Shown here: positions 1-64,000 of the stretch, piece by piece | Layout: each line of letters opens with the position of its first letter | Numbering within the stretch: position 1 is the stretch's first letter | NCBI GenBank assembly: GCA_024102815.1 | Contig: JAGFJJ010000005.1 | Coordinates: 1 to 64,000, forward strand | Direction: 5' to 3' | Source: Phycisphaerae bacterium | GTDB lineage: Bacteria > Planctomycetota > Phycisphaerae > UBA1845 | Length of the DNA: 64,000 nucleotides | Made by a program: the position numbers and the translations under genes | Notes under the pieces: model-generated | What the model saw: the letters and a program-made list of their open reading frames with translations, nothing else | Database searches by the model: none | What the model was told of the DNA's origin: nothing

Positions 1-72
1 CCCCCATCGTCTAGAGGCCTAGGACACCGGCTTTTCAAGCCGGCGACAGGGGTTCGAATCCCCTTGGGGGTA
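1..72 (+). tRNA. tRNA-Glu (UUC), first base outside the window
   Basis: The cloverleaf can be read by eye: acceptor 5' strand CCCCCA, an anticodon stem CCGGC/GCCGG closing the loop TTTTCAA, a T arm AGGGG-TTCGAAT-CCCCT and the acceptor 3' strand TGGGGGT. Loop positions 34-36 are TTC, so it reads glutamate codons. The base that should pair with T71 lies left of position 1, so the gene is cut by one base. No CCA is encoded. Confidence 0.95.
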
Positions 73-213
73 ATCGTCCGATCCGTACTTCGTCCACGCC
101 CACCCATTCCAGCCTGTCCTCATGTGAAGATCGGGAGCTCGGACGAGCCAACCTCAGCGTCCGGCGGGTCAGGTGGCGTGGGGCTTACCGTCCAAAGGAC
201 GAACCAACGTTTC

Positions 214-1029
214 TTACGCAGTAAGGATGTCTCGGGTCGCGAACCGCCAGAGGCTTACCAGCCAGCAGATGAGGGCGAAACTGAGCAGAATCAATACATG
301 CGAGATCGCACCCTGCTGCTCTCGCAACACCGCCATTGGCTGGTAATAGTGCATAATGCTGAGCGGGGCGAGAAACGAGGCGACTGGGGCAAATTGGGTC
401 ACAACGTTGAGAAGGTAGGAGCCCGCCAGGAAAGCGAAAGCCGCTGCGATTGCACTGCCCCGGCGGTTGGAAAATGCGGAAGACAGGAAAGCAACAGCCG
501 CGGCCGCCAGATAGAGCGATAGAAAGTTGACGCATACAAACAACGCTGACGCGCCGCTTGCTGCCAAATCCGGGGCGAAAATGCCCGTACCCAGTCGATT
601 GCCGGCGAATACGCAACTGGTCAGCAGAATAGCCGACGCCAATACGGCCGCGCTTTCAGTCGCGAGGACTTGAACTCGCGAAACCGGAAGGGTGAGCCAG
701 AGGTCGGCCGTGCCGCGGTCGACTTCGCCTGCGGGTGTGCGGGTGCAGAACGTTACGGCATGCGTCCAGACGAGCCCCAACAGCAGGGGGTGGACCCAGG
801 TGACTGACATCAGCGCAAGGCCCACCTGTCCCGGACCGATTTCGGCCCCCAGAATTGCCTGGATGATGTTGCGTATGAAGGCGAACTCGAGAATCTGGGC
901 GGCGAATTCCTCCTTGAAGACCGAGAAGGCAAAGGTCATCAGCAATTCAAAGACAATGACCGCGACGCACAATCCCGCAGACAGAATCCAGGTTTCGCGG
1001 AAGATCTTGAGGAGCAAGCCGCGGTTCAA
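214..1029 (-). CDS. ABC-2 type transporter permease
   Basis: A 271-residue integral membrane protein with about six hydrophobic segments, beginning LNRGLLLKIFRETW and ending in a polar tail. It has the build of ABC-2 permeases that work with a cytoplasmic ATPase to export a substrate across the inner membrane. The start chosen is TTG at 1029, whose last two bases overlap the TGA of the upstream ATPase gene, so the two are almost certainly translationally coupled. A longer open frame runs upstream but lies inside the ATPase gene. Substrate unknown. Last gene of a minus-strand run that starts near 6.4 kb. Confidence 0.8.
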   Translation of the reverse strand: MNRGLLLKIFRETWILSAGLCVAVIVFELLMTFAFSVFKEEFAAQILEFAFIRNIIQAILGAEIGPGQVGLALMSVTWVHPLLLGLVWTHAVTFCTRTPAGEVDRGTADLWLTLPVSRVQVLATESAAVLASAILLTSCVFAGNRLGTGIFAPDLAASGASALFVCVNFLSLYLAAAAVAFLSSAFSNRRGSAIAAAFAFLAGSYLLNVVTQFAPVASFLAPLSIMHYYQPMAVLREQQGAISHVLILLSFALICWLVSLWRFATRDILTA

Positions 1030-1916
1030 TGGTCCTCTCCCGTTGCATAGAAGTTGCGGAATAGGGCGGCGAGATCCGGCGGGCCAACGGTAAGATCGGC
1101 GAGCGCACGGTCCTTGCACCATTGCACGAGTTCGATGGAAGAGCCGCGGAGGTTGGCTCGCCAATGATTGCCGTCACGTTGGACCTCGCTCAGGAATGGG
1201 GGCGGCGTCGTCGCCTGCGCAGCTTCCGGGCTTGCCCAAGTCAGCACGACTTCGCGATTGGCCCGAGCTTTCATGTCGGCAATTCGTTCCAGGGCGGCGA
1301 GACGGCCCTCGCGTAAGACGGCGACACGGTCGCAGAGATCTTCCACTTCACTGAGGGTGTGGCTCGAGAGAAACACCGTGTTGCCATCGCGGACGTGTTC
1401 GCGGAGGAGCTCATGCAGCATCTGCTGGTGCAGTGGATCCAGGGCGCTCGAGGGTTCGTCGAGAATGAGCAGGCGCGGTCGGTGGGCGAGGGCAAGTATC
1501 AAGCCGAGCTTTTGCCGCATTCCGCGGGACATCTGCCGGGAACGAACATGGGGGTCCAAATCGAAGCGTCTGCACAACTTCAGGCCCACCGGGACAAGAT
1601 CCGTCCTGCGAAAGCGGGAGACAATCCGCAGTCCTGCTTCGGCGCTCATCCAGCCGGGGAGTCGGACATCTCCGGGCAAGTACCCGACCTCGGCTCTCAA
1701 TGAGGGCCCCTGCTTCCAGCAATCACGTTCGAAGATTCGCGCCACCCCGTTGGCTCGAAGGAGTCCGAGCAGGACGCGGATGGTCGTCGTCTTTCCGGAT
1801 CCGTTCGGCCCGAGGAAACCAAAAAGCTCGCCCTCGGCAACTTGGATGGAAAGATCTTCCACGCCGCGGCGGCGGCCGTAGGTCTTGGTCAGATGTTGGA
1901 TGACGATTGCGGGCAC
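1026..1916 (-). CDS. ABC transporter ATP-binding protein (ABC-2 exporter type)
   Basis: A 296-residue ATPase for the permease that follows it. The Walker A loop GPNGSGKTTTI lies near residue 40, a signature variant MSRGMRQKLGL near 140, and Walker B LLILDEPSSALDP just after. The C-terminal extension past the nucleotide domain is typical of CcmA/NodI-like exporters. The GTG at 1916 (VPAIVIQHL) is the only start near the domain boundary; no clear Shine-Dalgarno precedes it. The 172-base gap from the MacB-type permease leaves room for its own promoter. Substrate cannot be read from sequence. Confidence 0.85.
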   Translation of the reverse strand: MPAIVIQHLTKTYGRRRGVEDLSIQVAEGELFGFLGPNGSGKTTTIRVLLGLLRANGVARIFERDCWKQGPSLRAEVGYLPGDVRLPGWMSAEAGLRIVSRFRRTDLVPVGLKLCRRFDLDPHVRSRQMSRGMRQKLGLILALAHRPRLLILDEPSSALDPLHQQMLHELLREHVRDGNTVFLSSHTLSEVEDLCDRVAVLREGRLAALERIADMKARANREVVLTWASPEAAQATTPPPFLSEVQRDGNHWRANLRGSSIELVQWCKDRALADLTVGPPDLAALFRNFYATGEDH

Positions 1917-1949
1917 GAGAGGATTTTCGCCGACTGGGCGGGCAGGGCA

Positions 1950-1965
1950 ATCCAATCGGTTGGAT
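1950..1965. promoter_or_regulatory. palindrome upstream of the ABC-2 exporter pair
   Basis: ATCCAA-tcgg-TTGGAT forms perfect six-base arms around a four-base spacer, 34 bases before the GTG of the ATPase gene. It could be a repressor site for the downstream pair, but no regulator gene is adjacent and no convincing -35/-10 pair was found around it. Confidence 0.3.
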
Positions 1966-2088
1966 CGGCCACTCGTCGTGCTGCGGAAGACGATTTTCCC
2001 GCGAATCTCGTATCGACCGGCCGAGTGCCAGCAGTGATTCTCTTGTCCCGCCTCGTTCCTCAGCAGCCGCCCGTAATCGCCGCGTTCT

Positions 2089-3357
2089 TTATTCGTGCCG
2101 GAGCGCGTCGATGGGATGGATAATCGCGGCCTTGAACGCAGGCACGATGCCGAAAAATATGCCCACCCCGGCAGAGAATCCCAGCGCGAGCGCGACCGAC
2201 CAGAGGGGAATGTCGACGTCGACCATCTCAGGGTGCAGGGAGGCGAAGTAACCAATGGCATACCCCAGCAGGATGCCGATCAGCCCACCGACAGTGCTGA
2301 GCACGACGGCCTCGGTGAGAAACTGGGAAAGAATGTCTCTCCGCCTGGCGCCCACGCTCTTGCGCAGTCCGATCTCCCGCGTCCGTTCGGCCACGGATAC
2401 GAGCATCACGTTCATGATGCCGATGCCGCCGACCAGCAGGGATATACTCACGATTCCCGCAAGTACGCTGGTGGCAATGACGCGGACCTTCTGGAACTGC
2501 TGCAGTACCTGGTCCTGCTTGAACATGCCGAAGTCATCCGGCTGGCCCGGGCGCAAATCGTGGCGCTGGCGGAGTACGCGGCGGATCTGCCCTTCCGCCT
2601 CGGCGATCTGGTCCTCGCCGTTTGCTTCGACGTAAAAAGCAAGATATTTGCGGGCCTCGGGGTACATCTTGATACCCACGGTCCAGGGGATGATCAGGAG
2701 CTCGTCCTGGTTCTCTCCCATGAAACTGCCCTTGGATTCCAGAAGTCCCACGACGCGGAATCGCTGCCCGTCGATGTGAACATAGTCATCGACGATGGAC
2801 TCGTCGGCCTCGAGTTTTCGCAATATTTCCCGTCCGACGACGCAAACCTGCGCCGCGCTCTCGATATCCACCACGCTCAGAAACCGTCCGGTATCGACAT
2901 AGAAATTGCGAATGGGCTGGAATTGCTCATTGGAGGCGACAAGCTGGACGCCGTCGAGACGCTGGCGACCGTACTCGATCGAAACGCGGGGCGTGAAGCG
3001 CGGCGCAGTGCGGCGGATTCCGGGACATTCAGCATCGACGGCGCGGATGTCTTCAATGTCCATTTCGGCGCGCTTGAGAAACTGGCCGCGGGAATCGCGA
3101 ATCCACTCGGGGTAGACGACGAGCAGATTCGTGCCGAGACCGCGGAGAAAGTCCGTGAAGTAGTTGCCGAATCCCTGGACGAAGGAGACGACGGTGATGA
3201 TCGAGGTGACGGCGATGATGATGCCCAGCACCGTGAGCAGAGAGCGGATCTTGTTCGCCCAGATCTGCACGAGCGCCGTGGCGACGTTACCAAAGAAGGC
3301 GGCTGCCTGATTGGGAAGAAAGAACACGAAGCGGAATAGAACGCGGAGCAGTTTCAT
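2089..3357 (-). CDS. MacB/FtsX-type ABC transporter permease
   Basis: A 422-residue permease with the MacB layout: an N-terminal transmembrane helix (SLLTVLGIIIAVTSIITVVS), a periplasmic MacB core of roughly 200 residues, then the FtsX domain with three helices. The motif TREIGLRKSVGARRRDIL before the penultimate helices is characteristic. It should couple ATP hydrolysis to transport of a periplasmic substrate with the adjacent MacA-type adaptor. Start ATG at 3357 overlaps the stop of the ATPase gene by four bases. Substrate could be a macrolide-like drug, peptide, siderophore or lipid; the sequence does not decide. Confidence 0.9.
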   Translation of the reverse strand: MKLLRVLFRFVFFLPNQAAAFFGNVATALVQIWANKIRSLLTVLGIIIAVTSIITVVSFVQGFGNYFTDFLRGLGTNLLVVYPEWIRDSRGQFLKRAEMDIEDIRAVDAECPGIRRTAPRFTPRVSIEYGRQRLDGVQLVASNEQFQPIRNFYVDTGRFLSVVDIESAAQVCVVGREILRKLEADESIVDDYVHIDGQRFRVVGLLESKGSFMGENQDELLIIPWTVGIKMYPEARKYLAFYVEANGEDQIAEAEGQIRRVLRQRHDLRPGQPDDFGMFKQDQVLQQFQKVRVIATSVLAGIVSISLLVGGIGIMNVMLVSVAERTREIGLRKSVGARRRDILSQFLTEAVVLSTVGGLIGILLGYAIGYFASLHPEMVDVDIPLWSVALALGFSAGVGIFFGIVPAFKAAIIHPIDALRHE

Positions 3358-4148
3358 GGTGTGCCCACTGCCTCGGTACTTGGAGATGGAGCGGCACAGA
3401 CCACGTCGCGGGCCGCCGCGGCCGTGGGGCTTTGGCTCAGTGTGTCTTCGATGATCCTCCCGTCCATCAGACGGATCACACGCCGGCAGTGCCGGGCGAT
3501 GTGGTCCTCGTGGGTGACGATCACGATGGTCTGCCCTTCGGCGTGCAGGCGATCGAATATGCCCATGATTTCATCGCCCGTGGCGCTGTCCAGGTTTCCG
3601 GTCGGCTCGTCCGCCAGGATGATATCCGGCTGCTGGGCAAGGGCCCGGGCGATGGCCACGCGCTGCTTCTGCCCGCCGGAAAGCTGGTTGGGCCGATGAT
3701 GAGCACGATCGAGCAGGCCGACGCGGGACAGCGCCTCGGTTGCCCGCTGGCGCCGGCGCGGCGTGTGGCTGTAGGTAAGGGGAAGTTCCACGTTCTTCTG
3801 CGCCGTGGTGCGCGGCAGGAGTTCAAACGACTGGAAGACAAATCCGATCTGCCGACCGCGAATACTCGCCAGCTTCGACTGCGAGACGCGCGCCACGTCC
3901 TGCCCCCGAAGCAGGTAGGCGCCCTCGGTGGGTACATCCAGCAACCCGAGGATGTTCAGCAACGTGCTCTTGCCCGATCCGGAGGCGCCCATGATCGCCA
4001 CGTATTCATTCCGCTCGATGGATACCGAGACCCCGCGCAGGGCGTGCACGAGTTCCGTTCCCACGCGGTAGATCTTGTGGACATCTCTCAGCTCGATCAC
4101 CGGACAGTTGCCGTGTGTTTCTTCGGAATGGGGGCGGAACCATCTCAT
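3354..4148 (-). CDS. MacB/LolD-type ABC transporter ATP-binding protein
   Basis: A 264-residue ATPase energising the MacB-type permease. Walker A GASGSGKSTLLNI, Q-loop FVFQSFELLPRTTA, signature LSGGQKQRVAIARAL and Walker B DIILADEPTGNLDS are all present and canonical for the LolD/MacB/SalX group. In E. coli MacB the ATPase and permease are one chain; here they are split, as is common elsewhere. The ATG at 4148 overlaps the adaptor stop codon by four bases, so the three genes form a tightly coupled operon. A C-terminal extension of about 25 residues is unrelated to the fold. Confidence 0.92.
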   Translation of the reverse strand: MRWFRPHSEETHGNCPVIELRDVHKIYRVGTELVHALRGVSVSIERNEYVAIMGASGSGKSTLLNILGLLDVPTEGAYLLRGQDVARVSQSKLASIRGRQIGFVFQSFELLPRTTAQKNVELPLTYSHTPRRRQRATEALSRVGLLDRAHHRPNQLSGGQKQRVAIARALAQQPDIILADEPTGNLDSATGDEIMGIFDRLHAEGQTIVIVTHEDHIARHCRRVIRLMDGRIIEDTLSQSPTAAAARDVVCAAPSPSTEAVGTP

Positions 4149-5497
4149 GATTCGCTCTTCGCCAGGGTCTCTCCGCTCTTGGGAGCGGGTTCATCCTTCG
4201 TCGAGTCCTTTTTGCTAACTGTCGGTTCGCTATTCCCGGGTATCTCGATCTTCGAGCCGTCCTTGAGCTGGTCGAGGCTGCGGAAGGGCCCGGTGACCAG
4301 CCGATCGCCGGGCGTGATGCCGTGCAGGATCTCGACGGCCGAGGAGTCGCTGATCCCCGTCTCCACAAGGCTGGGGTGCACGCGGTCGCCCTCGGTCAGG
4401 AAGATCACGGGGATGTACTCAGCGAGCCTTGGCTGATCCACGGCGGTGCGGGAGCGGAGCATCTCTTCGTACTCGCTCAGGATGGACTCGGGCAGGTCGC
4501 GGCGCTTGCGGTGCACGACGGCCTGGACGGGGATGACCAGAGCGTCGTCGCTACGGGCGACTTCGATTTCGACATTGGCCGTCATTCCCGGGCGGACCCG
4601 GGCCTTGTCCTCACCGTCCACCAGGACGAGCGTCTCGAACGTGACGACATCCCGTCCGGCGGGTTTCGTGCCCTTGGTCGCGACGCGCGCGACCGTGCCG
4701 GGCACGCTCTCCTCCGTGTCGCTTTGGAGGTAGATCCGCGCTCGTTGGTCCGGCTGGACGAGCGGCGCGTCGCCTTCGTCCACGCGGCACCGAACCTGCA
4801 TCCGCGAGAGATCGCTGATGACCATGATCCGCGTTCCGGGATTGTTCATGGTTCCGGTGACCACAACTTCGCCGTTCTTCGCAAACAACTGGGAAACCAC
4901 ACCGTCGATCGGTGCCGTGATGACCGTGCGGCGAAGGTCCTCTTGTGCGGACTCCAGCCGGGCCTGCGCGTCGATAAGCTCCTGGCGGCGGATTTCGAGG
5001 GCGGCCTTGGCCTGAACGAAAACGGTGTGATAGTCCGCCAACTCCCGGGCGGACGTGGCATCCGCCTCCGAGAGGCTTACCTGCCGCTTGAGGTCACGGT
5101 CGGCTTTTTCAAAATCCGCCTGCGCCTGAACGATCATGGCCTGCAACTTGGCGACGTTGGCCTCGGCCGATCGCAGGCGGGCGAGATAGTCGGCGTCATC
5201 AAGGCGGCAAAGCAGATCGCCCCGGTGGACCGTATCTCCTTCCTCCACGGGCATTTCGATAATCTTGGCAACGACCTCGGCACTGATGTCCACCTCGTCA
5301 AGCGGTTCGACATCTCCCGGGGCCTGCACGATACGGATGATGTTGCGCCGTGTCGGTTCGGCCACTTCCACGGTGACGGGCAATTCCGGCGCAACGTGAA
5401 GCAGACTCGTTCCGTCGTCACGCCGTACGGCACCGTTTAGCAGATACAGACCACCGATGGCGGCGGCGAGCACGATCGTCCCGATCAGGGTTCGCAT
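4145..5497 (-). CDS. MacA/HlyD-type periplasmic adaptor subunit
   Basis: A 450-residue membrane-fusion protein: an N-terminal signal anchor (TLIGTIVLAAAIGGLYLL), a biotinyl-lipoyl half, a coiled-coil hairpin (roughly residues 110-190, rich in Ala, Glu, Leu and Arg), the second lipoyl half TAPIDGVVSQLFAKNGEVV, and beta-barrel and membrane-proximal domains. It should bridge the MacB-type permease to an outer-membrane factor, which is not encoded beside it. The start is ATG at 5497, preceded by AGGAG at seven bases; a GTG fifteen bases upstream lacks a well-placed site. Confidence 0.9.
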   Translation of the reverse strand: MRTLIGTIVLAAAIGGLYLLNGAVRRDDGTSLLHVAPELPVTVEVAEPTRRNIIRIVQAPGDVEPLDEVDISAEVVAKIIEMPVEEGDTVHRGDLLCRLDDADYLARLRSAEANVAKLQAMIVQAQADFEKADRDLKRQVSLSEADATSARELADYHTVFVQAKAALEIRRQELIDAQARLESAQEDLRRTVITAPIDGVVSQLFAKNGEVVVTGTMNNPGTRIMVISDLSRMQVRCRVDEGDAPLVQPDQRARIYLQSDTEESVPGTVARVATKGTKPAGRDVVTFETLVLVDGEDKARVRPGMTANVEIEVARSDDALVIPVQAVVHRKRRDLPESILSEYEEMLRSRTAVDQPRLAEYIPVIFLTEGDRVHPSLVETGISDSSAVEILHGITPGDRLVTGPFRSLDQLKDGSKIEIPGNSEPTVSKKDSTKDEPAPKSGETLAKSES

Positions 5498-5545
5498 GAA
5501 ACTACTCCTCACCAGCGCAGGCGATTCATGTGTGCCGCACCGCGG

Positions 5546-6418
5546 CTACGCCGCATTTGAGAGGGCCGCGGTTGCAAGAAATCCGCGAAACGCGGCCGCG
5601 GCCAGCCAACAAAATCCGCATGCCACACCCGCCCGCCAGCCCCGAAGTTGGTGCGTGGTCGAAAGCCCCGTGGCCGCAATCCACCAGAACCACATGCGAA
5701 ACGGATCAGCGGCGCTGAGCAATCCCGAAAGCATCGCCGCAGAGGACGCGGGCATTGCCGCAAAGGGTCCGTGGGGCAGCTCCGTCAATAAGGCCAGGGA
5801 CGTGTCCACGTCCAGCGTACCGAAACGCAATACCAGGCACGATGCGATGACCCTCCCAGTAAGATCGGCGAATCCCGCAAATACGAACACGGTCAGGAGC
5901 GTGCTCCATTCGGGCTTTCTCCCGGTCAACGCGACAAGACCGTAGAACGCCGCCGCCAGACAGAGGATCTCGGCCAACACCGCCAATGGTGAAAGGACCA
6001 GGATCTTCAGCCGGCTGAGCAACTGCTTGAACTGACCAAGGTCGCGCTGGTCCTCGATCATCTTCCGCAGCGTGGACCGTTCCACGACATCGACCTGTCG
6101 GCTTTCAATCTCGGCGATCGCATTTTGCACGCTGCGTTGGACCCCGCGGTCGATGAGACCGGTCTCAATCGTCATCCAGCCCAGAACAAGATGCGCCGCC
6201 AGCAACAGCGTGAGGGGCCAGGCGTACGCGGGCACGTCCTCGACGCGGCGGAAGAACGATCGCGGATGAAGCAAAGCCCCGGGGATGTCGACCAATCCCA
6301 CGCGCTTTCGCGGTGCGGCTTCGGCAGGTCTCGCAGCAACACCAGTAGACACGGGGCCATTCCGTGGGAAATGCGAACAATAGGGCATCCACACGTGCTT
6401 AAGACGCTTCAGCGACAC
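5546..6418 (-). CDS. Yip1-like multi-pass membrane protein
   Basis: A 290-residue protein with about five hydrophobic segments after a polar N-terminus. The phrase LVDIPGALLHPRSFFRRV followed by a membrane helix is the usual entry into bacterial Yip1-domain proteins, whose function is mostly unknown. It is the first gene of the MacAB-type operon, 48 bases before the adaptor, so it may modulate or assemble that exporter. The GTG at 6418 has no Shine-Dalgarno; ATG at 6388 is an alternative start. Assignment to Yip1 rests on pattern and topology only. Confidence 0.6.
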   Translation of the reverse strand: MSLKRLKHVWMPYCSHFPRNGPVSTGVAARPAEAAPRKRVGLVDIPGALLHPRSFFRRVEDVPAYAWPLTLLLAAHLVLGWMTIETGLIDRGVQRSVQNAIAEIESRQVDVVERSTLRKMIEDQRDLGQFKQLLSRLKILVLSPLAVLAEILCLAAAFYGLVALTGRKPEWSTLLTVFVFAGFADLTGRVIASCLVLRFGTLDVDTSLALLTELPHGPFAAMPASSAAMLSGLLSAADPFRMWFWWIAATGLSTTHQLRGWRAGVACGFCWLAAAAFRGFLATAALSNAA

Positions 6419-6433
6419 CGGATGCCGGGTTCC

Positions 6434-6461
6434 ACTATATCCCGTATTCGACCGACACCAA
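6434..6461 (-). promoter_or_regulatory. candidate promoter of the Yip1-MacAB operon
   Basis: On the minus strand TTGGTG (6461-6456) and TATAGT (6439-6434) are separated by 16 bases. If used, transcription would start only about nine bases before the GTG at 6418, giving a nearly leaderless message, which would fit the absence of a Shine-Dalgarno. The rest of the 300-base gap up to 6717 shows no gene. Confidence 0.4.
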
Positions 6462-6717
6462 GGAGTATTCCGCGGTGCCCTACGGTTTCCGACAACGGGC
6501 TACACCGCCTTACGCTGTTCGCTCTTGGAGTTCGCAGATTCGGGAGAAGAACGGTTGTCGTGGTGTACTGGGAGATGAGATGGAAGAACGCTCGGGCAAC
6601 CAGGGTCGTGAGGTTGGCACGCTGGACTCGAACTCGGCGGCCACGGATGGCCCCACATGTGCCGCATCGGCGGGTGCTCGCCTCGGCAACTCGAAGCAAT
6701 ATTCCCGCGCGCCAGGA

Positions 6718-8040
6718 TCAGGCGCCGTTTCGCGAAAGGCTGTGCGCGGACTGTCGAGACTTCTTCGAAGGGAGGATCCGGACAGTCAACAACATGCCCG
6801 CAATCCATCCCCAGGCTGCGACGATTCCGGCGCCGCAAAGCGGAAGCCGAGGCCCGACCGGCGGCTGGCCGTTATCCGGATCGTCATTTCCTCCGTCAGT
6901 GACTGTGCCCATATCGCCATTGGTGCCTTCGTCCGGCACTGCCTCACCGGCCGGGAAGGACAGGCGTTGCACGTTGCCGGAAAACAACTCGACCCAGTAG
7001 AGCGCTCCGTCGGGACCTTCGATGAGATCGACGGGTCCGCCGCCCGTTTTCAGGAATAGTGTGTGGGACAGGACTTCATCCCCGCCGAGGACAACGCGAA
7101 ACAGACTCTGGCTGGTGTAGTCCAGGTGGAAGAGATTGCCCCGGAATTCCTCGGGGAAAACATCGCCGGAGTACACCGCGCAACCGGCGATCGACGCACC
7201 CTCTTCGGCGTAGGCGACAAGCGGATCATGGTAATCGGCGGGGACTTCGACCCCCGGCAAGGAGAATCCCTCGACGATGGGCCAGCCGTAGTTGAAACCC
7301 GCATTCACCTGGTCGATCTCCTCGCGCCGTTGCTCATCGTTGGAGCCGACATCACCGACGAAGAGTTGTCCGTCCGGACTGAAACACATGCGGAAGGGAT
7401 TGCGAAACCCCAGCGCCCAGACGGCGCGCGGCGTTCCCGTGGGCGTGATGAAAGGGTTGTCGTTCGGTGTAACCCCCTCGCGATCGATTCGCGATACCTT
7501 GCCCGCCAGGCTGGTCAATTCCTGGGCAAGTTCCGGCGTACCCGTGTCCCCGATGGCGAAGTAGATCATGCCGTCCGGGCCGACGTCGATGGCACCGCCG
7601 TTGTGGTTTCCGCCGGCGGTCGGCAGGTTGCCGCGAATCACCGTGACGTCCGTGGCGACGTTATCCTGAATGTGAAGCCGGAGGATCCGCTGCTCCACGG
7701 CCGAGACGCTGGCAAAGGCATAGACGTAACCATTCGACGCGAATTCGGGGTCGATCGCCAGTCCAAGCAATCCGCCCTCGCCGATCGTGTAAACCTCGAT
7801 TTCGGCCACGGAATCGGGAAGAACATCGCCGTCCACGACGGCCCGAATCGTCCCGCCGCGCTCGGCGACGAAGAGCGTCCCGTCCGGTGCGAATGCCAAT
7901 GCTGTCGGCTCGATGAAACCCGTGGCAAATTCGGATACCTCGAAACCGTCCGGCAGTTCGACCTCAGTCTGGGCGCGGGCTATGGAGATCGGTGTCATGG
8001 CGATGCCAATTAGCGCGGCGACGAAACGGCAATCTGACAT
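6718..8040 (-). CDS. secreted PQQ-dependent sugar dehydrogenase-like beta-propeller protein
   Basis: A 440-residue protein of the glucose/sorbosone dehydrogenase family. After a signal peptide (FVAALIGIAMTPISIARAQ) come propeller phrases usual for the family: PTALAFAPDGTLFVAERGG, GGLLGLAIDPEF, NHNGGAIDVGPDGMIYFAIGD and YGWPIVEG. Such proteins oxidise sugars or aldehydes with a bound quinone, but many planctomycete members are uncharacterised. The C-terminus has a linker, then PLCGAG, a hydrophobic helix and a basic tail, resembling a sorting signal. Start ATG 8040 has AGGAG seven bases upstream; the open frame extends further but into the next gene. Confidence 0.85.
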   Translation of the reverse strand: MSDCRFVAALIGIAMTPISIARAQTEVELPDGFEVSEFATGFIEPTALAFAPDGTLFVAERGGTIRAVVDGDVLPDSVAEIEVYTIGEGGLLGLAIDPEFASNGYVYAFASVSAVEQRILRLHIQDNVATDVTVIRGNLPTAGGNHNGGAIDVGPDGMIYFAIGDTGTPELAQELTSLAGKVSRIDREGVTPNDNPFITPTGTPRAVWALGFRNPFRMCFSPDGQLFVGDVGSNDEQRREEIDQVNAGFNYGWPIVEGFSLPGVEVPADYHDPLVAYAEEGASIAGCAVYSGDVFPEEFRGNLFHLDYTSQSLFRVVLGGDEVLSHTLFLKTGGGPVDLIEGPDGALYWVELFSGNVQRLSFPAGEAVPDEGTNGDMGTVTDGGNDDPDNGQPPVGPRLPLCGAGIVAAWGWIAGMLLTVRILPSKKSRQSAHSLSRNGA

Positions 8041-8104
8041 GCGACGACTCCTGTTGAACGTAAGGAGTACCAGAGCACGCCCTTTGGACCCGTTGTTCGG
8101 AACA

Positions 8105-9310
8105 TCAGGTGAACAGCGACGATCCCACGTTCTCATCGTAGGTCTCGCCGCCCACCTGGAAGACGGGGCGCGGGTCGAATCCCAGCCAGTCGCGGATGCA
8201 CGAACTGAAGACCGCGCGGAAGTCAACGTAGTAAGGAAGCGAGTCTTCGCGCAAGTCGGCGGATGTAACGTTCTGTCCGTGCAGACCGCCGTTCACGCTC
8301 GGGCCGACCAGAATGATGTGCCCGCCATAGCCGTGGTCGGTTCCCGGACTGCCATTCTCGGCGTTTCGCCGGCCGAACTCGGTGTAGAACGCGATGCACG
8401 TACGCTCCCAGAGGTCGAGGTCCTTCAGATCCTCGACAAATTGCTGAAACTCGTTGTTGATCCTGGGGAAGAGCGACTGATTGGCCTCGTCCTGCGTTCC
8501 GTGTGTGTCGAATCCGCCATAGCTCAGCCGGAGAATCTGCGTGTCGAGCTTGGCCGATGCGAGCTGGGCGGTGCGGAAGAATTGCCCGCGGGCCTCACCG
8601 GTTGACTCGAACTCGGCGGTCCGTTCGCGCAGGACGCCGGAGAGATCCGTAATCTTGGAGTAGGCATCGAGTACGGCCTGCTGCCGCGTGTTGCGACCTT
8701 CCTTCATCGTGGCGAGCCGGCCGAATGCGTCCTGTGCCGCCTGCCGATACGTGTCATCGGGATAGCCGTAACGCTGAGGATTGCCGATGGAGCGCGTATC
8801 CAGCACGCCGAAGGGTTCGTCAAAATAGGTCGCACGAAGGCGTTCATACCAGGGCATGGACGTCGCCGACGCCGAGGCGAGATTGCGCACGCCGTATTCG
8901 TAAATCTCCTGGCTCTCAAAATGCGACCCGTTGCCGTTCGGGTAGGCCACCTGCTGTACAATCGCGACCTGGCGCTGGGCATAGAGCTCGTTGAAGAAGG
9001 GGAAGAGGTTGCTGATGCCATAGTCGGGATTGTCCGGCAGAGGCGTTACATCCTCGGGCTTGAGCGCCAGAACAGGCCGTTTCTCCTGGTAAACGGAATT
9101 GGTGAACGGAGCGAGGAAGCTCAGCACATCCATGCCGCCGTTGAGCTCGCACAGCACGAGCAGATTGCCCGTCCCGCTCGACGTCTGCGCGAACGTGGAG
9201 GCGACGGTTTGCAGGATAGGGTCGGCGAACGCCAACGCTCCCACACCGAGTCCCGCACGGCGGAGAAATGTACGACGGTTGACCAGTTGGCATTCATGGC
9301 ACTCGACCAT
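8105..9310 (-). CDS. DUF1501 family exported protein
   Basis: A 401-residue member of the DUF1501 family. The N-terminus carries a Tat-like signal, NRRTFLRRAGLGVGALAF, so it is probably folded before export. Family phrases include LLVLCELNGGMDVLSFLAP near the start, YGGFDTHGTQ in the middle and TEFGRRNAENGSPGTDHGYGG toward the C-terminus, a sulfatase/phosphatase-like fold pattern. Biochemical function is not established. It lies 78 bases after the DUF1800 gene; the two families commonly occur as neighbours, which suggests they act together. ATG 9310 is preceded by AAGGAG at six bases. Confidence 0.92.
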   Translation of the reverse strand: MVECHECQLVNRRTFLRRAGLGVGALAFADPILQTVASTFAQTSSGTGNLLVLCELNGGMDVLSFLAPFTNSVYQEKRPVLALKPEDVTPLPDNPDYGISNLFPFFNELYAQRQVAIVQQVAYPNGNGSHFESQEIYEYGVRNLASASATSMPWYERLRATYFDEPFGVLDTRSIGNPQRYGYPDDTYRQAAQDAFGRLATMKEGRNTRQQAVLDAYSKITDLSGVLRERTAEFESTGEARGQFFRTAQLASAKLDTQILRLSYGGFDTHGTQDEANQSLFPRINNEFQQFVEDLKDLDLWERTCIAFYTEFGRRNAENGSPGTDHGYGGHIILVGPSVNGGLHGQNVTSADLREDSLPYYVDFRAVFSSCIRDWLGFDPRPVFQVGGETYDENVGSSLFT

Positions 9311-9388
9311 GCTGAACTCCTTGTCGAGAAATTGCTTGGGAAAGTCCAGCGGCAAACCGCATCGCCGCATCCTCACGCGGATCAGCGC

Positions 9389-10912
9389 CTAGCGACTCAA
9401 TACGCGCTCATCCATGGCCATCAGCCGAATCATCTCGAAGACATGCCGCGGCTGGCGCTCGGGGTCCTCCAGGTGGAACGCAAGCCAGCCGTTCTGGTCG
9501 AGCACCTCGATGTAGACATCGATCTCCTCTTCGGTGAGTTCCAGGTGGAAAACGGAAGCGACGGCCTCGACGATCTCCCGGCGGATTTCCCGTTCGTCCC
9601 AACGGCTTGTCGGCGGGAGAATCTGGTATGGGAGTCCGGGGGTGCGGTCCGGTCCGAATTCCATCGTTCGCCCCAACGCCCGGATGCGGCTCAGGAGTGA
9701 CTGGTCCTTGAGCCAGTATTCGTTCTCGCCCCAGCCCTCGACACCCGGAGGGTTCAGGAGCTCGTGCCCGGCTTCGCGCAGGTCGGAGGCGATCCGATTG
9801 AGCACCGCATCCTGCGATTCCTCGCTGTGGATGTGCATGTCCAGTGTTCGAAACACACCCACCACGTGCTCCACGGGCGAGAGTATTCGGTTCCCGCGCG
9901 ACTCCGACGAGAACATGGCCTGCGAGCGTAGGATTCGCCGAACCAGCGGGGCAATGTCGAAGTTGGCCTGCCGAAACGTCGAAGCCAGGTCACGTACGAC
10001 ATCGGCCGAGGGGTGATCGTGAACGAAATAGGTGAACAGGTTGCGGGCGACGTATTCGGCCGCCTCGGGCTGCTCCAGTGTCAGATCGATGACGCTCAGG
10101 TAATCGTAATTGTCCGATGCCGCCCGATCGGGAAAGATCGTCTTTGGCGTCTCATCGTGATTGAGCAGGTCGTAAATCGGACGGGCATTCATGTCCTGCT
10201 CCCGGAAGAGCGTGATGCCCGTGAACGCCCGGGCGCCTTCGCGGATGTCCTCCTCGGTGTAGAGCGTATCGCGTCCGAGCGTGAACAGTTCCCAGAACTC
10301 TCGCGTGTAATTCTCGTTGGGGTTCTGCTTCGGACTGTTCGCCCCGTCGAGCCAGATGAGCATCATGGGGTCGATGGTGAGTTCCTGGAGGAACGTGCGG
10401 TAGTTGCCCAGGGCTTGCGTTCGCAGCATTTCCCAGTGGACCAGCCCCAGGCCCCGATCACGACCACTCAGCACGCGTTGCGACGTGGCGAAGCGATCGT
10501 GCCAGAACAGCGTCATCTTCTCGTGGAGCGGGTTCGGCCCCTCGATCATGTACACCAGCCAGCGCTGGGGGAGGTCGTCCTCGTACCGCTCCGATAGTGC
10601 CTTGACCTCGGTGGGGATGGGTCTGACGCGCAGCAGATCCTCGACTGTTGCGGAGAGCCCCTTGGAAACAGCTTCGGACACCTGTTCGGGTGTCGCGCCG
10701 AACGCGGCCGATTGGAGCAGGTGATAGGCCTCGTTCGCGGTGAGCGTGTCGCGGTAGGGTGCGACGGATTGGGCGTTACCGCCGAATTCCTTGCCGTCGT
10801 CAATCACGCCGGAGCCAAGGAATCCGCCGCCGCCGTCGCTGCATCCGGCGGCAAGGACAAGAGACAGTCCAACCCCAAGCCGGCGCGACCGCCGGTCCGT
10901 GACTCGGGTCAT
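9389..10912 (-). CDS. DUF1800 family lipoprotein
   Basis: A 507-residue DUF1800 protein. The N-terminus RRLGVGLSLVLAAGC is a lipoprotein signal with the lipobox cysteine at about residue 24, followed by a Gly-rich linker. Family features are AYHLLQSAAFGATPEQV, the PLHEKMTLFWHDRFATS segment and NYTREFWELFTLG. Function unknown; partner of the DUF1501 protein downstream. Start ATG 10912 is preceded by GGAGGGG at a good distance. First gene of the three-gene exported cluster. Confidence 0.9.
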   Translation of the reverse strand: MTRVTDRRSRRLGVGLSLVLAAGCSDGGGGFLGSGVIDDGKEFGGNAQSVAPYRDTLTANEAYHLLQSAAFGATPEQVSEAVSKGLSATVEDLLRVRPIPTEVKALSERYEDDLPQRWLVYMIEGPNPLHEKMTLFWHDRFATSQRVLSGRDRGLGLVHWEMLRTQALGNYRTFLQELTIDPMMLIWLDGANSPKQNPNENYTREFWELFTLGRDTLYTEEDIREGARAFTGITLFREQDMNARPIYDLLNHDETPKTIFPDRAASDNYDYLSVIDLTLEQPEAAEYVARNLFTYFVHDHPSADVVRDLASTFRQANFDIAPLVRRILRSQAMFSSESRGNRILSPVEHVVGVFRTLDMHIHSEESQDAVLNRIASDLREAGHELLNPPGVEGWGENEYWLKDQSLLSRIRALGRTMEFGPDRTPGLPYQILPPTSRWDEREIRREIVEAVASVFHLELTEEEIDVYIEVLDQNGWLAFHLEDPERQPRHVFEMIRLMAMDERVLSR

Positions 10913-11244
10913 GATGCTTCCCCTCCGTCCGGAACGGACCTTCTTGTTGGATTGCTTGTTGATCCGGCGCCTGCCGCTTGCGGCGGGAAACGGGATGCAG
11001 TTCAGACCGCCGTTGCCCCCGCGCCCGAGCGGAAGCGGCGATCGTCACGCGCCATCGGATGGTTGCGGCGTGACCCGGAACGTCGGCAGCGTCGCATGGC
11101 TACCATGCCGACAGTGCCATAAGGGTAAGTACGATACCCCCGCGCAGCAGTCAAAACCTTCCCCAATTCGCACGGTTACGGGCGAAGAGTCCGGAAACCC
11201 ACTCGGGGCGCGCGGTATCCAACAGAGCAACCGGCAGGGGGGTT
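10913..11244. other. intergenic gap between the DUF1800 and TetR genes
   Basis: 332 bases without a supported gene. It must contain the promoter of the minus-strand DUF1800 cluster. A TTGACT on the minus strand at about 11151-11156 is a possible -35, but no good -10 was found at the right distance. Open frames here lack start sites and family resemblance. Confidence 0.5.
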
Positions 11245-11949
11245 TCATCCTCGACGCGGGCCACGGCGGTCCCGCTTGCCGCCTGCGAACTGCCGCAAAC
11301 CGCCCAGGGCGAACGCTGTAATCCGGGTCGCCAGAGCTGGGACCTCGCTTTCCTTCCGGGGAGGAGGAAACCCGAATCGCGCCAGCGCTTCCTTGCCGAG
11401 TTCGTGGAACACACACAGCCCGATGACGAAATTCGTGCACTGGCCGCGAAGTTGTCGGGTGTTTGCGGTGCCGAGTAATGCCCCGACGATCCGCGTCAAC
11501 TCCTTGCGGACAGGCTTCATCACCGTCTTGAGCAGTTCATCCAGCGCCGGCGTCGGGGCACGAAGCTCGCGGGCGATCAACTGTCCGGCGTACGGGTGAC
11601 CGGCGCGGCGTACGAGCACGATGCGGAGCATATGTTCAACGGCACGTCCGAGGGCCTCGGCCGGGTCATCGCTCTGGCGGAATCGTGGCATAGGATCCTG
11701 TTGCAGAAAGCCTTGGTGGGAACGGAGGATGACGGCGCGGTACAGACCTTCCTTCCCGCCGAAATGGTGACGCACCGCTGCAAGGTTTACGCGGGCGGTC
11801 CGGCAGATTTCGCGCACCCCTGTTTCGTCGTACCCGTTGGCGGCGAAGAGACGACCGGCGGCGTCGAGCAGGCGTGACTGTGTTTCAATCGCGTCACGGC
11901 GCTTCGTCGCCCGCGGTCCCGGCTGAGGGAATGTCGTCTTTCCAGCCAT
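11245..11949 (-). CDS. TetR/AcrR family repressor, CecR-like
   Basis: A 234-residue regulator. The N-terminal helix-turn-helix (LLDAAGRLFAANGYDETGVREI through NLAAVRHHFGGKEGLY) is typical TetR, and the C-terminal part resembles the DUF1956 ligand domain of E. coli CecR (YbiH), which controls ybhGFSR. The gene is divergent from an operon of exactly that transporter type, and two matching palindromes lie between them, so it very probably represses both itself and the exporter until a toxic ligand binds. No Shine-Dalgarno is visible before ATG 11949. Confidence 0.9.
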   Translation of the reverse strand: MAGKTTFPQPGPRATKRRDAIETQSRLLDAAGRLFAANGYDETGVREICRTARVNLAAVRHHFGGKEGLYRAVILRSHQGFLQQDPMPRFRQSDDPAEALGRAVEHMLRIVLVRRAGHPYAGQLIARELRAPTPALDELLKTVMKPVRKELTRIVGALLGTANTRQLRGQCTNFVIGLCVFHELGKEALARFGFPPPRKESEVPALATRITAFALGGLRQFAGGKRDRRGPRRG

Positions 11950-11979
11950 TCAGGGAGGATACGACGCCGGGACGCAAAG

Positions 11980-11995
11980 TCAAACAATCGTTTGA
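11980..11995. promoter_or_regulatory. operator 1 for the TetR-like repressor
   Basis: TCAAAC-aatc-GTTTGA has perfect six-base arms. Its right arm overlaps the -35 box of the efflux operon promoter, so occupancy would block RNA polymerase. The same arms recur 49 bases downstream (centre to centre), which strongly suggests one protein binds both. Confidence 0.75.
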
Positions 11996-12019
11996 CTTCA
12001 TCGGGGCGCGGGGTATACT
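11992..12019 (+). promoter_or_regulatory. promoter of the outer-membrane factor/YbhGFSR-like operon
   Basis: TTGACT (11992-11997) and TATACT (12014-12019) are separated by 16 bases, each matching the sigma-70 consensus at five of six positions. Predicted transcription start is near 12026. The -35 is inside operator 1 and the start site sits at the edge of operator 2. Confidence 0.75.
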
Positions 12020-12027
12020 CCCGACAA

Positions 12028-12045
12028 TTCAAACGGTTGTTTGAA
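12028..12045. promoter_or_regulatory. operator 2 for the TetR-like repressor
   Basis: TTCAAAC-ggtt-GTTTGAA has perfect seven-base arms and the same core as operator 1. It covers roughly +2 to +20 of the predicted transcript, a usual roadblock position. Confidence 0.75.
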
Positions 12046-12060
12046 ATGGGATCGGCGAAC

Positions 12061-13584
12061 ATGACATGCGCCCAGCCAACGCGGATCCGGACGGTACCAT
12101 CCTTGCCCTGGGTCTTCGTTCTGGCCGCGCTCGGCGGATGTGTCTCGCCGCGGCCCATGCACACCGAGTCTCTCGCGTCCCACGCCGAGGCCGGATGGCG
12201 AAACGAGATTCCCCACGATGAATCCTCCGCCGCGAAAGACGTGGCCGAGTGGTGGCGCACGTTCGACCCGACGCTGGCGGCGCTGGCCACGCGGGCCCTG
12301 GCCGCGAATCTCGACCTTGCCGTCGCTCGCGAACGCGTTGTCGAAGCGCAAGCCCGTCGCGGCATCGTCAGCGCCGACCGCAAGATTCAGATCGACGCCG
12401 AAGGCAGCTACCTGCACGCCGCGACTGGAGATCAGGCGTTGGCGTTCGCCGCCCCGCCGCCGGGCGTGGAGAAGAATCTGTACGCGGCAGGTGTCGTGGC
12501 CGGGTGGGAGCTCGATCTCTGGGGCAGGGTCGGCCGACTGGTCGACGCCGCCCGGGCGGATTCCGCCGCGGCGATCGAACGCTATCACGGCGTGGCCGTT
12601 TCGCTCGTCAGCGAATTGGCCCTGGCCTTCATCGACGTGCGCGCCCTGGATCGCCGCCTCTCGCTTGTGAAAGAGAACGTGGAGCTCCAACAGCGTACAC
12701 TCGACCTGGCCGAGGCGCGCCTTGCAGCGGGCAACGGACCGGAGCTCGACGTGATGCAGGCCCGCCGATTGTTGCGGCGAACGTCGGCCCGCGTGCCCGA
12801 GCTCCAGCGGGCCAAGGCGGTCGCCGAAAACCGAATCGCCGTTCTCCTGGGCACGCGCCCGGCGGACGGTCTCGTTCCGGACGGTGATCTGCCCAGCGAC
12901 GTCTGCCCGGTGGAAATGGGCTTGCCCGCGGAACTCATTGCCCGACGCCCGGACATTCGACAAGCCATGTACGCTTACGAGTCCGCGCTATTGCGGACCG
13001 AAGCCGCCGATCTTGAGCGGCTGCCGCAAGTTCGATTGAACGGAACCTTCAAGCTCTCGGCCGACAATCTCGGCGACTTCAAGGACAATGCCACGATCTA
13101 TTCGATCGGGCCGCAGATCTCTTTCCCTCTGCTTGATGGTGCGCGAATCAATGCCACCGTCTCCGTCCGGCAGTCTCAGGCGGACCAAGCCCGGCTCGTC
13201 TTGGAACAGGCACTCCTGCGGGCCATTGAAGAGGTGGAGAACGCGGCCGTGGGGTACATGCGGCGACGCGCCCAGGTCGGCGAGCTGGAAAAGGCCGTGG
13301 AGGCGGCACGCCGCAGCGAAGAGATGGCCGATCAATTGTACCGCGCCGGGTTGCGCAGTCTGGACCAGTCTGTTGACGCGCAGCGCCAGCTCGTCGAGGC
13401 GGAGGACGACCTGGTCGTCGCCCGGCAGCAGATGCTCGGGGAGACGGTGCGCCTGTATCGAGCCCTTGGTGGCGGATGGGAGCAGCTTGCCCTGGAAGGG
13501 GACAAGACCGTCGGTTCGAACGCCGCCGATGCGCCTGCCCCGCCGGAGAAATCGTCGCGCGAAAGAGAGGATGAGGGAGCGTGA
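12061..13584 (+). CDS. TolC-family outer-membrane efflux lipoprotein (NodT type)
   Basis: A 507-residue outer-membrane factor. The signal WVFVLAALGGC ends in a lipobox cysteine near residue 27, and two outer-membrane-efflux repeats follow (each with a long amphipathic coiled-coil, e.g. VELQQRTLDLAEARLAAG). The phrase LIARRPDIRQA is a marker of the NodT/OprM group. It should form the trimeric exit duct for the exporter encoded downstream. ATG 12061 is chosen; ATG 12046 in frame is possible but falls within operator 2. First gene of a five-gene operon. Confidence 0.92.
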   Translation: MTCAQPTRIRTVPSLPWVFVLAALGGCVSPRPMHTESLASHAEAGWRNEIPHDESSAAKDVAEWWRTFDPTLAALATRALAANLDLAVARERVVEAQARRGIVSADRKIQIDAEGSYLHAATGDQALAFAAPPPGVEKNLYAAGVVAGWELDLWGRVGRLVDAARADSAAAIERYHGVAVSLVSELALAFIDVRALDRRLSLVKENVELQQRTLDLAEARLAAGNGPELDVMQARRLLRRTSARVPELQRAKAVAENRIAVLLGTRPADGLVPDGDLPSDVCPVEMGLPAELIARRPDIRQAMYAYESALLRTEAADLERLPQVRLNGTFKLSADNLGDFKDNATIYSIGPQISFPLLDGARINATVSVRQSQADQARLVLEQALLRAIEEVENAAVGYMRRRAQVGELEKAVEAARRSEEMADQLYRAGLRSLDQSVDAQRQLVEAEDDLVVARQQMLGETVRLYRALGGGWEQLALEGDKTVGSNAADAPAPPEKSSREREDEGA

Positions 13585-14593
13585 AGCTGATCGGAATCAT
13601 CCTTCTGGTGGTCTTGGCCGCCGCGGGTGGCGCGGCCGGATACGCGCTGTGGCTCGAGTATCAGACGCCCGAAGTCGAAGGCGCCGTCACGCTGTACGGG
13701 AACGTCGAAATCCGGGAGGCGGATCTGGCATTCAACGGCGAAGAGCACATCGCCGAAGTGCTTGTCGAAGAGGGCGACCGGGTGGAAAAGGGGCAGATCC
13801 TTGCCCGGCTCCAGACCGATCGCCTCGAGGACGAGATCGCCCGGGCGAATTCGCAGATCGATGCGCAAAGCGAGGTTCTCAGGCGGCTGGAGAATGGTAC
13901 CCGGCCGCAGGAAATCGAGCAGGCGCGGGCTCGCGTTGCGTCGGGCGAGGCTCGTGTCGAAAACGCTCAGCGGGTGGTCGATCGACTGCGGGAATCGGCC
14001 CAGAGCGGGGCATCTAGCCAGCAGGACCTCGATGACGCCCTGGCTCGGTTGGCGGTCGAGCGATCGGAACTCAACGTCCGTAGGGAGGAACTCGACCTGG
14101 CGCTGGAGGGCCCGAGGAAGGAGGACATCGCTGAAGCACGTGCGCACCTCGCGGCCGCCAAGGCGGACCTGAGCCTTCTGCAAGATCGCCTCGACGACAC
14201 CACGCTGCGAGCGCCGGCCGTGGGTGTCATCCAGAGCCGCATCCTGGAGCCCGGGGAATTCGCAGCACCTTCGCGGCCGGTGTTTTCGCTGGCGCTCATC
14301 GACCCCAAGTGGGTGCGGGCGTACGTGCCCCAGCCCGACTTGGGCAAAATCCAACAGGGCATGAAGGCGCACGTCATGAGCGACTCATTCCCCGACCAGA
14401 TGTTTGAGGGCTGGGTCGGCTTCATCAGTCCGAAAGCGGAGTTCACGCCGAAATCGGTCCAGACGGAGGACCTTCGAACGCGGCTCGTCTACGAAGTCCG
14501 CGTGTACGTGAACGACACTGAGAATCGCCTCCGCCTCGGACAGCCCGTGACCGTCCACATCGAGCGCGATTCCTCCACCAAGGATGGTGGGTG

Positions 14594-14594
<1 letters not shown>
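13581..14594 (+). CDS. HlyD-family periplasmic adaptor, YbhG-like
   Basis: A 337-residue membrane-fusion protein with an N-terminal signal anchor (GIILLVVLAAAGGAAGYAL), a lipoyl half VEEGDRVEKGQILARL, a long coiled-coil hairpin (about residues 85-190) and the second half TTLRAPAVGVIQSRILEPGE. Length and layout match E. coli YbhG. It should link the two ABC-2 permeases to the outer-membrane factor. The GTG start overlaps the preceding stop by four bases and has GAGGGAG upstream, so the genes are translationally coupled. Confidence 0.92.
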
Positions 14595-16419
<1,825 letters not shown>

Positions 16420-16423
<4 letters not shown>

Positions 16424-17544
16424 CGTCGCCCTCGCTCATGCGTTTGCGGGGACTCCTGCGAAAGGAGATTCTCCAGATCATTCGCGATCCGTCGAGTATC
16501 ATTCTTGCGCTGGTCATGCCCCTCGTGCTGCTTTTCCTGTTCGGATACGGCGTGTCGCTGGATGCCGAACATGTGCCTCTCGCGGTCGTTCTGGAAGACA
16601 AGAGTGATGCGGCTCGTGCGGTCGGCGCGCGGTTTGCGCTTTCGCCATATTTCGATGTCTCCCATGCAACTTCGCTCCATGAGGGCGAGGAATTGATGCG
16701 GCGGGGGGAGGTCGATGGTGTATTGCACATCGCCAGCGATTTCTCTTCGCGACTTGCAAGCGGCCAAGCCCCCGTTCAGCTCCTGCTCAACGGCGTGGAC
16801 TCCAATCGGGCGCGCCTCGTGCAGGGATATGCACAGGGGGTTCTGGCCGATTGGGCGGCGCAGCGCGTGGCCCGCGGGGAACCCGTCGGTCGGCCCGGCG
16901 TTCAGGTCCGGCAGCGCGTGTGGTTCAATGAAGCGCTGCGCAGTACGAATTTCCTGGTTCCGGGGTTGCTCACCCTGATCATGACGCTCACCGGCGTGTT
17001 GCTTACCGCCCTGGTGATCGCCCGGGAATGGGAGCGCGGGACGATGGAGGCCATCCTCGCGACCCCGCTTCGCATCCGGGAGTTCCTCCTGGGCAAGATG
17101 ATTCCCTATTACTTGCTGGGCATGAGCGGGCTCGTTCTTTCGGTCGGGTTCGGCGTGCTGGTATTCGATGTTCCGTTTCGCGGATCGTACCTGGCGCTGT
17201 TTATTCTGGGTTCGTGCTTCCTGCTGGCCTCCCTGGGGTTGGGACTCTTCATCTCCGCGGCCGTGCGCAAGCAGTTCATCGCCGCGCAGGTGTCGATCAT
17301 CTCCGGTTTTCTGCCGGCATTCTTTCTTTCGGGATTGCTCTTCGATCTCGAAAGCACACCGGAGTTTGTCCAACTGATCAGCCATGTCGTCCCTGCGCGG
17401 CACTTCGTGGATATCAGTCACACGCTGTTTCTGGCCGGCAATGTTTTTGGTGTGCTCGTTCCCAGCGGACTGATTCTCGCAGGGATGGCGGCCTTGTTCA
17501 TTTTCCTGGCCCGGCGGCAGATGAGTCTGCGCATCGAATCTTAG
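16420..17544 (+). CDS. ABC-2 type permease, YbhS-like
   Basis: A 374-residue permease of the ABC-2 (YhgE/Pip/YbhR-S) build: one N-terminal helix (PLVLLFLFGYGVSL), an extracytoplasmic domain of about 150 residues, then five helices near the C-terminus. The phrase EWERGTMEAILATPLR after helix two is the usual cytoplasmic coupling loop. It pairs with the next gene, also 374 residues, as a heterodimer. ATG start overlaps the ATPase stop by four bases. Confidence 0.92.
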
Positions 17545-17556
17545 GGGGAGCCGAGC

Positions 17557-18681
17557 TTGTCCATCCTGCGGCGTATTCTCGCATTGACCATCAAAGAGTT
17601 CCTGGCGATCGCCAAGGATCCCAAGAGCCGTTTCGTGGTCATCGGCCCGCCGCTGATTCAGTTTTTTGTCTACGGATATGCGGCCACGTTCGACGTCACG
17701 GACGTTCGTTATGCGGCGTTCGATGAGGATCGCACATCGGCTTCGCGTGCCTTGTTGGCGCAATTCGACGGCTCCGGCCATTTCCGGCGCTCCCTGACGA
17801 TCGACCACGAGGAGGAGATCGCCGACGCCATTGACAACGAAGCGGCGCGTCTCGTCGTGCACGTGCCCCAGAGGTTTGCCGCCGACCTGGCCGCGGGGCG
17901 CACGGCCGAAGTGCAGGTCATCGTCGACGGGCGCAACTCCAACGTCGCCAGCATCGCGGGAAGTTACGTGAACTCGATCGTGAATGAGTTCAACGCGCGA
18001 TACGTTGGTGGTCCGGGCGTCAGCGAGTCGACGGCACCTTCCATCGTCCTGGTGGAGCGCGCCTGGTACAACCCGAATCTGCTGAGCCGCTGGTTCATCG
18101 TCGCGGCGCTGGGCGGCGTTATCTCTACGGTGGTGGTGATGGTGCTTTCCAGCCTGTCCGTCGCGCGGGAACGTGAGTTCGGGACGTTCGACCAACTGCT
18201 GGTTGCTCCGTTCTCCCCGGCCGAGATTCTCATCGGAAAATCCGTACCGGCGTTCGTGTTCGGACTGGGCAACGCATTGCTCTTGTCGGCGGCCGCCGTG
18301 TGGTGGTTTCAGATCCCGTTCGAAGGCAGCATTCTTGCACTCGTCCTGATATTGTCGACCTACATTCTCTCGATCGTGGGCCTGGGGCTCTTCGTGTCGT
18401 CGCTCTCCACGACGATGCAACAGGGACTTCTCGGTTCTTTCATCGCCATTTTTCCGATTGTCATCCTCTCGGGCTTCACAACGCCGATTGAAAACATGCC
18501 CGATTGGCTGCAATTCCTGACGCTGGCCAATCCGCTGCGTTATGTGACAGCCGGCCTGCGGCGGATTTTTCTGGAGTCGGCCGGCGTATCGCAGATGGGT
18601 CAGTACATCCTGCCACTGCTCCTGATCGCGGCGATCACGCTGACGGTGGCGGGATGGTTCTTCCGGCATCGAACGCAATGA
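17557..18681 (+). CDS. ABC-2 type permease, YbhR-like
   Basis: A 374-residue partner of the preceding permease with the same topology: helix FVVIGPPLIQFFVYGYA, a large periplasmic domain, then five helices including the EREFGTFDQLLVAPFSP loop. Start is TTG at 17557, six bases after GGGGGAG, with a 12-base gap from the previous stop. It completes an exporter of CecR-regulated YbhGFSR type, which in E. coli contributes to drug tolerance; the substrate here is unknown. Confidence 0.92.
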   Translation: MSILRRILALTIKEFLAIAKDPKSRFVVIGPPLIQFFVYGYAATFDVTDVRYAAFDEDRTSASRALLAQFDGSGHFRRSLTIDHEEEIADAIDNEAARLVVHVPQRFAADLAAGRTAEVQVIVDGRNSNVASIAGSYVNSIVNEFNARYVGGPGVSESTAPSIVLVERAWYNPNLLSRWFIVAALGGVISTVVVMVLSSLSVAREREFGTFDQLLVAPFSPAEILIGKSVPAFVFGLGNALLLSAAAVWWFQIPFEGSILALVLILSTYILSIVGLGLFVSSLSTTMQQGLLGSFIAIFPIVILSGFTTPIENMPDWLQFLTLANPLRYVTAGLRRIFLESAGVSQMGQYILPLLLIAAITLTVAGWFFRHRTQ

Positions 18682-18826
18682 GGATCGCATGGCGGCGTCT
18701 CCGGTCTTGTTGGGCGCGACCTCGAAGCGAGGCCATGCCGCGTCGTTTTCCGCTGAGGCTCTTAACGCATCGGGTTGCGTTCGGGTCCCCAATCGGCGGG
18801 CTGTCCCCATAGGTAATAACGCGCAT

Positions 18827-18863
18827 GGGCGCTCAGTCGGCGCGGCGCGCCGAGTGAGCGCCC
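18827..18863 (+). terminator. strong hairpin after the efflux operon
   Basis: GGGCGCTCA pairs with TGAGCGCCC and the inner TCGGCG pairs with CGCCGA, with one G-G mismatch between the two helices and a short loop. No T-run follows, so it is either an imperfect terminator or another structured element. The remaining bases 18682-19186 hold no supported gene; TTGACG at 19085 is a weak candidate -35 for the cytochrome gene. Confidence 0.45.
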
Positions 18864-19186
18864 GTACGTAAGTTGATGAAAAGTCCACCAGTTGAGTAAT
18901 CAGGTCGGTTCAGTTTTGCTGATATTCCTCGCGCCCTGAAGTGCCAGATTCCGTCCGGGCTGAAAGGATCGCGTCCTCCGGAGCCGTCGAGTTATTCGTT
19001 GATGTTCCATCAAGCCGTCATGACTCGACGTTGAATCCGGAGCACTCTATTTTTTTCTCGAACGGCTTATGGAAATGATGAATCTTGACGTGATCGGACA
19101 CTTGCGCCGATGATATGTTTCTCGAGCCGACCATTCCGCGTCAACCGAATTTAGGGCCGAAATCCAAATACAGAGAGGGGACTGTC

Positions 19187-21979
19187 ATGCTGCTGCGTTC
19201 CGAGGTTCGCACGAATCGGGCATCGGGCTTTCTTTCATGCGCGAGTTCAGCGCCTGTCTTCCTGCTTGCGTTGGCCCTGTTGGCGCACTTGCCGGGGGGT
19301 ATCGTTCGGGCTGAATCCGGGGAGGTGCGTGCGTCGTCGCGGGATTCCGGGGAACGCAAGGACCGAAGCGAGGGCCGGGCGCAATCGGACACCGGGAATA
19401 GGGAGGCCGGAAAGGTGCTTGCAGGAACGGTCCTTGTTACGCCTTGTGATGCACTCATTCCGGGAGATGACCCGAATTCTGTCAACGATCGCGCGTCCAA
19501 TGGCGGGATTGATAGCCGCCGAACCAAGTCACGTGTCGCCATGCCGGCCTATTACGTCTGTACGCGGCAGGCCTCGTACAATATCGAAGACAACAAGCTT
19601 GTCGTGCGCGGGCTTTACCAATCTCCGAGGCGGGCGCCGATCATTCGGTTGATCGACGACGCCACGAACATCGAACTCGCCTCGTTCACACCGGAAGGCC
19701 GGGGGGGCGCTTTCGAATTCGAAGTCGATGGAATACTCGGTCCCCCCTGCAATATCCGGGTCGAAATGAACCCCTACGCCTACCAGGCCGGCGTCCAGGG
19801 TGCTCCCGCGTCGTGCCAAGGCACAGGGGGAGGCAACCATCCGCCGGTCTGCGGGATTCTCCTTCCCGCCGGCGATGTCAGTATCCACCTGGGAGAGTCT
19901 GTCTACTTCTCCGGAACCGCCACCGACCCGGATGGGACGGCGGGCCTGACGTTCGAATGGGACTTTCACGGCGGAGCCGATGAGCGGCCTACTGTTCTCG
20001 TACCGGGCCCCGTCGTGTTTGACCTTGCCGACGGCAGCTTCCTTGCAACGTTCAAGGCTACCGACGTGAATGGTGCTACCTGCACGGACAGCGTGACGGT
20101 CAACGTGGGGTTGCCGCCTGACGGGCTTCCGCCGATGGTCGCGCAGCAGCCCGCGCCGGGCGAGCCGGGCTCCGGCAGTACATCGCACGTTGTGTTGCCC
20201 TTCAACGACCTGGGCATGCACTGCGGTGATCTTTCTTCCGTACCCTTCGCGGTTCTTCCTCCATTCAACACGTTGAACGCTCAGGTGGTGCGTCGAGGCC
20301 TTTCCTCGAATCAGCCGCCCGAGATTGAGGATGATACCTTCATTGACTTGCGATACTCGGCGGCGTCCAACCCGAACGATCCGGTAGGACCGGGGTCGAT
20401 CAATTCGACCAGTCAGAATTACCCCGTCGGTGCAAAGCTCCGCGATGCGACGGTACGCAAGACGGACTTCTGGGATGTTGACGAGACCACCGGCTCAACG
20501 ATTGCGTCTCTTTTGTTCCCGGGACTGGATCCGCTATCGGATGAAGGGCTGCAGACGATCGACAACCCCGACCACGGACGGTACATGCCCGGTATCGCGA
20601 ATCCCTACTACGCGAACGATCCGCAGTTGTTTGGAAAATACCTCGAAGAGAAGACCTGGTTTACCGCCCAGGGCATCCCGATGACGAGTGTCGATGATGG
20701 CGGTCGGCCGAACTCCTACCCCCTCATGCGCGTGCAAGCCATTGAGAGGTCGACGGGCGAGGTGTTGGCGACTACCGATGCGGTCGTTCCCGTTTCTTCG
20801 GAGGTCGATTGTCGCGACTGCCATGCGTTCGGCCTGGTCGGCGCCGATCCGACGGCCCGGGCCTCGGGTCCTGCGTTCGTTCCGCCGGCCACGCAGGATC
20901 GCCTCGACCTGGAGACTTCGGCCAAGGCCAACATCATCCTTCTGCATGACTATAAGCACGGTACGTCACTGGCGAGCAATTCGGACCCGATCCTATGTGC
21001 TGCGTGCCATCGGTCCAATGCGCTGGCGGTTGTGGGTGGTCCAGGGGGAGATCCGGCACGCGACAGCATGTCCCGCGTGACGCACGGGTTGCATGGAAGA
21101 CTGCAACTCGACGGGCAGGGATCGCTATTGCGCGACGCCGCGGGAGAGCCGATTCTGATCAATCCGAACAATATCTCTCCGGATCAGGTGCCCTTGATTC
21201 CCGTCGGCCTGGATGATCCGATGGAGTCCAACTGTTTCCTCTGCCATCCCGGGAAGATCACGCAATGCTTCCGAGGCGCCATGTACACGGCCGGACAGAC
21301 GTGTGTCTCTTGTCACGGTGGTATGCTGGCTGTCGCCGGGGAGTACCCGCTTTCGAGCGGGCAGGCGCGTACGCCGTGGGCTGACGAGCCGCGCTGCGGA
21401 TCGTGCCATCATGGCATGGGTGAGATGGCCGTGTATACGGAGGCATACGCTGCAGGTGACCCAGCGGCAGAACCAATGCCGCCCCTGACATCCCGGTTCG
21501 CGGAAAACGTCGGCACCCTCTACCGCGACAGCCTCGACAGTCATGCGGGCGTAGCGTGCGAGGCGTGCCACGGCAGTCCGCACGCGATCTGGCCGCACCG
21601 CGACGAGAACGCCAACGACAACGTGGCCGCGATTCAGCTCCAGGGGTATGTCGGTCCCATTCGCGAATGCACGGTCTGCCATGAACCGGGTAGTTTCCCG
21701 AACGGCACGTTGTCTGGCCCACACGGAATGCACCCGGTGAACGATCCGAACTGGATCAAGGGCGAAGGACAATGGCACGGGGAGTACGCCAAGAATCATA
21801 ACGGCGGTGATCGATGTGCCGCGTGTCACGGCGCGGACCACCGGGGCACACGGTTGTCGCGCGTGCCGGTTAACCGTGTGCTACGAGATGCTGAAGGGCG
21901 CATTCGTACAACGCTGAACGCGGGTGACATCGTTTCGTGCGATCTCTGCCACAGCCTCGGAACCAGCTTTGAGGATTGA
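19187..21979 (+). CDS. secreted nine-heme cytochrome c with a PKD domain
   Basis: A 930-residue exported protein. After a signal peptide (VFLLALALLAHLPGGIVRA) come a region of unknown fold, a PKD-type beta-sandwich (near residues 210-310, with HLGESVYFSGTATDPDG), and a C-terminal two-thirds containing nine CxxCH heme motifs: CRDCH, CAACH, CFLCH, CVSCH, CGSCH, CEACH, CTVCH, CAACH and CDLCH. It is predicted to carry electrons outside the inner membrane, perhaps at the cell surface. ATG 19187 has GAGAGGGG upstream; the longer open frame lacks a site. It stands alone, with no maturation genes nearby. Confidence 0.85.
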   Translation: MLLRSEVRTNRASGFLSCASSAPVFLLALALLAHLPGGIVRAESGEVRASSRDSGERKDRSEGRAQSDTGNREAGKVLAGTVLVTPCDALIPGDDPNSVNDRASNGGIDSRRTKSRVAMPAYYVCTRQASYNIEDNKLVVRGLYQSPRRAPIIRLIDDATNIELASFTPEGRGGAFEFEVDGILGPPCNIRVEMNPYAYQAGVQGAPASCQGTGGGNHPPVCGILLPAGDVSIHLGESVYFSGTATDPDGTAGLTFEWDFHGGADERPTVLVPGPVVFDLADGSFLATFKATDVNGATCTDSVTVNVGLPPDGLPPMVAQQPAPGEPGSGSTSHVVLPFNDLGMHCGDLSSVPFAVLPPFNTLNAQVVRRGLSSNQPPEIEDDTFIDLRYSAASNPNDPVGPGSINSTSQNYPVGAKLRDATVRKTDFWDVDETTGSTIASLLFPGLDPLSDEGLQTIDNPDHGRYMPGIANPYYANDPQLFGKYLEEKTWFTAQGIPMTSVDDGGRPNSYPLMRVQAIERSTGEVLATTDAVVPVSSEVDCRDCHAFGLVGADPTARASGPAFVPPATQDRLDLETSAKANIILLHDYKHGTSLASNSDPILCAACHRSNALAVVGGPGGDPARDSMSRVTHGLHGRLQLDGQGSLLRDAAGEPILINPNNISPDQVPLIPVGLDDPMESNCFLCHPGKITQCFRGAMYTAGQTCVSCHGGMLAVAGEYPLSSGQARTPWADEPRCGSCHHGMGEMAVYTEAYAAGDPAAEPMPPLTSRFAENVGTLYRDSLDSHAGVACEACHGSPHAIWPHRDENANDNVAAIQLQGYVGPIRECTVCHEPGSFPNGTLSGPHGMHPVNDPNWIKGEGQWHGEYAKNHNGGDRCAACHGADHRGTRLSRVPVNRVLRDAEGRIRTTLNAGDIVSCDLCHSLGTSFED

Positions 21980-22168
21980 CGTCCAAAGAGAGACCAGCAA
22001 GGCGTCCTGCGTTCGGACGCCCCAACGATCACCCACGATGTTGAAGGATCACTGCGGGGCTACGGTACAAGCGAAAGGTGGCGTTCCAATCGTCCACGGC
22101 CCCCGATGAGACCGCGCCCGTTGCCGAAGAATCTGAGATGCCGGGGGAATGTCGAAATAGGGCGGGAA

Positions 22169-22242
22169 TGGGCGATACAGGACTCGAACCTGTGACCTCA
22201 CGGGTGTGATCCGTGCGCTCTAGCCAACTGAGCTAATCGCCC
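22169..22242 (-). tRNA. tRNA-Val (CAC)
   Basis: Read on the minus strand: acceptor GGGCGAT/ATCGCCC, D arm GCTC...GAGC, anticodon stem CACGG/CCGTG closing loop ATCACAC, and T arm ACAGG-TTCGAGT-CCTGT. Positions 34-36 are CAC, decoding valine GTG. No CCA is encoded. Confidence 0.95.
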
Positions 22243-22657
22243 GCTGGGATGCTTATATCGCGTTCCCGCAGGCATGGCAATCCGGAACGCACGCCCGGTA
22301 CCGGCGATCGAAAGCGCCACCTTCAGACGGAGCCCGGATGCGCCGTTGCGGCATGCCCAGGTCGGCTCCAGCGGCCAGGAGAGCCGCCGAGATTGAGCTG
22401 GCCGGCTCCGGCCGACCTTCACTTCTCCTATTTGCCGACATTGCCTGCAGGGTTGCCACTGCTCGACAGAGTACAGTGTGTGCCGAATTGTGTTCGGATT
22501 TCAGAATGTTCAACCGACGTGGCGTTGATCGGCGCGGACGGTCATCGCATAATGTTTCCCTGAGGTAAGTTGAGGCGGGTACCGGTCGGCGCGGTCGGGT
22601 CGGGACCGTTCTCGCGCTAAGATCAAGTCCTAGACCCTGAGGTGACGGGCTCCAGCG
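22243..22657. other. intergenic gap between tRNA-Val and lpxC-fabZ
   Basis: About 415 bases with no supported gene. Short open frames here have no Shine-Dalgarno or recognisable sequence. TAAGAT near 22618 could be a -10 for lpxC-fabZ, but no -35 fits. Confidence 0.5.
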
Positions 22658-23977
22658 TTGGTACGACAGAAGACGATCGGGCGCACGGTGGAGCTGGAAG
22701 GGCGGGGGTTGTTTACCGGCGCCCCGGTGATGCTTCGCTTTCGCCCGGGCGCGCCCCATTCCGGGATCTGGTTCGTCCGCACGGACCAGTCGCCGCCGAT
22801 TCGAATCTCTGCCACCGTGGACAACGTGACCAAGCGCGCCCGGCGAACGTCGCTGCGCAATGGGACGGTGTCCATCGAGACGGTTGAACATTGCCTGAGC
22901 GCGTGCGCCGGGCTGGGGATCGACAATCTCGAAATCGAGCTTAATGCCGACGAGCTGCCGGCCGGTGACGGAAGCGGGCTTCCGTTCCTGGAAGGTCTGG
23001 ACGATGCGGGGATCGAGGAACAGGACGCCCTCCGGGAGCCCTACATCATTTCAGAGGTTGTGCGCGTCGTGGACGGCGATGCGGAACTGGTGGCCCTGCC
23101 GCCGCTGGTGGGAGACAGCGAGGTCCTGGAGGTCTGGTACGACCTCGACTACGGACAGGGCGGTCCGATCGGCCGGCAGGTCTATGGTATCTCTGTCACG
23201 CCGGAGAATTTTCGAACGCAATTGGCGGCGGCGCGAACTTTCGTGCTGGAGGAGGAGGCACAGCAACTTCGCGCGGCCGGTCTGGGGACGCACCTTTCGG
23301 CCAAGGACATCCTGGTCTTCGGGCCGACCGGTCCCATCGACAACGCGCTGCGTTTCCCCGACGAATGCGTGCGGCACAAGCTGCTCGACCTGGTGGGGGA
23401 CCTGATGCTGCTGGGGCGGCCGCTGGTGGGTCGGGTGCATGCTCGAAAGAGCGGCCACGCGCTAAATCATGCGCTGGTGCGGGCGCTTTTGGAGAAGGAG
23501 CAGGAGCGGAACGAGCGGTCGCTGCTCCAGAGCGAATCCGCGGTGAACATCCACCGCATTCAGCGCATTCTGCCGCATCGATACCCATTCCTCATGGTCG
23601 ATCGAATCGTGGAGATCGACGGCACGCGTCGTGCGGTGGGGATCAAGAACGTCTCGGTGAACGAGCCCTTTTTCCAGGGGCACTATCCGGGCGACCCGAT
23701 CATGCCCGGCGTGCTGATCATCGAGGCGCTGGCGCAGGTGGCGGGCGTGCTGCTCAGCCAGGCGCTGGAGCACAAAGGGCGGGTGGCGGTGTTGCTCGCG
23801 TTGGACAAGGTGAAATTCCGCCGGCCGGTTCGCCCGGGTGACCAGTTGTTGTTAGAGGTGGAGTCGGTCCGGGTCCGTTCGTCGACGGGGCATGTTCGCG
23901 GCCGGGCCCGGGTGGGCAGTGAGTTGGCCGCGGAAGCGGAGATCAAGTTCGTTCTGACGGACGCGGAGTCGCCGTGA
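22658..23977 (+). CDS. lpxC-fabZ: bifunctional LpxC deacetylase / FabZ dehydratase
   Basis: A 439-residue fusion. Residues 1-275 are LpxC, the zinc deacetylase committing UDP-acyl-GlcNAc to lipid A: TVEHCLSACAGLGIDNLEI with a zinc histidine, GDGSGLPF, HKLLDLVGDLMLLG with the other zinc ligands, and the active-site SGHALNHALVRALL. Residues 295-439 are FabZ, which dehydrates 3-hydroxyacyl-ACP: ILPHRYPFLMVDRI and FFQGHYPGDPIMPGVLIIEA with the catalytic His and Glu. Such fusions are known in Bacteroidota and Planctomycetota. Start is TTG at 22658; GAGGTGA lies rather far upstream. lpxA follows after 31 bases. Confidence 0.95.
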   Translation: MVRQKTIGRTVELEGRGLFTGAPVMLRFRPGAPHSGIWFVRTDQSPPIRISATVDNVTKRARRTSLRNGTVSIETVEHCLSACAGLGIDNLEIELNADELPAGDGSGLPFLEGLDDAGIEEQDALREPYIISEVVRVVDGDAELVALPPLVGDSEVLEVWYDLDYGQGGPIGRQVYGISVTPENFRTQLAAARTFVLEEEAQQLRAAGLGTHLSAKDILVFGPTGPIDNALRFPDECVRHKLLDLVGDLMLLGRPLVGRVHARKSGHALNHALVRALLEKEQERNERSLLQSESAVNIHRIQRILPHRYPFLMVDRIVEIDGTRRAVGIKNVSVNEPFFQGHYPGDPIMPGVLIIEALAQVAGVLLSQALEHKGRVAVLLALDKVKFRRPVRPGDQLLLEVESVRVRSSTGHVRGRARVGSELAAEAEIKFVLTDAESP

Positions 23978-24008
23978 GATCAAGGTCGAGGCGGAGTAGA
24001 GAAGCACC

Positions 24009-25103
24009 GTGAGTATTCATCCGACAGCCATTGTTGAGCGCGGGGCCGAGATCGGGCGGGACGTGTCCATTGGTGCCTTCGCGTACATCGGCCCCAACGT
24101 CCGTCTCGGCGACGGATGCCGCATTCATCATCACGCCACGATCGACGGTCTTACGACAATGGGTGAGGGGTGCGAGGTATTTCCGCAAGCGGCGATCGGA
24201 CTCACTCCGCAGGATCTGAAGTATAGCGGCGAAAAGACGTCGCTGGAAATCGGAAAGCGGAACATCTTCCGCGAGATGGTCACGGTCCATCCCGGTACGG
24301 GCAACGGCGGCGGGGTTACGCGGATCGGCAACAGCAACTTTTTCCTCATCGGCGTGCACGTGGCCCACGACTGCCTCATCGGCAACAACTGCGTGATCGC
24401 CAATTACGTGCAATTCGCCGGGCACGTTCACGTGGAGGACAACGTGAACATGGGCGGGCACAGCGCCGTCCACCACTTCGTCACCATCGGCAAGCACGCT
24501 TTCGTGGGCGGGATGACCCGCGTTGCGGCCGACGTGCCGCCGTTCATGGTCGTCGTCGCCGCGCGAGGGACTCGGACGGAAGTGCGCATGGTCAACGGCG
24601 TGGGCTTGCAGCGCAGCGGATATTCGCAGGAGGACATTGCGGCACTGAAGGACGCCTTCATGGCAATTTACGCGCGAAAGGCGCGGCTCAGCGGCGTGCC
24701 CATTAGCGACCGCGTGCAGGCGATCCTCGACGTGCCGGATCAGAATCCGCACGTGGTCTATCTGTGCAAGGCGCTGATGCGTTCCTTCGCCCATGGGCGG
24801 CACGGGCGCTATCTGGAATCGCTTCGGCAGGACCCGGTGCATCGTCGTAGTTGGCGACTGGCCGAGGGATCGTCGGCGGGGAATCGACTCGCGATCGAGG
24901 TCGTCGGTCAAGGCGTTGTGGATCGCGTGCGAACCGACGGCGAGAACGGCGGGCACGAGACGCTGCGGCTCACCGCGCAGGCCGAACCCGGCTGGGCATT
25001 TGCCGGGTGGGATGGCAATCTCTCCGGCCGGTTGAACCCCGCGATGATCGTGCTCGACGACCACAAGAAGGTGACGGCGACGTTCACGAGAGTTTCGGTA
25101 TAG
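24009..25103 (+). CDS. lpxA: LpxA acyltransferase with an InlB-repeat-like C-terminal extension
   Basis: A 364-residue protein. Residues 1-265 are LpxA, the left-handed beta-helix enzyme that moves a 3-hydroxyacyl chain from ACP to UDP-GlcNAc: IHPTAIVERGAEIG hexapeptides, the catalytic histidine segment GVHVAHDCLIGNNC and GLQRSGYSQEDIAALK. Usual length is about 260. The last 75 or so residues (from about 290) read like a divergent InlB B-repeat domain: GQGVVDRV, LTAQAEPGWAFAGWDGNLSG, KVTATF. Those domains are normally extracellular, so the fusion is odd; the frame is uninterrupted. Start GTG 24009. Confidence 0.93.
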   Translation: MSIHPTAIVERGAEIGRDVSIGAFAYIGPNVRLGDGCRIHHHATIDGLTTMGEGCEVFPQAAIGLTPQDLKYSGEKTSLEIGKRNIFREMVTVHPGTGNGGGVTRIGNSNFFLIGVHVAHDCLIGNNCVIANYVQFAGHVHVEDNVNMGGHSAVHHFVTIGKHAFVGGMTRVAADVPPFMVVVAARGTRTEVRMVNGVGLQRSGYSQEDIAALKDAFMAIYARKARLSGVPISDRVQAILDVPDQNPHVVYLCKALMRSFAHGRHGRYLESLRQDPVHRRSWRLAEGSSAGNRLAIEVVGQGVVDRVRTDGENGGHETLRLTAQAEPGWAFAGWDGNLSGRLNPAMIVLDDHKKVTATFTRVSV

Positions 25104-25168
25104 CCCGCCGCTCGCATGGCGGTGCGTCAGGAAACGCGCCCTACAATCAGGACTCCCAGTCGGTGGGA

Positions 25169-25182
25169 GTAGCCCGCCCTAC
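25169..25182. repeat. GTAGCCCGCCCTAC element, left copy
   Basis: A 14-base element in the gap before the Gfo/Idh gene. Its reverse complement, with one change, occurs at 26261-26274 after that gene, so the pair flanks it in inverted orientation. A related string TAGCCCGCCGC lies at 25101. Confidence 0.5.
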
Positions 25183-25203
25183 CGAAAGAACGAGATTCCC
25201 CTC

Positions 25204-26220
25204 ATGACCAAACCTCTTCGTGTTGCCGTTGTCGGATGCGGACACATGGGCCGCCACCACGCCCGAGTCTATTCGCAGATGAAGGACTGCGAGCTCGTCG
25301 CCGTTGTCGACAAGGACCTCGACCGCGCCCGCAAGATCGCCTCCGAACACGGCGGCAAACCCTACGCCCGCGCGGCCGACGTGCCCGAGGAACTCGACGC
25401 CGTCACCGTTGCCGTGCCTACCGTCTTCCACGCCGAGATCGCCATTCCCCTGATGGAACGGGGCGCGGCCGTGCTCGTGGAGAAGCCGCTTGCACCCGAC
25501 ACACGCAGCGCCGCTCAGTTGCTCGCGGCGACGCGCCGCACGGGGCGATTGCTCCAGGTCGGGCACTCCGAACGTTTCAATCCCGTGGTGCAGGCCATGC
25601 TGCGGATGGGCGTAACGCCGCGGTTCATCGAGACGCAGCGGGTCAGCCCGTTCACCTTCCGCAGCGCCGACGTGGGCGTCGTGTTCGACATGATGATCCA
25701 TGACATCGACATCGTGCTGCACCTCGTGCAGCGGCGGGAGTACACCATCGACGCGGTGGGCGTGAGCGTGCTGGGCGCGGCCGAGGACGTGGCCAACGCC
25801 CGCGTCCGCTTCGGCGACCACGCCGCGGTGAACCTGACCGCCTCGCGCCTGGCGCTGAAGACTGAGCGGCGCATTCGCATCTTCGCCCCGACGGGCTACC
25901 TCTCGATGGACTATCACAAGAAGAGCGGCATCGCCATCAAGCTCGACGACAACCTCGACCTCATCCGCATGGCCCGCGAGCGGAACTTCGACGACCTCTC
26001 GCAGATGGCCTCGCTGGACTTCGGCTCAATGGTGAAGATCGAGCCGCTGGTGGTGGACGACGTGGAGCCGCTGCGGGCGGAATTGGATTCGTTCGTCGGC
26101 GCGGTTCGCACCGGCGGCAACGCGGCCGTCTCCGCCGAGGACGGCTACGCTGCGGTGGAGATGGCTGAACGCATCACGGCGGAGGTGAGGAAGAATGATT
26201 GGGGGGGCGTCGCAAAATAG
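25204..26220 (+). CDS. Gfo/Idh/MocA family oxidoreductase, possibly GnnA-like
   Basis: A 338-residue NAD(P)-dependent dehydrogenase. The N-terminal Rossmann fold opens with VAVVGCGHMGRHHARVYSQM; the EKPLAPD motif with its active-site lysine is at about residue 95, and a C-terminal alpha/beta substrate domain includes the FDMMIHDIDIVL histidine segment. Placement 100 bases after lpxA suggests UDP-GlcNAc 3-dehydrogenase (GnnA), which with aminotransferase GnnB makes the 3-amino sugar used for amide-linked lipid A. No GnnB is in the window, so the specific role is inference. Start ATG 25204. Confidence 0.85.
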   Translation: MTKPLRVAVVGCGHMGRHHARVYSQMKDCELVAVVDKDLDRARKIASEHGGKPYARAADVPEELDAVTVAVPTVFHAEIAIPLMERGAAVLVEKPLAPDTRSAAQLLAATRRTGRLLQVGHSERFNPVVQAMLRMGVTPRFIETQRVSPFTFRSADVGVVFDMMIHDIDIVLHLVQRREYTIDAVGVSVLGAAEDVANARVRFGDHAAVNLTASRLALKTERRIRIFAPTGYLSMDYHKKSGIAIKLDDNLDLIRMARERNFDDLSQMASLDFGSMVKIEPLVVDDVEPLRAELDSFVGAVRTGGNAAVSAEDGYAAVEMAERITAEVRKNDWGGVAK

Positions 26221-26260
26221 CGTCCAGGCACTCGGAGGGTCCGCCATGCGGACCACTGCC

Positions 26261-26274
26261 GTAGGGCGGGCTGC
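26261..26274. repeat. GTAGGGCGGGCTGC element, right copy
   Basis: Inverted relative to the copy at 25169, differing at one base, and followed at once by CGCCCGCCGC, giving local hairpin potential GGGCGGGC/GCGCCCGC. It lies between the Gfo/Idh and AbiJ-like genes and looks like a small dispersed intergenic repeat. Confidence 0.5.
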
Positions 26275-26318
26275 GCCCGCCGCTTGTGTCGTTTGGCGCG
26301 CGGGGTATCTTCTGAGCC

Positions 26319-26334
26319 GCAGGCTTCAGCCTGC
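26319..26334. repeat. short perfect palindrome before the AbiJ-like gene
   Basis: GCAGGCT-tc-AGCCTGC forms a seven-base perfect stem, 29 bases before the AbiJ-like start. With the preceding element it suggests a REP-like cluster at the left border of an insertion. Confidence 0.45.
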
Positions 26335-26362
26335 GCGAATTGTTGTTACCCAAAGGTGATTC

Positions 26363-27277
26363 ATGAAAGTCGACGAGCAACGCATTTCCGAAGTGACTCG
26401 GCGACGCATATTCGATCAACTTGCGCTCGAAAGGATACCGTGGTCTGGCCGCCTTAATGAACCGGATTTCCTTGCACGCCTTTACAATCTGAAGGGCATG
26501 GGTTCAACAGATCATCGCTTCGGCGATGCCTACGGTGATATTTGGCAACACCGCGTCCGCAACTTGGATTGGGAACCGGATTGGGTGTTCACGGACCGTC
26601 GCTTCGATCTCCTTCGTTGTCCCGATGAAAGAGTCCTTCGCTTTCTATGTGAAACGATGCATCCTGTAGTCCAACCGGACGAAGGAGTCGTGGGCAGGCT
26701 GCTTGGCATTTTCAATGATGCCCTTGCAAATGACGGGTTTCAGATCGTAGAAACAACCCAAATTTCCGGTCAGCCCGTGTTCGCCCCCTGCGAAACAATC
26801 GCAAATCCTCTGACCCTGGGTGCTGCGAAAGCAATCGCGCAAGTAATGTCGGCGGACTACCTGAGCCTGCAAATCACGCGCATGCAGACTTCAATCCACG
26901 GCGACCCCGAATTGGCAATTGGCACCGCGAAGGAGCTAATCGAAACGTGCTGCAAGACGATCCTTCGCGAGAGAAGCAAACCGTTTGAGGACACTTGGGA
27001 AGTCCCGAAATTGGTCCGTGCCACGCTCGAGGTGCTAAATTTGGTCCCGGACAATTTTCCGAAGGAAAAAGAGGCGTCAGATTCGATTCGTAAGACGCTG
27101 GGGAACCTCGCCCAATTGGCCCAAGGCGCAGCCGAACTCCGCAAAATCTACGGAACTGGACACGGAAAGGATGCTTCGACAACTCCACCGCATCCTCATC
27201 TCGCTCGACTTGCGGTAGGAGCAGCATCGACCCTTGCGGTCTTTCTATTCGAAAGGCATAGATTGGAAGCTTTGTAG
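26363..27277 (+). CDS. AbiJ-like abortive infection family protein
   Basis: A 304-residue protein resembling AbiJ-related abortive-infection proteins. Residues 5-100 (VTRRRIFDQL, FLARLYNLKGMGSTDHRF, DIWQHRVRNLDWEPDWVF) match the AbiJ N-terminal type, and residues 185-300 match the Abi C-terminal domain, including ELIETCCKTILRER and the final HLARLAVGAASTLAVFLFE. Such proteins are thought to kill or arrest phage-infected cells. The stretch is visibly AT-richer than its neighbours and bordered by small repeats, suggesting horizontal arrival. AAAGGTGA precedes ATG 26363. No antitoxin is evident. Confidence 0.75.
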   Translation: MKVDEQRISEVTRRRIFDQLALERIPWSGRLNEPDFLARLYNLKGMGSTDHRFGDAYGDIWQHRVRNLDWEPDWVFTDRRFDLLRCPDERVLRFLCETMHPVVQPDEGVVGRLLGIFNDALANDGFQIVETTQISGQPVFAPCETIANPLTLGAAKAIAQVMSADYLSLQITRMQTSIHGDPELAIGTAKELIETCCKTILRERSKPFEDTWEVPKLVRATLEVLNLVPDNFPKEKEASDSIRKTLGNLAQLAQGAAELRKIYGTGHGKDASTTPPHPHLARLAVGAASTLAVFLFERHRLEAL

Positions 27278-27754
27278 ATGGGGATGGAAGCCCAAGACCT
27301 ACAACTTGCCGTTCAAGTAGCCCGCTCCGGCATCGCCGCCGGCCAGACACCCTTCGGTGCCGTTATCGCCACGGCCGGGGGTGAGGTTATCGTTGAGGCC
27401 CACAACGAGGTTCGCCTTTCGGGCGACATCACCGCCCACGCGGAGATCGTGGCCATCCGCCGTGCGTGCCAGAATCTTGGCACGATCGACCTCTCCGGGC
27501 ACGTGATCGCCACGACGTGCGAGCCGTGCCCGATGTGCGCCGCGGCCATCCACTGGGCCCGGCTCGATGCCGTCATCTACGGAGCCACCATCGCCGACGC
27601 GGCGGCTGCGGGGTTCAACGAATTGTCCGTGTCCATCCACGACCTCTACGCCAAGGGCGGCAGCGGGGTGAAGATCATCGAGGGCGTGGCCCGCGAGGAG
27701 TGCCGGACCCTGTTCGAGGAATGGAAGCGCGGCCCGAACCCGAAGCCGTATTAG
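27278..27754 (+). CDS. nucleoside deaminase, guanine deaminase-like
   Basis: A 158-residue zinc hydrolase of the cytidine/deoxycytidylate deaminase superfamily. The zinc site is complete: THAEIVAIRRA-type HAE (read here as TAHAEIVAIRR) and CEPCPMCAAAIHWA. The phrases TPFGAVIAT and DAAAAGFNELSVSIHDLY resemble Bacillus GuaD, which converts guanine to xanthine; the tRNA deaminase TadA is less likely because the C-terminal region differs. It abuts the AbiJ-like stop with no gap but has host-like GC, so it is probably native. Start ATG 27278, with ATG 27284 possible. Confidence 0.85.
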   Translation: MGMEAQDLQLAVQVARSGIAAGQTPFGAVIATAGGEVIVEAHNEVRLSGDITAHAEIVAIRRACQNLGTIDLSGHVIATTCEPCPMCAAAIHWARLDAVIYGATIADAAAAGFNELSVSIHDLYAKGGSGVKIIEGVAREECRTLFEEWKRGPNPKPY

Positions 27755-27783
27755 GTCAGGGGAAGCCCGCCCGCTCAGCGACA

Positions 27784-28269
27784 CTATTTGTCCACCTGTG
27801 GCAACAGGGATTCGGCCAGCCTTATGCGATTCCCGTCCGGGTCCTCAAAGTCAGCGAGCTTGACCTTCTCGGGAACGATCTTGGTCTCACCCAGGAAATG
27901 AACGCCGCGCGATTCGAGCAGCTTTCGAGCGGCGTCGACGTTCTTGACGCCGATGTTCAGGGAAATGGAACCGCTGCCTTTGACTTCGCCGCCCGCTCCG
28001 AGCCCGACGGCCACGCCCGGGATCCCGAATGTCATTTCCGCCCAATCGAGGTCATCCCGACGTACGCGAATGTCAAAGTCCAACACCTCGTGATAGAACT
28101 TCACCGCCCGGTCGAGATCGGAGACCCGCATCTGCACGAGCAGCGTGTGGCGATATCCCAGACCCGAGCGCGCCTGCTCGGCGGCCCGCGACGAGCTTCC
28201 CATCGCCCATCCCGCTGCGACAACGGTGATCCCCCCGATGCCCAATGCTGCTATCGCGCTTTTCTTCAT
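27784..28269 (-). CDS. exported VOC/glyoxalase-fold protein
   Basis: A 161-residue protein with an N-terminal signal or anchor (SAIAALGIGGITVVAAGWAM) and one vicinal-oxygen-chelate domain: VQMRVSDLDRAVKFYHEVL at the start and DFEDPDGNRIRLAES with a metal-ligand-like glutamate near the end. Enzymatic role unknown; an exported VOC protein is somewhat unusual. ATG 28269 has GGGAGAG seven bases upstream, which supports this start over the longer open frame. Convergent with the deaminase gene. Confidence 0.8.
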   Translation of the reverse strand: MKKSAIAALGIGGITVVAAGWAMGSSSRAAEQARSGLGYRHTLLVQMRVSDLDRAVKFYHEVLDFDIRVRRDDLDWAEMTFGIPGVAVGLGAGGEVKGSGSISLNIGVKNVDAARKLLESRGVHFLGETKIVPEKVKLADFEDPDGNRIRLAESLLPQVDK

Positions 28270-28465
28270 TTTTGCACTCTCCCGCAAGAACCGACCCGAG
28301 GACGAAGAGCGTATACTCTGTCTTTTCCGGAACTCGCCAACAAGGCCCAAATCTAATAATGTCCTCACAGGCGGCTTTTATTCTAAAAAGTCGCCCAAAA
28401 TCTGGAATTCGCATGGTTGCTTCCGAGGATTGGCATTGGCAGTAGGTTCAGCAGTGGTTCAATCA

Positions 28466-28879
28466 GTGTCACTCGAAATCAGCAGACTTGTCCCCTGGAT
28501 CGACTGGTCCTTCTCGCGCTCGTCCGGGCCGGGGGGGCAGAACGTCAACAAGGTCAGCACGCGGGTCACGCTGCTGTTCGACTTTGAGGCGTGCTCGCTT
28601 CTGGACGATGCGGCCAAGCGCCGCATCCGCCGCCGCCTCAGCACACGCCTTTCCAGCGATGGTCGGTTGCGGGTCGTCGCCTCGCGGGAGCGTACGCAAG
28701 CACGGAATCGCGGGGCGGCCGAGGCGCGGTTGGTCGAGCTGCTGGAAGCGGCGCTGTCGCGGCGGAAGCCTCGGATCGCGACAAAGCCCACCGGTGCATC
28801 CAAACGCAGACGGATCGAAGAGAAGAAGCGCACCGGCCTGCGCAAGCGCGAACGGCAGTCACGTCCCGAAATCTCCTGA
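28466..28879 (+). CDS. arfB: ribosome rescue factor ArfB (peptidyl-tRNA hydrolase)
   Basis: A 137-residue homologue of E. coli ArfB (YaeJ), which enters stalled ribosomes and releases the nascent chain. The catalytic GGQ lies in FSRSSGPGGQNVNKVST near residue 25, and the C-terminal tail is very basic (GASKRRRIEEKKRTGLRKRE), as needed to occupy the empty mRNA channel. The length fits the family. Start GTG 28466 is a best guess; GTG 28454 is also in frame and neither has a strong Shine-Dalgarno. Confidence 0.88.
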   Translation: MSLEISRLVPWIDWSFSRSSGPGGQNVNKVSTRVTLLFDFEACSLLDDAAKRRIRRRLSTRLSSDGRLRVVASRERTQARNRGAAEARLVELLEAALSRRKPRIATKPTGASKRRRIEEKKRTGLRKRERQSRPEIS

Positions 28880-29002
28880 TTACGCACCTGAAAACAGCGG
28901 ATGTAGGCTCGGATTCCTTCGGTTGAAGTGTCGGGCGAATTCTCCTACGATGTGTTCCCACGCAATCCCGGGGCCGGGTTTCGAAGAAAAAGGGGGAACT
29001 CC

Positions 29003-29956
29003 ATGCGATACGCCGTCACGGCCGTGGTCATGCTGTTTGCGGTCCCTGCCGCGCGGGGCGATACGCCGTACGCCCGGGCGGGTTGGTTCGCCGATCTGAG
29101 CACGCTGGCTCACGGCGTTTCCGGGCGGGTGACCATCGTGGACGCGGACACGTTTCGCATTGACGACTTTTTCTATGACGGCGGGGGCATCAGCGTCTAC
29201 GCGTATCTTGGTGCGTCTGATTCGAACGCTGCCTTTGCCTCGGGCCTGCAAACGGGCCCGCAACTCCTGGGCATGCCCTTCAGCGGCGGATCGCTGGTGA
29301 TCGATCTTCCGGCGGGACAGACGCTGGACGGCTACAACGCCGTGTCCATTTGGTGCGTTACGGCCGGTGCGAACTTCGGATCGGGGACGTTCGGTCCACC
29401 GGAGTATCCGCGCGCGGGATACCAGGTGACGCTGCCGCCAGGTTCGCACTCCACGCACGGCGTGGTCACGATCGTCGACGAGCGGACGTTGCGCCTGGAC
29501 GAATTCTTCTACGACGGATTCGCTCCGGCCGTGTACGTCAATCTGGGCGTGGATACGAGCAACGCCAGTTTCCTGAACGGTACGTGGATCGGGCCGCAAT
29601 TCGCCAATGGCGTCGCGCTGGTCGACGCGACGTTTACCGTGCAGTTTCCGCCGGGGCAGACGCTCGACGGGTTCGGGGCGGTGTGCATCTGGTGCGAGGT
29701 GATCAAGGCCTGTTTCACGCGGGGATCTTTTCCGCGGGCGACGGGCGATATCGATATCGATGGGGACGTGGACCTGAACGACTACGCCATGCGGCACGAC
29801 TGCACGCTCGGACCGGATATTCCCGGGCAGAGCACACGGGACTGCATCGACGCCGACGTCAACGGCGACGGATTCGTCGATCTGGGCGATTTCGCTGATG
29901 CCGATCTTTGCCGCAGCGGCCGGGGACAGCGACCGGCAACGCAGTGCATTGAATGA
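29003..29956 (+). CDS. secreted protein with two DM13 domains and a dockerin-like tail
   Basis: A 317-residue exported protein. A signal peptide (AVTAVVMLFAVPAARG) precedes two DM13 domains: HGVSGRVTIVDADTFRIDDF with SIWCVTAGANFGSG, and HGVVTIVDERTLRLDEFFY with CIWCEVIKACFTRGSF. DM13 carries a conserved cysteine and has been proposed to take part in redox or electron transfer. The C-terminus has EF-hand-like repeats DIDIDGDVDLNDYA and DADVNGDGFVDLGDFADA, typical of planctomycete dockerin-like ends. ATG 29003 follows GGGGGAA. Function unknown. Confidence 0.85.
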   Translation: MRYAVTAVVMLFAVPAARGDTPYARAGWFADLSTLAHGVSGRVTIVDADTFRIDDFFYDGGGISVYAYLGASDSNAAFASGLQTGPQLLGMPFSGGSLVIDLPAGQTLDGYNAVSIWCVTAGANFGSGTFGPPEYPRAGYQVTLPPGSHSTHGVVTIVDERTLRLDEFFYDGFAPAVYVNLGVDTSNASFLNGTWIGPQFANGVALVDATFTVQFPPGQTLDGFGAVCIWCEVIKACFTRGSFPRATGDIDIDGDVDLNDYAMRHDCTLGPDIPGQSTRDCIDADVNGDGFVDLGDFADADLCRSGRGQRPATQCIE

Positions 29957-30062
29957 GCGAAGGGCGGGAAACCGGAGAATTCGAGATCTTTGGATGGGAT
30001 CGGCATTTGCAGAGCCGTGCAGACTGAAATCTGCGGCTCGCCCTGCGGATTCGGCAACTGGC

Positions 30063-31337
30063 CTAACGCTGGAGCATTTCCCAGAGCGCCTGTTCCGCCT
30101 CCGTGAATTTGGCCGCCGCCGATTGCAACTCCAGCCGGATCGACGCCAGATCGGGATCGTCCGCGGGCAGTTGACCTTCGCGGGAGTCGATCAGGGACTT
30201 GAGCCGCGCCGTGGCGTCGTCGAGATGCGCTGCCGCGTCGGTGAAGTCCCGCGCCGCGGCGATGACGTCCAGCTCCTTGCGTTCCCGCTCCGAGGGCTTG
30301 CTGAGCAGCTTCCAGGGGTGGAGGGTCAGGTCACGAATGCCAGCCTTGAGAATGACGCTTGCCGCCTGGGCGTTTTCGAACACTTCATCCACGCGGTCGG
30401 CGTTGAGCGAGACGGTCTTTTTTGTCTGCTCGGTGGTCTTGCGAATGTCGGCGAGCGAGCCGTTCAACTTGTCGAACGCCTGATGCGCCTTGGCCAGGAG
30501 CGTGGCACCCGCCACCGTCTGCCCGTCGAGTTCGAGCTGCCCGGCGAGCGGCGCGGCGATGTCCTTGTCGAGCCTGCCCGCGGCCGACTCCACCGATGCC
30601 ATCGCCTGGTCGACGTGCGGACGATTCTCCTTCACCAGCGACACGATCTCGCTCAGCCCGTCGTTGATGCGGTCCAGCGCCGCGTGCATCTTGAAGAGCA
30701 GCCGCTCGTCTTCGTCGGAAAGCTCGCGCTCCAGCGACGCGGTGATTTCCTCGACGTTGTCCAGCGCCGAGCGCGTCTTCTCCACCAGCGTGGCGATGTC
30801 GGCCGCCTTCACCTGAGCCTTGATGATGGCGACGAGCCCTTCGGGATTGGCCGAGTCCAGTTCCTTCTGTACGCGGTCGAGCACGGCGTCGAGGCTTCGC
30901 GCCCGGCCCAGCAGCGGCGTACCGGGGTCGAGTCGCGTTGGCGAATCGCCGCGTGAGATGATCTCGAGCATGCCCTTGCCGCCCAGGGGCGGGCCAGTCG
31001 CGAAGACCTCCGCATCGACGCGCAGGTCGAGATCGGCCGGGACGCCGGCGCGGACTTCCAGCATCTGGGCGGGGACCGCCACGGGGTCTCCCGCGTCGGG
31101 CATTTCCACGAATCGCGTCTCGCTAACGGCTCCGATCTTCTGCCCAAGATAGGTAACGAACGAACCCCGGCCGAGTTCGGGCAGGGTCGTGCCCGGTGCG
31201 AAGCGGACGATCAGTTCCTTCCGGGTGGGGCGGAACAGGTCGCTGCCGGCGATAAACAGCAGGCAGGCGACGAGCAGGACGAACATCACCACGACGGTGA
31301 CGCCGAGCCGGAGCGTGTTGCGGGGTCGTCTTGCCAT
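30063..31337 (-). CDS. MlaD/MCE domain protein
   Basis: A 424-residue protein with one N-terminal helix (LGVTVVVMFVLLVACLLFIAG), an MCE domain at about residues 38-130 (LIVRFAPGTTLPELGRGSFV, GKGMLEIIS), and a long periplasmic helical region rich in Ala, Asp, Glu and Leu. MCE proteins form hexameric rings or tubes that move lipids between membranes, usually with MlaE/MlaF; neither is in this window. It is the last gene of a long minus-strand run and is separated from its neighbour by about 170 bases. Confidence 0.88.
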   Translation of the reverse strand: MARRPRNTLRLGVTVVVMFVLLVACLLFIAGSDLFRPTRKELIVRFAPGTTLPELGRGSFVTYLGQKIGAVSETRFVEMPDAGDPVAVPAQMLEVRAGVPADLDLRVDAEVFATGPPLGGKGMLEIISRGDSPTRLDPGTPLLGRARSLDAVLDRVQKELDSANPEGLVAIIKAQVKAADIATLVEKTRSALDNVEEITASLERELSDEDERLLFKMHAALDRINDGLSEIVSLVKENRPHVDQAMASVESAAGRLDKDIAAPLAGQLELDGQTVAGATLLAKAHQAFDKLNGSLADIRKTTEQTKKTVSLNADRVDEVFENAQAASVILKAGIRDLTLHPWKLLSKPSERERKELDVIAAARDFTDAAAHLDDATARLKSLIDSREGQLPADDPDLASIRLELQSAAAKFTEAEQALWEMLQR

Positions 31338-31506
31338 GGTCCACTGAACAGGTCCGACGGGCGGTCCTCGAAGGCCTACCCGCGCCCCAGGCGCGCCGTC
31401 ACTGGAGCGACCAGCGCGGGCGTGCGGGGCATTCTATCGAACCGGGGGCCGGTCTGCACCGTCAACTGGATTGGATGATCGCATTCCCGACGGAGGCAGG
31501 CCGCGT

Positions 31507-32601
31507 CTACTTGGTTGTTGCCTGTTGCCCGTTGCCTGTTGCCTTCAACTCCGCATCCGGCCCGAAAAACACCCGCAGTTCTTCGATCCCCGGTCGGCGG
31601 GCGCGGCTGATCCACGCGGCGAGCAGGACCCAGGCGCAGCGGGGGTCGCAGCGGAATGGCATCGTGGAGCCATCGCGAGCGGGAACCACCGTCCCGGTGC
31701 GCAGGTCCACGTAGAGCTGGGAAGAGTCTGCCGTGAAGATGTGCAAGCGAGACTTCTGAGACCACAATCGCCGGTCGCGAACGGCCACACCTCCAGGGAC
31801 GGCGAAGGCATATCTGATGCGGCTGAAGGGTATGAGTAGCAGCACGCCAATCAGGGTTCCGGCAGCGAGCACGCCGAGTCCGCCGGCTGCCCTAGCGAAC
31901 CAAACCAAACAGAATGACCAGAGCGCGATCGCCGCAAGTAGACGGACGGTGAGATCATTGCGGGACGCCATCCACCTCCGAAAAGCGTCCGAGGCTCGGA
32001 AAGCCGTTGAAGCATTGGCGTTGTCAGGGGCCTGCCGCTCTCGCATAAGTTCCGCAAGCCGCATGGCGTCCTCATTTTGCAGCAGGAGTGATGTGGGCTC
32101 GAAGAAGAACGATGTCGGCTGGGGTCGGACATCGGGACGCGATCTGCGGTCGTAGATGACAACGACAGTTCCGTGGGGCATGTTCCGCAGAATGCGTTCG
32201 CGCTTTCTGTTGCGCGGTTCATCTCCGCGAAGGCGCAACTCAATGCGACGATGAAGAAACCGGGGGCTGCCACTCTCCAGCAAAGTGTGCAGCCGGCGGA
32301 GTCTGAGCTGGGACCGCCTTCGCGCCAGAGCCTGTCGCGCTCGCAGAACTGTCCAAAACCACGCTACCGGTCCAATCAAGGCCAGTATGCACATGCACAC
32401 CAGAAAATAGCTGCTGGGTTCCAAGTCCGGCCAGATCGCGTTCGTGAGGAATATGATGACGATGACGGCGATTGTCCAACAAACGATTGTGCCGCACGCC
32501 AGAACAAACAGCATCGGCAGCCCCATGGACGGCGCGGGTACGTTCAGCCAGTAGATGCGCGGTCGCTGCAAATCCCCTGATGAAGAATGTGATGCTCCCA
32601 C
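31507..32601 (-). CDS. membrane protein of unknown function (paralog B beside glnA)
   Basis: A 364-residue protein with two N-terminal helices (MLFVLACGTIVCWTIAVIV and FLVCMCILALIGPVAWFW), a basic cytoplasmic-like region, two central helices and a C-terminal domain containing FRCDPRCAWVLLAAWISR. It is clearly paralogous to the gene at 32664-33740 in order of segments and in this C-terminal motif. No known family is recognised. The GTG at 32601 is used; ATG 32526 is an alternative. Codon use looks less biased than in glnA. Confidence 0.65.
   Translation of the reverse strand: MGASHSSSGDLQRPRIYWLNVPAPSMGLPMLFVLACGTIVCWTIAVIVIIFLTNAIWPDLEPSSYFLVCMCILALIGPVAWFWTVLRARQALARRRSQLRLRRLHTLLESGSPRFLHRRIELRLRGDEPRNRKRERILRNMPHGTVVVIYDRRSRPDVRPQPTSFFFEPTSLLLQNEDAMRLAELMRERQAPDNANASTAFRASDAFRRWMASRNDLTVRLLAAIALWSFCLVWFARAAGGLGVLAAGTLIGVLLLIPFSRIRYAFAVPGGVAVRDRRLWSQKSRLHIFTADSSQLYVDLRTGTVVPARDGSTMPFRCDPRCAWVLLAAWISRARRPGIEELRVFFGPDAELKATGNGQQATTK
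31588..31656. repeat. 69-base direct repeat, copy in paralog B
   Basis: Matches 32733-32801 at 68 of 69 bases by eye (A versus G at one position). It encodes the conserved CDPRCAW...SRARRPG segment. Neighbouring parts of the two genes have diverged far more. Confidence 0.85.
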
Positions 32602-32663
32602 TACCGTTCAGCCCTCACGCATCGGCGCCTCTGATTAGCAGCATTGAGTCGAATGGCGACAGA

Positions 32664-33740
32664 TTATCCGCTGTCCGTGGATGGTTCCAGAATGGCCGCA
32701 TCCGGTCCGAAGAAGGCGCGGAGTTCATCCAGCCCCGGTCGGCGGGCGCGGCTGATCCACGCGGCGAGCAGGGCCCAGGCGCAGCGGGGGTCGCAGCGGA
32801 ACTGGTGCAATTTCTCGCCGTCGTCGACCCACGCGCGTTCTTTACGAAGGTCGATCACGAGACGCGCCGCATGTGCGAATACGGGATGAATCCGCTGGCG
32901 GCGGCTCCACACGTGGTATCCACGCACAACAATACCGCCGGGAATGACGAAGTGCTCCCGGCGGTGCGGCAAGAGCAAACGAGCACTACCCGCCAGGAGG
33001 ACGCCGATGAACGCACTGACATCAAAATACCAAGGCCCCCTGAGGAACCGTCCGAACATGATCTGCACAACAAGGATGCATCCAACGCCCACGAGGATGG
33101 AACGGAACACCAGCCCAAGGCCTCGCCAAGTGATTCTCCATCTGGAGGGTTCGAAATCCGCTGCCGTCTCCCGCTCGCACTCAAGGAGTTCGTTGGCAAG
33201 ACCCCGAACTTCCGGCGTGGGGGCATCGACACGCACGGGTTCGAAGAAGGTTTCGGTCACGGGTGGTACGGCGACGGACGGGATGCCTCGATCGTGAATG
33301 ACAATTACGGCGCCAACTGGAAGGCGGCGTAAGAGCGCCGCGAACTGACTGTCGCTGAGTTTTGCAGATAACAGGCGACATTCAAGCACGCGATGGGGGA
33401 GACGCTGCGCCACTTCCTTACGCGCCACGAGTTCATCGAGGCGTCGTTCCCTCAGCCGTCGATGACCAATGCGGCGCCGCCTCGCGCTGCTCAGGCGCGG
33501 CAACATCGAATAGACGCAAGCCAGCGAGGTGAGAGCCAAAACCACGACGAAGAGGATTCCAGTCCCGAAACCCAGCAGGAGTGCCGCGGGCAGCCAGAAT
33601 ATGAGAATCAGTAGCAAACCAAAAGCAAATGACTCGGGTCCCCGGTTGGGCACTATCAACCATTTGATCGGCTGGGCACCGGTCCTGCCGGTCCGCTTTT
33701 CATCCGCTTCTTGCGACGCGACGTGCTCCTGCGGACGCAC
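32664..33740 (-). CDS. membrane protein of unknown function (paralog A beside glnA)
   Basis: A 358-residue protein, with helices FAFGLLLILIFWLPAALLL and ILFVVVLALTSLACVYS, a basic stretch, a second helix pair (VFRSILVGVGCILVVQIMF; VSAFIGVLLAGSARLLL) and a C-terminal segment FRCDPRCAWALLAAWISR shared with the next gene. The GTG at 33740, one base after the glnA stop, is the likely start; the open frame further upstream overlaps glnA. Close spacing suggests co-transcription with glnA. Function not recognised. Confidence 0.65.
   Translation of the reverse strand: MRPQEHVASQEADEKRTGRTGAQPIKWLIVPNRGPESFAFGLLLILIFWLPAALLLGFGTGILFVVVLALTSLACVYSMLPRLSSARRRRIGHRRLRERRLDELVARKEVAQRLPHRVLECRLLSAKLSDSQFAALLRRLPVGAVIVIHDRGIPSVAVPPVTETFFEPVRVDAPTPEVRGLANELLECERETAADFEPSRWRITWRGLGLVFRSILVGVGCILVVQIMFGRFLRGPWYFDVSAFIGVLLAGSARLLLPHRREHFVIPGGIVVRGYHVWSRRQRIHPVFAHAARLVIDLRKERAWVDDGEKLHQFRCDPRCAWALLAAWISRARRPGLDELRAFFGPDAAILEPSTDSG
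32733..32801. repeat. 69-base direct repeat, copy in paralog A
   Basis: Second copy of the segment at 31588-31656, in the same orientation and reading frame. The near-identity points to recent gene conversion or strong local constraint. Confidence 0.85.
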
Positions 33741-33741
33741 G

Positions 33742-35160
33742 TCAGGTGTCCAAATACAAATGAAACTCGTACGGGTGCGGGCGGGCGGCGACGGCCGCAG
33801 ACTCGTTGCTTCGTTTGCCCGCGATCCACGTGTCCAGCAGGGCGGCGCTGAACACTTCGCCTTCGAGAAGGAAGGACCGGTCGGCGTCAAGGGCCAGCAG
33901 CGCATCGTGCAGTGAGCGCGGCAGGGGGGTGATCTGCTTCTTGAATTCGTCGTCCTGTTTGGCGATGTCCACGTCGTACGGGCCGAAGCGGTGTGCGGCG
34001 GGGTCTATCTTGTTGCGGATGCCGTCGAGCCCGGCCATCAGCATGGCCGAGAGCGTGAGGTAGATGTTGCCGGTGAAGTCCGGCGGGCGATACTCGATAC
34101 GCTTGTCCTCCGGGCTGACAGCATAGCGCGGGATGCGGATGGCCGCCGAGCGGTTCGCCAGGGAGAAGAACAGGTTGACCGGAGCCTCGTAGCCCTCGAC
34201 GAGACGCTTGAAGGAGTTGGTCGAGGGGTTGGCCAGTCCGGTCAGCGCCGCCCCGTGGGAAAGGATCCCGCCCACGTAACTCAAGGCGAGATCGCTCAGG
34301 CGGGCGTAGTTGCGGTTCTTCTCGTCGTAGAACAGCGGTTTGTTGTTCTTACGCAGCCGCTGGTGGACGTGCATGCCGTTGCCGGCTTCGCCGTACACGG
34401 GCTTGGGCATGAACGTCGCCAGACGGCCGTGACGGTGAGCGACGTTCTTGACCACGTACTTGATGAGCTGCGTGCGATCGGCGACGCGGACCATTTCGTC
34501 CAAATCGACTTCGATCTCGCACTGGCCGGGCGCGCCGACCTCGTGGTGATGGTAGCGAACGGCGATGCCGAGCTGTTCGAGGGTGAGCGCGATCTCGCTC
34601 CGCAGGTCATGGAGCTGGTCGCCGGGCGGGATGCGCAGGTAGCCGCGCTTCAGCGGAATGGCGGCCGTCGCGCCGTCGCTGTGGACTTCGCCCGAGCGGA
34701 CGTTGAACGCCGCCTCGTAGGGCTCGTTAATGACCTCGACGTTGTCAAACACGTGGAACTCGAATTCCGGGCCCATCAAGGCCTCGTCGGCGATGCCCGT
34801 GGAGCGCATCCACGCCACGGCCCTCTTGGCGATGTTGCGGGGATCGGAAGATAGCGGTTCCTTGGTGTCCGCGCGGACGGTGTCGCAGAAGAAGCTGAGC
34901 GTGGGGTGCTCGCAGAAGGGGTCCATAAAGCCGGTGGAGGGTTCCGGCATGGCCGCCACGTCGCCGTCTTCCACCCGGCCGAAGCCCGATCCCGATGAGC
35001 CGTCGTAGCCCACGCCTTCCTCGAAGTGGTGCTGCTTGAAATTTGAACCCGGAATGGTGACGTGGAGCCACTGTCCGGCGAGGCCGGTGATCTTGAGATC
35101 GACCATGGCCACCTCGTGCTCGGCGATGTAGGCCAGTGCTTCCTTGGCAGATGAAAACAC
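33742..35160 (-). CDS. glnA: glutamine synthetase, type I
   Basis: A 472-residue enzyme that makes glutamine from glutamate, ammonia and ATP as a dodecamer. Family motifs are clear: YDGSSGSGFGRVEDGD, metal-site EFEFHVFD, GNGMHVHQRL, the ATP-site NPSTNSFKRLVEGYEAPVNL and NRSAAIRIPRY. The usual adenylylation motif NLYDLP near the C-terminus is replaced by YDVDIAKQD, so control by GlnE-type adenylylation is doubtful. Start GTG 35160 has GGAAAGGA upstream. Follows the anti-sigma gene by about 110 bases. Confidence 0.95.
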   Translation of the reverse strand: MFSSAKEALAYIAEHEVAMVDLKITGLAGQWLHVTIPGSNFKQHHFEEGVGYDGSSGSGFGRVEDGDVAAMPEPSTGFMDPFCEHPTLSFFCDTVRADTKEPLSSDPRNIAKRAVAWMRSTGIADEALMGPEFEFHVFDNVEVINEPYEAAFNVRSGEVHSDGATAAIPLKRGYLRIPPGDQLHDLRSEIALTLEQLGIAVRYHHHEVGAPGQCEIEVDLDEMVRVADRTQLIKYVVKNVAHRHGRLATFMPKPVYGEAGNGMHVHQRLRKNNKPLFYDEKNRNYARLSDLALSYVGGILSHGAALTGLANPSTNSFKRLVEGYEAPVNLFFSLANRSAAIRIPRYAVSPEDKRIEYRPPDFTGNIYLTLSAMLMAGLDGIRNKIDPAAHRFGPYDVDIAKQDDEFKKQITPLPRSLHDALLALDADRSFLLEGEVFSAALLDTWIAGKRSNESAAVAARPHPYEFHLYLDT

Positions 35161-35268
35161 GTGTGCGGTCCTTTCCCGTTGGTGTTATGCGCAGAGACCT
35201 TCCCCGGGCCGGTCCCGATCGACCGTATAGCCGCTTTGCACGTTTCGTGCCAGGGTGGGGTCTTGCGC

Positions 35269-35769
35269 TTACCGCCGGGAAGGCGAAACCGCGATCAGCA
35301 GCTTGGCCAGGTCCGAACTGCCGGGGTTACGCTGGTGGGCACGGACCAGGGCGGTTTCGACGGAAACGGGTGCCGCACGAGGTTGATCGTCCCTCACGAG
35401 TTGCGGGGCCGACCGGTTGCCGGCTTCTGAGAGCGAGCCCGGCAGCCACGACCGGGCCGCGAATCCCGCAAGAAACGCGAGCAGGATGGCGGCGGCGTAC
35501 CGCAGGATCGATCCGTAACGCGTTCCGGGCGCGGCGGCCGAGCTGGATCGGAAAATGAACACTCGGTCTTCCTCGGCACGAATCTCCAAACCCACCGGTT
35601 CCGGAAGCTCGCGCAGCAATCGTAATCCGTGCAGGGCCTCATCCCAGGTCTTTCGGCAGTCGGCACAGGTCTGCAGATGCATTGCGAGTTCGGGATCCGG
35701 CGTTGCTGGCGTCCCGCTGCCCAGAGCGTCGGCCATGCGCTCGACGAAGTATTCGCAGTCACGGTTCAT
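35269..35769 (-). CDS. anti-sigma factor with zinc-finger motif
   Basis: A 166-residue single-pass membrane protein. Residues 1-50 carry the ZAS-type motif HLQTCADCRKTW, a transmembrane helix follows at about residues 85-105 (YAAAILLAFLAGFAARSWL), and the C-terminal part would be periplasmic. It should bind and hold the ECF sigma factor encoded just upstream, releasing it on an envelope signal. Its ATG overlaps the end of the sigma gene by 11 bases, the usual coupled arrangement. Confidence 0.88.
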   Translation of the reverse strand: MNRDCEYFVERMADALGSGTPATPDPELAMHLQTCADCRKTWDEALHGLRLLRELPEPVGLEIRAEEDRVFIFRSSSAAAPGTRYGSILRYAAAILLAFLAGFAARSWLPGSLSEAGNRSAPQLVRDDQPRAAPVSVETALVRAHQRNPGSSDLAKLLIAVSPSRR

Positions 35770-36280
35770 GGTGATGCTCCCAGCGTCCCATTAGCGATCG
35801 TCCAACTGCCTGGAGGGCGCGTACATAATGCGTTTTGATGGTTGAGACGGACACCCCGAGTTCCGCAGCGATCTGCTCGAAGGTCAGTCCATCGTAGACC
35901 CTGGCCACGAGTACGCCGCGCTGCGCATCGGTCAGATCCTGCAGCGCGTCGGCGACATCGGCACGAAGAAGGCCGTGATCCATTCTCTCGGCGTCATGCC
36001 GACCTTCCGGAGTCGGGATCACATCGGTGATCTCACTTGCACAGATGTTTCTGCGGGTCTTGATCATGTCGATCGCTCGATTGATGGCGACGCGCCGCAG
36101 CCATCCGCGAGGGTGATCGGGCGGCGCCGCAGCACATTGGGCCGCCCATCTGACAAAGACCTCCTGGACCACGTCAAGGGCATCGTGGTGCCGGCCCAGT
36201 AGCCGATACGCCCAGCGATAGACTTCGCGGGCGTGATCGGCGTAGACCGTTGCAGCAGGGGGCTGCTTACCGGCCGGCAT
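35759..36280 (-). CDS. ECF-type RNA polymerase sigma factor
   Basis: A 173-residue extracytoplasmic-function sigma factor. Region 2 contains YRLLGRHHDALDVVQEVFVRW and GWLRRVAINRAIDMIKTR; region 4 contains LTDAQRGVLVARVYDGLTF and EQIAAELGVSVSTIKTHYVR. Regions 1 and 3 are absent, as in all ECF factors. It overlaps the preceding lipoprotein gene by 14 bases and the anti-sigma gene by 11, forming a three-gene unit. Target promoters cannot be told from this window. Confidence 0.93.
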   Translation of the reverse strand: MPAGKQPPAATVYADHAREVYRWAYRLLGRHHDALDVVQEVFVRWAAQCAAAPPDHPRGWLRRVAINRAIDMIKTRRNICASEITDVIPTPEGRHDAERMDHGLLRADVADALQDLTDAQRGVLVARVYDGLTFEQIAAELGVSVSTIKTHYVRALQAVGRSLMGRWEHHHEP

Positions 36281-37391
36281 CGGTGGTCGTCTCCTGCCTC
36301 GATTTTGGACCGTTCTCCTCGACGTCAGACTCGTCGGGTTTCGCGGCGGCGAAGTCTCTGGGCAGCCATGTGATCATGGTCACCTCGAACAGGCGATCGC
36401 GGAATGCCTTGCCGTTGAAGTCCCAGTGTCCAGTGCAGGTGCCTAAGTCGGCGTCACACTCGGCGCGATCGGCATTGCTGGCGACTTCGGTGCCCGGCAT
36501 GGTGATCTCGATTTCGAAGAGGTTCTCACCAGTGCGATTCGTGTAGTCGTAGTAGCGCGTCGCCCGGTCGTAGGCGTTCTGGAATTCAAGCACGGCCATG
36601 GGTCCGAAGCCGCTTTCGTCACGTAGTGAGCCGACGAAGGCGCTGTGCCCCAAGCCCAGCAATCGGTCGGTCTCCTGCACGAGGCATGCGTCCCGGGCAT
36701 CGTCGGGAAGCGCCTCACAGCGGCTGATCATGCCATTGAGGTCGTCGCCCAGACTTTCGTAGAAGGCCAGCGTCGCCCGGCGGGCGCGCAGCCCCACCTC
36801 CGGCGGCGGCGGTGGACTCATCGAAGCCAGTGCCTCCTTTGCGAATTCGAGCTGCTTGAACGCCTCGACGGCGCCGAAAGAGTGGACGAGTTCCTGCCGC
36901 TCATCGCTGGTGAGCTCATCCGCCGGTTTTTCAGCCTTCTCTCGCACGTCATCCGTGATAAACTCGTCCTTCCAGTATTCCACGTACGCCCAGCGCCTCG
37001 GTACGTACGTGCGGTGAAACGCGAAGCGCGTCGTCGGGCCCTCCTCGCGGATTGTCAAAGTCGTCGGGAAGTTCAATTGAAGATCGGCATCCGGATCGTC
37101 GGCCGGGGCGAGCCGGTCCGGAAGCGGCGTGTCAGGAGGGAATACCTGCACGCCCGTTACGACGAGTTCCTTCTTGTTGTCGTCCACTTCGACGCGGTGC
37201 TCCACGCCCCAACCGGTCGCTTCCGACGGGTACGCATCAAATTGGTCAGGCTGGCCGCGCATTTCCAATTCGATGTTGACGGTCCCGTCCCGGGCGACCT
37301 GAATCTTCTCCTTCCGCCGCGGACAGCCGACGAGAAATGTCGCCGCCAGGGCGGGAATCAGGGTCATGCTCAACCATCGCGTATCGTTCAC
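36267..37391 (-). CDS. lipoprotein of unknown function in the sigma operon
   Basis: A 374-residue exported protein with the lipobox PALAATFLVGC at about residue 22. No known domain is recognised; the middle has GTVNIELEMRG and a negatively charged helical region, and it looks like a surface or periplasmic protein. The GTG at 37391 is preceded by GAGGAGGC at six bases and is preferred to the TTG at 37409. It is translated into the ECF sigma gene by a 14-base overlap, so it may be part of the signal-sensing system. Confidence 0.7.
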   Translation of the reverse strand: MNDTRWLSMTLIPALAATFLVGCPRRKEKIQVARDGTVNIELEMRGQPDQFDAYPSEATGWGVEHRVEVDDNKKELVVTGVQVFPPDTPLPDRLAPADDPDADLQLNFPTTLTIREEGPTTRFAFHRTYVPRRWAYVEYWKDEFITDDVREKAEKPADELTSDERQELVHSFGAVEAFKQLEFAKEALASMSPPPPPEVGLRARRATLAFYESLGDDLNGMISRCEALPDDARDACLVQETDRLLGLGHSAFVGSLRDESGFGPMAVLEFQNAYDRATRYYDYTNRTGENLFEIEITMPGTEVASNADRAECDADLGTCTGHWDFNGKAFRDRLFEVTMITWLPRDFAAAKPDESDVEENGPKSRQETTTDAGR

Positions 37392-37623
37392 GTGGATGCC
37401 TCCTCGCAACTTGGAACTATTGCTTTTCGTTTCTACTCGCCGGACGCCCTGGGCATATACCTGGATGACGATCGAGGGCGGGGTTTGGACGACAACCTCA
37501 CTCCGATTTCGGGGCAGGACGGCGGAAGAGACCGAGCGCCCGATGTTGATACGGACTGTTGGGAACCAACCGCATTTGTCGCACCGGACTTGCGGCGGCC
37601 TGTCGGACGCATATCCGGAAGAA

Positions 37624-37629
37624 TATAAT
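37624..37629 (+). promoter_or_regulatory. -10 box TATAAT for the small secreted protein gene
   Basis: A perfect TATAAT, 26 bases before the ATG at 37656. Only a poor -35 (TGTCGG, 17 bases upstream) is present. The -10 supports real expression of the small secreted protein. Confidence 0.45.
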
Positions 37630-37655
37630 CAGCGGAGTTTTCCCGAAGGCAAACC

Positions 37656-38012
37656 ATGAAGCTGTCCGTCACGTTTCTCAGGTGCTGCGCGCTGTCATTG
37701 CTGCTGGCGGTCGAGGGCGCTTCGTTGCCCTCGCCGGACATCGCAGCCCGGAGCAGCCGAGGGGCCCCGCAAGCTCTCTCTGTTCCCACCGATCCACCGG
37801 ATATGGCCGCCGTTGATCCGCGCCCGGGTGGCTGCCCCGGCCGCATCGAGTTCCGCAAGCCGAAGTTCGCCGATTCCGAAGTTGGCGTTCCCGGCGGCCG
37901 CTATCTCCAATCGAACCTCGCGATTCCCGCTTTGGCTGCCGGGCGAACTGGCGAGTTTCCTTTCGCCGGCGTCACGAGCCTTCAAGCCCAGCACTGTCTG
38001 CTGACCGTATAG
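37656..38012 (+). CDS. small secreted protein, unknown
   Basis: A 118-residue open frame beginning with a good signal peptide (SVTFLRCCALSLLLAVEGAS) and continuing as a Pro- and Ala-rich chain without recognisable domain. GAAGG precedes the ATG and a perfect -10 box lies upstream. The mature part has low complexity and there is an overlapping frame on the other strand, so the call is tentative. Confidence 0.45.
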   Translation: MKLSVTFLRCCALSLLLAVEGASLPSPDIAARSSRGAPQALSVPTDPPDMAAVDPRPGGCPGRIEFRKPKFADSEVGVPGGRYLQSNLAIPALAAGRTGEFPFAGVTSLQAQHCLLTV

Positions 38013-38162
38013 CCGACCCCTTTTCCCAAACTGGAATTCATTCCTTGGGTACGCGCCCTCGCAGCTTGCGGGAGGTGCATGTGCGGTCGCGATTGCGCAA
38101 GAGAGGTTGACGTGCGTCCGGGGAATCCAGGTGCACGTTCATGGATCATGGGAGTCAGTCAG

Positions 38163-38633
38163 ATGAACACGAATACGAATGGGAACGGTTTCGATAGAAC
38201 GTGGACGCAAGTCCGGGAGATGATCGAGTCCGGTCGGGTGGACGAGGCGCGGCATGTCCTGATGCGCCTGTCATCGCGCACGCCGCAGCTTCAGAACGCC
38301 CTGGGCGTGTGCTGGATGCGCCTGGGCGAATCGGCCAGGGCCTTGGAGCTGTACCGCGGAATGGTGCTTCACAACGGCGGTCTGGACATCCGGCCCGAGG
38401 CCCTGCCTTCGGCCAAGATCAACTTCGCCACGGCCCTGCTACTGTCCGGCAACGTGAGCGGATGTGAAGACGCTTTGGAATCAACGGGGATGGATGGTGA
38501 GGGTGTTGCTCGCCTGCGGGGGGCGATCGCCAATTGGCGGGCGAATCTCGGATTCGTCCGCCGCTGGCTGGTGAAGCTGTACGGGACGAACAATGAGAAA
38601 GTCGTCCTGAGTTTCCCGCCGGGAGAATTATAG
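38163..38633 (+). CDS. TPR-like small protein
   Basis: A 156-residue protein with helical repeats that read as tetratricopeptides: VREMIESGRVDEARHVLMRL, LQNALGVCWMRLGESARALE and INFATALLLSGNVSGCEDAL. TPRs mediate protein contacts; no enzymatic domain is visible. ATG 38163 has GGAG eight bases upstream; ATG 38148 and longer forms are less well supported. No signal peptide, so it is probably cytoplasmic. Confidence 0.65.
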   Translation: MNTNTNGNGFDRTWTQVREMIESGRVDEARHVLMRLSSRTPQLQNALGVCWMRLGESARALELYRGMVLHNGGLDIRPEALPSAKINFATALLLSGNVSGCEDALESTGMDGEGVARLRGAIANWRANLGFVRRWLVKLYGTNNEKVVLSFPPGEL

Positions 38634-38698
38634 TGGCGGACTCGCTGAGTCGTTGCGCGACGCGCGGAGGATGGCGACGAAGGCGGGCGGTGCCAGGC

Positions 38699-39367
38699 CT
38701 AATCGCTTGATGCCTTCGAGGCCCGCGCCAGGGCCCGACGAACGCTGGCCGGAGTCGGGATGAGCAGTGGCGTCACCCTCTCATACGGCGGGAATTCGCT
38801 TGGAAACCGCCGCAACAGAGCAGGGCGTTCGTTCACGAGGTGATTCAGCACGACCACGGCGGCGTACGCCGGAACCTGCAAGTACATGGACCAGAAAGCC
38901 CCGGCAAGTCCGGTGATGGCCATATAGAGAAACACGTCGCCGAGCCCCATCGGATTCCGACACAGGGCATAGACCCCGCCCGTCAGCAATGTCTGCGTCG
39001 GGCGTGAGAAGGACTCGCGTCCGGTCATGTCGAACGGGTGTCCGCGTCCGCGAGTGACTTGTGCGCGGATACTCGTGGTAATAAGCAAGAGTCCAAGGGA
39101 GGCGAACAGCAGGTAGCACGAGACTGCCATGACGCCGCTCCAGCCCACGGCGTCGAAGCCCGCTACTCGTGCAATCACCGCATCGGAGGTGACCAGGTAA
39201 GCGGGCACCAGCAAATAGAAGATCCCGATCGAGCCGGACCAACGCAGGATTTCGCCTCGATCCATAATCCTGTGGCTTCCCCATCTTCGAATCATGGGAA
39301 CCCGACATTTTCCAAAGGACCTTCGCCCGGTCACGCTGCCAAGCCTCCTGTTCGTTATCGTACTCAT
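38699..39367 (-). CDS. membrane methyltransferase-like protein (ICMT/PEMT fold)
   Basis: A 222-residue protein with about five membrane helices. The segment GVYALCRNPMGLGDVFLYM resembles the RHPMYLG motif that binds S-adenosylmethionine in isoprenylcysteine and phospholipid methyltransferases, followed by the HLVNERPALLRRFPSEF phrase with the usual E-E/R pattern. It may methylate a lipid or a small hydrophobic molecule; substrate unknown. ATG 39367 follows GGAGG at six bases. Confidence 0.75.
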   Translation of the reverse strand: MSTITNRRLGSVTGRRSFGKCRVPMIRRWGSHRIMDRGEILRWSGSIGIFYLLVPAYLVTSDAVIARVAGFDAVGWSGVMAVSCYLLFASLGLLLITTSIRAQVTRGRGHPFDMTGRESFSRPTQTLLTGGVYALCRNPMGLGDVFLYMAITGLAGAFWSMYLQVPAYAAVVVLNHLVNERPALLRRFPSEFPPYERVTPLLIPTPASVRRALARASKASSD

Positions 39368-39385
39368 TGCGAACCTCCGCCCAGG

Positions 39386-39859
39386 CTAAAAGCCTGCGGC
39401 TCGCTCGGGCCGATCGCCGCCCGTCAGCCGCATGTGCAGCAGCGGATAGGGCAGGCCGTTGCCGTCGAGTTCCGAGCGGCGTTCGACAACGAACCCGCAG
39501 GCCTCGTAGAACCGCCGCGCGCCCACGTTCTGCTCGTTGACGTCGAGAGTGAGCTGCGATCCGCAGATTGACATTGCGTGCTCGAGCAGCGCCCGGCCGC
39601 CGCCGCGGCGGAAGTGCTCCGGTGCGAGGAAGAGCGTGTCGATGTTGCTACCGGAAATGCCCATGAAGCCCATGATTGTGCCTTCATCATCGCACAGCAC
39701 CCAGAATTCGTGCTCTGTGGAGAGAAGGTGCTCGCGAACCTTGGGAATGAACGACTGGATGTGCTCCTCGGAGACGAAGTCGTGCGTGGCCCGCACGGAG
39801 CGCAGCCAGATGTCGAAGAGGATGTCGCGGTCCTGTGGAACCGTACGGCGGATGGTCAT
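39386..39859 (-). CDS. GNAT-family N-acetyltransferase
   Basis: A 157-residue acetyltransferase similar in layout to E. coli YjaB. The acetyl-CoA loop is HFRRGGGRALLEHAM, preceded by IMGFMGISGSNIDTLFLAP and followed by LTLDVNEQNVGARRFYEACG, all standard GNAT motifs. Acceptor unknown. The stop lies 18 bases before the start of the methyltransferase-like gene, so the two may be co-transcribed. Confidence 0.88.
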   Translation of the reverse strand: MTIRRTVPQDRDILFDIWLRSVRATHDFVSEEHIQSFIPKVREHLLSTEHEFWVLCDDEGTIMGFMGISGSNIDTLFLAPEHFRRGGGRALLEHAMSICGSQLTLDVNEQNVGARRFYEACGFVVERRSELDGNGLPYPLLHMRLTGGDRPERAAGF

Positions 39860-39935
39860 GAATTCGAGGTCTTGGTTCCTTCTCCCTGGTCAGGTGCTTT
39901 CGCCGGGTTGGATTTCAGGTTCGCAATCTGTGGAC

Positions 39936-40466
39936 TTACTCGGCAACTGGGTGCAGAACCTCCATTCCACAGTGCCCGGAAGGAACGGGCCTTTCACAAC
40001 TTGGTGTGAAACTGAACCCAATTCTCGAGTTCGAAAGAACGAGGGCCGCGTAGTAGAAATGGGCATAAAGCGGTTCCAGCAGTCCACTCTTTCGGGCCCA
40101 GTCCGGAGATTCCGACAGTATCAGTCGTACTACGCCTCCTTCTGCGAGATTCCAGGTTCCCGATGCACATTGCCAGTCGCGGACGCGGCGGTCCCATTGG
40201 CAAGCGGTAGCGAAACCTCCGATGTCCAGCCTGAGTTGTGTTGGGTAGCTTGTGTCCGCGTAGCATCCGGCGCAGTCAGCCGGACGCGCATCGAGGAATC
40301 GGAGTTCTTGGGGAGGAACATCCCAATTCCCGGCTGAGACGACCGGCGAATCGCGCGGAGGTCCGTGTTGCCCTTCCTCCGACTCGAGAATCGTAATGGA
40401 GCGGTTGACACATCCCGAAGCCAAGAGCAAAACGATCGTTGCCAGCTTCAATTCGAGATTGGTCAT
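39936..40466 (-). CDS. small lipoprotein, unknown
   Basis: A 176-residue exported protein with the lipobox LATIVLLLASGC at about residue 19. The mature part has six cysteines in a CAGC...ATACQWD...WQCASG pattern that could form disulfides. No family recognised. It overlaps no other supported gene and is AT-richer than its neighbours, so it may be recently acquired. Confidence 0.6.
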   Translation of the reverse strand: MTNLELKLATIVLLLASGCVNRSITILESEEGQHGPPRDSPVVSAGNWDVPPQELRFLDARPADCAGCYADTSYPTQLRLDIGGFATACQWDRRVRDWQCASGTWNLAEGGVVRLILSESPDWARKSGLLEPLYAHFYYAALVLSNSRIGFSFTPSCERPVPSGHCGMEVLHPVAE

Positions 40467-40472
40467 AATTGA

Positions 40473-40757
40473 TCAGCTCTGATACACCTCATGCTTCGGC
40501 CGGGCGGAGAGAATTTCCTCTTTCCCCCAGTTGGCGACGTTGCGGAACGTCTCCGAGCCGACAAAGGCGTCGAAGGCCTCCTTCTTCGACCACTGCGACA
40601 TGATGAGGTAGTGGAAGGGATCGTCCACCTGGCGGAACATGAGCGACTCCGTGTGGCCTTCCATGTTGCGCATGGCGTGCACGACCTTGCGGAAGGCCTC
40701 CTCGAAGACGGCTTCCTTGCCGGGGCGGACTTTGTAGTTCATGCCGATGGTGACCAC
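40473..40757 (-). CDS. antibiotic biosynthesis monooxygenase (ABM) domain protein
   Basis: A 94-residue single-domain protein of the dimeric ferredoxin-like ABM fold: MNYKVRPGKEAVFEEAFRKV, then HTESLMFRQVDDPFHYLIMS and WSKKEAFDAFVGSETF. Relatives include heme-degrading IsdG/HmoB enzymes and quinol monooxygenases; the heme-binding histidine cannot be assigned with confidence. The GTG start is preceded by GGAGGG at six bases. Confidence 0.85.
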   Translation of the reverse strand: MVTIGMNYKVRPGKEAVFEEAFRKVVHAMRNMEGHTESLMFRQVDDPFHYLIMSQWSKKEAFDAFVGSETFRNVANWGKEEILSARPKHEVYQS

Positions 40758-41073
40758 GCGATACCCTCCAGCGCCTGATGGAAACCGGGGCGCGGAGCGT
40801 CAGGCCGGCGCCGCCGCGCCGATGCGCGTCTCTGTCTCGCGGCGAATTTGAATGACCGCCGCGCCGCAACAAACGAATGCGATTATACTGGAAGCCGTTC
40901 GGCATGCGAACGAGATGCCGGGTGGGTGGCAGACGAATTCGGGAGCCGCTTCGCCGTCACGGGCACGTACCCCGTGGCCCATATTGCACATTCGGGCCTG
41001 AATTCCGGCCTTCGCCGGGATGATGAATGCCGTCACGGTTCCGGACGCTCTTCGGCGCAGGAGAATATCAAAC
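40758..41073. other. divergent intergenic region with a REP-like element
   Basis: 316 bases between the ABM gene and the methyltransferase. It holds a TATACT at 40884-40889 with no good -35, and the hairpin element at 40991-41026. A minus-strand open frame here translates the repeat as IIPAKAGIQ, a classic false product of such repeats. Confidence 0.6.
40991..41026. repeat. REP-like palindromic element (PAKAGIQ type)
   Basis: The core ATTCCGGCCTTCGCCGG forms a CCGGC/GCCGG hairpin with loop CTTC, preceded by GGGCCTGA. A related core in the opposite orientation lies at 58340-58365. Elements of this kind are dispersed in many bacterial genomes. Confidence 0.7.
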
Positions 41074-41844
41074 ATGACGCACGCGGCACCTCAGGACCTG
41101 TTTCGCCATGCGGAGGCCTACGACCGTTCGATCAACTGGAAGGCGCGGCTCGACCGGGAGATGCCGTTACTGAGCGACATCCTCGGACCTCCGGGGCTGG
41201 GGGGCGTGCTCGACGCCGGATGCGGGACCGGCCGCCATGCCGTGGCGCTCGCCGGCGCCGGATACCGCGTCACCGGTGCGGACGCCAGCCCGGCGATGCT
41301 CGAGGAAGCCCGCAAGCATGCGGAAGCAAACGGTGAGAGGGTTACCTGGCGCGAAAGCACTTACGCCGAATTGTCTGAACGCTGTGGCGGGGGGTTCGAC
41401 GGGATCATCTGCGTGGGCAACAGTCTCTCAGCCGCGGGAACGCGAGGAGCGTGTGTTGAAGCCGTCGAGCAATTCTCCAAGTGTCTCCGTGTCGGCGGCC
41501 GATTGTTCGTGCAGATCTTGAACTTCCCGCTGATGCGTGACGAGCATCCCTGCGTGCGGGGTCCGCGCGTGGCGACGCTGGACGGCGTGACTTACATCTC
41601 CGTGCGTAACTTTCATTTCGAACCGGAAGCCGTCATCGTGGTCAACACCACGCTGTGGCAGGACGCCGGCCGCTGGCAGATGCAGTCTCGGCAGGGGCGC
41701 GTTTACCCGCTCGAACTGGAACACCTGCGCGAGGACTGTGCCCGTGCGGGCATGCGGATCGACGGGGCGTGGGGAAGCTACGATCCCGAGCCGTTCGACG
41801 CGCGGCAGTCCAACAACCTGCTGATCGCGGCGACGCGCTGCTGA
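41074..41844 (+). CDS. class I SAM-dependent methyltransferase
   Basis: A 256-residue enzyme. Motif I GGVLDAGCGTGRHAVALAG at about residue 45 binds S-adenosylmethionine; the acidic motif II is VTGADASPAMLEEAR, and FDGIICVGNSLSA is the post-II segment. The C-terminal half is a beta-rich substrate domain. Substrate unknown. ATG 41074 follows AGGAG at nine bases; the longer frame begins inside the repeat-containing spacer and is not supported. Confidence 0.88.
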   Translation: MTHAAPQDLFRHAEAYDRSINWKARLDREMPLLSDILGPPGLGGVLDAGCGTGRHAVALAGAGYRVTGADASPAMLEEARKHAEANGERVTWRESTYAELSERCGGGFDGIICVGNSLSAAGTRGACVEAVEQFSKCLRVGGRLFVQILNFPLMRDEHPCVRGPRVATLDGVTYISVRNFHFEPEAVIVVNTTLWQDAGRWQMQSRQGRVYPLELEHLREDCARAGMRIDGAWGSYDPEPFDARQSNNLLIAATRC

Positions 41845-41872
41845 ACGGACGCTGGTTTCCTCGCATGGAAAA

Positions 41873-43498
41873 TCAAGCGCGAGTCGGTTTCGTGCCCTCG
41901 TCGTTTCGCGTGACGAGAATGTGGCAGGGCTTCGCCGCGACGTCGGGGGCGTCTTCACGGTAATGCACGCCGATGGACTCTTCGCGTTCCAAGGCTCCGG
42001 CCGCAATCAGACGCGCAACGGTCAGGCGGTTCTGCGTTTCCCATCCGCTTACCTCGTCGAAGGTCTTGTCCAGCGTGTAGTGGGCCCAGAAGTCGAGGAT
42101 CTCGGCCGTTTCCACGAGGCGGTCGCGGCGGCGGATGATTCCCACGTTTCGCCACATGACGCTTCGCAGTGAATTGGTGATATCGCCCAAGTCGAGCGGC
42201 GTGCGCGTGGAGCGCTGGTTGCGGCTGGAAACGCGCTTGACGGCCGCCCCGTTGGCAACACCGGCAAGGCTTTTCCCCGCTTTTTCACCTGCGCGTCGTC
42301 CGAAAACCAGTCCTTCGAGCAGGGAGTTGCTGGCCATGCGGTTGGCGCCGTGAATGCCCGTACTGGCGGATTCACCGCAGCAGTACAGCCCCGGGAGCGA
42401 AGTCCGTCCGTCGAGGTCGACAAGCACGCCGCCGATCATGTAGTGGGCGCTGGGTCGAACGGGAATCAGGTCATTCGTTACATCGATCTGAAAGTCGGCA
42501 CAAAGCCGCGTGATCTGCGGGAAGCGATGGGTGAAGTCCCGGACTTGGCGTACATCAAGGTAGACGCAGTTTGAGCCGGTATCCAGCAGGCGCTGGTGGA
42601 TCGCGCGGCTCACGACGTCGCGTGGAGCGAGTTCCGCGTCGGGGTGGTACGCCGTCATAAAGCGATGGCCTCCGCGGTCGACCATTTGGGCACCTTCGCC
42701 CCGCACCGCCTCGGAAATCAAGGCCCGCGCCGCACCGGCCACATAGAGCGTTGTCGGGTGGAACTGCATCAGCTCCATGTCGCGCAACGTCGCACCGGCT
42801 CGGAACGCAGCGGCCAGTCCGTCGCCGGTGGAGGAAGGCGGATTCGTTGTCTCACGCCAGAGTTGCCCGCACCCGCCGGAGGCCAGGATGGTCTGGCCAG
42901 CCCAGATGAGCTGGTGGCCGTACTTCTGGTGAAACGTCACCGCTCCGACGCAACGGCCTTCGATGGTCAGCAGATCGATGACATAGCACTGCTCGAAAAG
43001 GCGGACGTGCTCAGTGCGGCGGAGGTGTTCGTGCAGCGTGCGGGCGAGCTCCCAACCCGTGCGATCGCCGCTGGCATGAACCACACGGTTGAGCGAATGC
43101 CCTCCTTCGCGACCGAGTTCATACGTTCCATCGGCGCGATCCACCGGGAAACCCCAGGACAGCAGTTCCTCGACGCGCCGAGGTCCTTCCTCGACAAGGA
43201 TCTCCACCGCGCGGCGGTCACTAAGTCCGCAACCGACGCGAAGGGTGTCCTCGAGGTGGCGGGCGGGTGAATCGCCCGCGCCGACGGCTGCGGCGATTCC
43301 GCCCTGCGCCCAAGCCGTGGCGGAGTCCTCAAACCGACCTTTCGTCAGGAGGATTACGGAACCGTAGGCCGAGGCCTCGATCGCCGCCCTCGCACCGGCC
43401 ACACCACTGCCAATGACCAACACGTCGGTGAGGACATTCCCGGTACGCGTGGAGTCGAAATCACTCAGAAAACGGCGTGTGTCAACAAGAGTGGGCAT
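41873..43498 (-). CDS. nadB: L-aspartate oxidase
   Basis: A 541-residue flavoenzyme that oxidises aspartate to iminoaspartate, the first step of NAD synthesis. FAD binding is at VLVIGSGVAGARAAIEA, the succinate dehydrogenase-like segment SATAWAQGGIAAAV follows, and active-site phrases include ELMQFHPTTLY, RDVVSRAI and SAHYMIGGVLVD. Length is normal for NadB. The quinolinate synthase partner NadA is not in the window. Convergent with the methyltransferase gene. Confidence 0.95.
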   Translation of the reverse strand: MPTLVDTRRFLSDFDSTRTGNVLTDVLVIGSGVAGARAAIEASAYGSVILLTKGRFEDSATAWAQGGIAAAVGAGDSPARHLEDTLRVGCGLSDRRAVEILVEEGPRRVEELLSWGFPVDRADGTYELGREGGHSLNRVVHASGDRTGWELARTLHEHLRRTEHVRLFEQCYVIDLLTIEGRCVGAVTFHQKYGHQLIWAGQTILASGGCGQLWRETTNPPSSTGDGLAAAFRAGATLRDMELMQFHPTTLYVAGAARALISEAVRGEGAQMVDRGGHRFMTAYHPDAELAPRDVVSRAIHQRLLDTGSNCVYLDVRQVRDFTHRFPQITRLCADFQIDVTNDLIPVRPSAHYMIGGVLVDLDGRTSLPGLYCCGESASTGIHGANRMASNSLLEGLVFGRRAGEKAGKSLAGVANGAAVKRVSSRNQRSTRTPLDLGDITNSLRSVMWRNVGIIRRRDRLVETAEILDFWAHYTLDKTFDEVSGWETQNRLTVARLIAAGALEREESIGVHYREDAPDVAAKPCHILVTRNDEGTKPTRA

Positions 43499-43669
43499 GC
43501 GTACAAATGGTAGAGCCGGTTCGTGGAGCGGGCAATTCCCGGACGCGCTTCCCGGCGGGCGCGTCGGTGGAGTCCCCGGTGGGTCTAAGTCACGCGGCTG
43601 TGCGTCCGATACCTAACGATAGAGGGCTGTCAGGCCGTGTTCCTGAAGCCAACTCGCACCGGAGCCCGC

Positions 43670-46372
43670 ATGTTCCGCTCTTCGAAAACCCTGCGACCCG
43701 CACCGAGGCACTTCGTGCCGGGCCCGTTTCCAATGCTGGCAGCAGCCTTCGTTCTGTCCGGATGGACTGGGGCGACCGCGGCGGACGAAAGCGGGCACGC
43801 GTCCCGGCGGATCGTTGACGACGCGGAACACGGGCATCGCATCATCCATGTCTTCGACTTTGACGAGAGCGAGGCCGGCAACCTGGAGGAAATCCCGAAG
43901 TTCTGGGAACCGCTTCAGATGCCGGGCTTCCCGCACTACGCGAAGGGCGTTTTCGATAGTGCGGTGGGGCACGATGCCCCGCCTTCCTTCCACCTGGTGT
44001 CCGAAGGACGATCGGTGGCGTTTGTCTACCGTGGACCGGATACGCGCGTCCGGGCCAACACCGACTATCGTATTGTCGGATATGTCCGACCCGATCATCT
44101 CCGCCATGCGCGTGCCTGCCTGGCTGCGGTCTATCTGAACGAAGACGGCGAGCCGCTTTACGACACATTGGTCCGTACAGCATACCTGCCGGACATGGAG
44201 GGAACCCGGGCCGCAAACGACTGGACGCGCGTCGCCCTGACCCTTCCCTCCGCCCCGAGGGATGCATTCTCCGTGGGCCTGGTGGCTTGGGTGTTGCAAG
44301 AGGATGTCTGGCGGCCAGTTGAGCCCGATCCGAACCACCTCCCACTTCGCGACATCAACGGCGGTGCGTGGTTCGATGATCTTTCCGTGTACGCCATGCC
44401 CCGCGTGGAACTCTCTACGTCTGCGCGAAGCAACGTGCTCCAGCAAGGCAATTCGCAGGAGTTGCAGGTACTCGTTGCGGATGAAGTGCAGAGCGGATTG
44501 GAGAACGAACTAACCATCACCAACGCAGATGGGGCCCTTGTCGAGCGCCGCTCGATCGAGACTACCTTCGAAAGCGGGTCCCGCCCGCAGGGACTCCCCA
44601 TGGATTTTCTCCCTCCCGGGATCTACCACGCCCGGCTCGATGTTCGCTCGCAGGGGCGGTCGATCATCACCCGCGACTTGCGCTTCGCATGTCTGAGCGA
44701 GTCACTTTCGAGCCCGGGGGGTGCCCGCGCTTTTGGGATCGCCATCGATCCCGCGCAACGAGCGGATGCTGACACGGAACTGGACCTGCTTCGCGAGCAG
44801 GGCGCCCGATCAGTGAAGCTTCCTGTCTGGTCCGGGGTGACGGACCCTTCTGCCAAGACGACTTCCGGAAATGGATCGAATCGCCTTGTACATACACTCG
44901 AACGCGAGGGCTTCGCCCTGACCGGCGTCTTGTACGATTCCCGATCCGCAGGCGCTACCCTCTACGAATTGCTCGGATCCCCCACTTCAATCTGGCAGGA
45001 CCACCTGGCCGCACAAGCGGCACCGATCGCCGGGAGCTTCCGTGACTGGCAACTGGGCAGCGATGGTCCGGCGCCGCGAGCCTCGCGCCAGCAGATCCTG
45101 AAATCCCTGACCCACCTGCGCAGGTTCATGCGCGAGTTCTTGACGGTTCCCCGCCTGGTCCTTCCGATCTCCGCAGGAGTGGAACTGCCCACTGAACCTT
45201 GGCCCGTGGAGCAACTTTCCATCAATCTGGGGACCACCCTGTCGAGTGACCTTCTCAAGAAACTGGTTACCGAAGCCGGTCGGGAAGAAAAACTGATGCA
45301 GGCCTTCGTTCCGCCGATCGCCCCCGTGCGGTTCCAACGCGCACCGCGACTCGCGGATTGGGCTCGTCGCCTGATTCTGGCGCGACATGCGGGCAGTCAG
45401 GGCGTGATTGTTCCGCAGACCTGGACGGTGCGCGAGACACCGCACGGATCGATCGCCGAACCGCTGGAAGAATTTGTCATTCTGCACACGGTCGTTTCCG
45501 CCGTCGGTGAAGCCGCTCCCGGCCCCGAGCTGACACTCGGCGGGACGGCCAGATGCGTTTCCTTCGTCCGTGGCGACGAAGCCGTGCTGGCCGTGTGGGA
45601 TCCGGCGGCACCTGCGTCCGGTCGGGATCAGCAGATTCAGATCTCCGGAGCAGACCAAGTGATTGATCTCTGGGGCCGGGCGAGACCCCTGTCCGTGGCC
45701 GATGACGGCCAAGCTGTTGTGCGACTTTACGCCAGTCCGTTGTTCGTCCTCAACGCCGAACGAAGTGCCGTCGAGTTCTATGCCGGCGTCGGGCTGGATC
45801 GCCGGCGATTCGAAGCCGGAGCGGCCAGGCAGCCGGCAACTCTGACCATTCAGAACAGTGATGCGGTGGGGCGTGCCGGGTCGGTTCGCCTGATCCCACC
45901 CGACGATTGGGAAATAACGCCGGGACGGTTCGAATTCAATTGCCCTCCAAGGTTGGCCTTCACCCAGGAACTCAGCATCGATATTCCTCACAATGTGTTG
46001 TCGGGAGACCACGAGCTCCATGCGGAGATTGCGCTGAATGATGGACGCCGGTTCGACGTCGTGATTCCCGTGGCCGCGAATCTCGAGGGGATCGATGTTC
46101 GCGGCATGGCGTACCTCAAGGGCAACGTGCTTCAGGTCCGTCATGCCGTGTCCAACCGCACGGCGGAGACACTTCATTTTCGCGGCTCGGCTTTGCTTCC
46201 CGGTAAGGAACGCCAGTACAGGCCAATCACCTCGCTCATGCCGGGCGAAACCCAGACGGTCGTCTACCGATTTGATGACGCGGCGAACCTCGCCGGAACC
46301 TCGGTGCGGCTCGAGCTCCGGGAGATCAACGACGGACGACGTACGCACGCCATGGATGTTCCCATTCCCTGA
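43670..46372 (+). CDS. large secreted protein with a carbohydrate-binding-like N-terminal module
   Basis: A protein of about 900 residues. A signal peptide ends near TGATAADES. Residues 40-240 resemble a beta-sandwich CBM4/9-like module (VFDSAVGHDAPPSFHLVSEG, YRIVGYVRPDHL, GGAWFDDLSVYAMPRVEL). The middle 400 residues may adopt a TIM-barrel-like glycosidase-related fold (weak), and the C-terminus looks like beta-sandwich repeats. No catalytic residues can be named. ATG 43670 has CGGAG upstream; a GTG at 43637 is also in frame. Confidence 0.6.
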   Translation: MFRSSKTLRPAPRHFVPGPFPMLAAAFVLSGWTGATAADESGHASRRIVDDAEHGHRIIHVFDFDESEAGNLEEIPKFWEPLQMPGFPHYAKGVFDSAVGHDAPPSFHLVSEGRSVAFVYRGPDTRVRANTDYRIVGYVRPDHLRHARACLAAVYLNEDGEPLYDTLVRTAYLPDMEGTRAANDWTRVALTLPSAPRDAFSVGLVAWVLQEDVWRPVEPDPNHLPLRDINGGAWFDDLSVYAMPRVELSTSARSNVLQQGNSQELQVLVADEVQSGLENELTITNADGALVERRSIETTFESGSRPQGLPMDFLPPGIYHARLDVRSQGRSIITRDLRFACLSESLSSPGGARAFGIAIDPAQRADADTELDLLREQGARSVKLPVWSGVTDPSAKTTSGNGSNRLVHTLEREGFALTGVLYDSRSAGATLYELLGSPTSIWQDHLAAQAAPIAGSFRDWQLGSDGPAPRASRQQILKSLTHLRRFMREFLTVPRLVLPISAGVELPTEPWPVEQLSINLGTTLSSDLLKKLVTEAGREEKLMQAFVPPIAPVRFQRAPRLADWARRLILARHAGSQGVIVPQTWTVRETPHGSIAEPLEEFVILHTVVSAVGEAAPGPELTLGGTARCVSFVRGDEAVLAVWDPAAPASGRDQQIQISGADQVIDLWGRARPLSVADDGQAVVRLYASPLFVLNAERSAVEFYAGVGLDRRRFEAGAARQPATLTIQNSDAVGRAGSVRLIPPDDWEITPGRFEFNCPPRLAFTQELSIDIPHNVLSGDHELHAEIALNDGRRFDVVIPVAANLEGIDVRGMAYLKGNVLQVRHAVSNRTAETLHFRGSALLPGKERQYRPITSLMPGETQTVVYRFDDAANLAGTSVRLELREINDGRRTHAMDVPIP

Positions 46373-46412
46373 TGGCCGAGTTTGAGAACGAACCGCCGTG
46401 GAGCGGTCTATG

Positions 46413-46445
46413 CCGCGGCAACCCGCCGATTGCCGGGTTACGCGG
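46413..46445 (+). terminator. hairpin after the large secreted protein gene
   Basis: CCGCG and AACCCG pair with CGGGTT and CGCGG across a small internal loop, about 40 bases after the stop at 46372. No T-run follows, so terminator function is uncertain. Confidence 0.35.
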
Positions 46446-46459
46446 CGGACATGCCGGAA

Positions 46460-46488
46460 TTGGCCATGCGCGGTTTGTGTGCTAGCAT
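46460..46488 (+). promoter_or_regulatory. candidate promoter of the 46.6 kb lipoprotein gene
   Basis: TTGGCC (46460-46465) and TAGCAT (46483-46488) are 17 bases apart, giving a leader of about 84 bases before ATG 46579. Confidence 0.35.
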
Positions 46489-46578
46489 TCGCCCGCGGGG
46501 CGCGGCGCGGCGTCGGATCGCCCCCAAGGCAGGCATCCGCAAGACGCGGGCGGATGCCAATCAAGTGGGAGGAATGCC

Positions 46579-47205
46579 ATGATGAAAACGCGAATGATCC
46601 GTTCTCTAGGTCTTGGTGTTATGACCAGTGCGGCGGTTGTGCTTGCCGCAGGCTGTCCCAGCCTGCTGCCGACCGTTCCTGTTGTCGTAAATCTGACAGA
46701 TGCCGGGGCGGGCACGTATGACGTGGTCGCCGGAACGCCAGTCCAGCGCTCCGCGCAGTTCACGGGGGAGGAGAGCCCGGTAACCATCACGCGCGGAACG
46801 GTGCAGTTGGATCCTTCCGTGGTCACGTATGCGATGGGCGGCGGTCCAGCCAAAGGGTTGGCCGGGGCGCAGGCAATCGAGACGTGTCAGCAGGCATGTG
46901 CACTGGCCGGGGTCGACGGCGCACTGTGCGATGACGTCTGCACGGACGGGCAAATTTCCGTTCGTGTCTGGGTCGGTGCGTTTGACGAAGTGGAGACGGT
47001 CTGCACGACCGGCGACGAGTACGGTCCTTTCCTCGTGGCGTTGGAGAATGGTGTGCCGAGCTCGGTTGACCCGAGTTCCGTCACGTTGTCGAGCAACACC
47101 GTCACGCTGCTGAACGGTGGCAACTTCAGCGTATGTGTCGAGGTCATCGCTCCGGAGGACGGACAGGTGATTATCGACTCGCTGCGGTTTGACGTGGGTC
47201 TGTAG
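46579..47205 (+). CDS. lipoprotein of unknown function
   Basis: A 208-residue exported protein with lipobox TSAAVVLAAGC at about residue 26, then a beta-rich chain with a cysteine-dense centre (TCQQACALAGVDGALCDDVC). No known family recognised. GGGAGGA precedes ATG 46579. It is followed after about 210 bases by the DUF1573 gene and may be separately transcribed. Confidence 0.7.
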   Translation: MMKTRMIRSLGLGVMTSAAVVLAAGCPSLLPTVPVVVNLTDAGAGTYDVVAGTPVQRSAQFTGEESPVTITRGTVQLDPSVVTYAMGGGPAKGLAGAQAIETCQQACALAGVDGALCDDVCTDGQISVRVWVGAFDEVETVCTTGDEYGPFLVALENGVPSSVDPSSVTLSSNTVTLLNGGNFSVCVEVIAPEDGQVIIDSLRFDVGL

Positions 47206-47417
47206 ACGCGCTTCGAGCGCCTTGCGCGAGGGCACTCCTGAGAACCCCGGCGAGGTGCGTCGGGTGCGGGTTTCAGGATGGTCACAACTCCAGGCCAGGC
47301 CGGGGGCGCCGCCCGCGCGGCGCTTCCGGCCTGCTTGCCGTAATTCGATCGTTCTCGTGTAATAGAGTTCGGTGTGTCTTTCCCGAATTGGACGATCGGA
47401 CAGCAACGAGGTAGCTG

Positions 47418-48797
47418 ATGTCGCACACGCTGAAGATTCGATCCTGGGGTCCCGCCGCAGTATTGTCAGCCGCCTTTGCCGCGGCCTCGACGGCCCAATT
47501 GCCCCCGCCACCCAAGCCTACTGCTGAAAGTGGCGGTCCGGCGCCGCGCATTTTCGTGCAGAATCGCGTGATCGATCTCGGGACGATCCTTGAAGGTGAC
47601 CGGGTTCCGCTCGAATGGACCATTGAGAATCGGGGGGAAGCCGAGCTGGTCATCCACCGCGCCGTGGCGGGGTGCGGCTGTACCGTTCTCGAATCCCCGG
47701 AAGAGAAGCGCAGCGTTCCACCGGGCGGATCCTACGAGCTCAAAGCGCAGTTCGACACGACCAACCGAATCGGCAACCAGGACAAGTCGATTGTCATCTA
47801 TTCCAGTGACCCGCTCGAACCGGAGCTAAAATTGGAATTCCTGGCCGAGGTCGAAAGACTGTACGATCGTTCGCCGCAGACTGCATTGAATATGAAAGTC
47901 CTTCAGCGCGGTGATACGGCCGTGCAGACGCTGGACGTCATCCCCGTGGAGGGTCGCTCGAAGGCGACGGTCACGGACATCATCTTCGAGGGAGGGCAGG
48001 AGCTTGCCACCAAGATTGAGCCGTTTTCCGTGGGCGATCGAACAGGATCGCGCGTGTACTTCTCGGTTCCGCCGGATGCGCCGCTGGGGATTCTGACCTC
48101 GAAAGCTCTCATCAAGCTTGAAGTGGACGGGATCCCGCGGGAGACCTGGCTGGTCATTCGCGGACAAGTGACGGGTGATCTTACTTGGATTCCCAAGGTC
48201 ATTGACGCCACTCGCCAGCCCGTGGTCCACGGCACGCGCCTGGCCCCGCTTTCCATCCGCTCACCCAATGACACGCCGTTCCGCATTCTCTCCGCGGAGG
48301 CCGGTCCGATGCTGAACGTGACGGTTCGGGACAACAAGCCACTCAAGCCGGGGATCGACTTTGATGTGGTTCCACAGGTTCGCGAGGACGCGCCCGACGG
48401 ACCGTTCGGCGCCATGCTCACGGTCCGGACCACGTCGCTGGATCAGCCGGTCGTGCAGGTCCCCGTCTTCGGGATTGTGGCTCCGCGTCTGATGATCGAT
48501 CCACCGCTCATCCTTCTTCGGGCCGACGGCACGCCAAAGGGAACCGTCCGGCGCGTGAAACTTCAGGCTCCGCCGACGGAAACCCTCGAAGTCAAGAAGC
48601 TGACCGCCGGGCTGCGCGCCGTGCAAGTGGCGGTGGACGAAGAGTCCAGCAGAAACTACCGCCATATCCGCTATCTCTCGGTCCGATATGCGGGCGGCCT
48701 TTCCCCCGGTATACACGAGTCACAAGTGGAAGTGACCACCAACATTCCGGGTCTCGAGCTCGTCCGCATTCCTGTCGTGATCGACGTTCCCGAGTGA
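47418..48797 (+). CDS. DUF1573 domain-containing exported protein
   Basis: A 459-residue exported protein. The DUF1573 module is at about residues 45-140: FVQNRVIDLGTILEGDRVPL, WTIENRGEAELVIHRAVAG and the CGC motif typical of the family. Further immunoglobulin-like segments (VIYSSDPLEPELKLE; LEVDGIPRETWLVIRG) follow. Such proteins are common in Planctomycetota and Bacteroidota; function unknown. Start ATG 47418; the small membrane protein follows 13 bases after the stop. Confidence 0.88.
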   Translation: MSHTLKIRSWGPAAVLSAAFAAASTAQLPPPPKPTAESGGPAPRIFVQNRVIDLGTILEGDRVPLEWTIENRGEAELVIHRAVAGCGCTVLESPEEKRSVPPGGSYELKAQFDTTNRIGNQDKSIVIYSSDPLEPELKLEFLAEVERLYDRSPQTALNMKVLQRGDTAVQTLDVIPVEGRSKATVTDIIFEGGQELATKIEPFSVGDRTGSRVYFSVPPDAPLGILTSKALIKLEVDGIPRETWLVIRGQVTGDLTWIPKVIDATRQPVVHGTRLAPLSIRSPNDTPFRILSAEAGPMLNVTVRDNKPLKPGIDFDVVPQVREDAPDGPFGAMLTVRTTSLDQPVVQVPVFGIVAPRLMIDPPLILLRADGTPKGTVRRVKLQAPPTETLEVKKLTAGLRAVQVAVDEESSRNYRHIRYLSVRYAGGLSPGIHESQVEVTTNIPGLELVRIPVVIDVPE

Positions 48798-48810
48798 TCG
48801 GAGGAAAGCC

Positions 48811-49029
48811 ATGAACACCGATCAGGAGTCCTCTTCGGCTCCCAGCACAAGAATATCACACAGTGCCGGCGCTGAAGGCCATGCCGAGGAAACGAAACCG
48901 AATTCTGTCTGGGATGATCCGACAGTGCCCGTGGGCAATGCCCCACCGCGCTCAAGCCTGCCGGTGGTGGCCTGGGCCCTGGCTTGGACGCTCTGGATCG
49001 TTTTTCTCGCGGCGATGGCGTTTGCCTGA
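48811..49029 (+). CDS. small single-pass membrane protein
   Basis: A 72-residue protein with a polar, acidic N-terminus and one C-terminal helix (LPVVAWALAWTLWIVFLAAM), i.e. a tail-anchored shape. GGAGG stands six bases before the ATG, and the gene lies 13 bases after the DUF1573 gene, so they are probably co-transcribed. No known family. Confidence 0.7.
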   Translation: MNTDQESSSAPSTRISHSAGAEGHAEETKPNSVWDDPTVPVGNAPPRSSLPVVAWALAWTLWIVFLAAMAFA

Positions 49030-49123
49030 CAAACCGAATCGCCGCGCGCCTCCCTGATCTCTGTCGAGTCCGGCGCGCCGCGCAGGACGCCCCGCATGCG
49101 TGGACCATAGCCTACCCTGCGGT

Positions 49124-50989
49124 ATGATGCGCTTGGATTCTGCAGACCGGAGCGCGCCATTGCCAACGCAGGTGGAAGTACTGCAAAGGAATCTTGCCGC
49201 ATTGTCGGAGCGGCAGGCCGATGTCGCTGAGCGCATTGCTGTGGCAGAGCCGCCATCCGGCGTCGAGGCCGCCATGGGGCGCGACGGCTGCCCAACGTTC
49301 CGTCTGTCGGGCTCGGGAAACAGGCCGTGGTTGGGCTTCTCGTCTATGCCGTCCGTGAGTGCGGAGGCCCTGGTCTCCGGGGTAGCCGTCGGCAGCGACA
49401 ATCTGCTCCTGCCCACGGTACTAGCTGGCTGGGAGATCGCACTTCTTCTCAACCGCATGCCGTTGTTTACCGTGCTGTTTGTGATCGAAACCCAGGCGTG
49501 GGCTGCGAATCTGGTGCTCCGGCTTCACGATTTCTCGGCGTTTCTCCACGACGGCCGTCTGCTGCTGTTTCCCTTTGAAGACCCCTTCCCTCCACTCGTC
49601 GAATTCCTCGACCGGAACCCAGGTTACGAGCCGCCGGGACGTCTCATTGCCGTTCCCCAATTGTCGACGGTTCTGCTCGGCGAAATGGAGCGCCGGCTCA
49701 TTCAATCGGTCGCCACGGTGCAAGCGAAGCGACAGGATGCAATTCAGGACATCCGCAATCGCTGGCATGTCCGGGACGAGGCGTCGCAACCGGAACCACG
49801 CATCGCCGTGGTGAGCACCAGCCCGGCCGCGCCGACCATCGCCTGGGCCCGCGCCGTTGGTGAAGGGTTGCGCCGAGAGGGCATCGTCCATAACGTCTGT
49901 GTTCCCGACCGACCGGAACATGTACACGTCGCCGCCCGATTGGGTGCCGCCCAGCGATGCGGCGCGAATCTCGTGCTCTCGGTTGACGCTCTTCCCGGCC
50001 GGCTCGGACCGCCTATGCCCGAATCGGTGTCCTCGATCAGTTGGCTCATCACGAACAACGTTCCGAGCCAGGACATCGGCGATCCTCCAACTCTCGACAG
50101 ACAATTCCTGGCCGCTTCGACGAGTATCGCTGTCAAGCTAGTTGAGCGCGGGGCGAACGAGCAGTTCGTGTCGATCCTCGAACCCGGATTGCCGGAAACA
50201 TGGCTCGCCGACCTCGATGAAACGGGCGGCGCCGGACATCCCGGCAGCCCGCTGGTCGCGATCCTCGCTGACGTGGCAGACGACCGTGCCGCCGCGCTGG
50301 GCATAAACCAGCACAGCCACGTGCAGCTCTGGGAGACGGTCCGATCGCTCTGCCTGCGCACGGCGATGGAATCTGGTGATGCGTCGCCAGACAATATCCT
50401 CGCTGCGGCGTCGAGAAGCATCGGCGTGCCCGTCCACGATCCCGAGTTCGAATCCCACCTCATCAGTTGGATCGAGGGGCGAGCGATGCCCGCGGCCGTG
50501 GCGCGCGCCACGGCTGACCTGCTACTCCGGGCGCGAATTCCATTGGCTCTTTGGGGACTTCGCTGGGATCTGGAGTCAAGACATCGATCATCGTGGCGCG
50601 GTGCAATCCCCTGGGCCGGCGGATTCGGTGAGCTCGTACGCTGCTCCACCGTCATCGTTTTTCCCGTCCTCGACGCCGAGTTGATTCCGGTGCTCTTGCT
50701 TGCCTTGGCGGGCAAGCGCGGCGTGGTGGTGCGGCGTCCCTCAAGGGTTTTCCGCGACGAATTCCCAGCGCTGGCGGAGCTTGAGCCGGCGCTGAACATG
50801 GTGGATTCGGCCGAAGAGGTGGCGGCACGGACGCAGTGGTTGTCCGCTCTCGGGCAGAGTTCTACCAGCCAGGACGCGGAGCGGGAGCGCTGGTCGCGAA
50901 GTGTGCGGGACCGACATTTGCTCTCACACCGTCTGGCGGCGATGCTCTCGCGAATCCACTCGGCGAGACCTTTGACCGGCACAGGTTGA
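49124..50989 (+). CDS. glycosyltransferase-like protein (MAF/CgeB-like)
   Basis: A protein of about 621 residues without membrane helices. The N-terminal phrase LQRNLAALSERQADVAERI and the following beta/alpha domain resemble the motility-associated-factor group; the second half (EPRIAVVSTSPAAPTIAWAR, SISWLITNNVP, LEPGLPETWLADL) resembles CgeB/GT4-like glycosyltransferases. It may modify a surface protein or polysaccharide; the acceptor is unknown. ATG 49124 lacks a Shine-Dalgarno; a TTG at 49160 after GGAG is an equally good start. Confidence 0.55.
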   Translation: MMRLDSADRSAPLPTQVEVLQRNLAALSERQADVAERIAVAEPPSGVEAAMGRDGCPTFRLSGSGNRPWLGFSSMPSVSAEALVSGVAVGSDNLLLPTVLAGWEIALLLNRMPLFTVLFVIETQAWAANLVLRLHDFSAFLHDGRLLLFPFEDPFPPLVEFLDRNPGYEPPGRLIAVPQLSTVLLGEMERRLIQSVATVQAKRQDAIQDIRNRWHVRDEASQPEPRIAVVSTSPAAPTIAWARAVGEGLRREGIVHNVCVPDRPEHVHVAARLGAAQRCGANLVLSVDALPGRLGPPMPESVSSISWLITNNVPSQDIGDPPTLDRQFLAASTSIAVKLVERGANEQFVSILEPGLPETWLADLDETGGAGHPGSPLVAILADVADDRAAALGINQHSHVQLWETVRSLCLRTAMESGDASPDNILAAASRSIGVPVHDPEFESHLISWIEGRAMPAAVARATADLLLRARIPLALWGLRWDLESRHRSSWRGAIPWAGGFGELVRCSTVIVFPVLDAELIPVLLLALAGKRGVVVRRPSRVFRDEFPALAELEPALNMVDSAEEVAARTQWLSALGQSSTSQDAERERWSRSVRDRHLLSHRLAAMLSRIHSARPLTGTG

Positions 50990-51042
50990 CCCGGAAGGGA
51001 ACACGCGGCCTTCGCCGCCGTCACGAAGTCATCGGGTACGCC

Positions 51043-51846
51043 ATGGGTTTGTGGCAGATTCTCAACGGCACCGTCGTTAACAGTGCGACCGTTATTGTCG
51101 GGAGCCTGGCAGGCATCGCCGTTGGTACGCGCTTGCCGGAACGCTACCGTGCGATCGTGCTCAACGCCCTTGGTCTGGTGACCATCACCCTGGGAATTGA
51201 CGCGGCCGTGCTCCGCTTCAGCGATACCGTGGCCGAATTTGCCCCACTCGTCGGCGCGGGGCGAACCTACGGGGCGCGTCTGGCAATGGTGATGATTACG
51301 TCGCTGCTGTTGGGCGCACTGCTCGGCGCCGCCCTGCGCATACATGACCGCATCGAGTATCTTGGCAGGTGGGTTCACGGACGCTTCTCCAAGCAGGACG
51401 GCCACACCTTTGCGGAGGGCTTCCTGACTGCGAGCGTGATCTTTTGCGTGGGGCCGCTGACCTTGCTGGGCTGCCTGCGTAATGGAAGTGAGGGAAATCC
51501 CGACTACCTCTATATCAAGTCGGTGCTCGACGGTTTCTGCTCCATCGCCCTGGCGTCGTCGCTGGGCTGGGGCGTGTTCGCCAGCGTGTTTACAGTACTG
51601 TTCTTTCAAGGGGGACTGGCGATTCTGGCGTCCTATGTCGCGGAGCCGCTCGATCCGCTCTCCAAGTCGCTCATGATGGTCGTGGGCGGGGTCGTGCTGC
51701 TGGCCACGTCGCTGATGCTCTTGGATATCAAGCGGATACCGGTTGCGGACCTTCTCCCGGGGATTTTCCTGCCGCCGCTCGTTATCCATGTGATCGAGTG
51801 GTTTCGCCCCGGATGGCTGTTGCCCGTCATTGGTTTAGGCGCCTAG
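51043..51846 (+). CDS. DUF554 family membrane protein
   Basis: A 267-residue protein with about seven helices, typical of DUF554 (E. coli YqgA/B. subtilis YdfK). NGTVVNSATVIVGSLAGIAVG at the N-terminus and FLTASVIFCVGPLTLLG with SVLDGFCSIALASSLGWGV are standard. Function unknown. ATG 51043 is chosen because the upstream part of the open frame overlaps the glycosyltransferase gene and looks non-coding; it has only a weak ribosome site. Confidence 0.88.
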   Translation: MGLWQILNGTVVNSATVIVGSLAGIAVGTRLPERYRAIVLNALGLVTITLGIDAAVLRFSDTVAEFAPLVGAGRTYGARLAMVMITSLLLGALLGAALRIHDRIEYLGRWVHGRFSKQDGHTFAEGFLTASVIFCVGPLTLLGCLRNGSEGNPDYLYIKSVLDGFCSIALASSLGWGVFASVFTVLFFQGGLAILASYVAEPLDPLSKSLMMVVGGVVLLATSLMLLDIKRIPVADLLPGIFLPPLVIHVIEWFRPGWLLPVIGLGA

Positions 51847-51859
51847 AATCTCTATCTGC

Positions 51860-52603
51860 ATGACGGATGTCGCCTGCCATTCGGACTTGATTAGTTCCCC
51901 CGCCGCCGATCTGGACGCCCTGAGGGCCGTGGGACAGGAGTTTCCTTGCCCATACCTGCCCCAGCGCCGATCGCGCAACGAGGCCTATTTCGTGGAGCGA
52001 CTTGAGGGGGCGTTGTACGAACGCCTCCTCGCCCGCGGTTTTCGCCGCAGCGGGCACGTTGTGTATCGCCCGCGCTGCCGCGGCTGCCGGGAATGCCGTC
52101 AGCTTCGTGTCCCTGTCGAGACGTTCGTCCCGTCGCGGTCCATGCGCCGGGTGGCCCGTACGAACGCGGACGTGCGGATGGAGGTGGACGATCCGGCTCC
52201 CTCGGATGAGAAATATTGCCTGTTTCGGGACTATTTAGCGTTTCAGCACGACGGCACGATGTCTGCGGAATACACCGCGTTCATCGAGTTTCTCTACGAC
52301 TCGCCGATCGCGTCCCGCGAATTCAGCTATTACATCGGTGGTCGGTTGGTCGGGGTGAGCATTGCCGACCGTCTGCCCAAGGGGCTGAGCAGCGTGTACA
52401 TGTACTTCGATCCGAAATACGCCCGGCGAAGCCTCGGAACATTATCGGTCCTTCGCGAGATCGAATGGTGTCGCGAGAATGACATGCCGTACTACTTCCT
52501 CGGCTTTCACGTCGCGGGCAGCCGGACCATGGACTACAAAGCGCGTTTTCGCCCCTTCGAGATTCTTGTGGCGGACGATCGCTGGATCCGAACCGATCAA
52601 TGA
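51860..52603 (+). CDS. bpt: aspartate/glutamate leucyltransferase (Bpt type)
   Basis: A 247-residue aminoacyl-tRNA-protein transferase that adds leucine to proteins with N-terminal Asp or Glu, making them N-degron substrates for ClpS/ClpAP. Conserved elements: FPCPYLPQRRSRNEAYFVE with the early cysteine, GFRRSGHVVYRPRCRGCREC, and a C-terminal GNAT-like half (SSVYMYFDPKYARRSLGT, MDYKARFRPFEIL). Length fits Bpt. Start ATG 51860, 13 bases after DUF554. Confidence 0.92.
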   Translation: MTDVACHSDLISSPAADLDALRAVGQEFPCPYLPQRRSRNEAYFVERLEGALYERLLARGFRRSGHVVYRPRCRGCRECRQLRVPVETFVPSRSMRRVARTNADVRMEVDDPAPSDEKYCLFRDYLAFQHDGTMSAEYTAFIEFLYDSPIASREFSYYIGGRLVGVSIADRLPKGLSSVYMYFDPKYARRSLGTLSVLREIEWCRENDMPYYFLGFHVAGSRTMDYKARFRPFEILVADDRWIRTDQ

Positions 52604-52609
52604 TGGGAG

Positions 52610-53758
52610 ATGGCCGTGGCGGTATTCGGGTCCCAGCCGGCCGATGTCACCCGGCGGTCGTTCCAGCGCATCCTGCTGATGAAGCCGAGCTCCCTCGGCG
52701 ATATTGTCCACGCGCTGCCTGTGCTGCACGCCCTTCGCCGCCGGTTTCCGGACGCGCAAATTGACTGGATGGTTTTTCCTCCGTTTGGCGAGCTCCTGGC
52801 CCACCACCCGCAAATCAATGAGCTGGTCGTCTTCGACCGCAAGCGCTTCTCGCGCGTGGGTTGGAGCCCACGAATTACGCTTGAGTTCCTCCATTTCCTT
52901 CGTGGTCTACGTCGCCGCCGCTACGACCTGATCGTCGACTTGCAGGGCCTATTCCGTAGCGGATTCATCGCCTGGGCTTCCGGAGCGCCGACGCGCATTG
53001 GGTTCGCCGAAGCCCGGGAGGCCGCGTGGGTCTTCTATACCCATCGAATTCCACACGCCCCGGAAAACGCGCACGCGGTGGATCGGAATCTCAGCGTGTG
53101 TCCGATCCTGGGACTCTCCCGCAGCGAGGTCCGGTTCGATCTGGGACTGCCGAGAGAGGTCTTACAAAAGGCGGAGCAACTGCTGGAACGGAAGGGAATC
53201 GGTGCTTCGCGGTCCTTCCTGGCCGTTGCGCCGGGGGCACGCTGGCAGACCAAACGCTGGCGGGCGGAGCGCTTCGCCGAGGTGCTCAATCAGCTCGAGC
53301 CGGACCTTGACGTGCCTCCCGTGCTGCTGGGAGCACCCGACGAGGTACAGCGCTGCAAGGAAGTCGCTCGGGCCTGCCGACGTCCGCCGATCAATCTTGC
53401 GGGTAAGACGTCCGTTCTGGAGATGGCCGCCGTGTTGCATCGCTGTCGGGCGCTGCTCTGCCAGGATTCCGCGTCCGCACATCTGGCAGTGGCGTTTTCC
53501 CGCCCCGTGGTTTGCCTGATCGGACCAACGCACCCCGGTCGGACGGGACCCTACGGACAGCTTGATTCCGTTGTCCGGCTCGACGTTTCCTGCTCGCCCT
53601 GCTATCTTCGACGTCTCTCCCAATGCCGTCACGGGCACCGCTGCATGGAGGATCTGCTCGTTGCGCCCGTGGTGGAAACACTGCGACGTGTGCTCAAGAC
53701 GTCATCGGAAGTGCCTGGGCATGCGCCGGCCGAACCCGATTCCTCTCCTGGTCGATAG
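52610..53758 (+). CDS. lipopolysaccharide heptosyltransferase (GT9)
   Basis: A 382-residue glycosyltransferase of family 9 (WaaC/WaaF type), which adds heptose to the LPS inner core at the cytoplasmic face. The N-terminus has ILLMKPSSLGDIVHALPVLH with the SLGD motif, and the C-terminus has CQDSASAHLAVAFSRPVVCL and GPTHPGRTGPYG, which bind the sugar nucleotide. With lpxC and lpxA in the window it supports a full LPS envelope. Start ATG 52610, seven bases after the preceding stop. Confidence 0.93.
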   Translation: MAVAVFGSQPADVTRRSFQRILLMKPSSLGDIVHALPVLHALRRRFPDAQIDWMVFPPFGELLAHHPQINELVVFDRKRFSRVGWSPRITLEFLHFLRGLRRRRYDLIVDLQGLFRSGFIAWASGAPTRIGFAEAREAAWVFYTHRIPHAPENAHAVDRNLSVCPILGLSRSEVRFDLGLPREVLQKAEQLLERKGIGASRSFLAVAPGARWQTKRWRAERFAEVLNQLEPDLDVPPVLLGAPDEVQRCKEVARACRRPPINLAGKTSVLEMAAVLHRCRALLCQDSASAHLAVAFSRPVVCLIGPTHPGRTGPYGQLDSVVRLDVSCSPCYLRRLSQCRHGHRCMEDLLVAPVVETLRRVLKTSSEVPGHAPAEPDSSPGR

Positions 53759-53858
53759 GTCGATAGGGGGTCCGATCAATTGCCGGATTGTCGTGTTGAG
53801 AGCCGGCGGAGAATCCTGCACGCTCTGGCAGCGGCAGGACTAAGATCCTGGGGTAATC

Positions 53859-54446
53859 TTGCGGAGTAAAGCTCGCTTGGCCCGCTACGCACTCAGACTT
53901 CGCCGATTCTTCGTGCACAACGTGCTGCACGCCGACGACACGCCGCACCGCATTGCGCTGGGGGCGGCCATCGGCGTTTGGGTTGCGTTTCTTCCGCTGG
54001 TCGGTATCCAGATGATCGTCACCCTGGCCCTTGCTGCGTTGGCGCGTGCCAACCGTGTTGTCGGTGTTCCGCTCGTATGGATCACCAACCCGTTTACCAT
54101 CGTCCCGATCTACGGTGGCTGCTTGATGTTGGGTCGATGGATATTGGGAGAGCAGCCGGGCGAGGTCACGCCGGAAGCACTGCGAGTACTCGATGCCCCT
54201 GCGGATACGGTCCACCTGTTCAATTGGAGCTTCTGGGCTGAGCGTCTGCGACAGTTTGCTGACCTGAGCCTGGAGCTGTGGATCGGCTGCCTGGTCGCGG
54301 GCACGATCGCGGCCGTTCCTGCCTATTTTCTCACCCTTCGGGCCGTTCGGGTCTACCGCGCACGGCGCCTCCAGCGCATCAAAGAACGCCACTTGTTCCG
54401 AAGTCAGCTGCGTTCCGCCCGCCTGGCGCGGGGCGAGCCGGCCTGA
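53859..54446 (+). CDS. DUF2062 family membrane protein
   Basis: A 195-residue protein. TPHRIALGAAIGVWVAFLPL and ITNPFTIVPIYGGCLMLGRW are the signature segments of DUF2062, with three or four helices and a basic C-terminus. Function unknown, often next to envelope glycosyltransferases as here. Start TTG 53859 has TGGGGT upstream but no ideal site. Confidence 0.85.
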   Translation: MRSKARLARYALRLRRFFVHNVLHADDTPHRIALGAAIGVWVAFLPLVGIQMIVTLALAALARANRVVGVPLVWITNPFTIVPIYGGCLMLGRWILGEQPGEVTPEALRVLDAPADTVHLFNWSFWAERLRQFADLSLELWIGCLVAGTIAAVPAYFLTLRAVRVYRARRLQRIKERHLFRSQLRSARLARGEPA

Positions 54447-54459
54447 CCAAGTTGGTGGG

Positions 54460-54894
54460 TCACTCCTTCGGGGCATGCGAGGGCCTGCGTTCCAGTCGGA
54501 TGTACGTCACCTGGGCGACGGCGACCTTCGTTCCCTGCGCGTCGAACAGATCCACGGCAACCGGGCAGAGCGTGCGCCCCAGCTTGATGACGCGAGCCTC
54601 GGCCGTCACATCCGTCAGGCAAGGGGCCAGGAAGCGAATGTTCATGTCCGTCGTGGTCAGTGGTACATCCGGGCCGGTCTGGGTCATGATGGCGAAGCAG
54701 GCCGCGCTGTCTGCGATGGTCATCAGCAGCCCGCCGTGGAGTGACCGGAAAATGCCGTCGTAGCGCTGATCGTAGGGCACCCGGAGGCGGCAGAAGCCCT
54801 CCTCAAACCCGGCCAGTTCGAACCGGAGCGTCTGGACGATCGGTATCGGGCGGGTCTTTTCGACAATGTCGCGAACACGCGCGGAATCGAGCAT
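54460..54894 (-). CDS. PaaI-family thioesterase (hotdog fold)
   Basis: A 144-residue hotdog thioesterase. The active-site helix HGGLLMTIADSAACFAIM and strands TTDMNIRFLAPCLTDVTAEA match the PaaI/YbgC-like group that hydrolyses acyl-CoA or aryl-CoA. Substrate not assigned. Convergent with DUF2062, and divergent from rpmH. Confidence 0.88.
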   Translation of the reverse strand: MLDSARVRDIVEKTRPIPIVQTLRFELAGFEEGFCRLRVPYDQRYDGIFRSLHGGLLMTIADSAACFAIMTQTGPDVPLTTTDMNIRFLAPCLTDVTAEARVIKLGRTLCPVAVDLFDAQGTKVAVAQVTYIRLERRPSHAPKE

Positions 54895-54965
54895 GTGTAT
54901 TGCATTCCCTGTTGAAGCCTTCGTTTAACGTTAATGCGGCCCGTTCCAAGCGCCCCGGCCGCCGC

Positions 54966-54994
54966 TTGTTGATTGTTTCCCGTGCGATTATACT
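54966..54994 (+). promoter_or_regulatory. promoter of rpmH
   Basis: TTGTTG (54966-54971) and TATACT (54989-54994) are separated by 17 bases. Predicted start near 55001, leaving a leader of about 74 bases before rpmH. Confidence 0.55.
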
Positions 54995-55074
54995 GCCTCG
55001 TTTTCGCCTCTGGAACGGCCCCCGGGCGAGCGGATCGCCCATCGTAACCGTAGGTCAGTGGGGAGTTTAGGCAT

Positions 55075-55212
55075 ATGCATTACCCGCGCAGGAACAGTCG
55101 AATCACCCGGGTGCGAAAGCACGGCTTTCGGGCCCGCATGCGGACCGCCAAGGGGCGCAAGCTGATCAATCGGCAGCGTCGCGCGGGACGGCATCGCATC
55201 AGTGTAAACTAG
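55075..55212 (+). CDS. rpmH: 50S ribosomal protein bL34
   Basis: A 45-residue very basic protein: MHYPRRNSRITRVRKHGF then RARMRTAKGRKLINRQRRAG. This is the bL34 pattern, especially the MRKHGFRARM-like core, and the length matches. It is short enough to be missed by length cut-offs. GGGGAG lies nine bases before the ATG. In most bacteria rnpA follows at once; here rnpA is absent and rpsA comes next on this strand. Confidence 0.95.
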   Translation: MHYPRRNSRITRVRKHGFRARMRTAKGRKLINRQRRAGRHRISVN

Positions 55213-55421
55213 TCCAATCCTCGCTGCCGCCACAGGCGGATCTGAAGTCGGAGTTCAGATTCGTCAATCGGCGTATGCGGTGGATACGGCGGTGCTTTGA
55301 TACGATCGAAGCGCATAGAATACGGTCGAGTTGACGGAGTATTCGGACCGCGAATCAAGGATCGTCCTATCGGTCCCGCGGATTCCAGTTCCATGTCCAG
55401 CGTTGGGCGCTCGACCGACAC
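55209..55421 (-). CDS. possible small protein between rpmH and rpsA
   Basis: A 70-residue open frame on the minus strand, Arg- and Pro-rich with a helical end (IDESELRLQIRLWRQRG). It starts at GTG 55421 just three bases after AGGAGG (AAAGGAGGT), an unusually good ribosome site though close, and ends sharing CTAG with the rpmH stop. No family recognised; the frame could be chance. Confidence 0.35.
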   Translation of the reverse strand: MSVERPTLDMELESAGPIGRSLIRGPNTPSTRPYSMRFDRIKAPPYPPHTPIDESELRLQIRLWRQRGLD

Positions 55422-55447
55422 GTACCTCCTTTTTAGTTGTCTGGGAC

Positions 55448-57301
55448 ATGGTCGATTACAACCTAATCAGCGAACTGGATGAGCAGGGCGAAGGCTTGGA
55501 CGCGGAGCTGGAGGCGCTGTTTGCGGGGCACCGCGAAGAGTCGCACGTTACCGCTATTCTTGATCGGCGCGAAGAGGAATTCTCTCCTGGGTCGATCCTG
55601 ACGGGCAAGATTGTGGGCCGTGCCGGCGACGATGTCGTCGTCGACGTCGGCCTCAAGAGCGAGGGCCTGATCCCCTCCAACGAGTGGGAGGACAACGAGG
55701 AGCCCCGCGTCGGTGAGGAAGTCAAGGTCTGGCTGGAGACCGTAGAGTCGGACAGCGGACATATTGTCCTTTCCAAGCGCAAAGCCGATCGGATCATCAA
55801 CTGGCAGCGCATCGCCGATTCCAAGAACGAGGGCGACATCGTCGACGGCCGCGTTGTGCGCAAGATCAAGGGCGGCCTGCTCGTGGACATCGGCTACCTC
55901 GCCTTTCTTCCCGCCTCGCAGGTGGATATCCGTCGTCCGGGTGACATTGGCGAGTACATCGGCCGGGAGGTTCGGGCCAAGATCCTCAAGATCGATACCG
56001 AGCGGCGTAACATCGTCATTTCCCGCCGCAAACTGATTGATGAGGAGCGCGCTGCCGCCAAAGAGAAACTGATGTCCACGCTGGAGGTCGGTCAGGTCCG
56101 CACCGGTACGGTCAAGAACATTGCGGACTTCGGCGCCTTCGTTGATCTCGGCGGTATCGACGGTCTCCTGCACATTACCGACATGAGCTGGGACCGCGTG
56201 GGTCATCCCTCGGAGGTTCTCAAGATCGACCAGGAAGTCGAGATCAAGGTGCTCAACGTCGATCGCGAGAAGGAAAAGATCGCCCTGGGCCTCAAGCAGC
56301 TCAAGCCCAATCCGTGGGATGAAGTGGAAAATCGCTACCCGGCGGGTACCAAGCTGAGCGGCGAGGTCGTCAACATCACCAACTACGGCGCCTTCGTGAA
56401 AATCGACGAGGGTATCGAGGGTCTGGTGCACATCAGCGAGATGAGCTGGACGCGCCGCATCAACCACCCGTCGGAGATTCTCGCCGTCGGCGACACCATC
56501 GATGTGGTCGTGCTCGAGGTCAACAAGAACAAGCAGGAAATCTCGCTGGGCATCAAGCAGACGCAGGAGAATCCCTGGAATCACGTGGCCGAGAAGTATC
56601 CGCCGAACACGCGCATTAACGGCCGGGTCCGCAACCTGACCAATTATGGGGCGTTCGTGGAGATCGAGGAGGGTATCGACGGTCTGCTGCATGTATCGGA
56701 CATGAGCTGGACAAAGAAGATCAATCATCCGTCGGAAACCCTCAAGAAAGGCGATGTGATCGATTGCGTTGTCCTGAATGTGGATCAGGAGAAGCAGCGC
56801 ATCGCTCTCGGTTTGAAGCAACTTCAGGAGGATCCGTGGGCCCGCGCGGTCATCGAGAACTACATTCCCGGACAGATCGTCGAAGGGACCGTTACCAAAA
56901 TCACCAATTTCGGTGTCTTCGTGGAGCTGGAGGAAGATCTGGAAGGGCTCCTGCACGTTAGTGAATTGGCCGATCATAAGGTGGAGGACCCGCATAGCGA
57001 GGTGAAGATCGGCGACAAGATTCTCGTGAAGATTCTTCGCGTCGATGCAGCCGAGCGGAAGATCGGGTTGTCCAAGAAGCGGGCGGAGTGGTCGGTGGAG
57101 AATGATCCGGACGCCGTCAGCGAGCGCCCCAAGGCGCGTCGCGGCGGGCTCCACGGTCCGGGTGAAGAGACCTTCGATCAGCTCCAACCGATGGACTTCG
57201 TTCGCCCGCGGGAGGTTCCCGAAGCCGGAGAGGCGCCGACGCCGGCCCCGGCGGAAGCGCCCGCTGACGAAAGTGAAGAGCCGAATCGCGACGCCGGCTG
57301 A
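55448..57301 (+). CDS. rpsA: 30S ribosomal protein bS1
   Basis: A 617-residue protein with six S1 RNA-binding domains, starting near residues 45 (ILTGKIVGRAGDDVVVDVG), 130, 215 (GTVKNIADFGAFVDLGG), 300, 390 and 475 (VEGTVTKITNFGVFVELE), then an acidic Pro/Ala-rich tail. Repeats three to six are the best conserved, as in E. coli S1, which unwinds and docks mRNA on the 30S subunit. ATG 55448 (MVDYNLISEL) is used; the upstream part of the frame is non-coding. No strong Shine-Dalgarno, which is common for S1 itself. Confidence 0.95.
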   Translation: MVDYNLISELDEQGEGLDAELEALFAGHREESHVTAILDRREEEFSPGSILTGKIVGRAGDDVVVDVGLKSEGLIPSNEWEDNEEPRVGEEVKVWLETVESDSGHIVLSKRKADRIINWQRIADSKNEGDIVDGRVVRKIKGGLLVDIGYLAFLPASQVDIRRPGDIGEYIGREVRAKILKIDTERRNIVISRRKLIDEERAAAKEKLMSTLEVGQVRTGTVKNIADFGAFVDLGGIDGLLHITDMSWDRVGHPSEVLKIDQEVEIKVLNVDREKEKIALGLKQLKPNPWDEVENRYPAGTKLSGEVVNITNYGAFVKIDEGIEGLVHISEMSWTRRINHPSEILAVGDTIDVVVLEVNKNKQEISLGIKQTQENPWNHVAEKYPPNTRINGRVRNLTNYGAFVEIEEGIDGLLHVSDMSWTKKINHPSETLKKGDVIDCVVLNVDQEKQRIALGLKQLQEDPWARAVIENYIPGQIVEGTVTKITNFGVFVELEEDLEGLLHVSELADHKVEDPHSEVKIGDKILVKILRVDAAERKIGLSKKRAEWSVENDPDAVSERPKARRGGLHGPGEETFDQLQPMDFVRPREVPEAGEAPTPAPAEAPADESEEPNRDAG

Positions 57302-57411
57302 CGGCGTGGGTCAGGCCGACCATCGGCGGGATCCGCGCAATAGAGCGGCGCCCGCCGATGGCAACTGGGATTCGCGGCCCGCTATCGGGCGCGCGTTGAG
57401 GAGGCCTGACC

Positions 57412-58290
57412 ATCGCTGTCGACACTGGTTTACAAGTTTACCTTCGCCAGATTAACGAAGCGCCGCTCCTGACTCCTGATGAGGAGAAGGAGCTTGCGAC
57501 AATTGTGCGCGCCGGGCAGCGCGTCGCCGAGCGCTTCGCCCGCGGCGAGGTGGGTCTGGTTGAGCGCGAGGGCATCGAGGGCGATGCCGCGGCCGCGCGC
57601 GAGCGCATGGTCAAGTCCAACCTGCGCCTCGTGGTCAATATCGCCAAGAAGTATGCCAAGCGCGGTGCGCCACTCAACGATCTGATCAATGAAGGCAACC
57701 TCGGGCTGATCCGCGCTGTCGAGGGCTTCGACCCCGACCAGAATACGCGATTCAGCACCTACGCCTCGTGGTGGATCAAGCAGGCCATCAAGCGGAGTCT
57801 GATCAACAGCGACAAGCCGGTACACATTCCAGCGTACATGGTGGAAATGATCTCGCGCTTCCGTGAAGCCCGTGACCATTTCATCGAGACGGAGGGCCGG
57901 CCGCCGCAGACTGAGGAACTGGCCGAGATTCTCGAGATGAATGTCGCCAAGGTCAAGCACATCCGCAACGCCGTAAAGGCCGTCACGGCGCCCACCCAGG
58001 ATGTCGACGGGGCCAACGGGCAGGCTCTGACCGAATCGCTTGCGGACGACAAGACGCCGCGTCCCGACGATGTCTTGGTCAGCGAGTCGGAAGTCGCACA
58101 GGTCGTGTCGGTCCTCGCCGATCTCGATGACCGCGAATCGAAGATCCTCCGCATGCGCTACGGCTTGGACGGCAGTGAGCCCATGACCCTCAAGGACATC
58201 GGCGCAAAGATCAAGCTCACCCGTGAACGCGTCCGCCAGATCGAGAACGAAGCCCTCCGTAAATTGAAGGAGGCGCTGCTGGCGGAGTAG
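57412..58290 (+). CDS. rpoD: RNA polymerase sigma-70 factor, primary type, with an ATC start
   Basis: A sigma factor of about 292 residues without region 1.1. Region 1.2 is TGLQVYLRQINEAPLLT, region 2 NLRLVVNIAKKYAKRG through RFSTYASWWIKQAIKRSL, region 3 RFREARDHFIETEGR and region 4 SKILRMRYGLDG with LTRERVRQIENEALRKLK. The frame closes upstream at TGA 57397, and between it and region 1.2 there is no ATG, GTG or TTG. ATC 57412 sits seven bases after GAGGAGG and is the likely start; CTG 57406 is too close. A GTG at 57505 would delete region 1.2. Confidence 0.88.
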   Translation: MAVDTGLQVYLRQINEAPLLTPDEEKELATIVRAGQRVAERFARGEVGLVEREGIEGDAAAARERMVKSNLRLVVNIAKKYAKRGAPLNDLINEGNLGLIRAVEGFDPDQNTRFSTYASWWIKQAIKRSLINSDKPVHIPAYMVEMISRFREARDHFIETEGRPPQTEELAEILEMNVAKVKHIRNAVKAVTAPTQDVDGANGQALTESLADDKTPRPDDVLVSESEVAQVVSVLADLDDRESKILRMRYGLDGSEPMTLKDIGAKIKLTRERVRQIENEALRKLKEALLAE

Positions 58291-58339
58291 TTCCTTTCGA
58301 TTCGTGAATGACGGGTGGCAAGAGGCGACCGACCCGTCA

Positions 58340-58365
58340 GCCGGCAAGGGCCGGAATCCAGAACC
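58340..58365. repeat. REP-like palindromic element, second copy
   Basis: CCGGC-aagg-GCCGG followed by AATCCAGAACC, the reverse orientation of the element at 40991-41026 with the shared ATTCCGGCC core. It lies in the 246-base gap after rpoD. Confidence 0.65.
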
Positions 58366-58536
58366 TTCGATTTCCCCATGAATTGTGTGCCTACTCCGGT
58401 GCTTCGCATCGGTGAGGATGCATCACGCCTTCACTGCCTGGTGCTGTTTGCCCCGGTTGCTCAATCGACTCCATTCCTGCTAAACTGCGTTTCCATTCAA
58501 GCGAGCCGACAAGCCCGCTGAGGCCGGAGCCGAGTT

Positions 58537-58971
58537 ATGCCCAAAGACATGCTTGCAGATCTGTTTGAACGACAGGCCGAGCTGAATCGCCGCATCGGCT
58601 ACGACACCTCCGCGCTGCACGAACGCTTCGACCCCGCACTGGCCGGCAAGTGGTTAAGCGACTACCTCATGGCCGCGTCCAATGAGCTTGAGGAGCTTCG
58701 CGACTGCACCTTCTGGAAGCACTGGTGCAGCGAAGCCAAGCAGGGTCAGCGCTTCGCCATTCACGATCTTCAGAACGCCCGCGTGGAAGTCATCGATCTG
58801 CTGTTCTTCTGGATCAGCATGGCGCAGTGCGTTGGGCTGAATGCGGAAGACGTGCACGATTTGTACCTGAAGAAACTGAACGTGAATCACAAGCGCCAGG
58901 ACGACAATTACTCCATGAAGAACAAGACCGAGGACGATAACCGCGATCTGATCGTGGAACGCAACTCCTGA
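58537..58971 (+). CDS. dUTPase-like all-alpha NTP pyrophosphatase
   Basis: A 144-residue protein of the dimeric dUTPase/MazG-like fold. Metal-binding acidic motifs are ASNELEELRDCTFWKHW and RVEVIDLLFFWISMAQ; the C-terminal YLKKLNVNHKRQDDNYSM is typical. It probably hydrolyses dUTP or a related nucleotide to keep uracil out of DNA. GGAG stands seven bases before ATG 58537. Convergent with the carboxypeptidase gene, 20 bases away. Confidence 0.85.
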   Translation: MPKDMLADLFERQAELNRRIGYDTSALHERFDPALAGKWLSDYLMAASNELEELRDCTFWKHWCSEAKQGQRFAIHDLQNARVEVIDLLFFWISMAQCVGLNAEDVHDLYLKKLNVNHKRQDDNYSMKNKTEDDNRDLIVERNS

Positions 58972-58991
58972 GTCGGCTTGTCGCCCGGCAC

Positions 58992-60842
58992 CTACCGAGA
59001 TTCTCGCGCCTGTTCCAAGGGCAGTTGGACATCCGTGGCGACCCGTCCGACGGGATACACGTTCATCGCCTCATCCCAATACGGCGAGCGCTCGTAGAAC
59101 CAGTAGAGGCGCGCGTGTGGATCAGCTGCGAACGCCTTGTCCGAACGGACCTTCTGCTCGAACTCCTGACGTAATCCGTCGCTTTCGGCCATCATCCTCG
59201 AGGCGAGCTGCTCCAGGACGTAGCCTTCCGCGTATTCCTTCTGCTCGAAGACCGCGTTGAAGAATCCCCAGGCAACCAGCGAATCCGGTGCGTCCGGTTC
59301 GAGCAGGTGCACGGCCACTTTCCAGGTACGCTGATCGAGCGAAACAAAATAGGAACCGGCCGGAAACCAGCGTTCCTCCTGAACTTGCTCCGCCCGATAA
59401 TTCACCGTGTGTCGGCCTTCGTAGGGTCGCTCGCGAAACCCGACATCATGAAATCGATAGGACTGCACCGGTACCTTCGCGCCTTCATCCAGGCGCGCCA
59501 CCTTCAGTCCGTGCGCCTCCAGTACATCAATCACTTCCGTCCATTGCGGCGGAATAAGGTACCCGCGCGGCGGATCGACTTGCTTTGCCGGTTCGGTCTT
59601 GTTGAACCAGACGGTGTTCAGGTCCACGCGCTGCCGGCCGTCGTAGACGATTCGTACGTCGCCGGAAATCGGACTCAGCTCGCGCCGCCAGGCGACTCCC
59701 TTGAAGTCGATCGGCTCCGACGTATCTGTGGACTTCACCGTCAAGGTGAGCTTCGATTCGGCGTTACCGCGCAATGAGCCCGGCTTCGTACTATCGGCCG
59801 ACTGGATCGCTTCGCGCAGCGTGTCCGGGTGCTCGTTGAGATACTCCAGCGTATGGCGGATGATGTCATATTGGCCGATCACGCGCGTGCGGTAGCGCTT
59901 GAGCATATGCGTCTCGACCAGCAGCGATGGCCGGTTGCGCAATGCGACATATCCGTTGGCGAAGCGCGGTCCGAATCCTCCCGAGCGAATTCCCTTGATC
60001 GGGTCCTTGCCATCCACAAACCAGAAATAGGGCAGGCAAAGATGTCCGTCGTCTTCCATCTTCGAAAGCACGAACGGCCGATAGGATTCCTCGATCCAGC
60101 GCACGATGTGCGGCTCGGCCGCGTCGTGGGTGTCGATGGCATAGAGCACGTCGTACTGCCAGTCGCCCCCGTCCGTCGTGTGCGTGTCGATATGAAAATC
60201 CGGCTGCCACTTGTTCCACAGCGCAAGCCACGCTCGCGTCTCGACGGCATCGACCTTCATGAAATCGCGGTTGAGATTGAGGTTGCGCGACGTTGTCCGC
60301 CAGCCCATTTGTTCTGGGCCGTTCTGGTTGATGCGCAAGTACGGCCCGAACCGCTCGTGGCCGTCCACGTTGTAGATCGGGATGACCAGCAGAACGACGT
60401 GGTTGAGCAGGTGCTCGAACTGCCTGGTGACGGCGATATCCCGCAGGAGCATGAGTGAGGCGTCTTTGCCGGCGCACTCGCCGGCGTGAATGCAGTTCTG
60501 GATGAGCACGACGAGCTTGTCGTGGTTTCGTGCGGCATCAGGCGAAAAATCGCCGTCCTTCGCGGCGATGACCAGCGGCAGCTCGCGATCTTCCGGGCTG
60601 ACGCCGAACGTACCGAAGCGCACCCAGTCGGAGGCGTCCGCCAAGTCGCGGCAATAGCTGATCGTGTGTGCGTAACGCGGCGTCTGCTGGAAGTCGGTCT
60701 TCTCCGCCCAGGTCAGCCAGCGCGGTGGAACGTCCTTCGAGGCGAGCTTCAGGTCGCTCTGATCAACGCGCTGGGCAAGCGCCGCCGAAACGCTTATCAG
60801 AGCCATCATGAGTCCAACTCGCATGTCCGTAGCGGCCCGCAT
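58992..60842 (-). CDS. secreted M14-family zinc carboxypeptidase
   Basis: A 616-residue exported metallopeptidase. A signal peptide (GLMMALISVSAALA) is followed by the M14 domain: zinc ligands in QNCIHAGECAGKDAS and DFHIDTHTTDGGDW, and a candidate catalytic glutamate in PSLLVETHMLKRY. The last 200 residues form a beta-rich C-terminal part. It likely trims extracellular peptides. GAGGAG lies six bases before ATG 60842. Confidence 0.88.
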   Translation of the reverse strand: MRAATDMRVGLMMALISVSAALAQRVDQSDLKLASKDVPPRWLTWAEKTDFQQTPRYAHTISYCRDLADASDWVRFGTFGVSPEDRELPLVIAAKDGDFSPDAARNHDKLVVLIQNCIHAGECAGKDASLMLLRDIAVTRQFEHLLNHVVLLVIPIYNVDGHERFGPYLRINQNGPEQMGWRTTSRNLNLNRDFMKVDAVETRAWLALWNKWQPDFHIDTHTTDGGDWQYDVLYAIDTHDAAEPHIVRWIEESYRPFVLSKMEDDGHLCLPYFWFVDGKDPIKGIRSGGFGPRFANGYVALRNRPSLLVETHMLKRYRTRVIGQYDIIRHTLEYLNEHPDTLREAIQSADSTKPGSLRGNAESKLTLTVKSTDTSEPIDFKGVAWRRELSPISGDVRIVYDGRQRVDLNTVWFNKTEPAKQVDPPRGYLIPPQWTEVIDVLEAHGLKVARLDEGAKVPVQSYRFHDVGFRERPYEGRHTVNYRAEQVQEERWFPAGSYFVSLDQRTWKVAVHLLEPDAPDSLVAWGFFNAVFEQKEYAEGYVLEQLASRMMAESDGLRQEFEQKVRSDKAFAADPHARLYWFYERSPYWDEAMNVYPVGRVATDVQLPLEQARESR

Positions 60843-61083
60843 ACAGCACTCCTCGAAGAGATCGGTACAGTTTCCCGTGGCCCCGAACCGGCATCTTGCA
60901 CGATGGCACCTCGGTCGACAATCACCGGATTATCGATTGAGGCGTAAAACGGCATGGGCGAATCCGGCGGGTGAGCGTGTGCAGGGGTGATCGGACTCGA
61001 AACAAGGACTTGCGTGGACGGTGCTGCGGAGTAGATTGACTTGCGGCCAATGGCAATTTCGACAGCAGGCGGGAGTACTTCCG

Positions 61084-61176
61084 ATGAGCGGCTGGCTGAC
61101 CGTGTTCTATCTGATCGTGGCGGGTTACGTATTCTCTTTGCTCTTCCTGCTGTCCGAAGCCGCGCAGCGATTCTGA
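61084..61176 (+). CDS. 30-residue single-helix membrane protein
   Basis: MSGWLTVFYLIVAGYVFSLL continues to FLLSEAAQRF. It is one membrane helix with short ends. GGGAG is eight bases upstream, and TTGACT at about 61036 is a possible -35. It stands alone between the carboxypeptidase and cytochrome genes on the opposite strand. Small proteins of this size often attach to oxidases or transporters; that link is inference. Confidence 0.45.
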   Translation: MSGWLTVFYLIVAGYVFSLLFLLSEAAQRF

Positions 61177-61282
61177 TGTCGGGCGTGCAGAATCGGCGGG
61201 ATCGAAATCGTCCGAAATGCGAAGCGAGGCCTTATGCGGTCGCGGCGCGGAAACGCGCAGGGCCGCGAACCCTGCAGTTGTT

Positions 61283-63466
61283 CTATTCTCTCCCGCCGCT
61301 CCCGCCGCCACGACCTGAGTCTCCCTTGGTATTCCCTTCTCCTGTAGAGGCGGAAGCCGTTTCGTCTTCCCCGTCAGGGGCGGTCGCCGTTCCCCGAAGC
61401 CGCTCCTCCGCGTCAGGCGCGTGGTAATTACCGCTTCCGGCTTCCTCTTCATCCTCCAGGCGCACGGTGAACAATCGTGCCTTCAGTCGCGGTCCTTCGG
61501 GATGCTCGTGGGCGTACATGTCCCGTGGCATCCGCCCGGCAAGCCACGCCGTGTTCATCGGGTAGGCCGCCGGGCTGAACATCGTGCCGTAGATGTGCCA
61601 CACCAGGATGGCCAAGGTTGCCAGCCAGGCCTCGTAATAGTGAATGACTAGGGCGACGTCGAGCACGCCCTTGGGCAATCCGAGCGACTGGACAAAGAAA
61701 TTATCAAACCAGAGGAGAAGTCCGGTGACGGTCATGATGATCGTTCCCCAGACCAGCGCCCAATATTCGGCCTTTTCCATGTAGCTGAAACGCTTGAATC
61801 CCGGCGGGTGCGATCGCCGTCCCAGGAAGTACTGGATGTTCTCACCCAGGTGGCGAAGGTCGTAGATTCGCATGGAGATGTCCTTGACGCACTGCCAGCC
61901 GCGCGGCGTGATCAAGTAAAACAGATGCCAGATCGAGGTCAGGATCAGAATGACCGCGGCCACGCGGTGAACGATGCCGCGGATTTCAAAGCCGCCCGTC
62001 CAGCCGAAGAGAAGCTTGACCCAGCCCGCCTCGGAAAAACGCAGGGAGAAGCCCGAAATCACCAGCACGGTAAACGAAATCATCAGCGCCCAGTGCTGCA
62101 TAACCTCGTTCATGCTGAGCCGTTGCACGAACGGACGTTTCCCCAGGTTGCGCACGAACCGCAGCCAATCCGCTCCATTGTGCAGGAGCATGCCGCCGAT
62201 CGTGCCCACAATGAGCACGATATACAGATTTCGGAAGAACTCGGGCCAACCCGCATAGAGCCCGGTTGCCGTCGAGTGGATCGGCGTCTTGGCCAGTTCT
62301 GCGGAGATGCCCGGATGGCACTCACCGCAGGTGTGCTGAAGATTGGCCGCGTTGATTGATGAATTCGGATTTGAGGACGGCAGGATGCGGTGCGCGCCGT
62401 GACAGGACGCGCAGTTGGCCACGTGCACGTCGCCGGCCTTGCTCTTCAGGCCGTGGTAGCTGTCGATGTACGACCGCAATCGACCGCTGGGAATCCCGTA
62501 TTTCTCGTTGAGCACGACGGATTCGTGGCAGGGCGCGCAAGTGTCCTCGGCCACGCGCGCCGAACTCACCGGCGAACGTGGATCCTTAGGCGAGATGATC
62601 CCGTGCTCGCCGTGACACGTCGTACACACCGGAGAATCGACCGAGCCCCGTTCCGTGACGAGAATGCCGTGGATTCCTTCCAGGTAGTCCTTGGTGACGG
62701 ATTCATGACACTGGCCGCAAGTATTCGGAATATTGAAGTGGTAAATCGTCGATTCCGGGTTGCCTGCGCCGAGAATGCGGTGCGCGGTGCGCTTTCCGTC
62801 AGGATCCTTGGCGGAGTGGCAGTCGTTGCAGGTCGCCGATACGTAAAGGCCCTTGCGACTTGCCTGGCCATGAACGCTGCTTTCGTACAGCTTGATGGGC
62901 TCCTCGCGAAGGTACTCGTGCCGCTTGACCAGGTTCACATCGGTGTGGCAGGACTCGCACGTCTCCGGCAGATTAATCGGGTGAACATGCGAGCGGCGGT
63001 CCGTCGTGGGGAGTACGTCGTGGGCGCCGTGACAGCTCCAGCAGGAAGGCATGTCCGGGTCCGTGTTGACCTTCAGCCGGCCGTGCATCTTGTACACCGA
63101 CGCCGCTTCATCGTGACATTCACCACAGGTTTCTGTGCCCACTTCCGGTACATCCGGCCCGTGCGGGTTTGCCGAGCTGAAGTCGAGGTCGTCCATCGAA
63201 ATCGTCATGTGACAGTCAGTGCAATCCAGATCGACGTGCGTCGAGTCCTTGAGCATCTGCGCCGGCGGAAGGGGTTCGTTCAGGGCGATGCGATCGGCAT
63301 GACAATCGGCGCAGCTCGTTGGGTTTGCGGGGTAGTCGACCGAAACCGGCGCGGCCGTGACTTCCTCACCCGCTGCGGGTACGGGCGCCACCTCCTGGGC
63401 GGGGGTCGACTGCGCGATCCAGCCAAGCATCAAACCCAGCATCAGCGTGGACATTCGTGCCGACAT
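61283..63466 (-). CDS. eleven-heme cytochrome c fused to a cytochrome b561-type membrane domain
   Basis: A 727-residue protein. After a signal peptide (LMLGLMLGWIAQSTPAQ) the first 400 residues carry eleven CxxCH motifs: CADCH, CTDCH, CGECH, CWSCH, CESCH, CNDCH, CGQCH, CTTCH, CAPCH, CASCH, CGECH. A membrane helix (FFRNLYIVLIVGTIGGML) then leads into a four-helix b561-like domain with probable heme-b histidines in MQHWALM, IVHRVAA, SIWHLFYL, VIHYYEA and LVWHIYG, and an acidic tail. It should take electrons from quinol to periplasmic hemes. ATG 63466 follows AGGGAGAG. Confidence 0.9.
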   Translation of the reverse strand: MSARMSTLMLGLMLGWIAQSTPAQEVAPVPAAGEEVTAAPVSVDYPANPTSCADCHADRIALNEPLPPAQMLKDSTHVDLDCTDCHMTISMDDLDFSSANPHGPDVPEVGTETCGECHDEAASVYKMHGRLKVNTDPDMPSCWSCHGAHDVLPTTDRRSHVHPINLPETCESCHTDVNLVKRHEYLREEPIKLYESSVHGQASRKGLYVSATCNDCHSAKDPDGKRTAHRILGAGNPESTIYHFNIPNTCGQCHESVTKDYLEGIHGILVTERGSVDSPVCTTCHGEHGIISPKDPRSPVSSARVAEDTCAPCHESVVLNEKYGIPSGRLRSYIDSYHGLKSKAGDVHVANCASCHGAHRILPSSNPNSSINAANLQHTCGECHPGISAELAKTPIHSTATGLYAGWPEFFRNLYIVLIVGTIGGMLLHNGADWLRFVRNLGKRPFVQRLSMNEVMQHWALMISFTVLVISGFSLRFSEAGWVKLLFGWTGGFEIRGIVHRVAAVILILTSIWHLFYLITPRGWQCVKDISMRIYDLRHLGENIQYFLGRRSHPPGFKRFSYMEKAEYWALVWGTIIMTVTGLLLWFDNFFVQSLGLPKGVLDVALVIHYYEAWLATLAILVWHIYGTMFSPAAYPMNTAWLAGRMPRDMYAHEHPEGPRLKARLFTVRLEDEEEAGSGNYHAPDAEERLRGTATAPDGEDETASASTGEGNTKGDSGRGGGSGGRE

Positions 63467-63537
63467 ATTCACTCTCCCTTGATCCGGCGATGGCCCGATC
63501 GTGCTCCTTGCAAAGGCCGGGTTCGGCACCGACGAAA

Positions 63538-64000
63538 CTACTTCGGCGTATTCGGAATCACCGCGACCGGCCCGGGTCGCTTGTCGGGGAACGAAATTCC
63601 CTCGTCCTCGTCATGACACGAAGTACATGCCGGAGGCTCGTCAAACTTCCGATCTTCGTGGCAGTCCTCACAGTCGAAGGACCCATGCTCCTCGTTGAGA
63701 ATCTGTCCCGTCACGGCATGATCAAACGTCTCCGACGACCAGTCCGCATGGCACACGTTGCACTCCCGCGGACGGGACGTAAACGGCGTCGTCTTGTGAC
63801 ACGTCCGGCAGTTGCGACCCGCGTGGAAACGGTTGAGCGGCCAGCCCGTCCGGGCGTGATCGAACGGCGGCGGCATCGGCTCTCCCTCGGCAAAGTGGCA
63901 GTGATTGCAGCGTTGCGGCGATTCGACGTCGTGGCACTCCGCACAAGGACGATGATGTTCATCGAGCGTGCGAACCTGCTGAACGTGCTGTTTTCCGTTC
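63538..64000 (-). CDS. multiheme cytochrome c, cut by the right edge
   Basis: The frame is open to the end of the window, so the gene begins beyond position 64000. The visible 153 residues contain six CxxCH motifs: CAECH, CNHCH, CRTCH, CNVCH, CEDCH and CTSCH, with extra histidines between them (FDHARTG, FDHAVTG, NEEHGS) that could be second axial ligands. It lies 71 bases before the eleven-heme gene and is probably co-transcribed and functionally paired with it. Confidence 0.85.
   Translation of the reverse strand, partial: NGKQHVQQVRTLDEHHRPCAECHDVESPQRCNHCHFAEGEPMPPPFDHARTGWPLNRFHAGRNCRTCHKTTPFTSRPRECNVCHADWSSETFDHAVTGQILNEEHGSFDCEDCHEDRKFDEPPACTSCHDEDEGISFPDKRPGPVAVIPNTPK

Follow-up and report, generated by a model that had tools for sequence, protein, structure and literature searches.

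An LpxA acyltransferase with an in-frame, C-terminal InlB B-repeat-like domain in a family of Phycisphaerae

Introduction

Lipid A synthesis begins with the enzyme LpxA. Domains of the PF18998/InlB B-repeat type are usually treated as extracellular modules, and in the genome studied here a single copy is attached to this well-understood cytoplasmic enzyme. The gene lies in a 64,000-nucleotide stretch of a Phycisphaerae bacterium assembly (GCA_024102815.1, contig JAGFJJ010000005.1, positions 1 to 64,000), which is called the window below. The locus raises the question of whether the extra domain is a genuine part of LpxA, how it was acquired, and what it might do there. A literature search, at the level of search results, found no account of an LpxA-PF18998 fusion.

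Domain organization of the fused LpxA

A preliminary description of the locus had proposed an LpxA with an in-frame, InlB-repeat-like tail at its C-terminus, and profile searches bore this out, with the LpxA profiles and PF18998 all scoring above their cut-offs. The frame comprises 364 codons, encoding 364 amino acids without an internal stop, and is organized as follows.

24009-25103, + strand: complete frame of LpxA plus tail (GTG start at 24009, TAG stop at 25101-25103)
24009-24833, + strand: core of the LpxA acyltransferase (residues 1-275), with the left-handed beta helix and C-terminal helices
24834-24887, + strand: linker, residues 276-293 (18 residues), motif P-V-H-R-x-[S/T]-W-[K/R]
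24888-25088, + strand: divergent InlB B-repeat-like domain (PF18998, above the Pfam gathering score), residues ~294-360
25008-25016, + strand: W334-D335-G336, an instance of the W-[N/D]-G motif that marks LpxA tails

The core was recognized by the NCBIfam profiles NF003657 (E 1.8e-93, 312.5 bits against a cut-off of 226) and TIGR01852 LpxA (E 8.8e-89, 297.1 bits against a cut-off of 231.05). Residues D69, H94, H117, H120, H139, and H155 align to D74, H99, H122, H125, H144, and H160 of E. coli LpxA, which we take to be its catalytic and substrate residues, and were invariant in 46 of 46 family LpxA proteins (19 fused and 27 tail-less; L160, L034, L070, and five outgroups were set aside). By sequence, the LpxA core is complete, with its catalytic residues intact.

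The tail was found C-terminally, as first described, but its boundaries had to be corrected: the LpxA part common to tail-less relatives stops near residue 275-287, and a linker (276-293) precedes the domain proper (~294-360). R279 and W282 of the linker were invariant in all 19 fused LpxA proteins found in the family, a few of which carry a four-residue insert (289-292). PF18998 (Divergent InlB B-repeat; gathering score 23.6 bits) matched the whole protein with E 2.4e-5 and 24.7 bits, and the tail alone with E 1.3e-6 to 1.9e-6 and 28.2-28.7 bits, whereas the Listeria-Bacteroides (List_Bact) repeat TIGR02543 remained below its cut-off (12.7 versus 20.95 bits). The concern that profile searches might reveal no InlB similarity thus proved unfounded; moreover, each of the 19 fused proteins matched PF18998 by itself (E ≤ 0.01), which argues against a chance match.

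Distribution and gene neighbourhood

Among the 51 genomes of the window genome's family, LpxA and the tail share one frame in 19 (the window's included), belonging to 15 genera. G047 is a twentieth carrier, in which the domain is readable behind an assembly gap, with a run of N at the LpxA part. LpxA is tail-less in 27 of the remaining genomes and cut by a contig end in G024, and no orthologue was found at this level in G021, G045, and G049. In the single-contig genome G047, the run of N (L160, 2902-3001) marks a gap left by scaffolding, and the frame beyond it is unrelated.

Beyond the family, we found no further fusion. A search of 100 genomes (the window's own included) gave matches spanning residue 2 to about 361 in the same family only. 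Of 114 genomes searched within the order, 63 belong to other families; among the matches listed for these, in a listing headed by the fused proteins, none joined the LpxA end to the tail. Across the phylum, 391 other genomes, with at most 11 first-look candidates scored per genome, gave no match that ran from the LpxA end into the tail, and other PF18998-type matches lay mostly within long open frames. The tail was present in none of 80 named LpxA loci among the matches listed, where the best named planctomycete relatives of LpxA were L037 (49%), from a Phycisphaerae MAG, and L042 (41%), from an uncultured planctomycete. No relatives of LpxA or of the tail turned up on viral contigs, and a motif scan gave 120 stretches that matched the tail profile only weakly.

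Two flanking genes define the locus.

22658-23977, + strand: LpxC-FabZ fusion gene, directly upstream of lpxA (PF03331 and PF07977; NF009667 below its cut-off)
25204-26220, + strand: Gfo/Idh/MocA oxidoreductase gene, downstream of lpxA (PF01408), a synteny marker

LpxC-FabZ upstream and Gfo/Idh downstream accompany lpxA in most fused and tail-less relatives with a long enough flank. It had been anticipated that relatives all ending at about 265 residues would point to a frameshift or an assembly join; instead, 19 of the 51 family genomes continue in frame, in independent assemblies with conserved flanking genes. The GC content of tail and core is also close, with GC3 values of 0.805 and 0.801, respectively. 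A frameshift or assembly artefact joining two genes, in favour of which we found nothing beyond the demonstration by G047 that assembly gaps do occur at this locus, is therefore a negligible possibility. With no shift in GC or GC3, there was likewise no sign of a recent foreign insert. L011 and L014 (genomes G002 and G032) have the tail, yet lpxC/fabZ was not found in their upstream flanks, the part of these genomes in which it was sought, which weakens the case for LpxC-FabZ as an obligate partner.

A second, tail-less LpxA paralogue lies outside the lpx locus of the window genome (G000:C78:119791-120543; L322 4247-5071) and scored 293 bits with TIGR01852, over the cut-off; a comparable second match is present in most family genomes. 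Given this distribution, tailed and tail-less copies may divide the work between them. The paralogue adjoins a frame that, by eye, resembles uracil-DNA-glycosylase.

Elsewhere in the window, positions 19115-21979 hold a 954-residue frame in which the CxxCH haem-binding motif occurs nine times and a stretch near the start is hydrophobic. Its product is likely to be an exported protein of the multihaem cytochrome c type. Positions 11992-18681 hold frames that by eye look like an outer-membrane efflux protein, a membrane-fusion protein, a double ATPase, and two ABC-2 permeases, resembling an ABC exporter operon (putative, with names assigned by eye).

Phylogenetic analysis of gain and loss

A tree of the LpxA core was calculated from 51 rows with the tail columns excluded and without three rows: L160 (readable in its tail alone), L034 (truncated at a contig end), and L070. 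The 19 fused proteins and the tail-less proteins of G012 and G006 formed one clade (support 99/93), and its sister group was tail-less. G012 and G006 keep the linker motif R-x-[S/T]-W, including R279 and W282, so the linker is independent of the domain, and no domain remnant was found downstream of lpxA in either genome.

The core tree alone was compatible with a clade of fused proteins only (p-AU 0.28) and left gain versus loss open. A three-gene tree (LpxC-FabZ, LpxA, and Gfo/Idh; 36 rows, with 10 tail-less family rows left out) placed G012 within the fused clade, next to G032 (support 97/87), and rejected a fused-only clade (p-AU 0.003). Because G012 is nested in this way, the simplest history would be that the domain was gained once and then lost at least once, in G012. 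This loss is well supported, and G006, which lies in the core-tree clade without the domain, represents a second absence among the 21 clade members. At the 3' end of lpxA in G012 (L026), a near-palindromic repeat (CCCTCTCCCT...AGGGAGAGGG) occupies the short stretch that replaces the lost tail, and its position suggests that the loss was a repeat-element-associated deletion.

For comparison with the domain outside LpxA, we used 68 stretches, picked by score, whose match to the tail profile covered 55 positions or more, taking at most three per locus for tree calculation (47 repeats) and one per locus for residue comparison (29 repeats). In the domain tree, for which only 71 columns were available, the 19 tails fell on one side of a branch and the 47 other PF18998-like repeats on the other (support 100/97). 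This arrangement speaks against repeated capture and makes one capture likely; a single origin of the tail domain is the most likely reading of the tree.

Comparison with other PF18998 repeats

Several features set the tails consistently apart from the other repeats. All 19 tails have N or D after W334, as does only 1 of 29 other repeats; the others mostly read W-[S/E/Q]-G. A loop Tyr pattern seen in 24 of 29 other repeats occurred in none of the 19 tails. The tails were also less acidic, with a mean net charge of -1.3 versus -5.5 for the 68 repeats. The usual setting of PF18998, which is not part of the Pfam definition, is a large, mostly secreted protein, often with tandem copies; the tail departs from it as a single copy after LpxA. 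These tail-specific differences would fit adaptation to a new setting.

One could suppose that export or membrane association takes the fused LpxA out of the cytoplasm and that its domain plays the part it has in surface proteins. In the window genome, PF18998 is otherwise confined to two large proteins, the two in which secretion was inspected, and one of them has a typical signal-peptide-like start, which would accord with export. Against this, similarity to LpxA starts at residue 2-3 of the window protein, the substrates of LpxA, acyl-ACP and UDP-GlcNAc, are cytoplasmic, and the tails are less acidic than the other repeats. Because the LpxA fold begins at residue 3 and leaves no room for a signal peptide, we infer a cytoplasmic location for the fused LpxA and regard export as highly improbable.

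Selection and conservation of the tail

Synonymous and nonsynonymous differences in the tail departed strongly from neutrality in three pairs of one genus (p 5e-10, 3e-10, and 2e-15) and in the pair G047-G031 (p 4e-8, over a stretch that also takes in the linker and the end of the core). For L017-L018, likewise a pair of closest relatives, omega was 0.12 in the tail and 0.04 in the core. These substitution patterns indicate that the tail is under purifying selection. Over 171 pairs, pN/pS was 0.52 for the tail and 0.24 for the core, which means that the tail is under weaker constraint than the enzyme. Identity averaged 48% for the tail and 73% for the core. Core and tail identities were correlated across all rows (Mantel r 0.46, p 0.0002), and the correlation was weak and not significant without two near-duplicates (r 0.13, p 0.18).

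The faster evolution of the tail leaves no highly conserved binding partner evident, and it is also what would be expected if the tail were an entrenched passenger, that is, an accidental in-frame join that is neutral to the enzyme and selected only against misfolding. The well-supported loss and the second absence within the clade point the same way, and the second LpxA paralogue could buffer defects. A purely neutral tail should show frequent early stops, however, and the tail has been kept in 19 of 21 clade members and 15 genera under strong purifying selection; we therefore consider a passenger quite unlikely.

Residues G300, G302, V304, L321, A323, G328, F331, W334, G336, P344, A357, and F359 were conserved in 19 of 19 tails, while the loop at 305-317 was highly variable. 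This pattern, in which the conserved positions are mainly core-type and turn residues (e.g., G300, W334, and P344), would suit a structural cap that merely stabilizes the trimer or shields the C-terminus from proteolysis without a specific partner, as would the dispensability of the domain in G012. The consistency of the change to W-[N/D]-G suggests a role beyond generic stability, and the tail-less sister LpxA proteins persist without a cap, so that a purely structural role appears unlikely.

We are highly confident that the domain was captured and has been selectively maintained. The preliminary description had suggested capture for a new purpose: one origin, purifying selection, and consistent divergence uphold the capture, and the new purpose is plausible only.

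Structure prediction and possible role of the domain

In a full-length model built with an alignment of 26 tail-less LpxA proteins, pLDDT was mostly above 90 in the core and mostly below 50 in the tail. Modelled alone without an alignment, the tail was all-beta with five strands (mean pLDDT 62.8). Foldseek returned no match at E ≤ 0.001 for the tail-alone model, and a search of solved structures with the tail profile returned none at E ≤ 1. The InlB B-repeat fold is beta-grasp-like; a second structural aligner (VIA), run on the low-confidence tail model, listed the InlB B-repeat 2y5p at rank 24 with a weak similarity (Z 2.9 over 54 residues), which would be compatible with such a fold.

The history outlined above would begin in one ancestor within the family, where lpxA at the lpxC/fabZ - lpxA - Gfo/Idh locus gained an in-frame 3' segment encoding a single PF18998 domain. 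The source would have been a module that in this order occurs mainly within large proteins, often repeated. The fused protein would stay in the cytoplasm as an active LpxA trimer, displaying three small beta domains on flexible linkers beside its C-terminal helices. In E. coli LpxA, the region of these helices is where the enzyme meets acyl-ACP, and the domain may thus act as a docking or tuning module near the ACP-docking end. It would be useful yet dispensable: at least G012 has lost it, and G006, which lacks it as well, also does without it.

As an overall explanation, a captured and selected domain that serves as a docking module on a cytoplasmic LpxA trimer has, in our judgement, an even chance of being correct; the docking role taken by itself is tentative and falls slightly short of that. 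A more specific proposal, that a surface-protein module was recruited once and that three arms per trimer now bind a partner and control the entry of acyl-ACP into the outer-membrane pathway, is speculative and somewhat unlikely. If the domain does act on LpxA, it may be a point at which this lineage, in a group with a poorly studied outer membrane, specifically controls entry into lipid A synthesis. The fused LpxA also offers a defined test bed for what the PF18998 fold binds, and the tail-less G012 and G006, together with the tail-less sister clade, provide natural built-in controls.

Comparison with known systems

The fused LpxA is a new domain architecture built of known parts. With E. coli LpxA (1lxa; TIGR01852), the window protein shares the whole enzyme, the catalytic residues, and the operon context; compared with solved LpxA, it is longer by about 89 residues at the C-terminus, which include a second domain. 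Among solved structures, the matched LpxA chains are 189-305 residues long, and none aligned past residue 259 of the fused protein. With PF18998 (Flg_new_2/InlB B-repeat), the tail shares the core pattern G-W-x-F-x-G-W-x-G...NP...V-x-A-x-F, but it occurs just once, at the end of an enzyme that is presumably cytoplasmic, and it has W-[N/D]-G and no loop Tyr. LpxC-FabZ (NF009667) is likewise a fusion at the same locus and in the same pathway, and its architecture is known; whereas LpxC-FabZ joins two pathway enzymes, the fused LpxA joins an enzyme to a non-enzymatic domain.

Follow-up and report, generated by a model that had tools for sequence, protein, structure and literature searches.

Closest described systems

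The protein studied here, P0001, joins a multiheme c-type domain to a b-type membrane domain in one chain. This design has already been described in the CbcL/MtrH/MtoC proteins of metal-respiring bacteria and occurs in a wide range of bacterial phyla. A 2018 survey of the family listed homologues in 15 phyla including Planctomycetes, for which two were tabulated, with chains of 416-1034 residues that carry 3-23 CxxCH motifs, resemble HydC/FdnI and span the membrane with six helices in most cases and five in some; c-cytochrome genes adjoin theirs (PMC6295460). The proteins are presumed to act as quinol oxidase or quinone reductase (PMC6295460, PMC9129911), and the survey found no sequence feature separating the quinol oxidisers (CbcL, MtrH) from the quinone reducers (MtoC) (PMC6295460). 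CbcL has been characterised biochemically: its nine c hemes have bis-histidine ligation, its b domain binds two hemes, and the linking of the quinone pool with periplasmic hemes in one chain is its accepted reading (PMC9129911).

The b domain also has a counterpart in E. coli FdnI (formate dehydrogenase-N gamma, 1KQF chain C), a four-helix domain with the same four histidines as P0001. FdnI lacks c hemes, forms a subunit of its own, receives its electrons from an Fe-S subunit and operates in the quinone-reducing direction, from formate. The genes around P0001 recall the Desulfovibrio Hmc complex (HmcA-F) as well as Geobacter CbcSTU and Shewanella SirCD, in which a 4Fe-4S protein is likewise combined with an NrfD/PsrC- or b-type membrane protein and a multiheme c partner. 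These CbcSTU/SirCD modules are linked to the quinol pool (PMC11434368), and CbcS is a 4-heme protein (PMC10989804).

Gene and domain organization of P0001

The window is the whole stretch of DNA that was analysed, 64,000 nucleotides forming positions 1-64000 of contig C5 (231 kb) in a draft genome of 5.09 Mb that is 95% complete. The gene of P0001 and the parts of its product are as follows.

61283..63466, minus strand: P0001, fusion of an 11-heme c domain with a putative diheme b domain, 727 aa (coding 61286-63466, stop codon at 61283)
Residues ~1-23: signal peptide, from the appearance of the N-terminus
Residues ~46-400: c domain
Residues 407-440: membrane helix preceding the b domain
Residues 443-675: b561/FdnI-like four-helix domain
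Residues 677-727: disordered tail

A putative ribosome site (gggagag) lies 5' of the ATG at 63466. Pfam places Cytochrome_C7 and related c-heme models in the N-terminal half and PF01292 (b561) in the C-terminal half, the latter at 58.3 bits (cut-off 30.1); the NCBIfam matches are all below cut-off, with the formate dehydrogenase gamma subunit at the top. Hydropathy and an AlphaFold model (mean pLDDT 81.4, pTM 0.71) both yield five membrane helices, modelled at residues 407-440, 452-476, 492-518, 562-586 and 599-630, in agreement with the membrane helix and four b561-like helices read by an earlier note made from the DNA letters. Misassembly or a chance fusion can be ruled out, because the identical fusion is shared by 70 aligned relatives from independent assemblies in about 12 phyla. 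We regard the gene as real; its single chain is predicted to be a membrane protein that binds eleven c-type hemes and probably two of b type.

Exactly 11 CxxCH motifs are present, where the earlier note had claimed at least eleven (residues 52, 82, 114, 142, 170, 213, 250, 281, 310, 352 and 380); residue-shuffled versions of the chain hold a mean of 0.03 and a maximum of 1. No CX3CH, CX4CH or CxxCK site occurs in P0001. In an alignment of 71 rows (A2), composed of P0001 and 70 relatives at 37-61% identity to it, all 11 motifs are kept in at least 70 rows, and 11 extra histidines (77, 102, 128, 149, 199, 229, 266, 288, 338, 359 and 397) are kept in 70-71. This conservation points to one candidate distal histidine ligand per c heme, and since each of the eleven hemes has such a conserved candidate, there is no obvious five-coordinate heme. 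In L064, the only member with 13 CxxCH to have been mapped, the two additional motifs are inserted after residue 175. The best structural match of the c domain is MtrA of the Mtr complex, at a Z of 8.1 that is too weak to claim a common fold.

Within the membrane domain, H458, H500, H609 and H624 are kept in 70-71 of the 71 rows; their aligned counterparts in E. coli FdnI are H18, H57, H155 and H169, which we take to be the b-heme ligands of that protein (1KQF); the paired b-heme histidines of the earlier note are thereby located. The modelled b domain matches FdnI well ahead of any other chain, in Foldseek (1kqf_C, E 6.7e-5, TM (target) 0.81) and in the VIA comparison (Z 16.4 over 206 residues, rmsd 3.3; next chain Z 11.6). 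Because the c domain is taken as periplasmic, H458 and H624 are assigned to the cytoplasmic side and H500 and H609 to the periplasmic side, a topology that suggests one b heme per membrane face in the model. Outside these four FdnI-type ligands, the membrane histidines H514 (70/71) and H429 (65/71) are also conserved in the alignment, and may mark a quinone site or another heme. A sequence search found no solved structure of a c/b fusion.

Comparison with CbcL of G. sulfurreducens places the protein more closely. Both have an N-terminal periplasmic multiheme c domain and a C-terminal HydC/FdnI-like diheme b domain, whereas P0001 has 11 c hemes against 9, five membrane helices against six, and, unlike CbcL, an operon that also encodes Hmc-like proteins and a 19-heme sister fusion. 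Its 11 CxxCH motifs follow the signal peptide in the N-terminal periplasmic domain and lie within the range of 3-23 for the family, the HydC/FdnI-like b-type domain is in the same chain (PF01292; FdnI Z 16.4), membrane histidines for b hemes are conserved (H458, H500, H609 and H624), and the five helices are the minority form in the survey (PMC6295460). As judged from sequence, P0001 fits every family feature tested, its likeness to CbcL being one of architecture. The earlier note had proposed that one chain could link the quinone pool to periplasmic hemes with no separate b subunit, which is possible in principle, as CbcL illustrates (PMC9129911). It had also named a close characterised homologue of the same architecture as evidence against its reading, and CbcL, characterised and alike in layout, is largely that homologue. 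That reading was partly supported: right on the class of mechanism and overstated on novelty.

A five-gene electron-transfer operon

Reading the contig past 64000, as the earlier note had advised, revealed further cytochromes (the rest of P0002 and the 19-heme P0005) and showed that P0001 is the last gene of a five-gene redox unit with the order 19-heme c/b fusion, HmcB-like Fe-S protein, NrfD/HmcC-like protein, 13-heme cytochrome and 11-heme c/b fusion. The other four genes are listed below.

63538..64000 in the window and on to contig position 64797, minus strand: P0002, 13-CxxCH periplasmic cytochrome with partial HmcA-like similarity, 419 aa
Contig C5 64803-66002, minus strand: P0003, NrfD/HmcC-like by profile matches, 399 aa
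Contig C5 65999-67000, minus strand: P0004, HmcB-like Fe-S protein by profile match, 333 aa
Contig C5 67255-70149, minus strand: P0005, 19-heme c/b fusion with 19 CxxCH and a b561-type domain, 964 aa

The spacing within the unit is tight, with a 5-bp gap and a 4-bp overlap. P0002 is the upstream cytochrome of at least six hemes that had been seen to run off the window; its C-terminal 153 residues, with 6 CxxCH, lie inside, and the complete gene is found on the contig. P0004 has a twin-arginine-like N-terminus, and P0003 scores 365.9 bits as HybB-like. The b561-type domain of P0005 reaches 26.5 bits against the Pfam cut-off of 30.1, and 31.1 bits when the family is searched against the genome; P0005 also has an extra C-terminal helix relative to P0001. 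The gene downstream of P0001 is convergent-independent, carboxypeptidase-like by eye and without a heme motif.

P0004, P0003 and, in part, P0002 resemble HmcB, HmcC and HmcA, respectively. The likeness stops short of the equivalog level for P0004 (334.8 vs 420 bits) and P0003 (301.9 vs 550 bits), and P0002, with 13 CxxCH against the 16 hemes of HmcA, scores 64.8 vs 400 bits. Among the genes neighbouring P0001 nothing recognisable as HmcD, HmcE or HmcF was found, and two c/b fusions are present there instead. By analogy, the Fe-S, NrfD and multiheme module of the operon is taken to work like CbcSTU or SirCD, which lack the c/b fusion found here. The five-gene operon is the new part and may be called somewhat new: a search of the open-licence PMC literature found no description of two c/b-fusion paralogues paired with an Hmc-like module, 'not described' being a weak statement at that scope.

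Distribution and phylogeny

A single scan of genome contigs gave at least 581 confirmed relatives of P0001, and fusions of this type occur in hundreds of genomes from about 12 phyla. The best 80 of these relatives, which were taken further, come from Planctomycetota (Phycisphaerales), Acidobacteriota, Zixibacteria, Aminicenantes, Neomarinimicrobiota, Latescibacterota, Gemmatimonadota, Krumholzibacteria, Calditrichota, Bacteroidota, Ignavibacteria, NC10 and others; Geobacter is not among these best 80. A relative with 38% identity occurs in the isolate Geothrix fuzhouensis, and the only plasmid match is a distant one to the b domain, in Haladaptatus. The earlier note considered such a protein not standard in planctomycetes. 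This is only partly right: 25 of 246 genomes sampled across the phylum carry a relative at E <= 1e-60, 44 of 60 kin genomes have a match at E <= 1e-20, most members of the genome's own family carry a relative, and two planctomycete homologues were on record in 2018 (PMC6295460). Linking of quinone pool and long c-heme chains in the CbcL manner is thus common in one planctomycete family and in many uncultured phyla.

A quick b-domain tree parts the 11-heme from the 19-heme form on one branch (100% SH-aLRT); each form occurs in several phyla, and the planctomycete 11-heme proteins cluster together. The two paralogues recur side by side, being at most 4 kb apart in 18 of the 49 loci with enough flank. 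In several phyla the 19-heme form is split into an adjacent c gene and b gene (L064, L071, L091, L098 and others), several Ignavibacteria and Bacteroidetes loci showing this, and fused and separate forms therefore coexist. NapC/ImcH-like genes adjoin P0001 relatives in other genomes, and the window's own genome has an ImcH-like gene.

Proposed mechanism and alternatives

We consider it likely that P0001 acts in the inner membrane as a quinone:periplasmic-cytochrome oxidoreductase of CbcL/MtrH/MtoC type. Its two b hemes would be stacked across the membrane, H458 and H624 holding one near the cytoplasmic face and H500 and H609 the other near the periplasmic face, with a quinone site near the cytoplasmic-side heme. 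Electrons would pass between quinol and the eleven putative bis-histidine c hemes of the covalently joined periplasmic domain, and thence to partner cytochromes, the likeliest being the 13-heme P0002 of the same operon. The Fe-S and NrfD subunits would form another quinone-active module, of HmcBC/CbcTU type, and the 19-heme P0005 a third, all three probably feeding one periplasmic heme pool. Counting against this explanation are the variable operon order, the many P0001 relatives without Hmc-like genes and the quinone-reducing direction in which FdnI itself works.

Electrons probably flow from quinol to periplasmic or extracellular acceptors, and the operon probably serves extracellular or periplasmic respiration. 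The outer-membrane porin that the earlier note proposed to look for did not appear: MtrB/PioB (PF11854) has no match in the genome (95% complete), and an extracellular acceptor is therefore only a possibility. If these planctomycetes do respire extracellular acceptors, the operon would represent the inner-membrane end of the route. Flow in reverse, from a periplasmic or extracellular donor through the c hemes to quinone reduction at the cytoplasmic-side b heme, is possible, if rather unlikely. It has been proposed for MtoC of Fe(II) oxidisers and would conserve energy, because protons would be taken from the cytoplasm. The FdnI-like b domain with its four shared ligands is consistent with it, and so is the failure of sequence features to part oxidisers from reducers (PMC6295460). 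Against it, no donor oxidase adjoins P0001, the MtrB/PioB porin is missing, and the ImcH-like neighbours found in other phyla are commonly interpreted as quinol oxidases (PMC6295460).

P0001 could instead be a subunit of one extended Hmc-like complex of all five products, with three quinone-active modules, and not an independent enzyme. The tight gene spacing would suit such a complex, and all five gene types occur together in two other loci (L118 and L125), with partial sets in variable order in four more (L117, L119, L120 and L127). This is nevertheless doubtful, as HmcB/NrfD-like genes are within reach of the 11-heme fusion in just 4 of the 49 other-genome loci with enough flank, and the fusion stands alone in several relatives and, as a third c/b fusion 54% identical to P0001, on contig C48 of the same genome. 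The earlier note had called the protein a self-contained electron wire; the lone paralogue suggests that it can stand alone, whereas P0001 itself ends a five-gene unit. Equally doubtful is the bolder idea that two distinct old c/b fusions, one with 11 and one with 19 c hemes, join an HmcBC-like module in one composite respiratory complex around a common periplasmic heme network; were it true, several quinone sites at different potentials would feed or draw from one wire in Phycisphaerae. A role of the c domain as a multiheme reductase (for nitrite, hydroxylamine, sulfite or the like), and not as a wire, is most improbable, since the weak profile or structural similarity of some of its parts to MccA, cytochrome c nitrite reductase and HAO family proteins is opposed by conserved distal-histidine candidates for all eleven hemes (at least 70 of 71 sequences) and by the absence of CX3CH, CX4CH and CxxCK sites.

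Other multiheme loci in the genome

Further multiheme genes were observed outside the operon. Within the window, a 961-aa open frame (19094-21976, plus strand) has 9 CxxCH, matches of cytochrome c7 type at its C-terminus and, below cut-off, a PKD-like match, and possibly encodes a surface multiheme cytochrome. A cluster on contig C76 (L143:3367-12901) comprises multiheme cytochromes with 11, 5, 4 and 13 CxxCH, two NHL- or propeller-like proteins, and a 744-aa protein that is beta-barrel-like by eye, ends in phenylalanine and has no Pfam match; it is a candidate porin-cytochrome conduit of unclassified type. On contig C10 (L139:5394-15396), a 13-CxxCH cytochrome has two neighbours, a protein of 10 helices and one of 391 aa, which may be NrfD and Fe-S proteins, and a 1063-aa NHL/13-CxxCH protein is also encoded there. 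On contig C7 (L138:3654-9125), a gene for cytochrome b/b6 is flanked by genes for a 9-CxxCH cytochrome and for a NapC/ImcH-like protein that has 9 CxxCH and three membrane helices.
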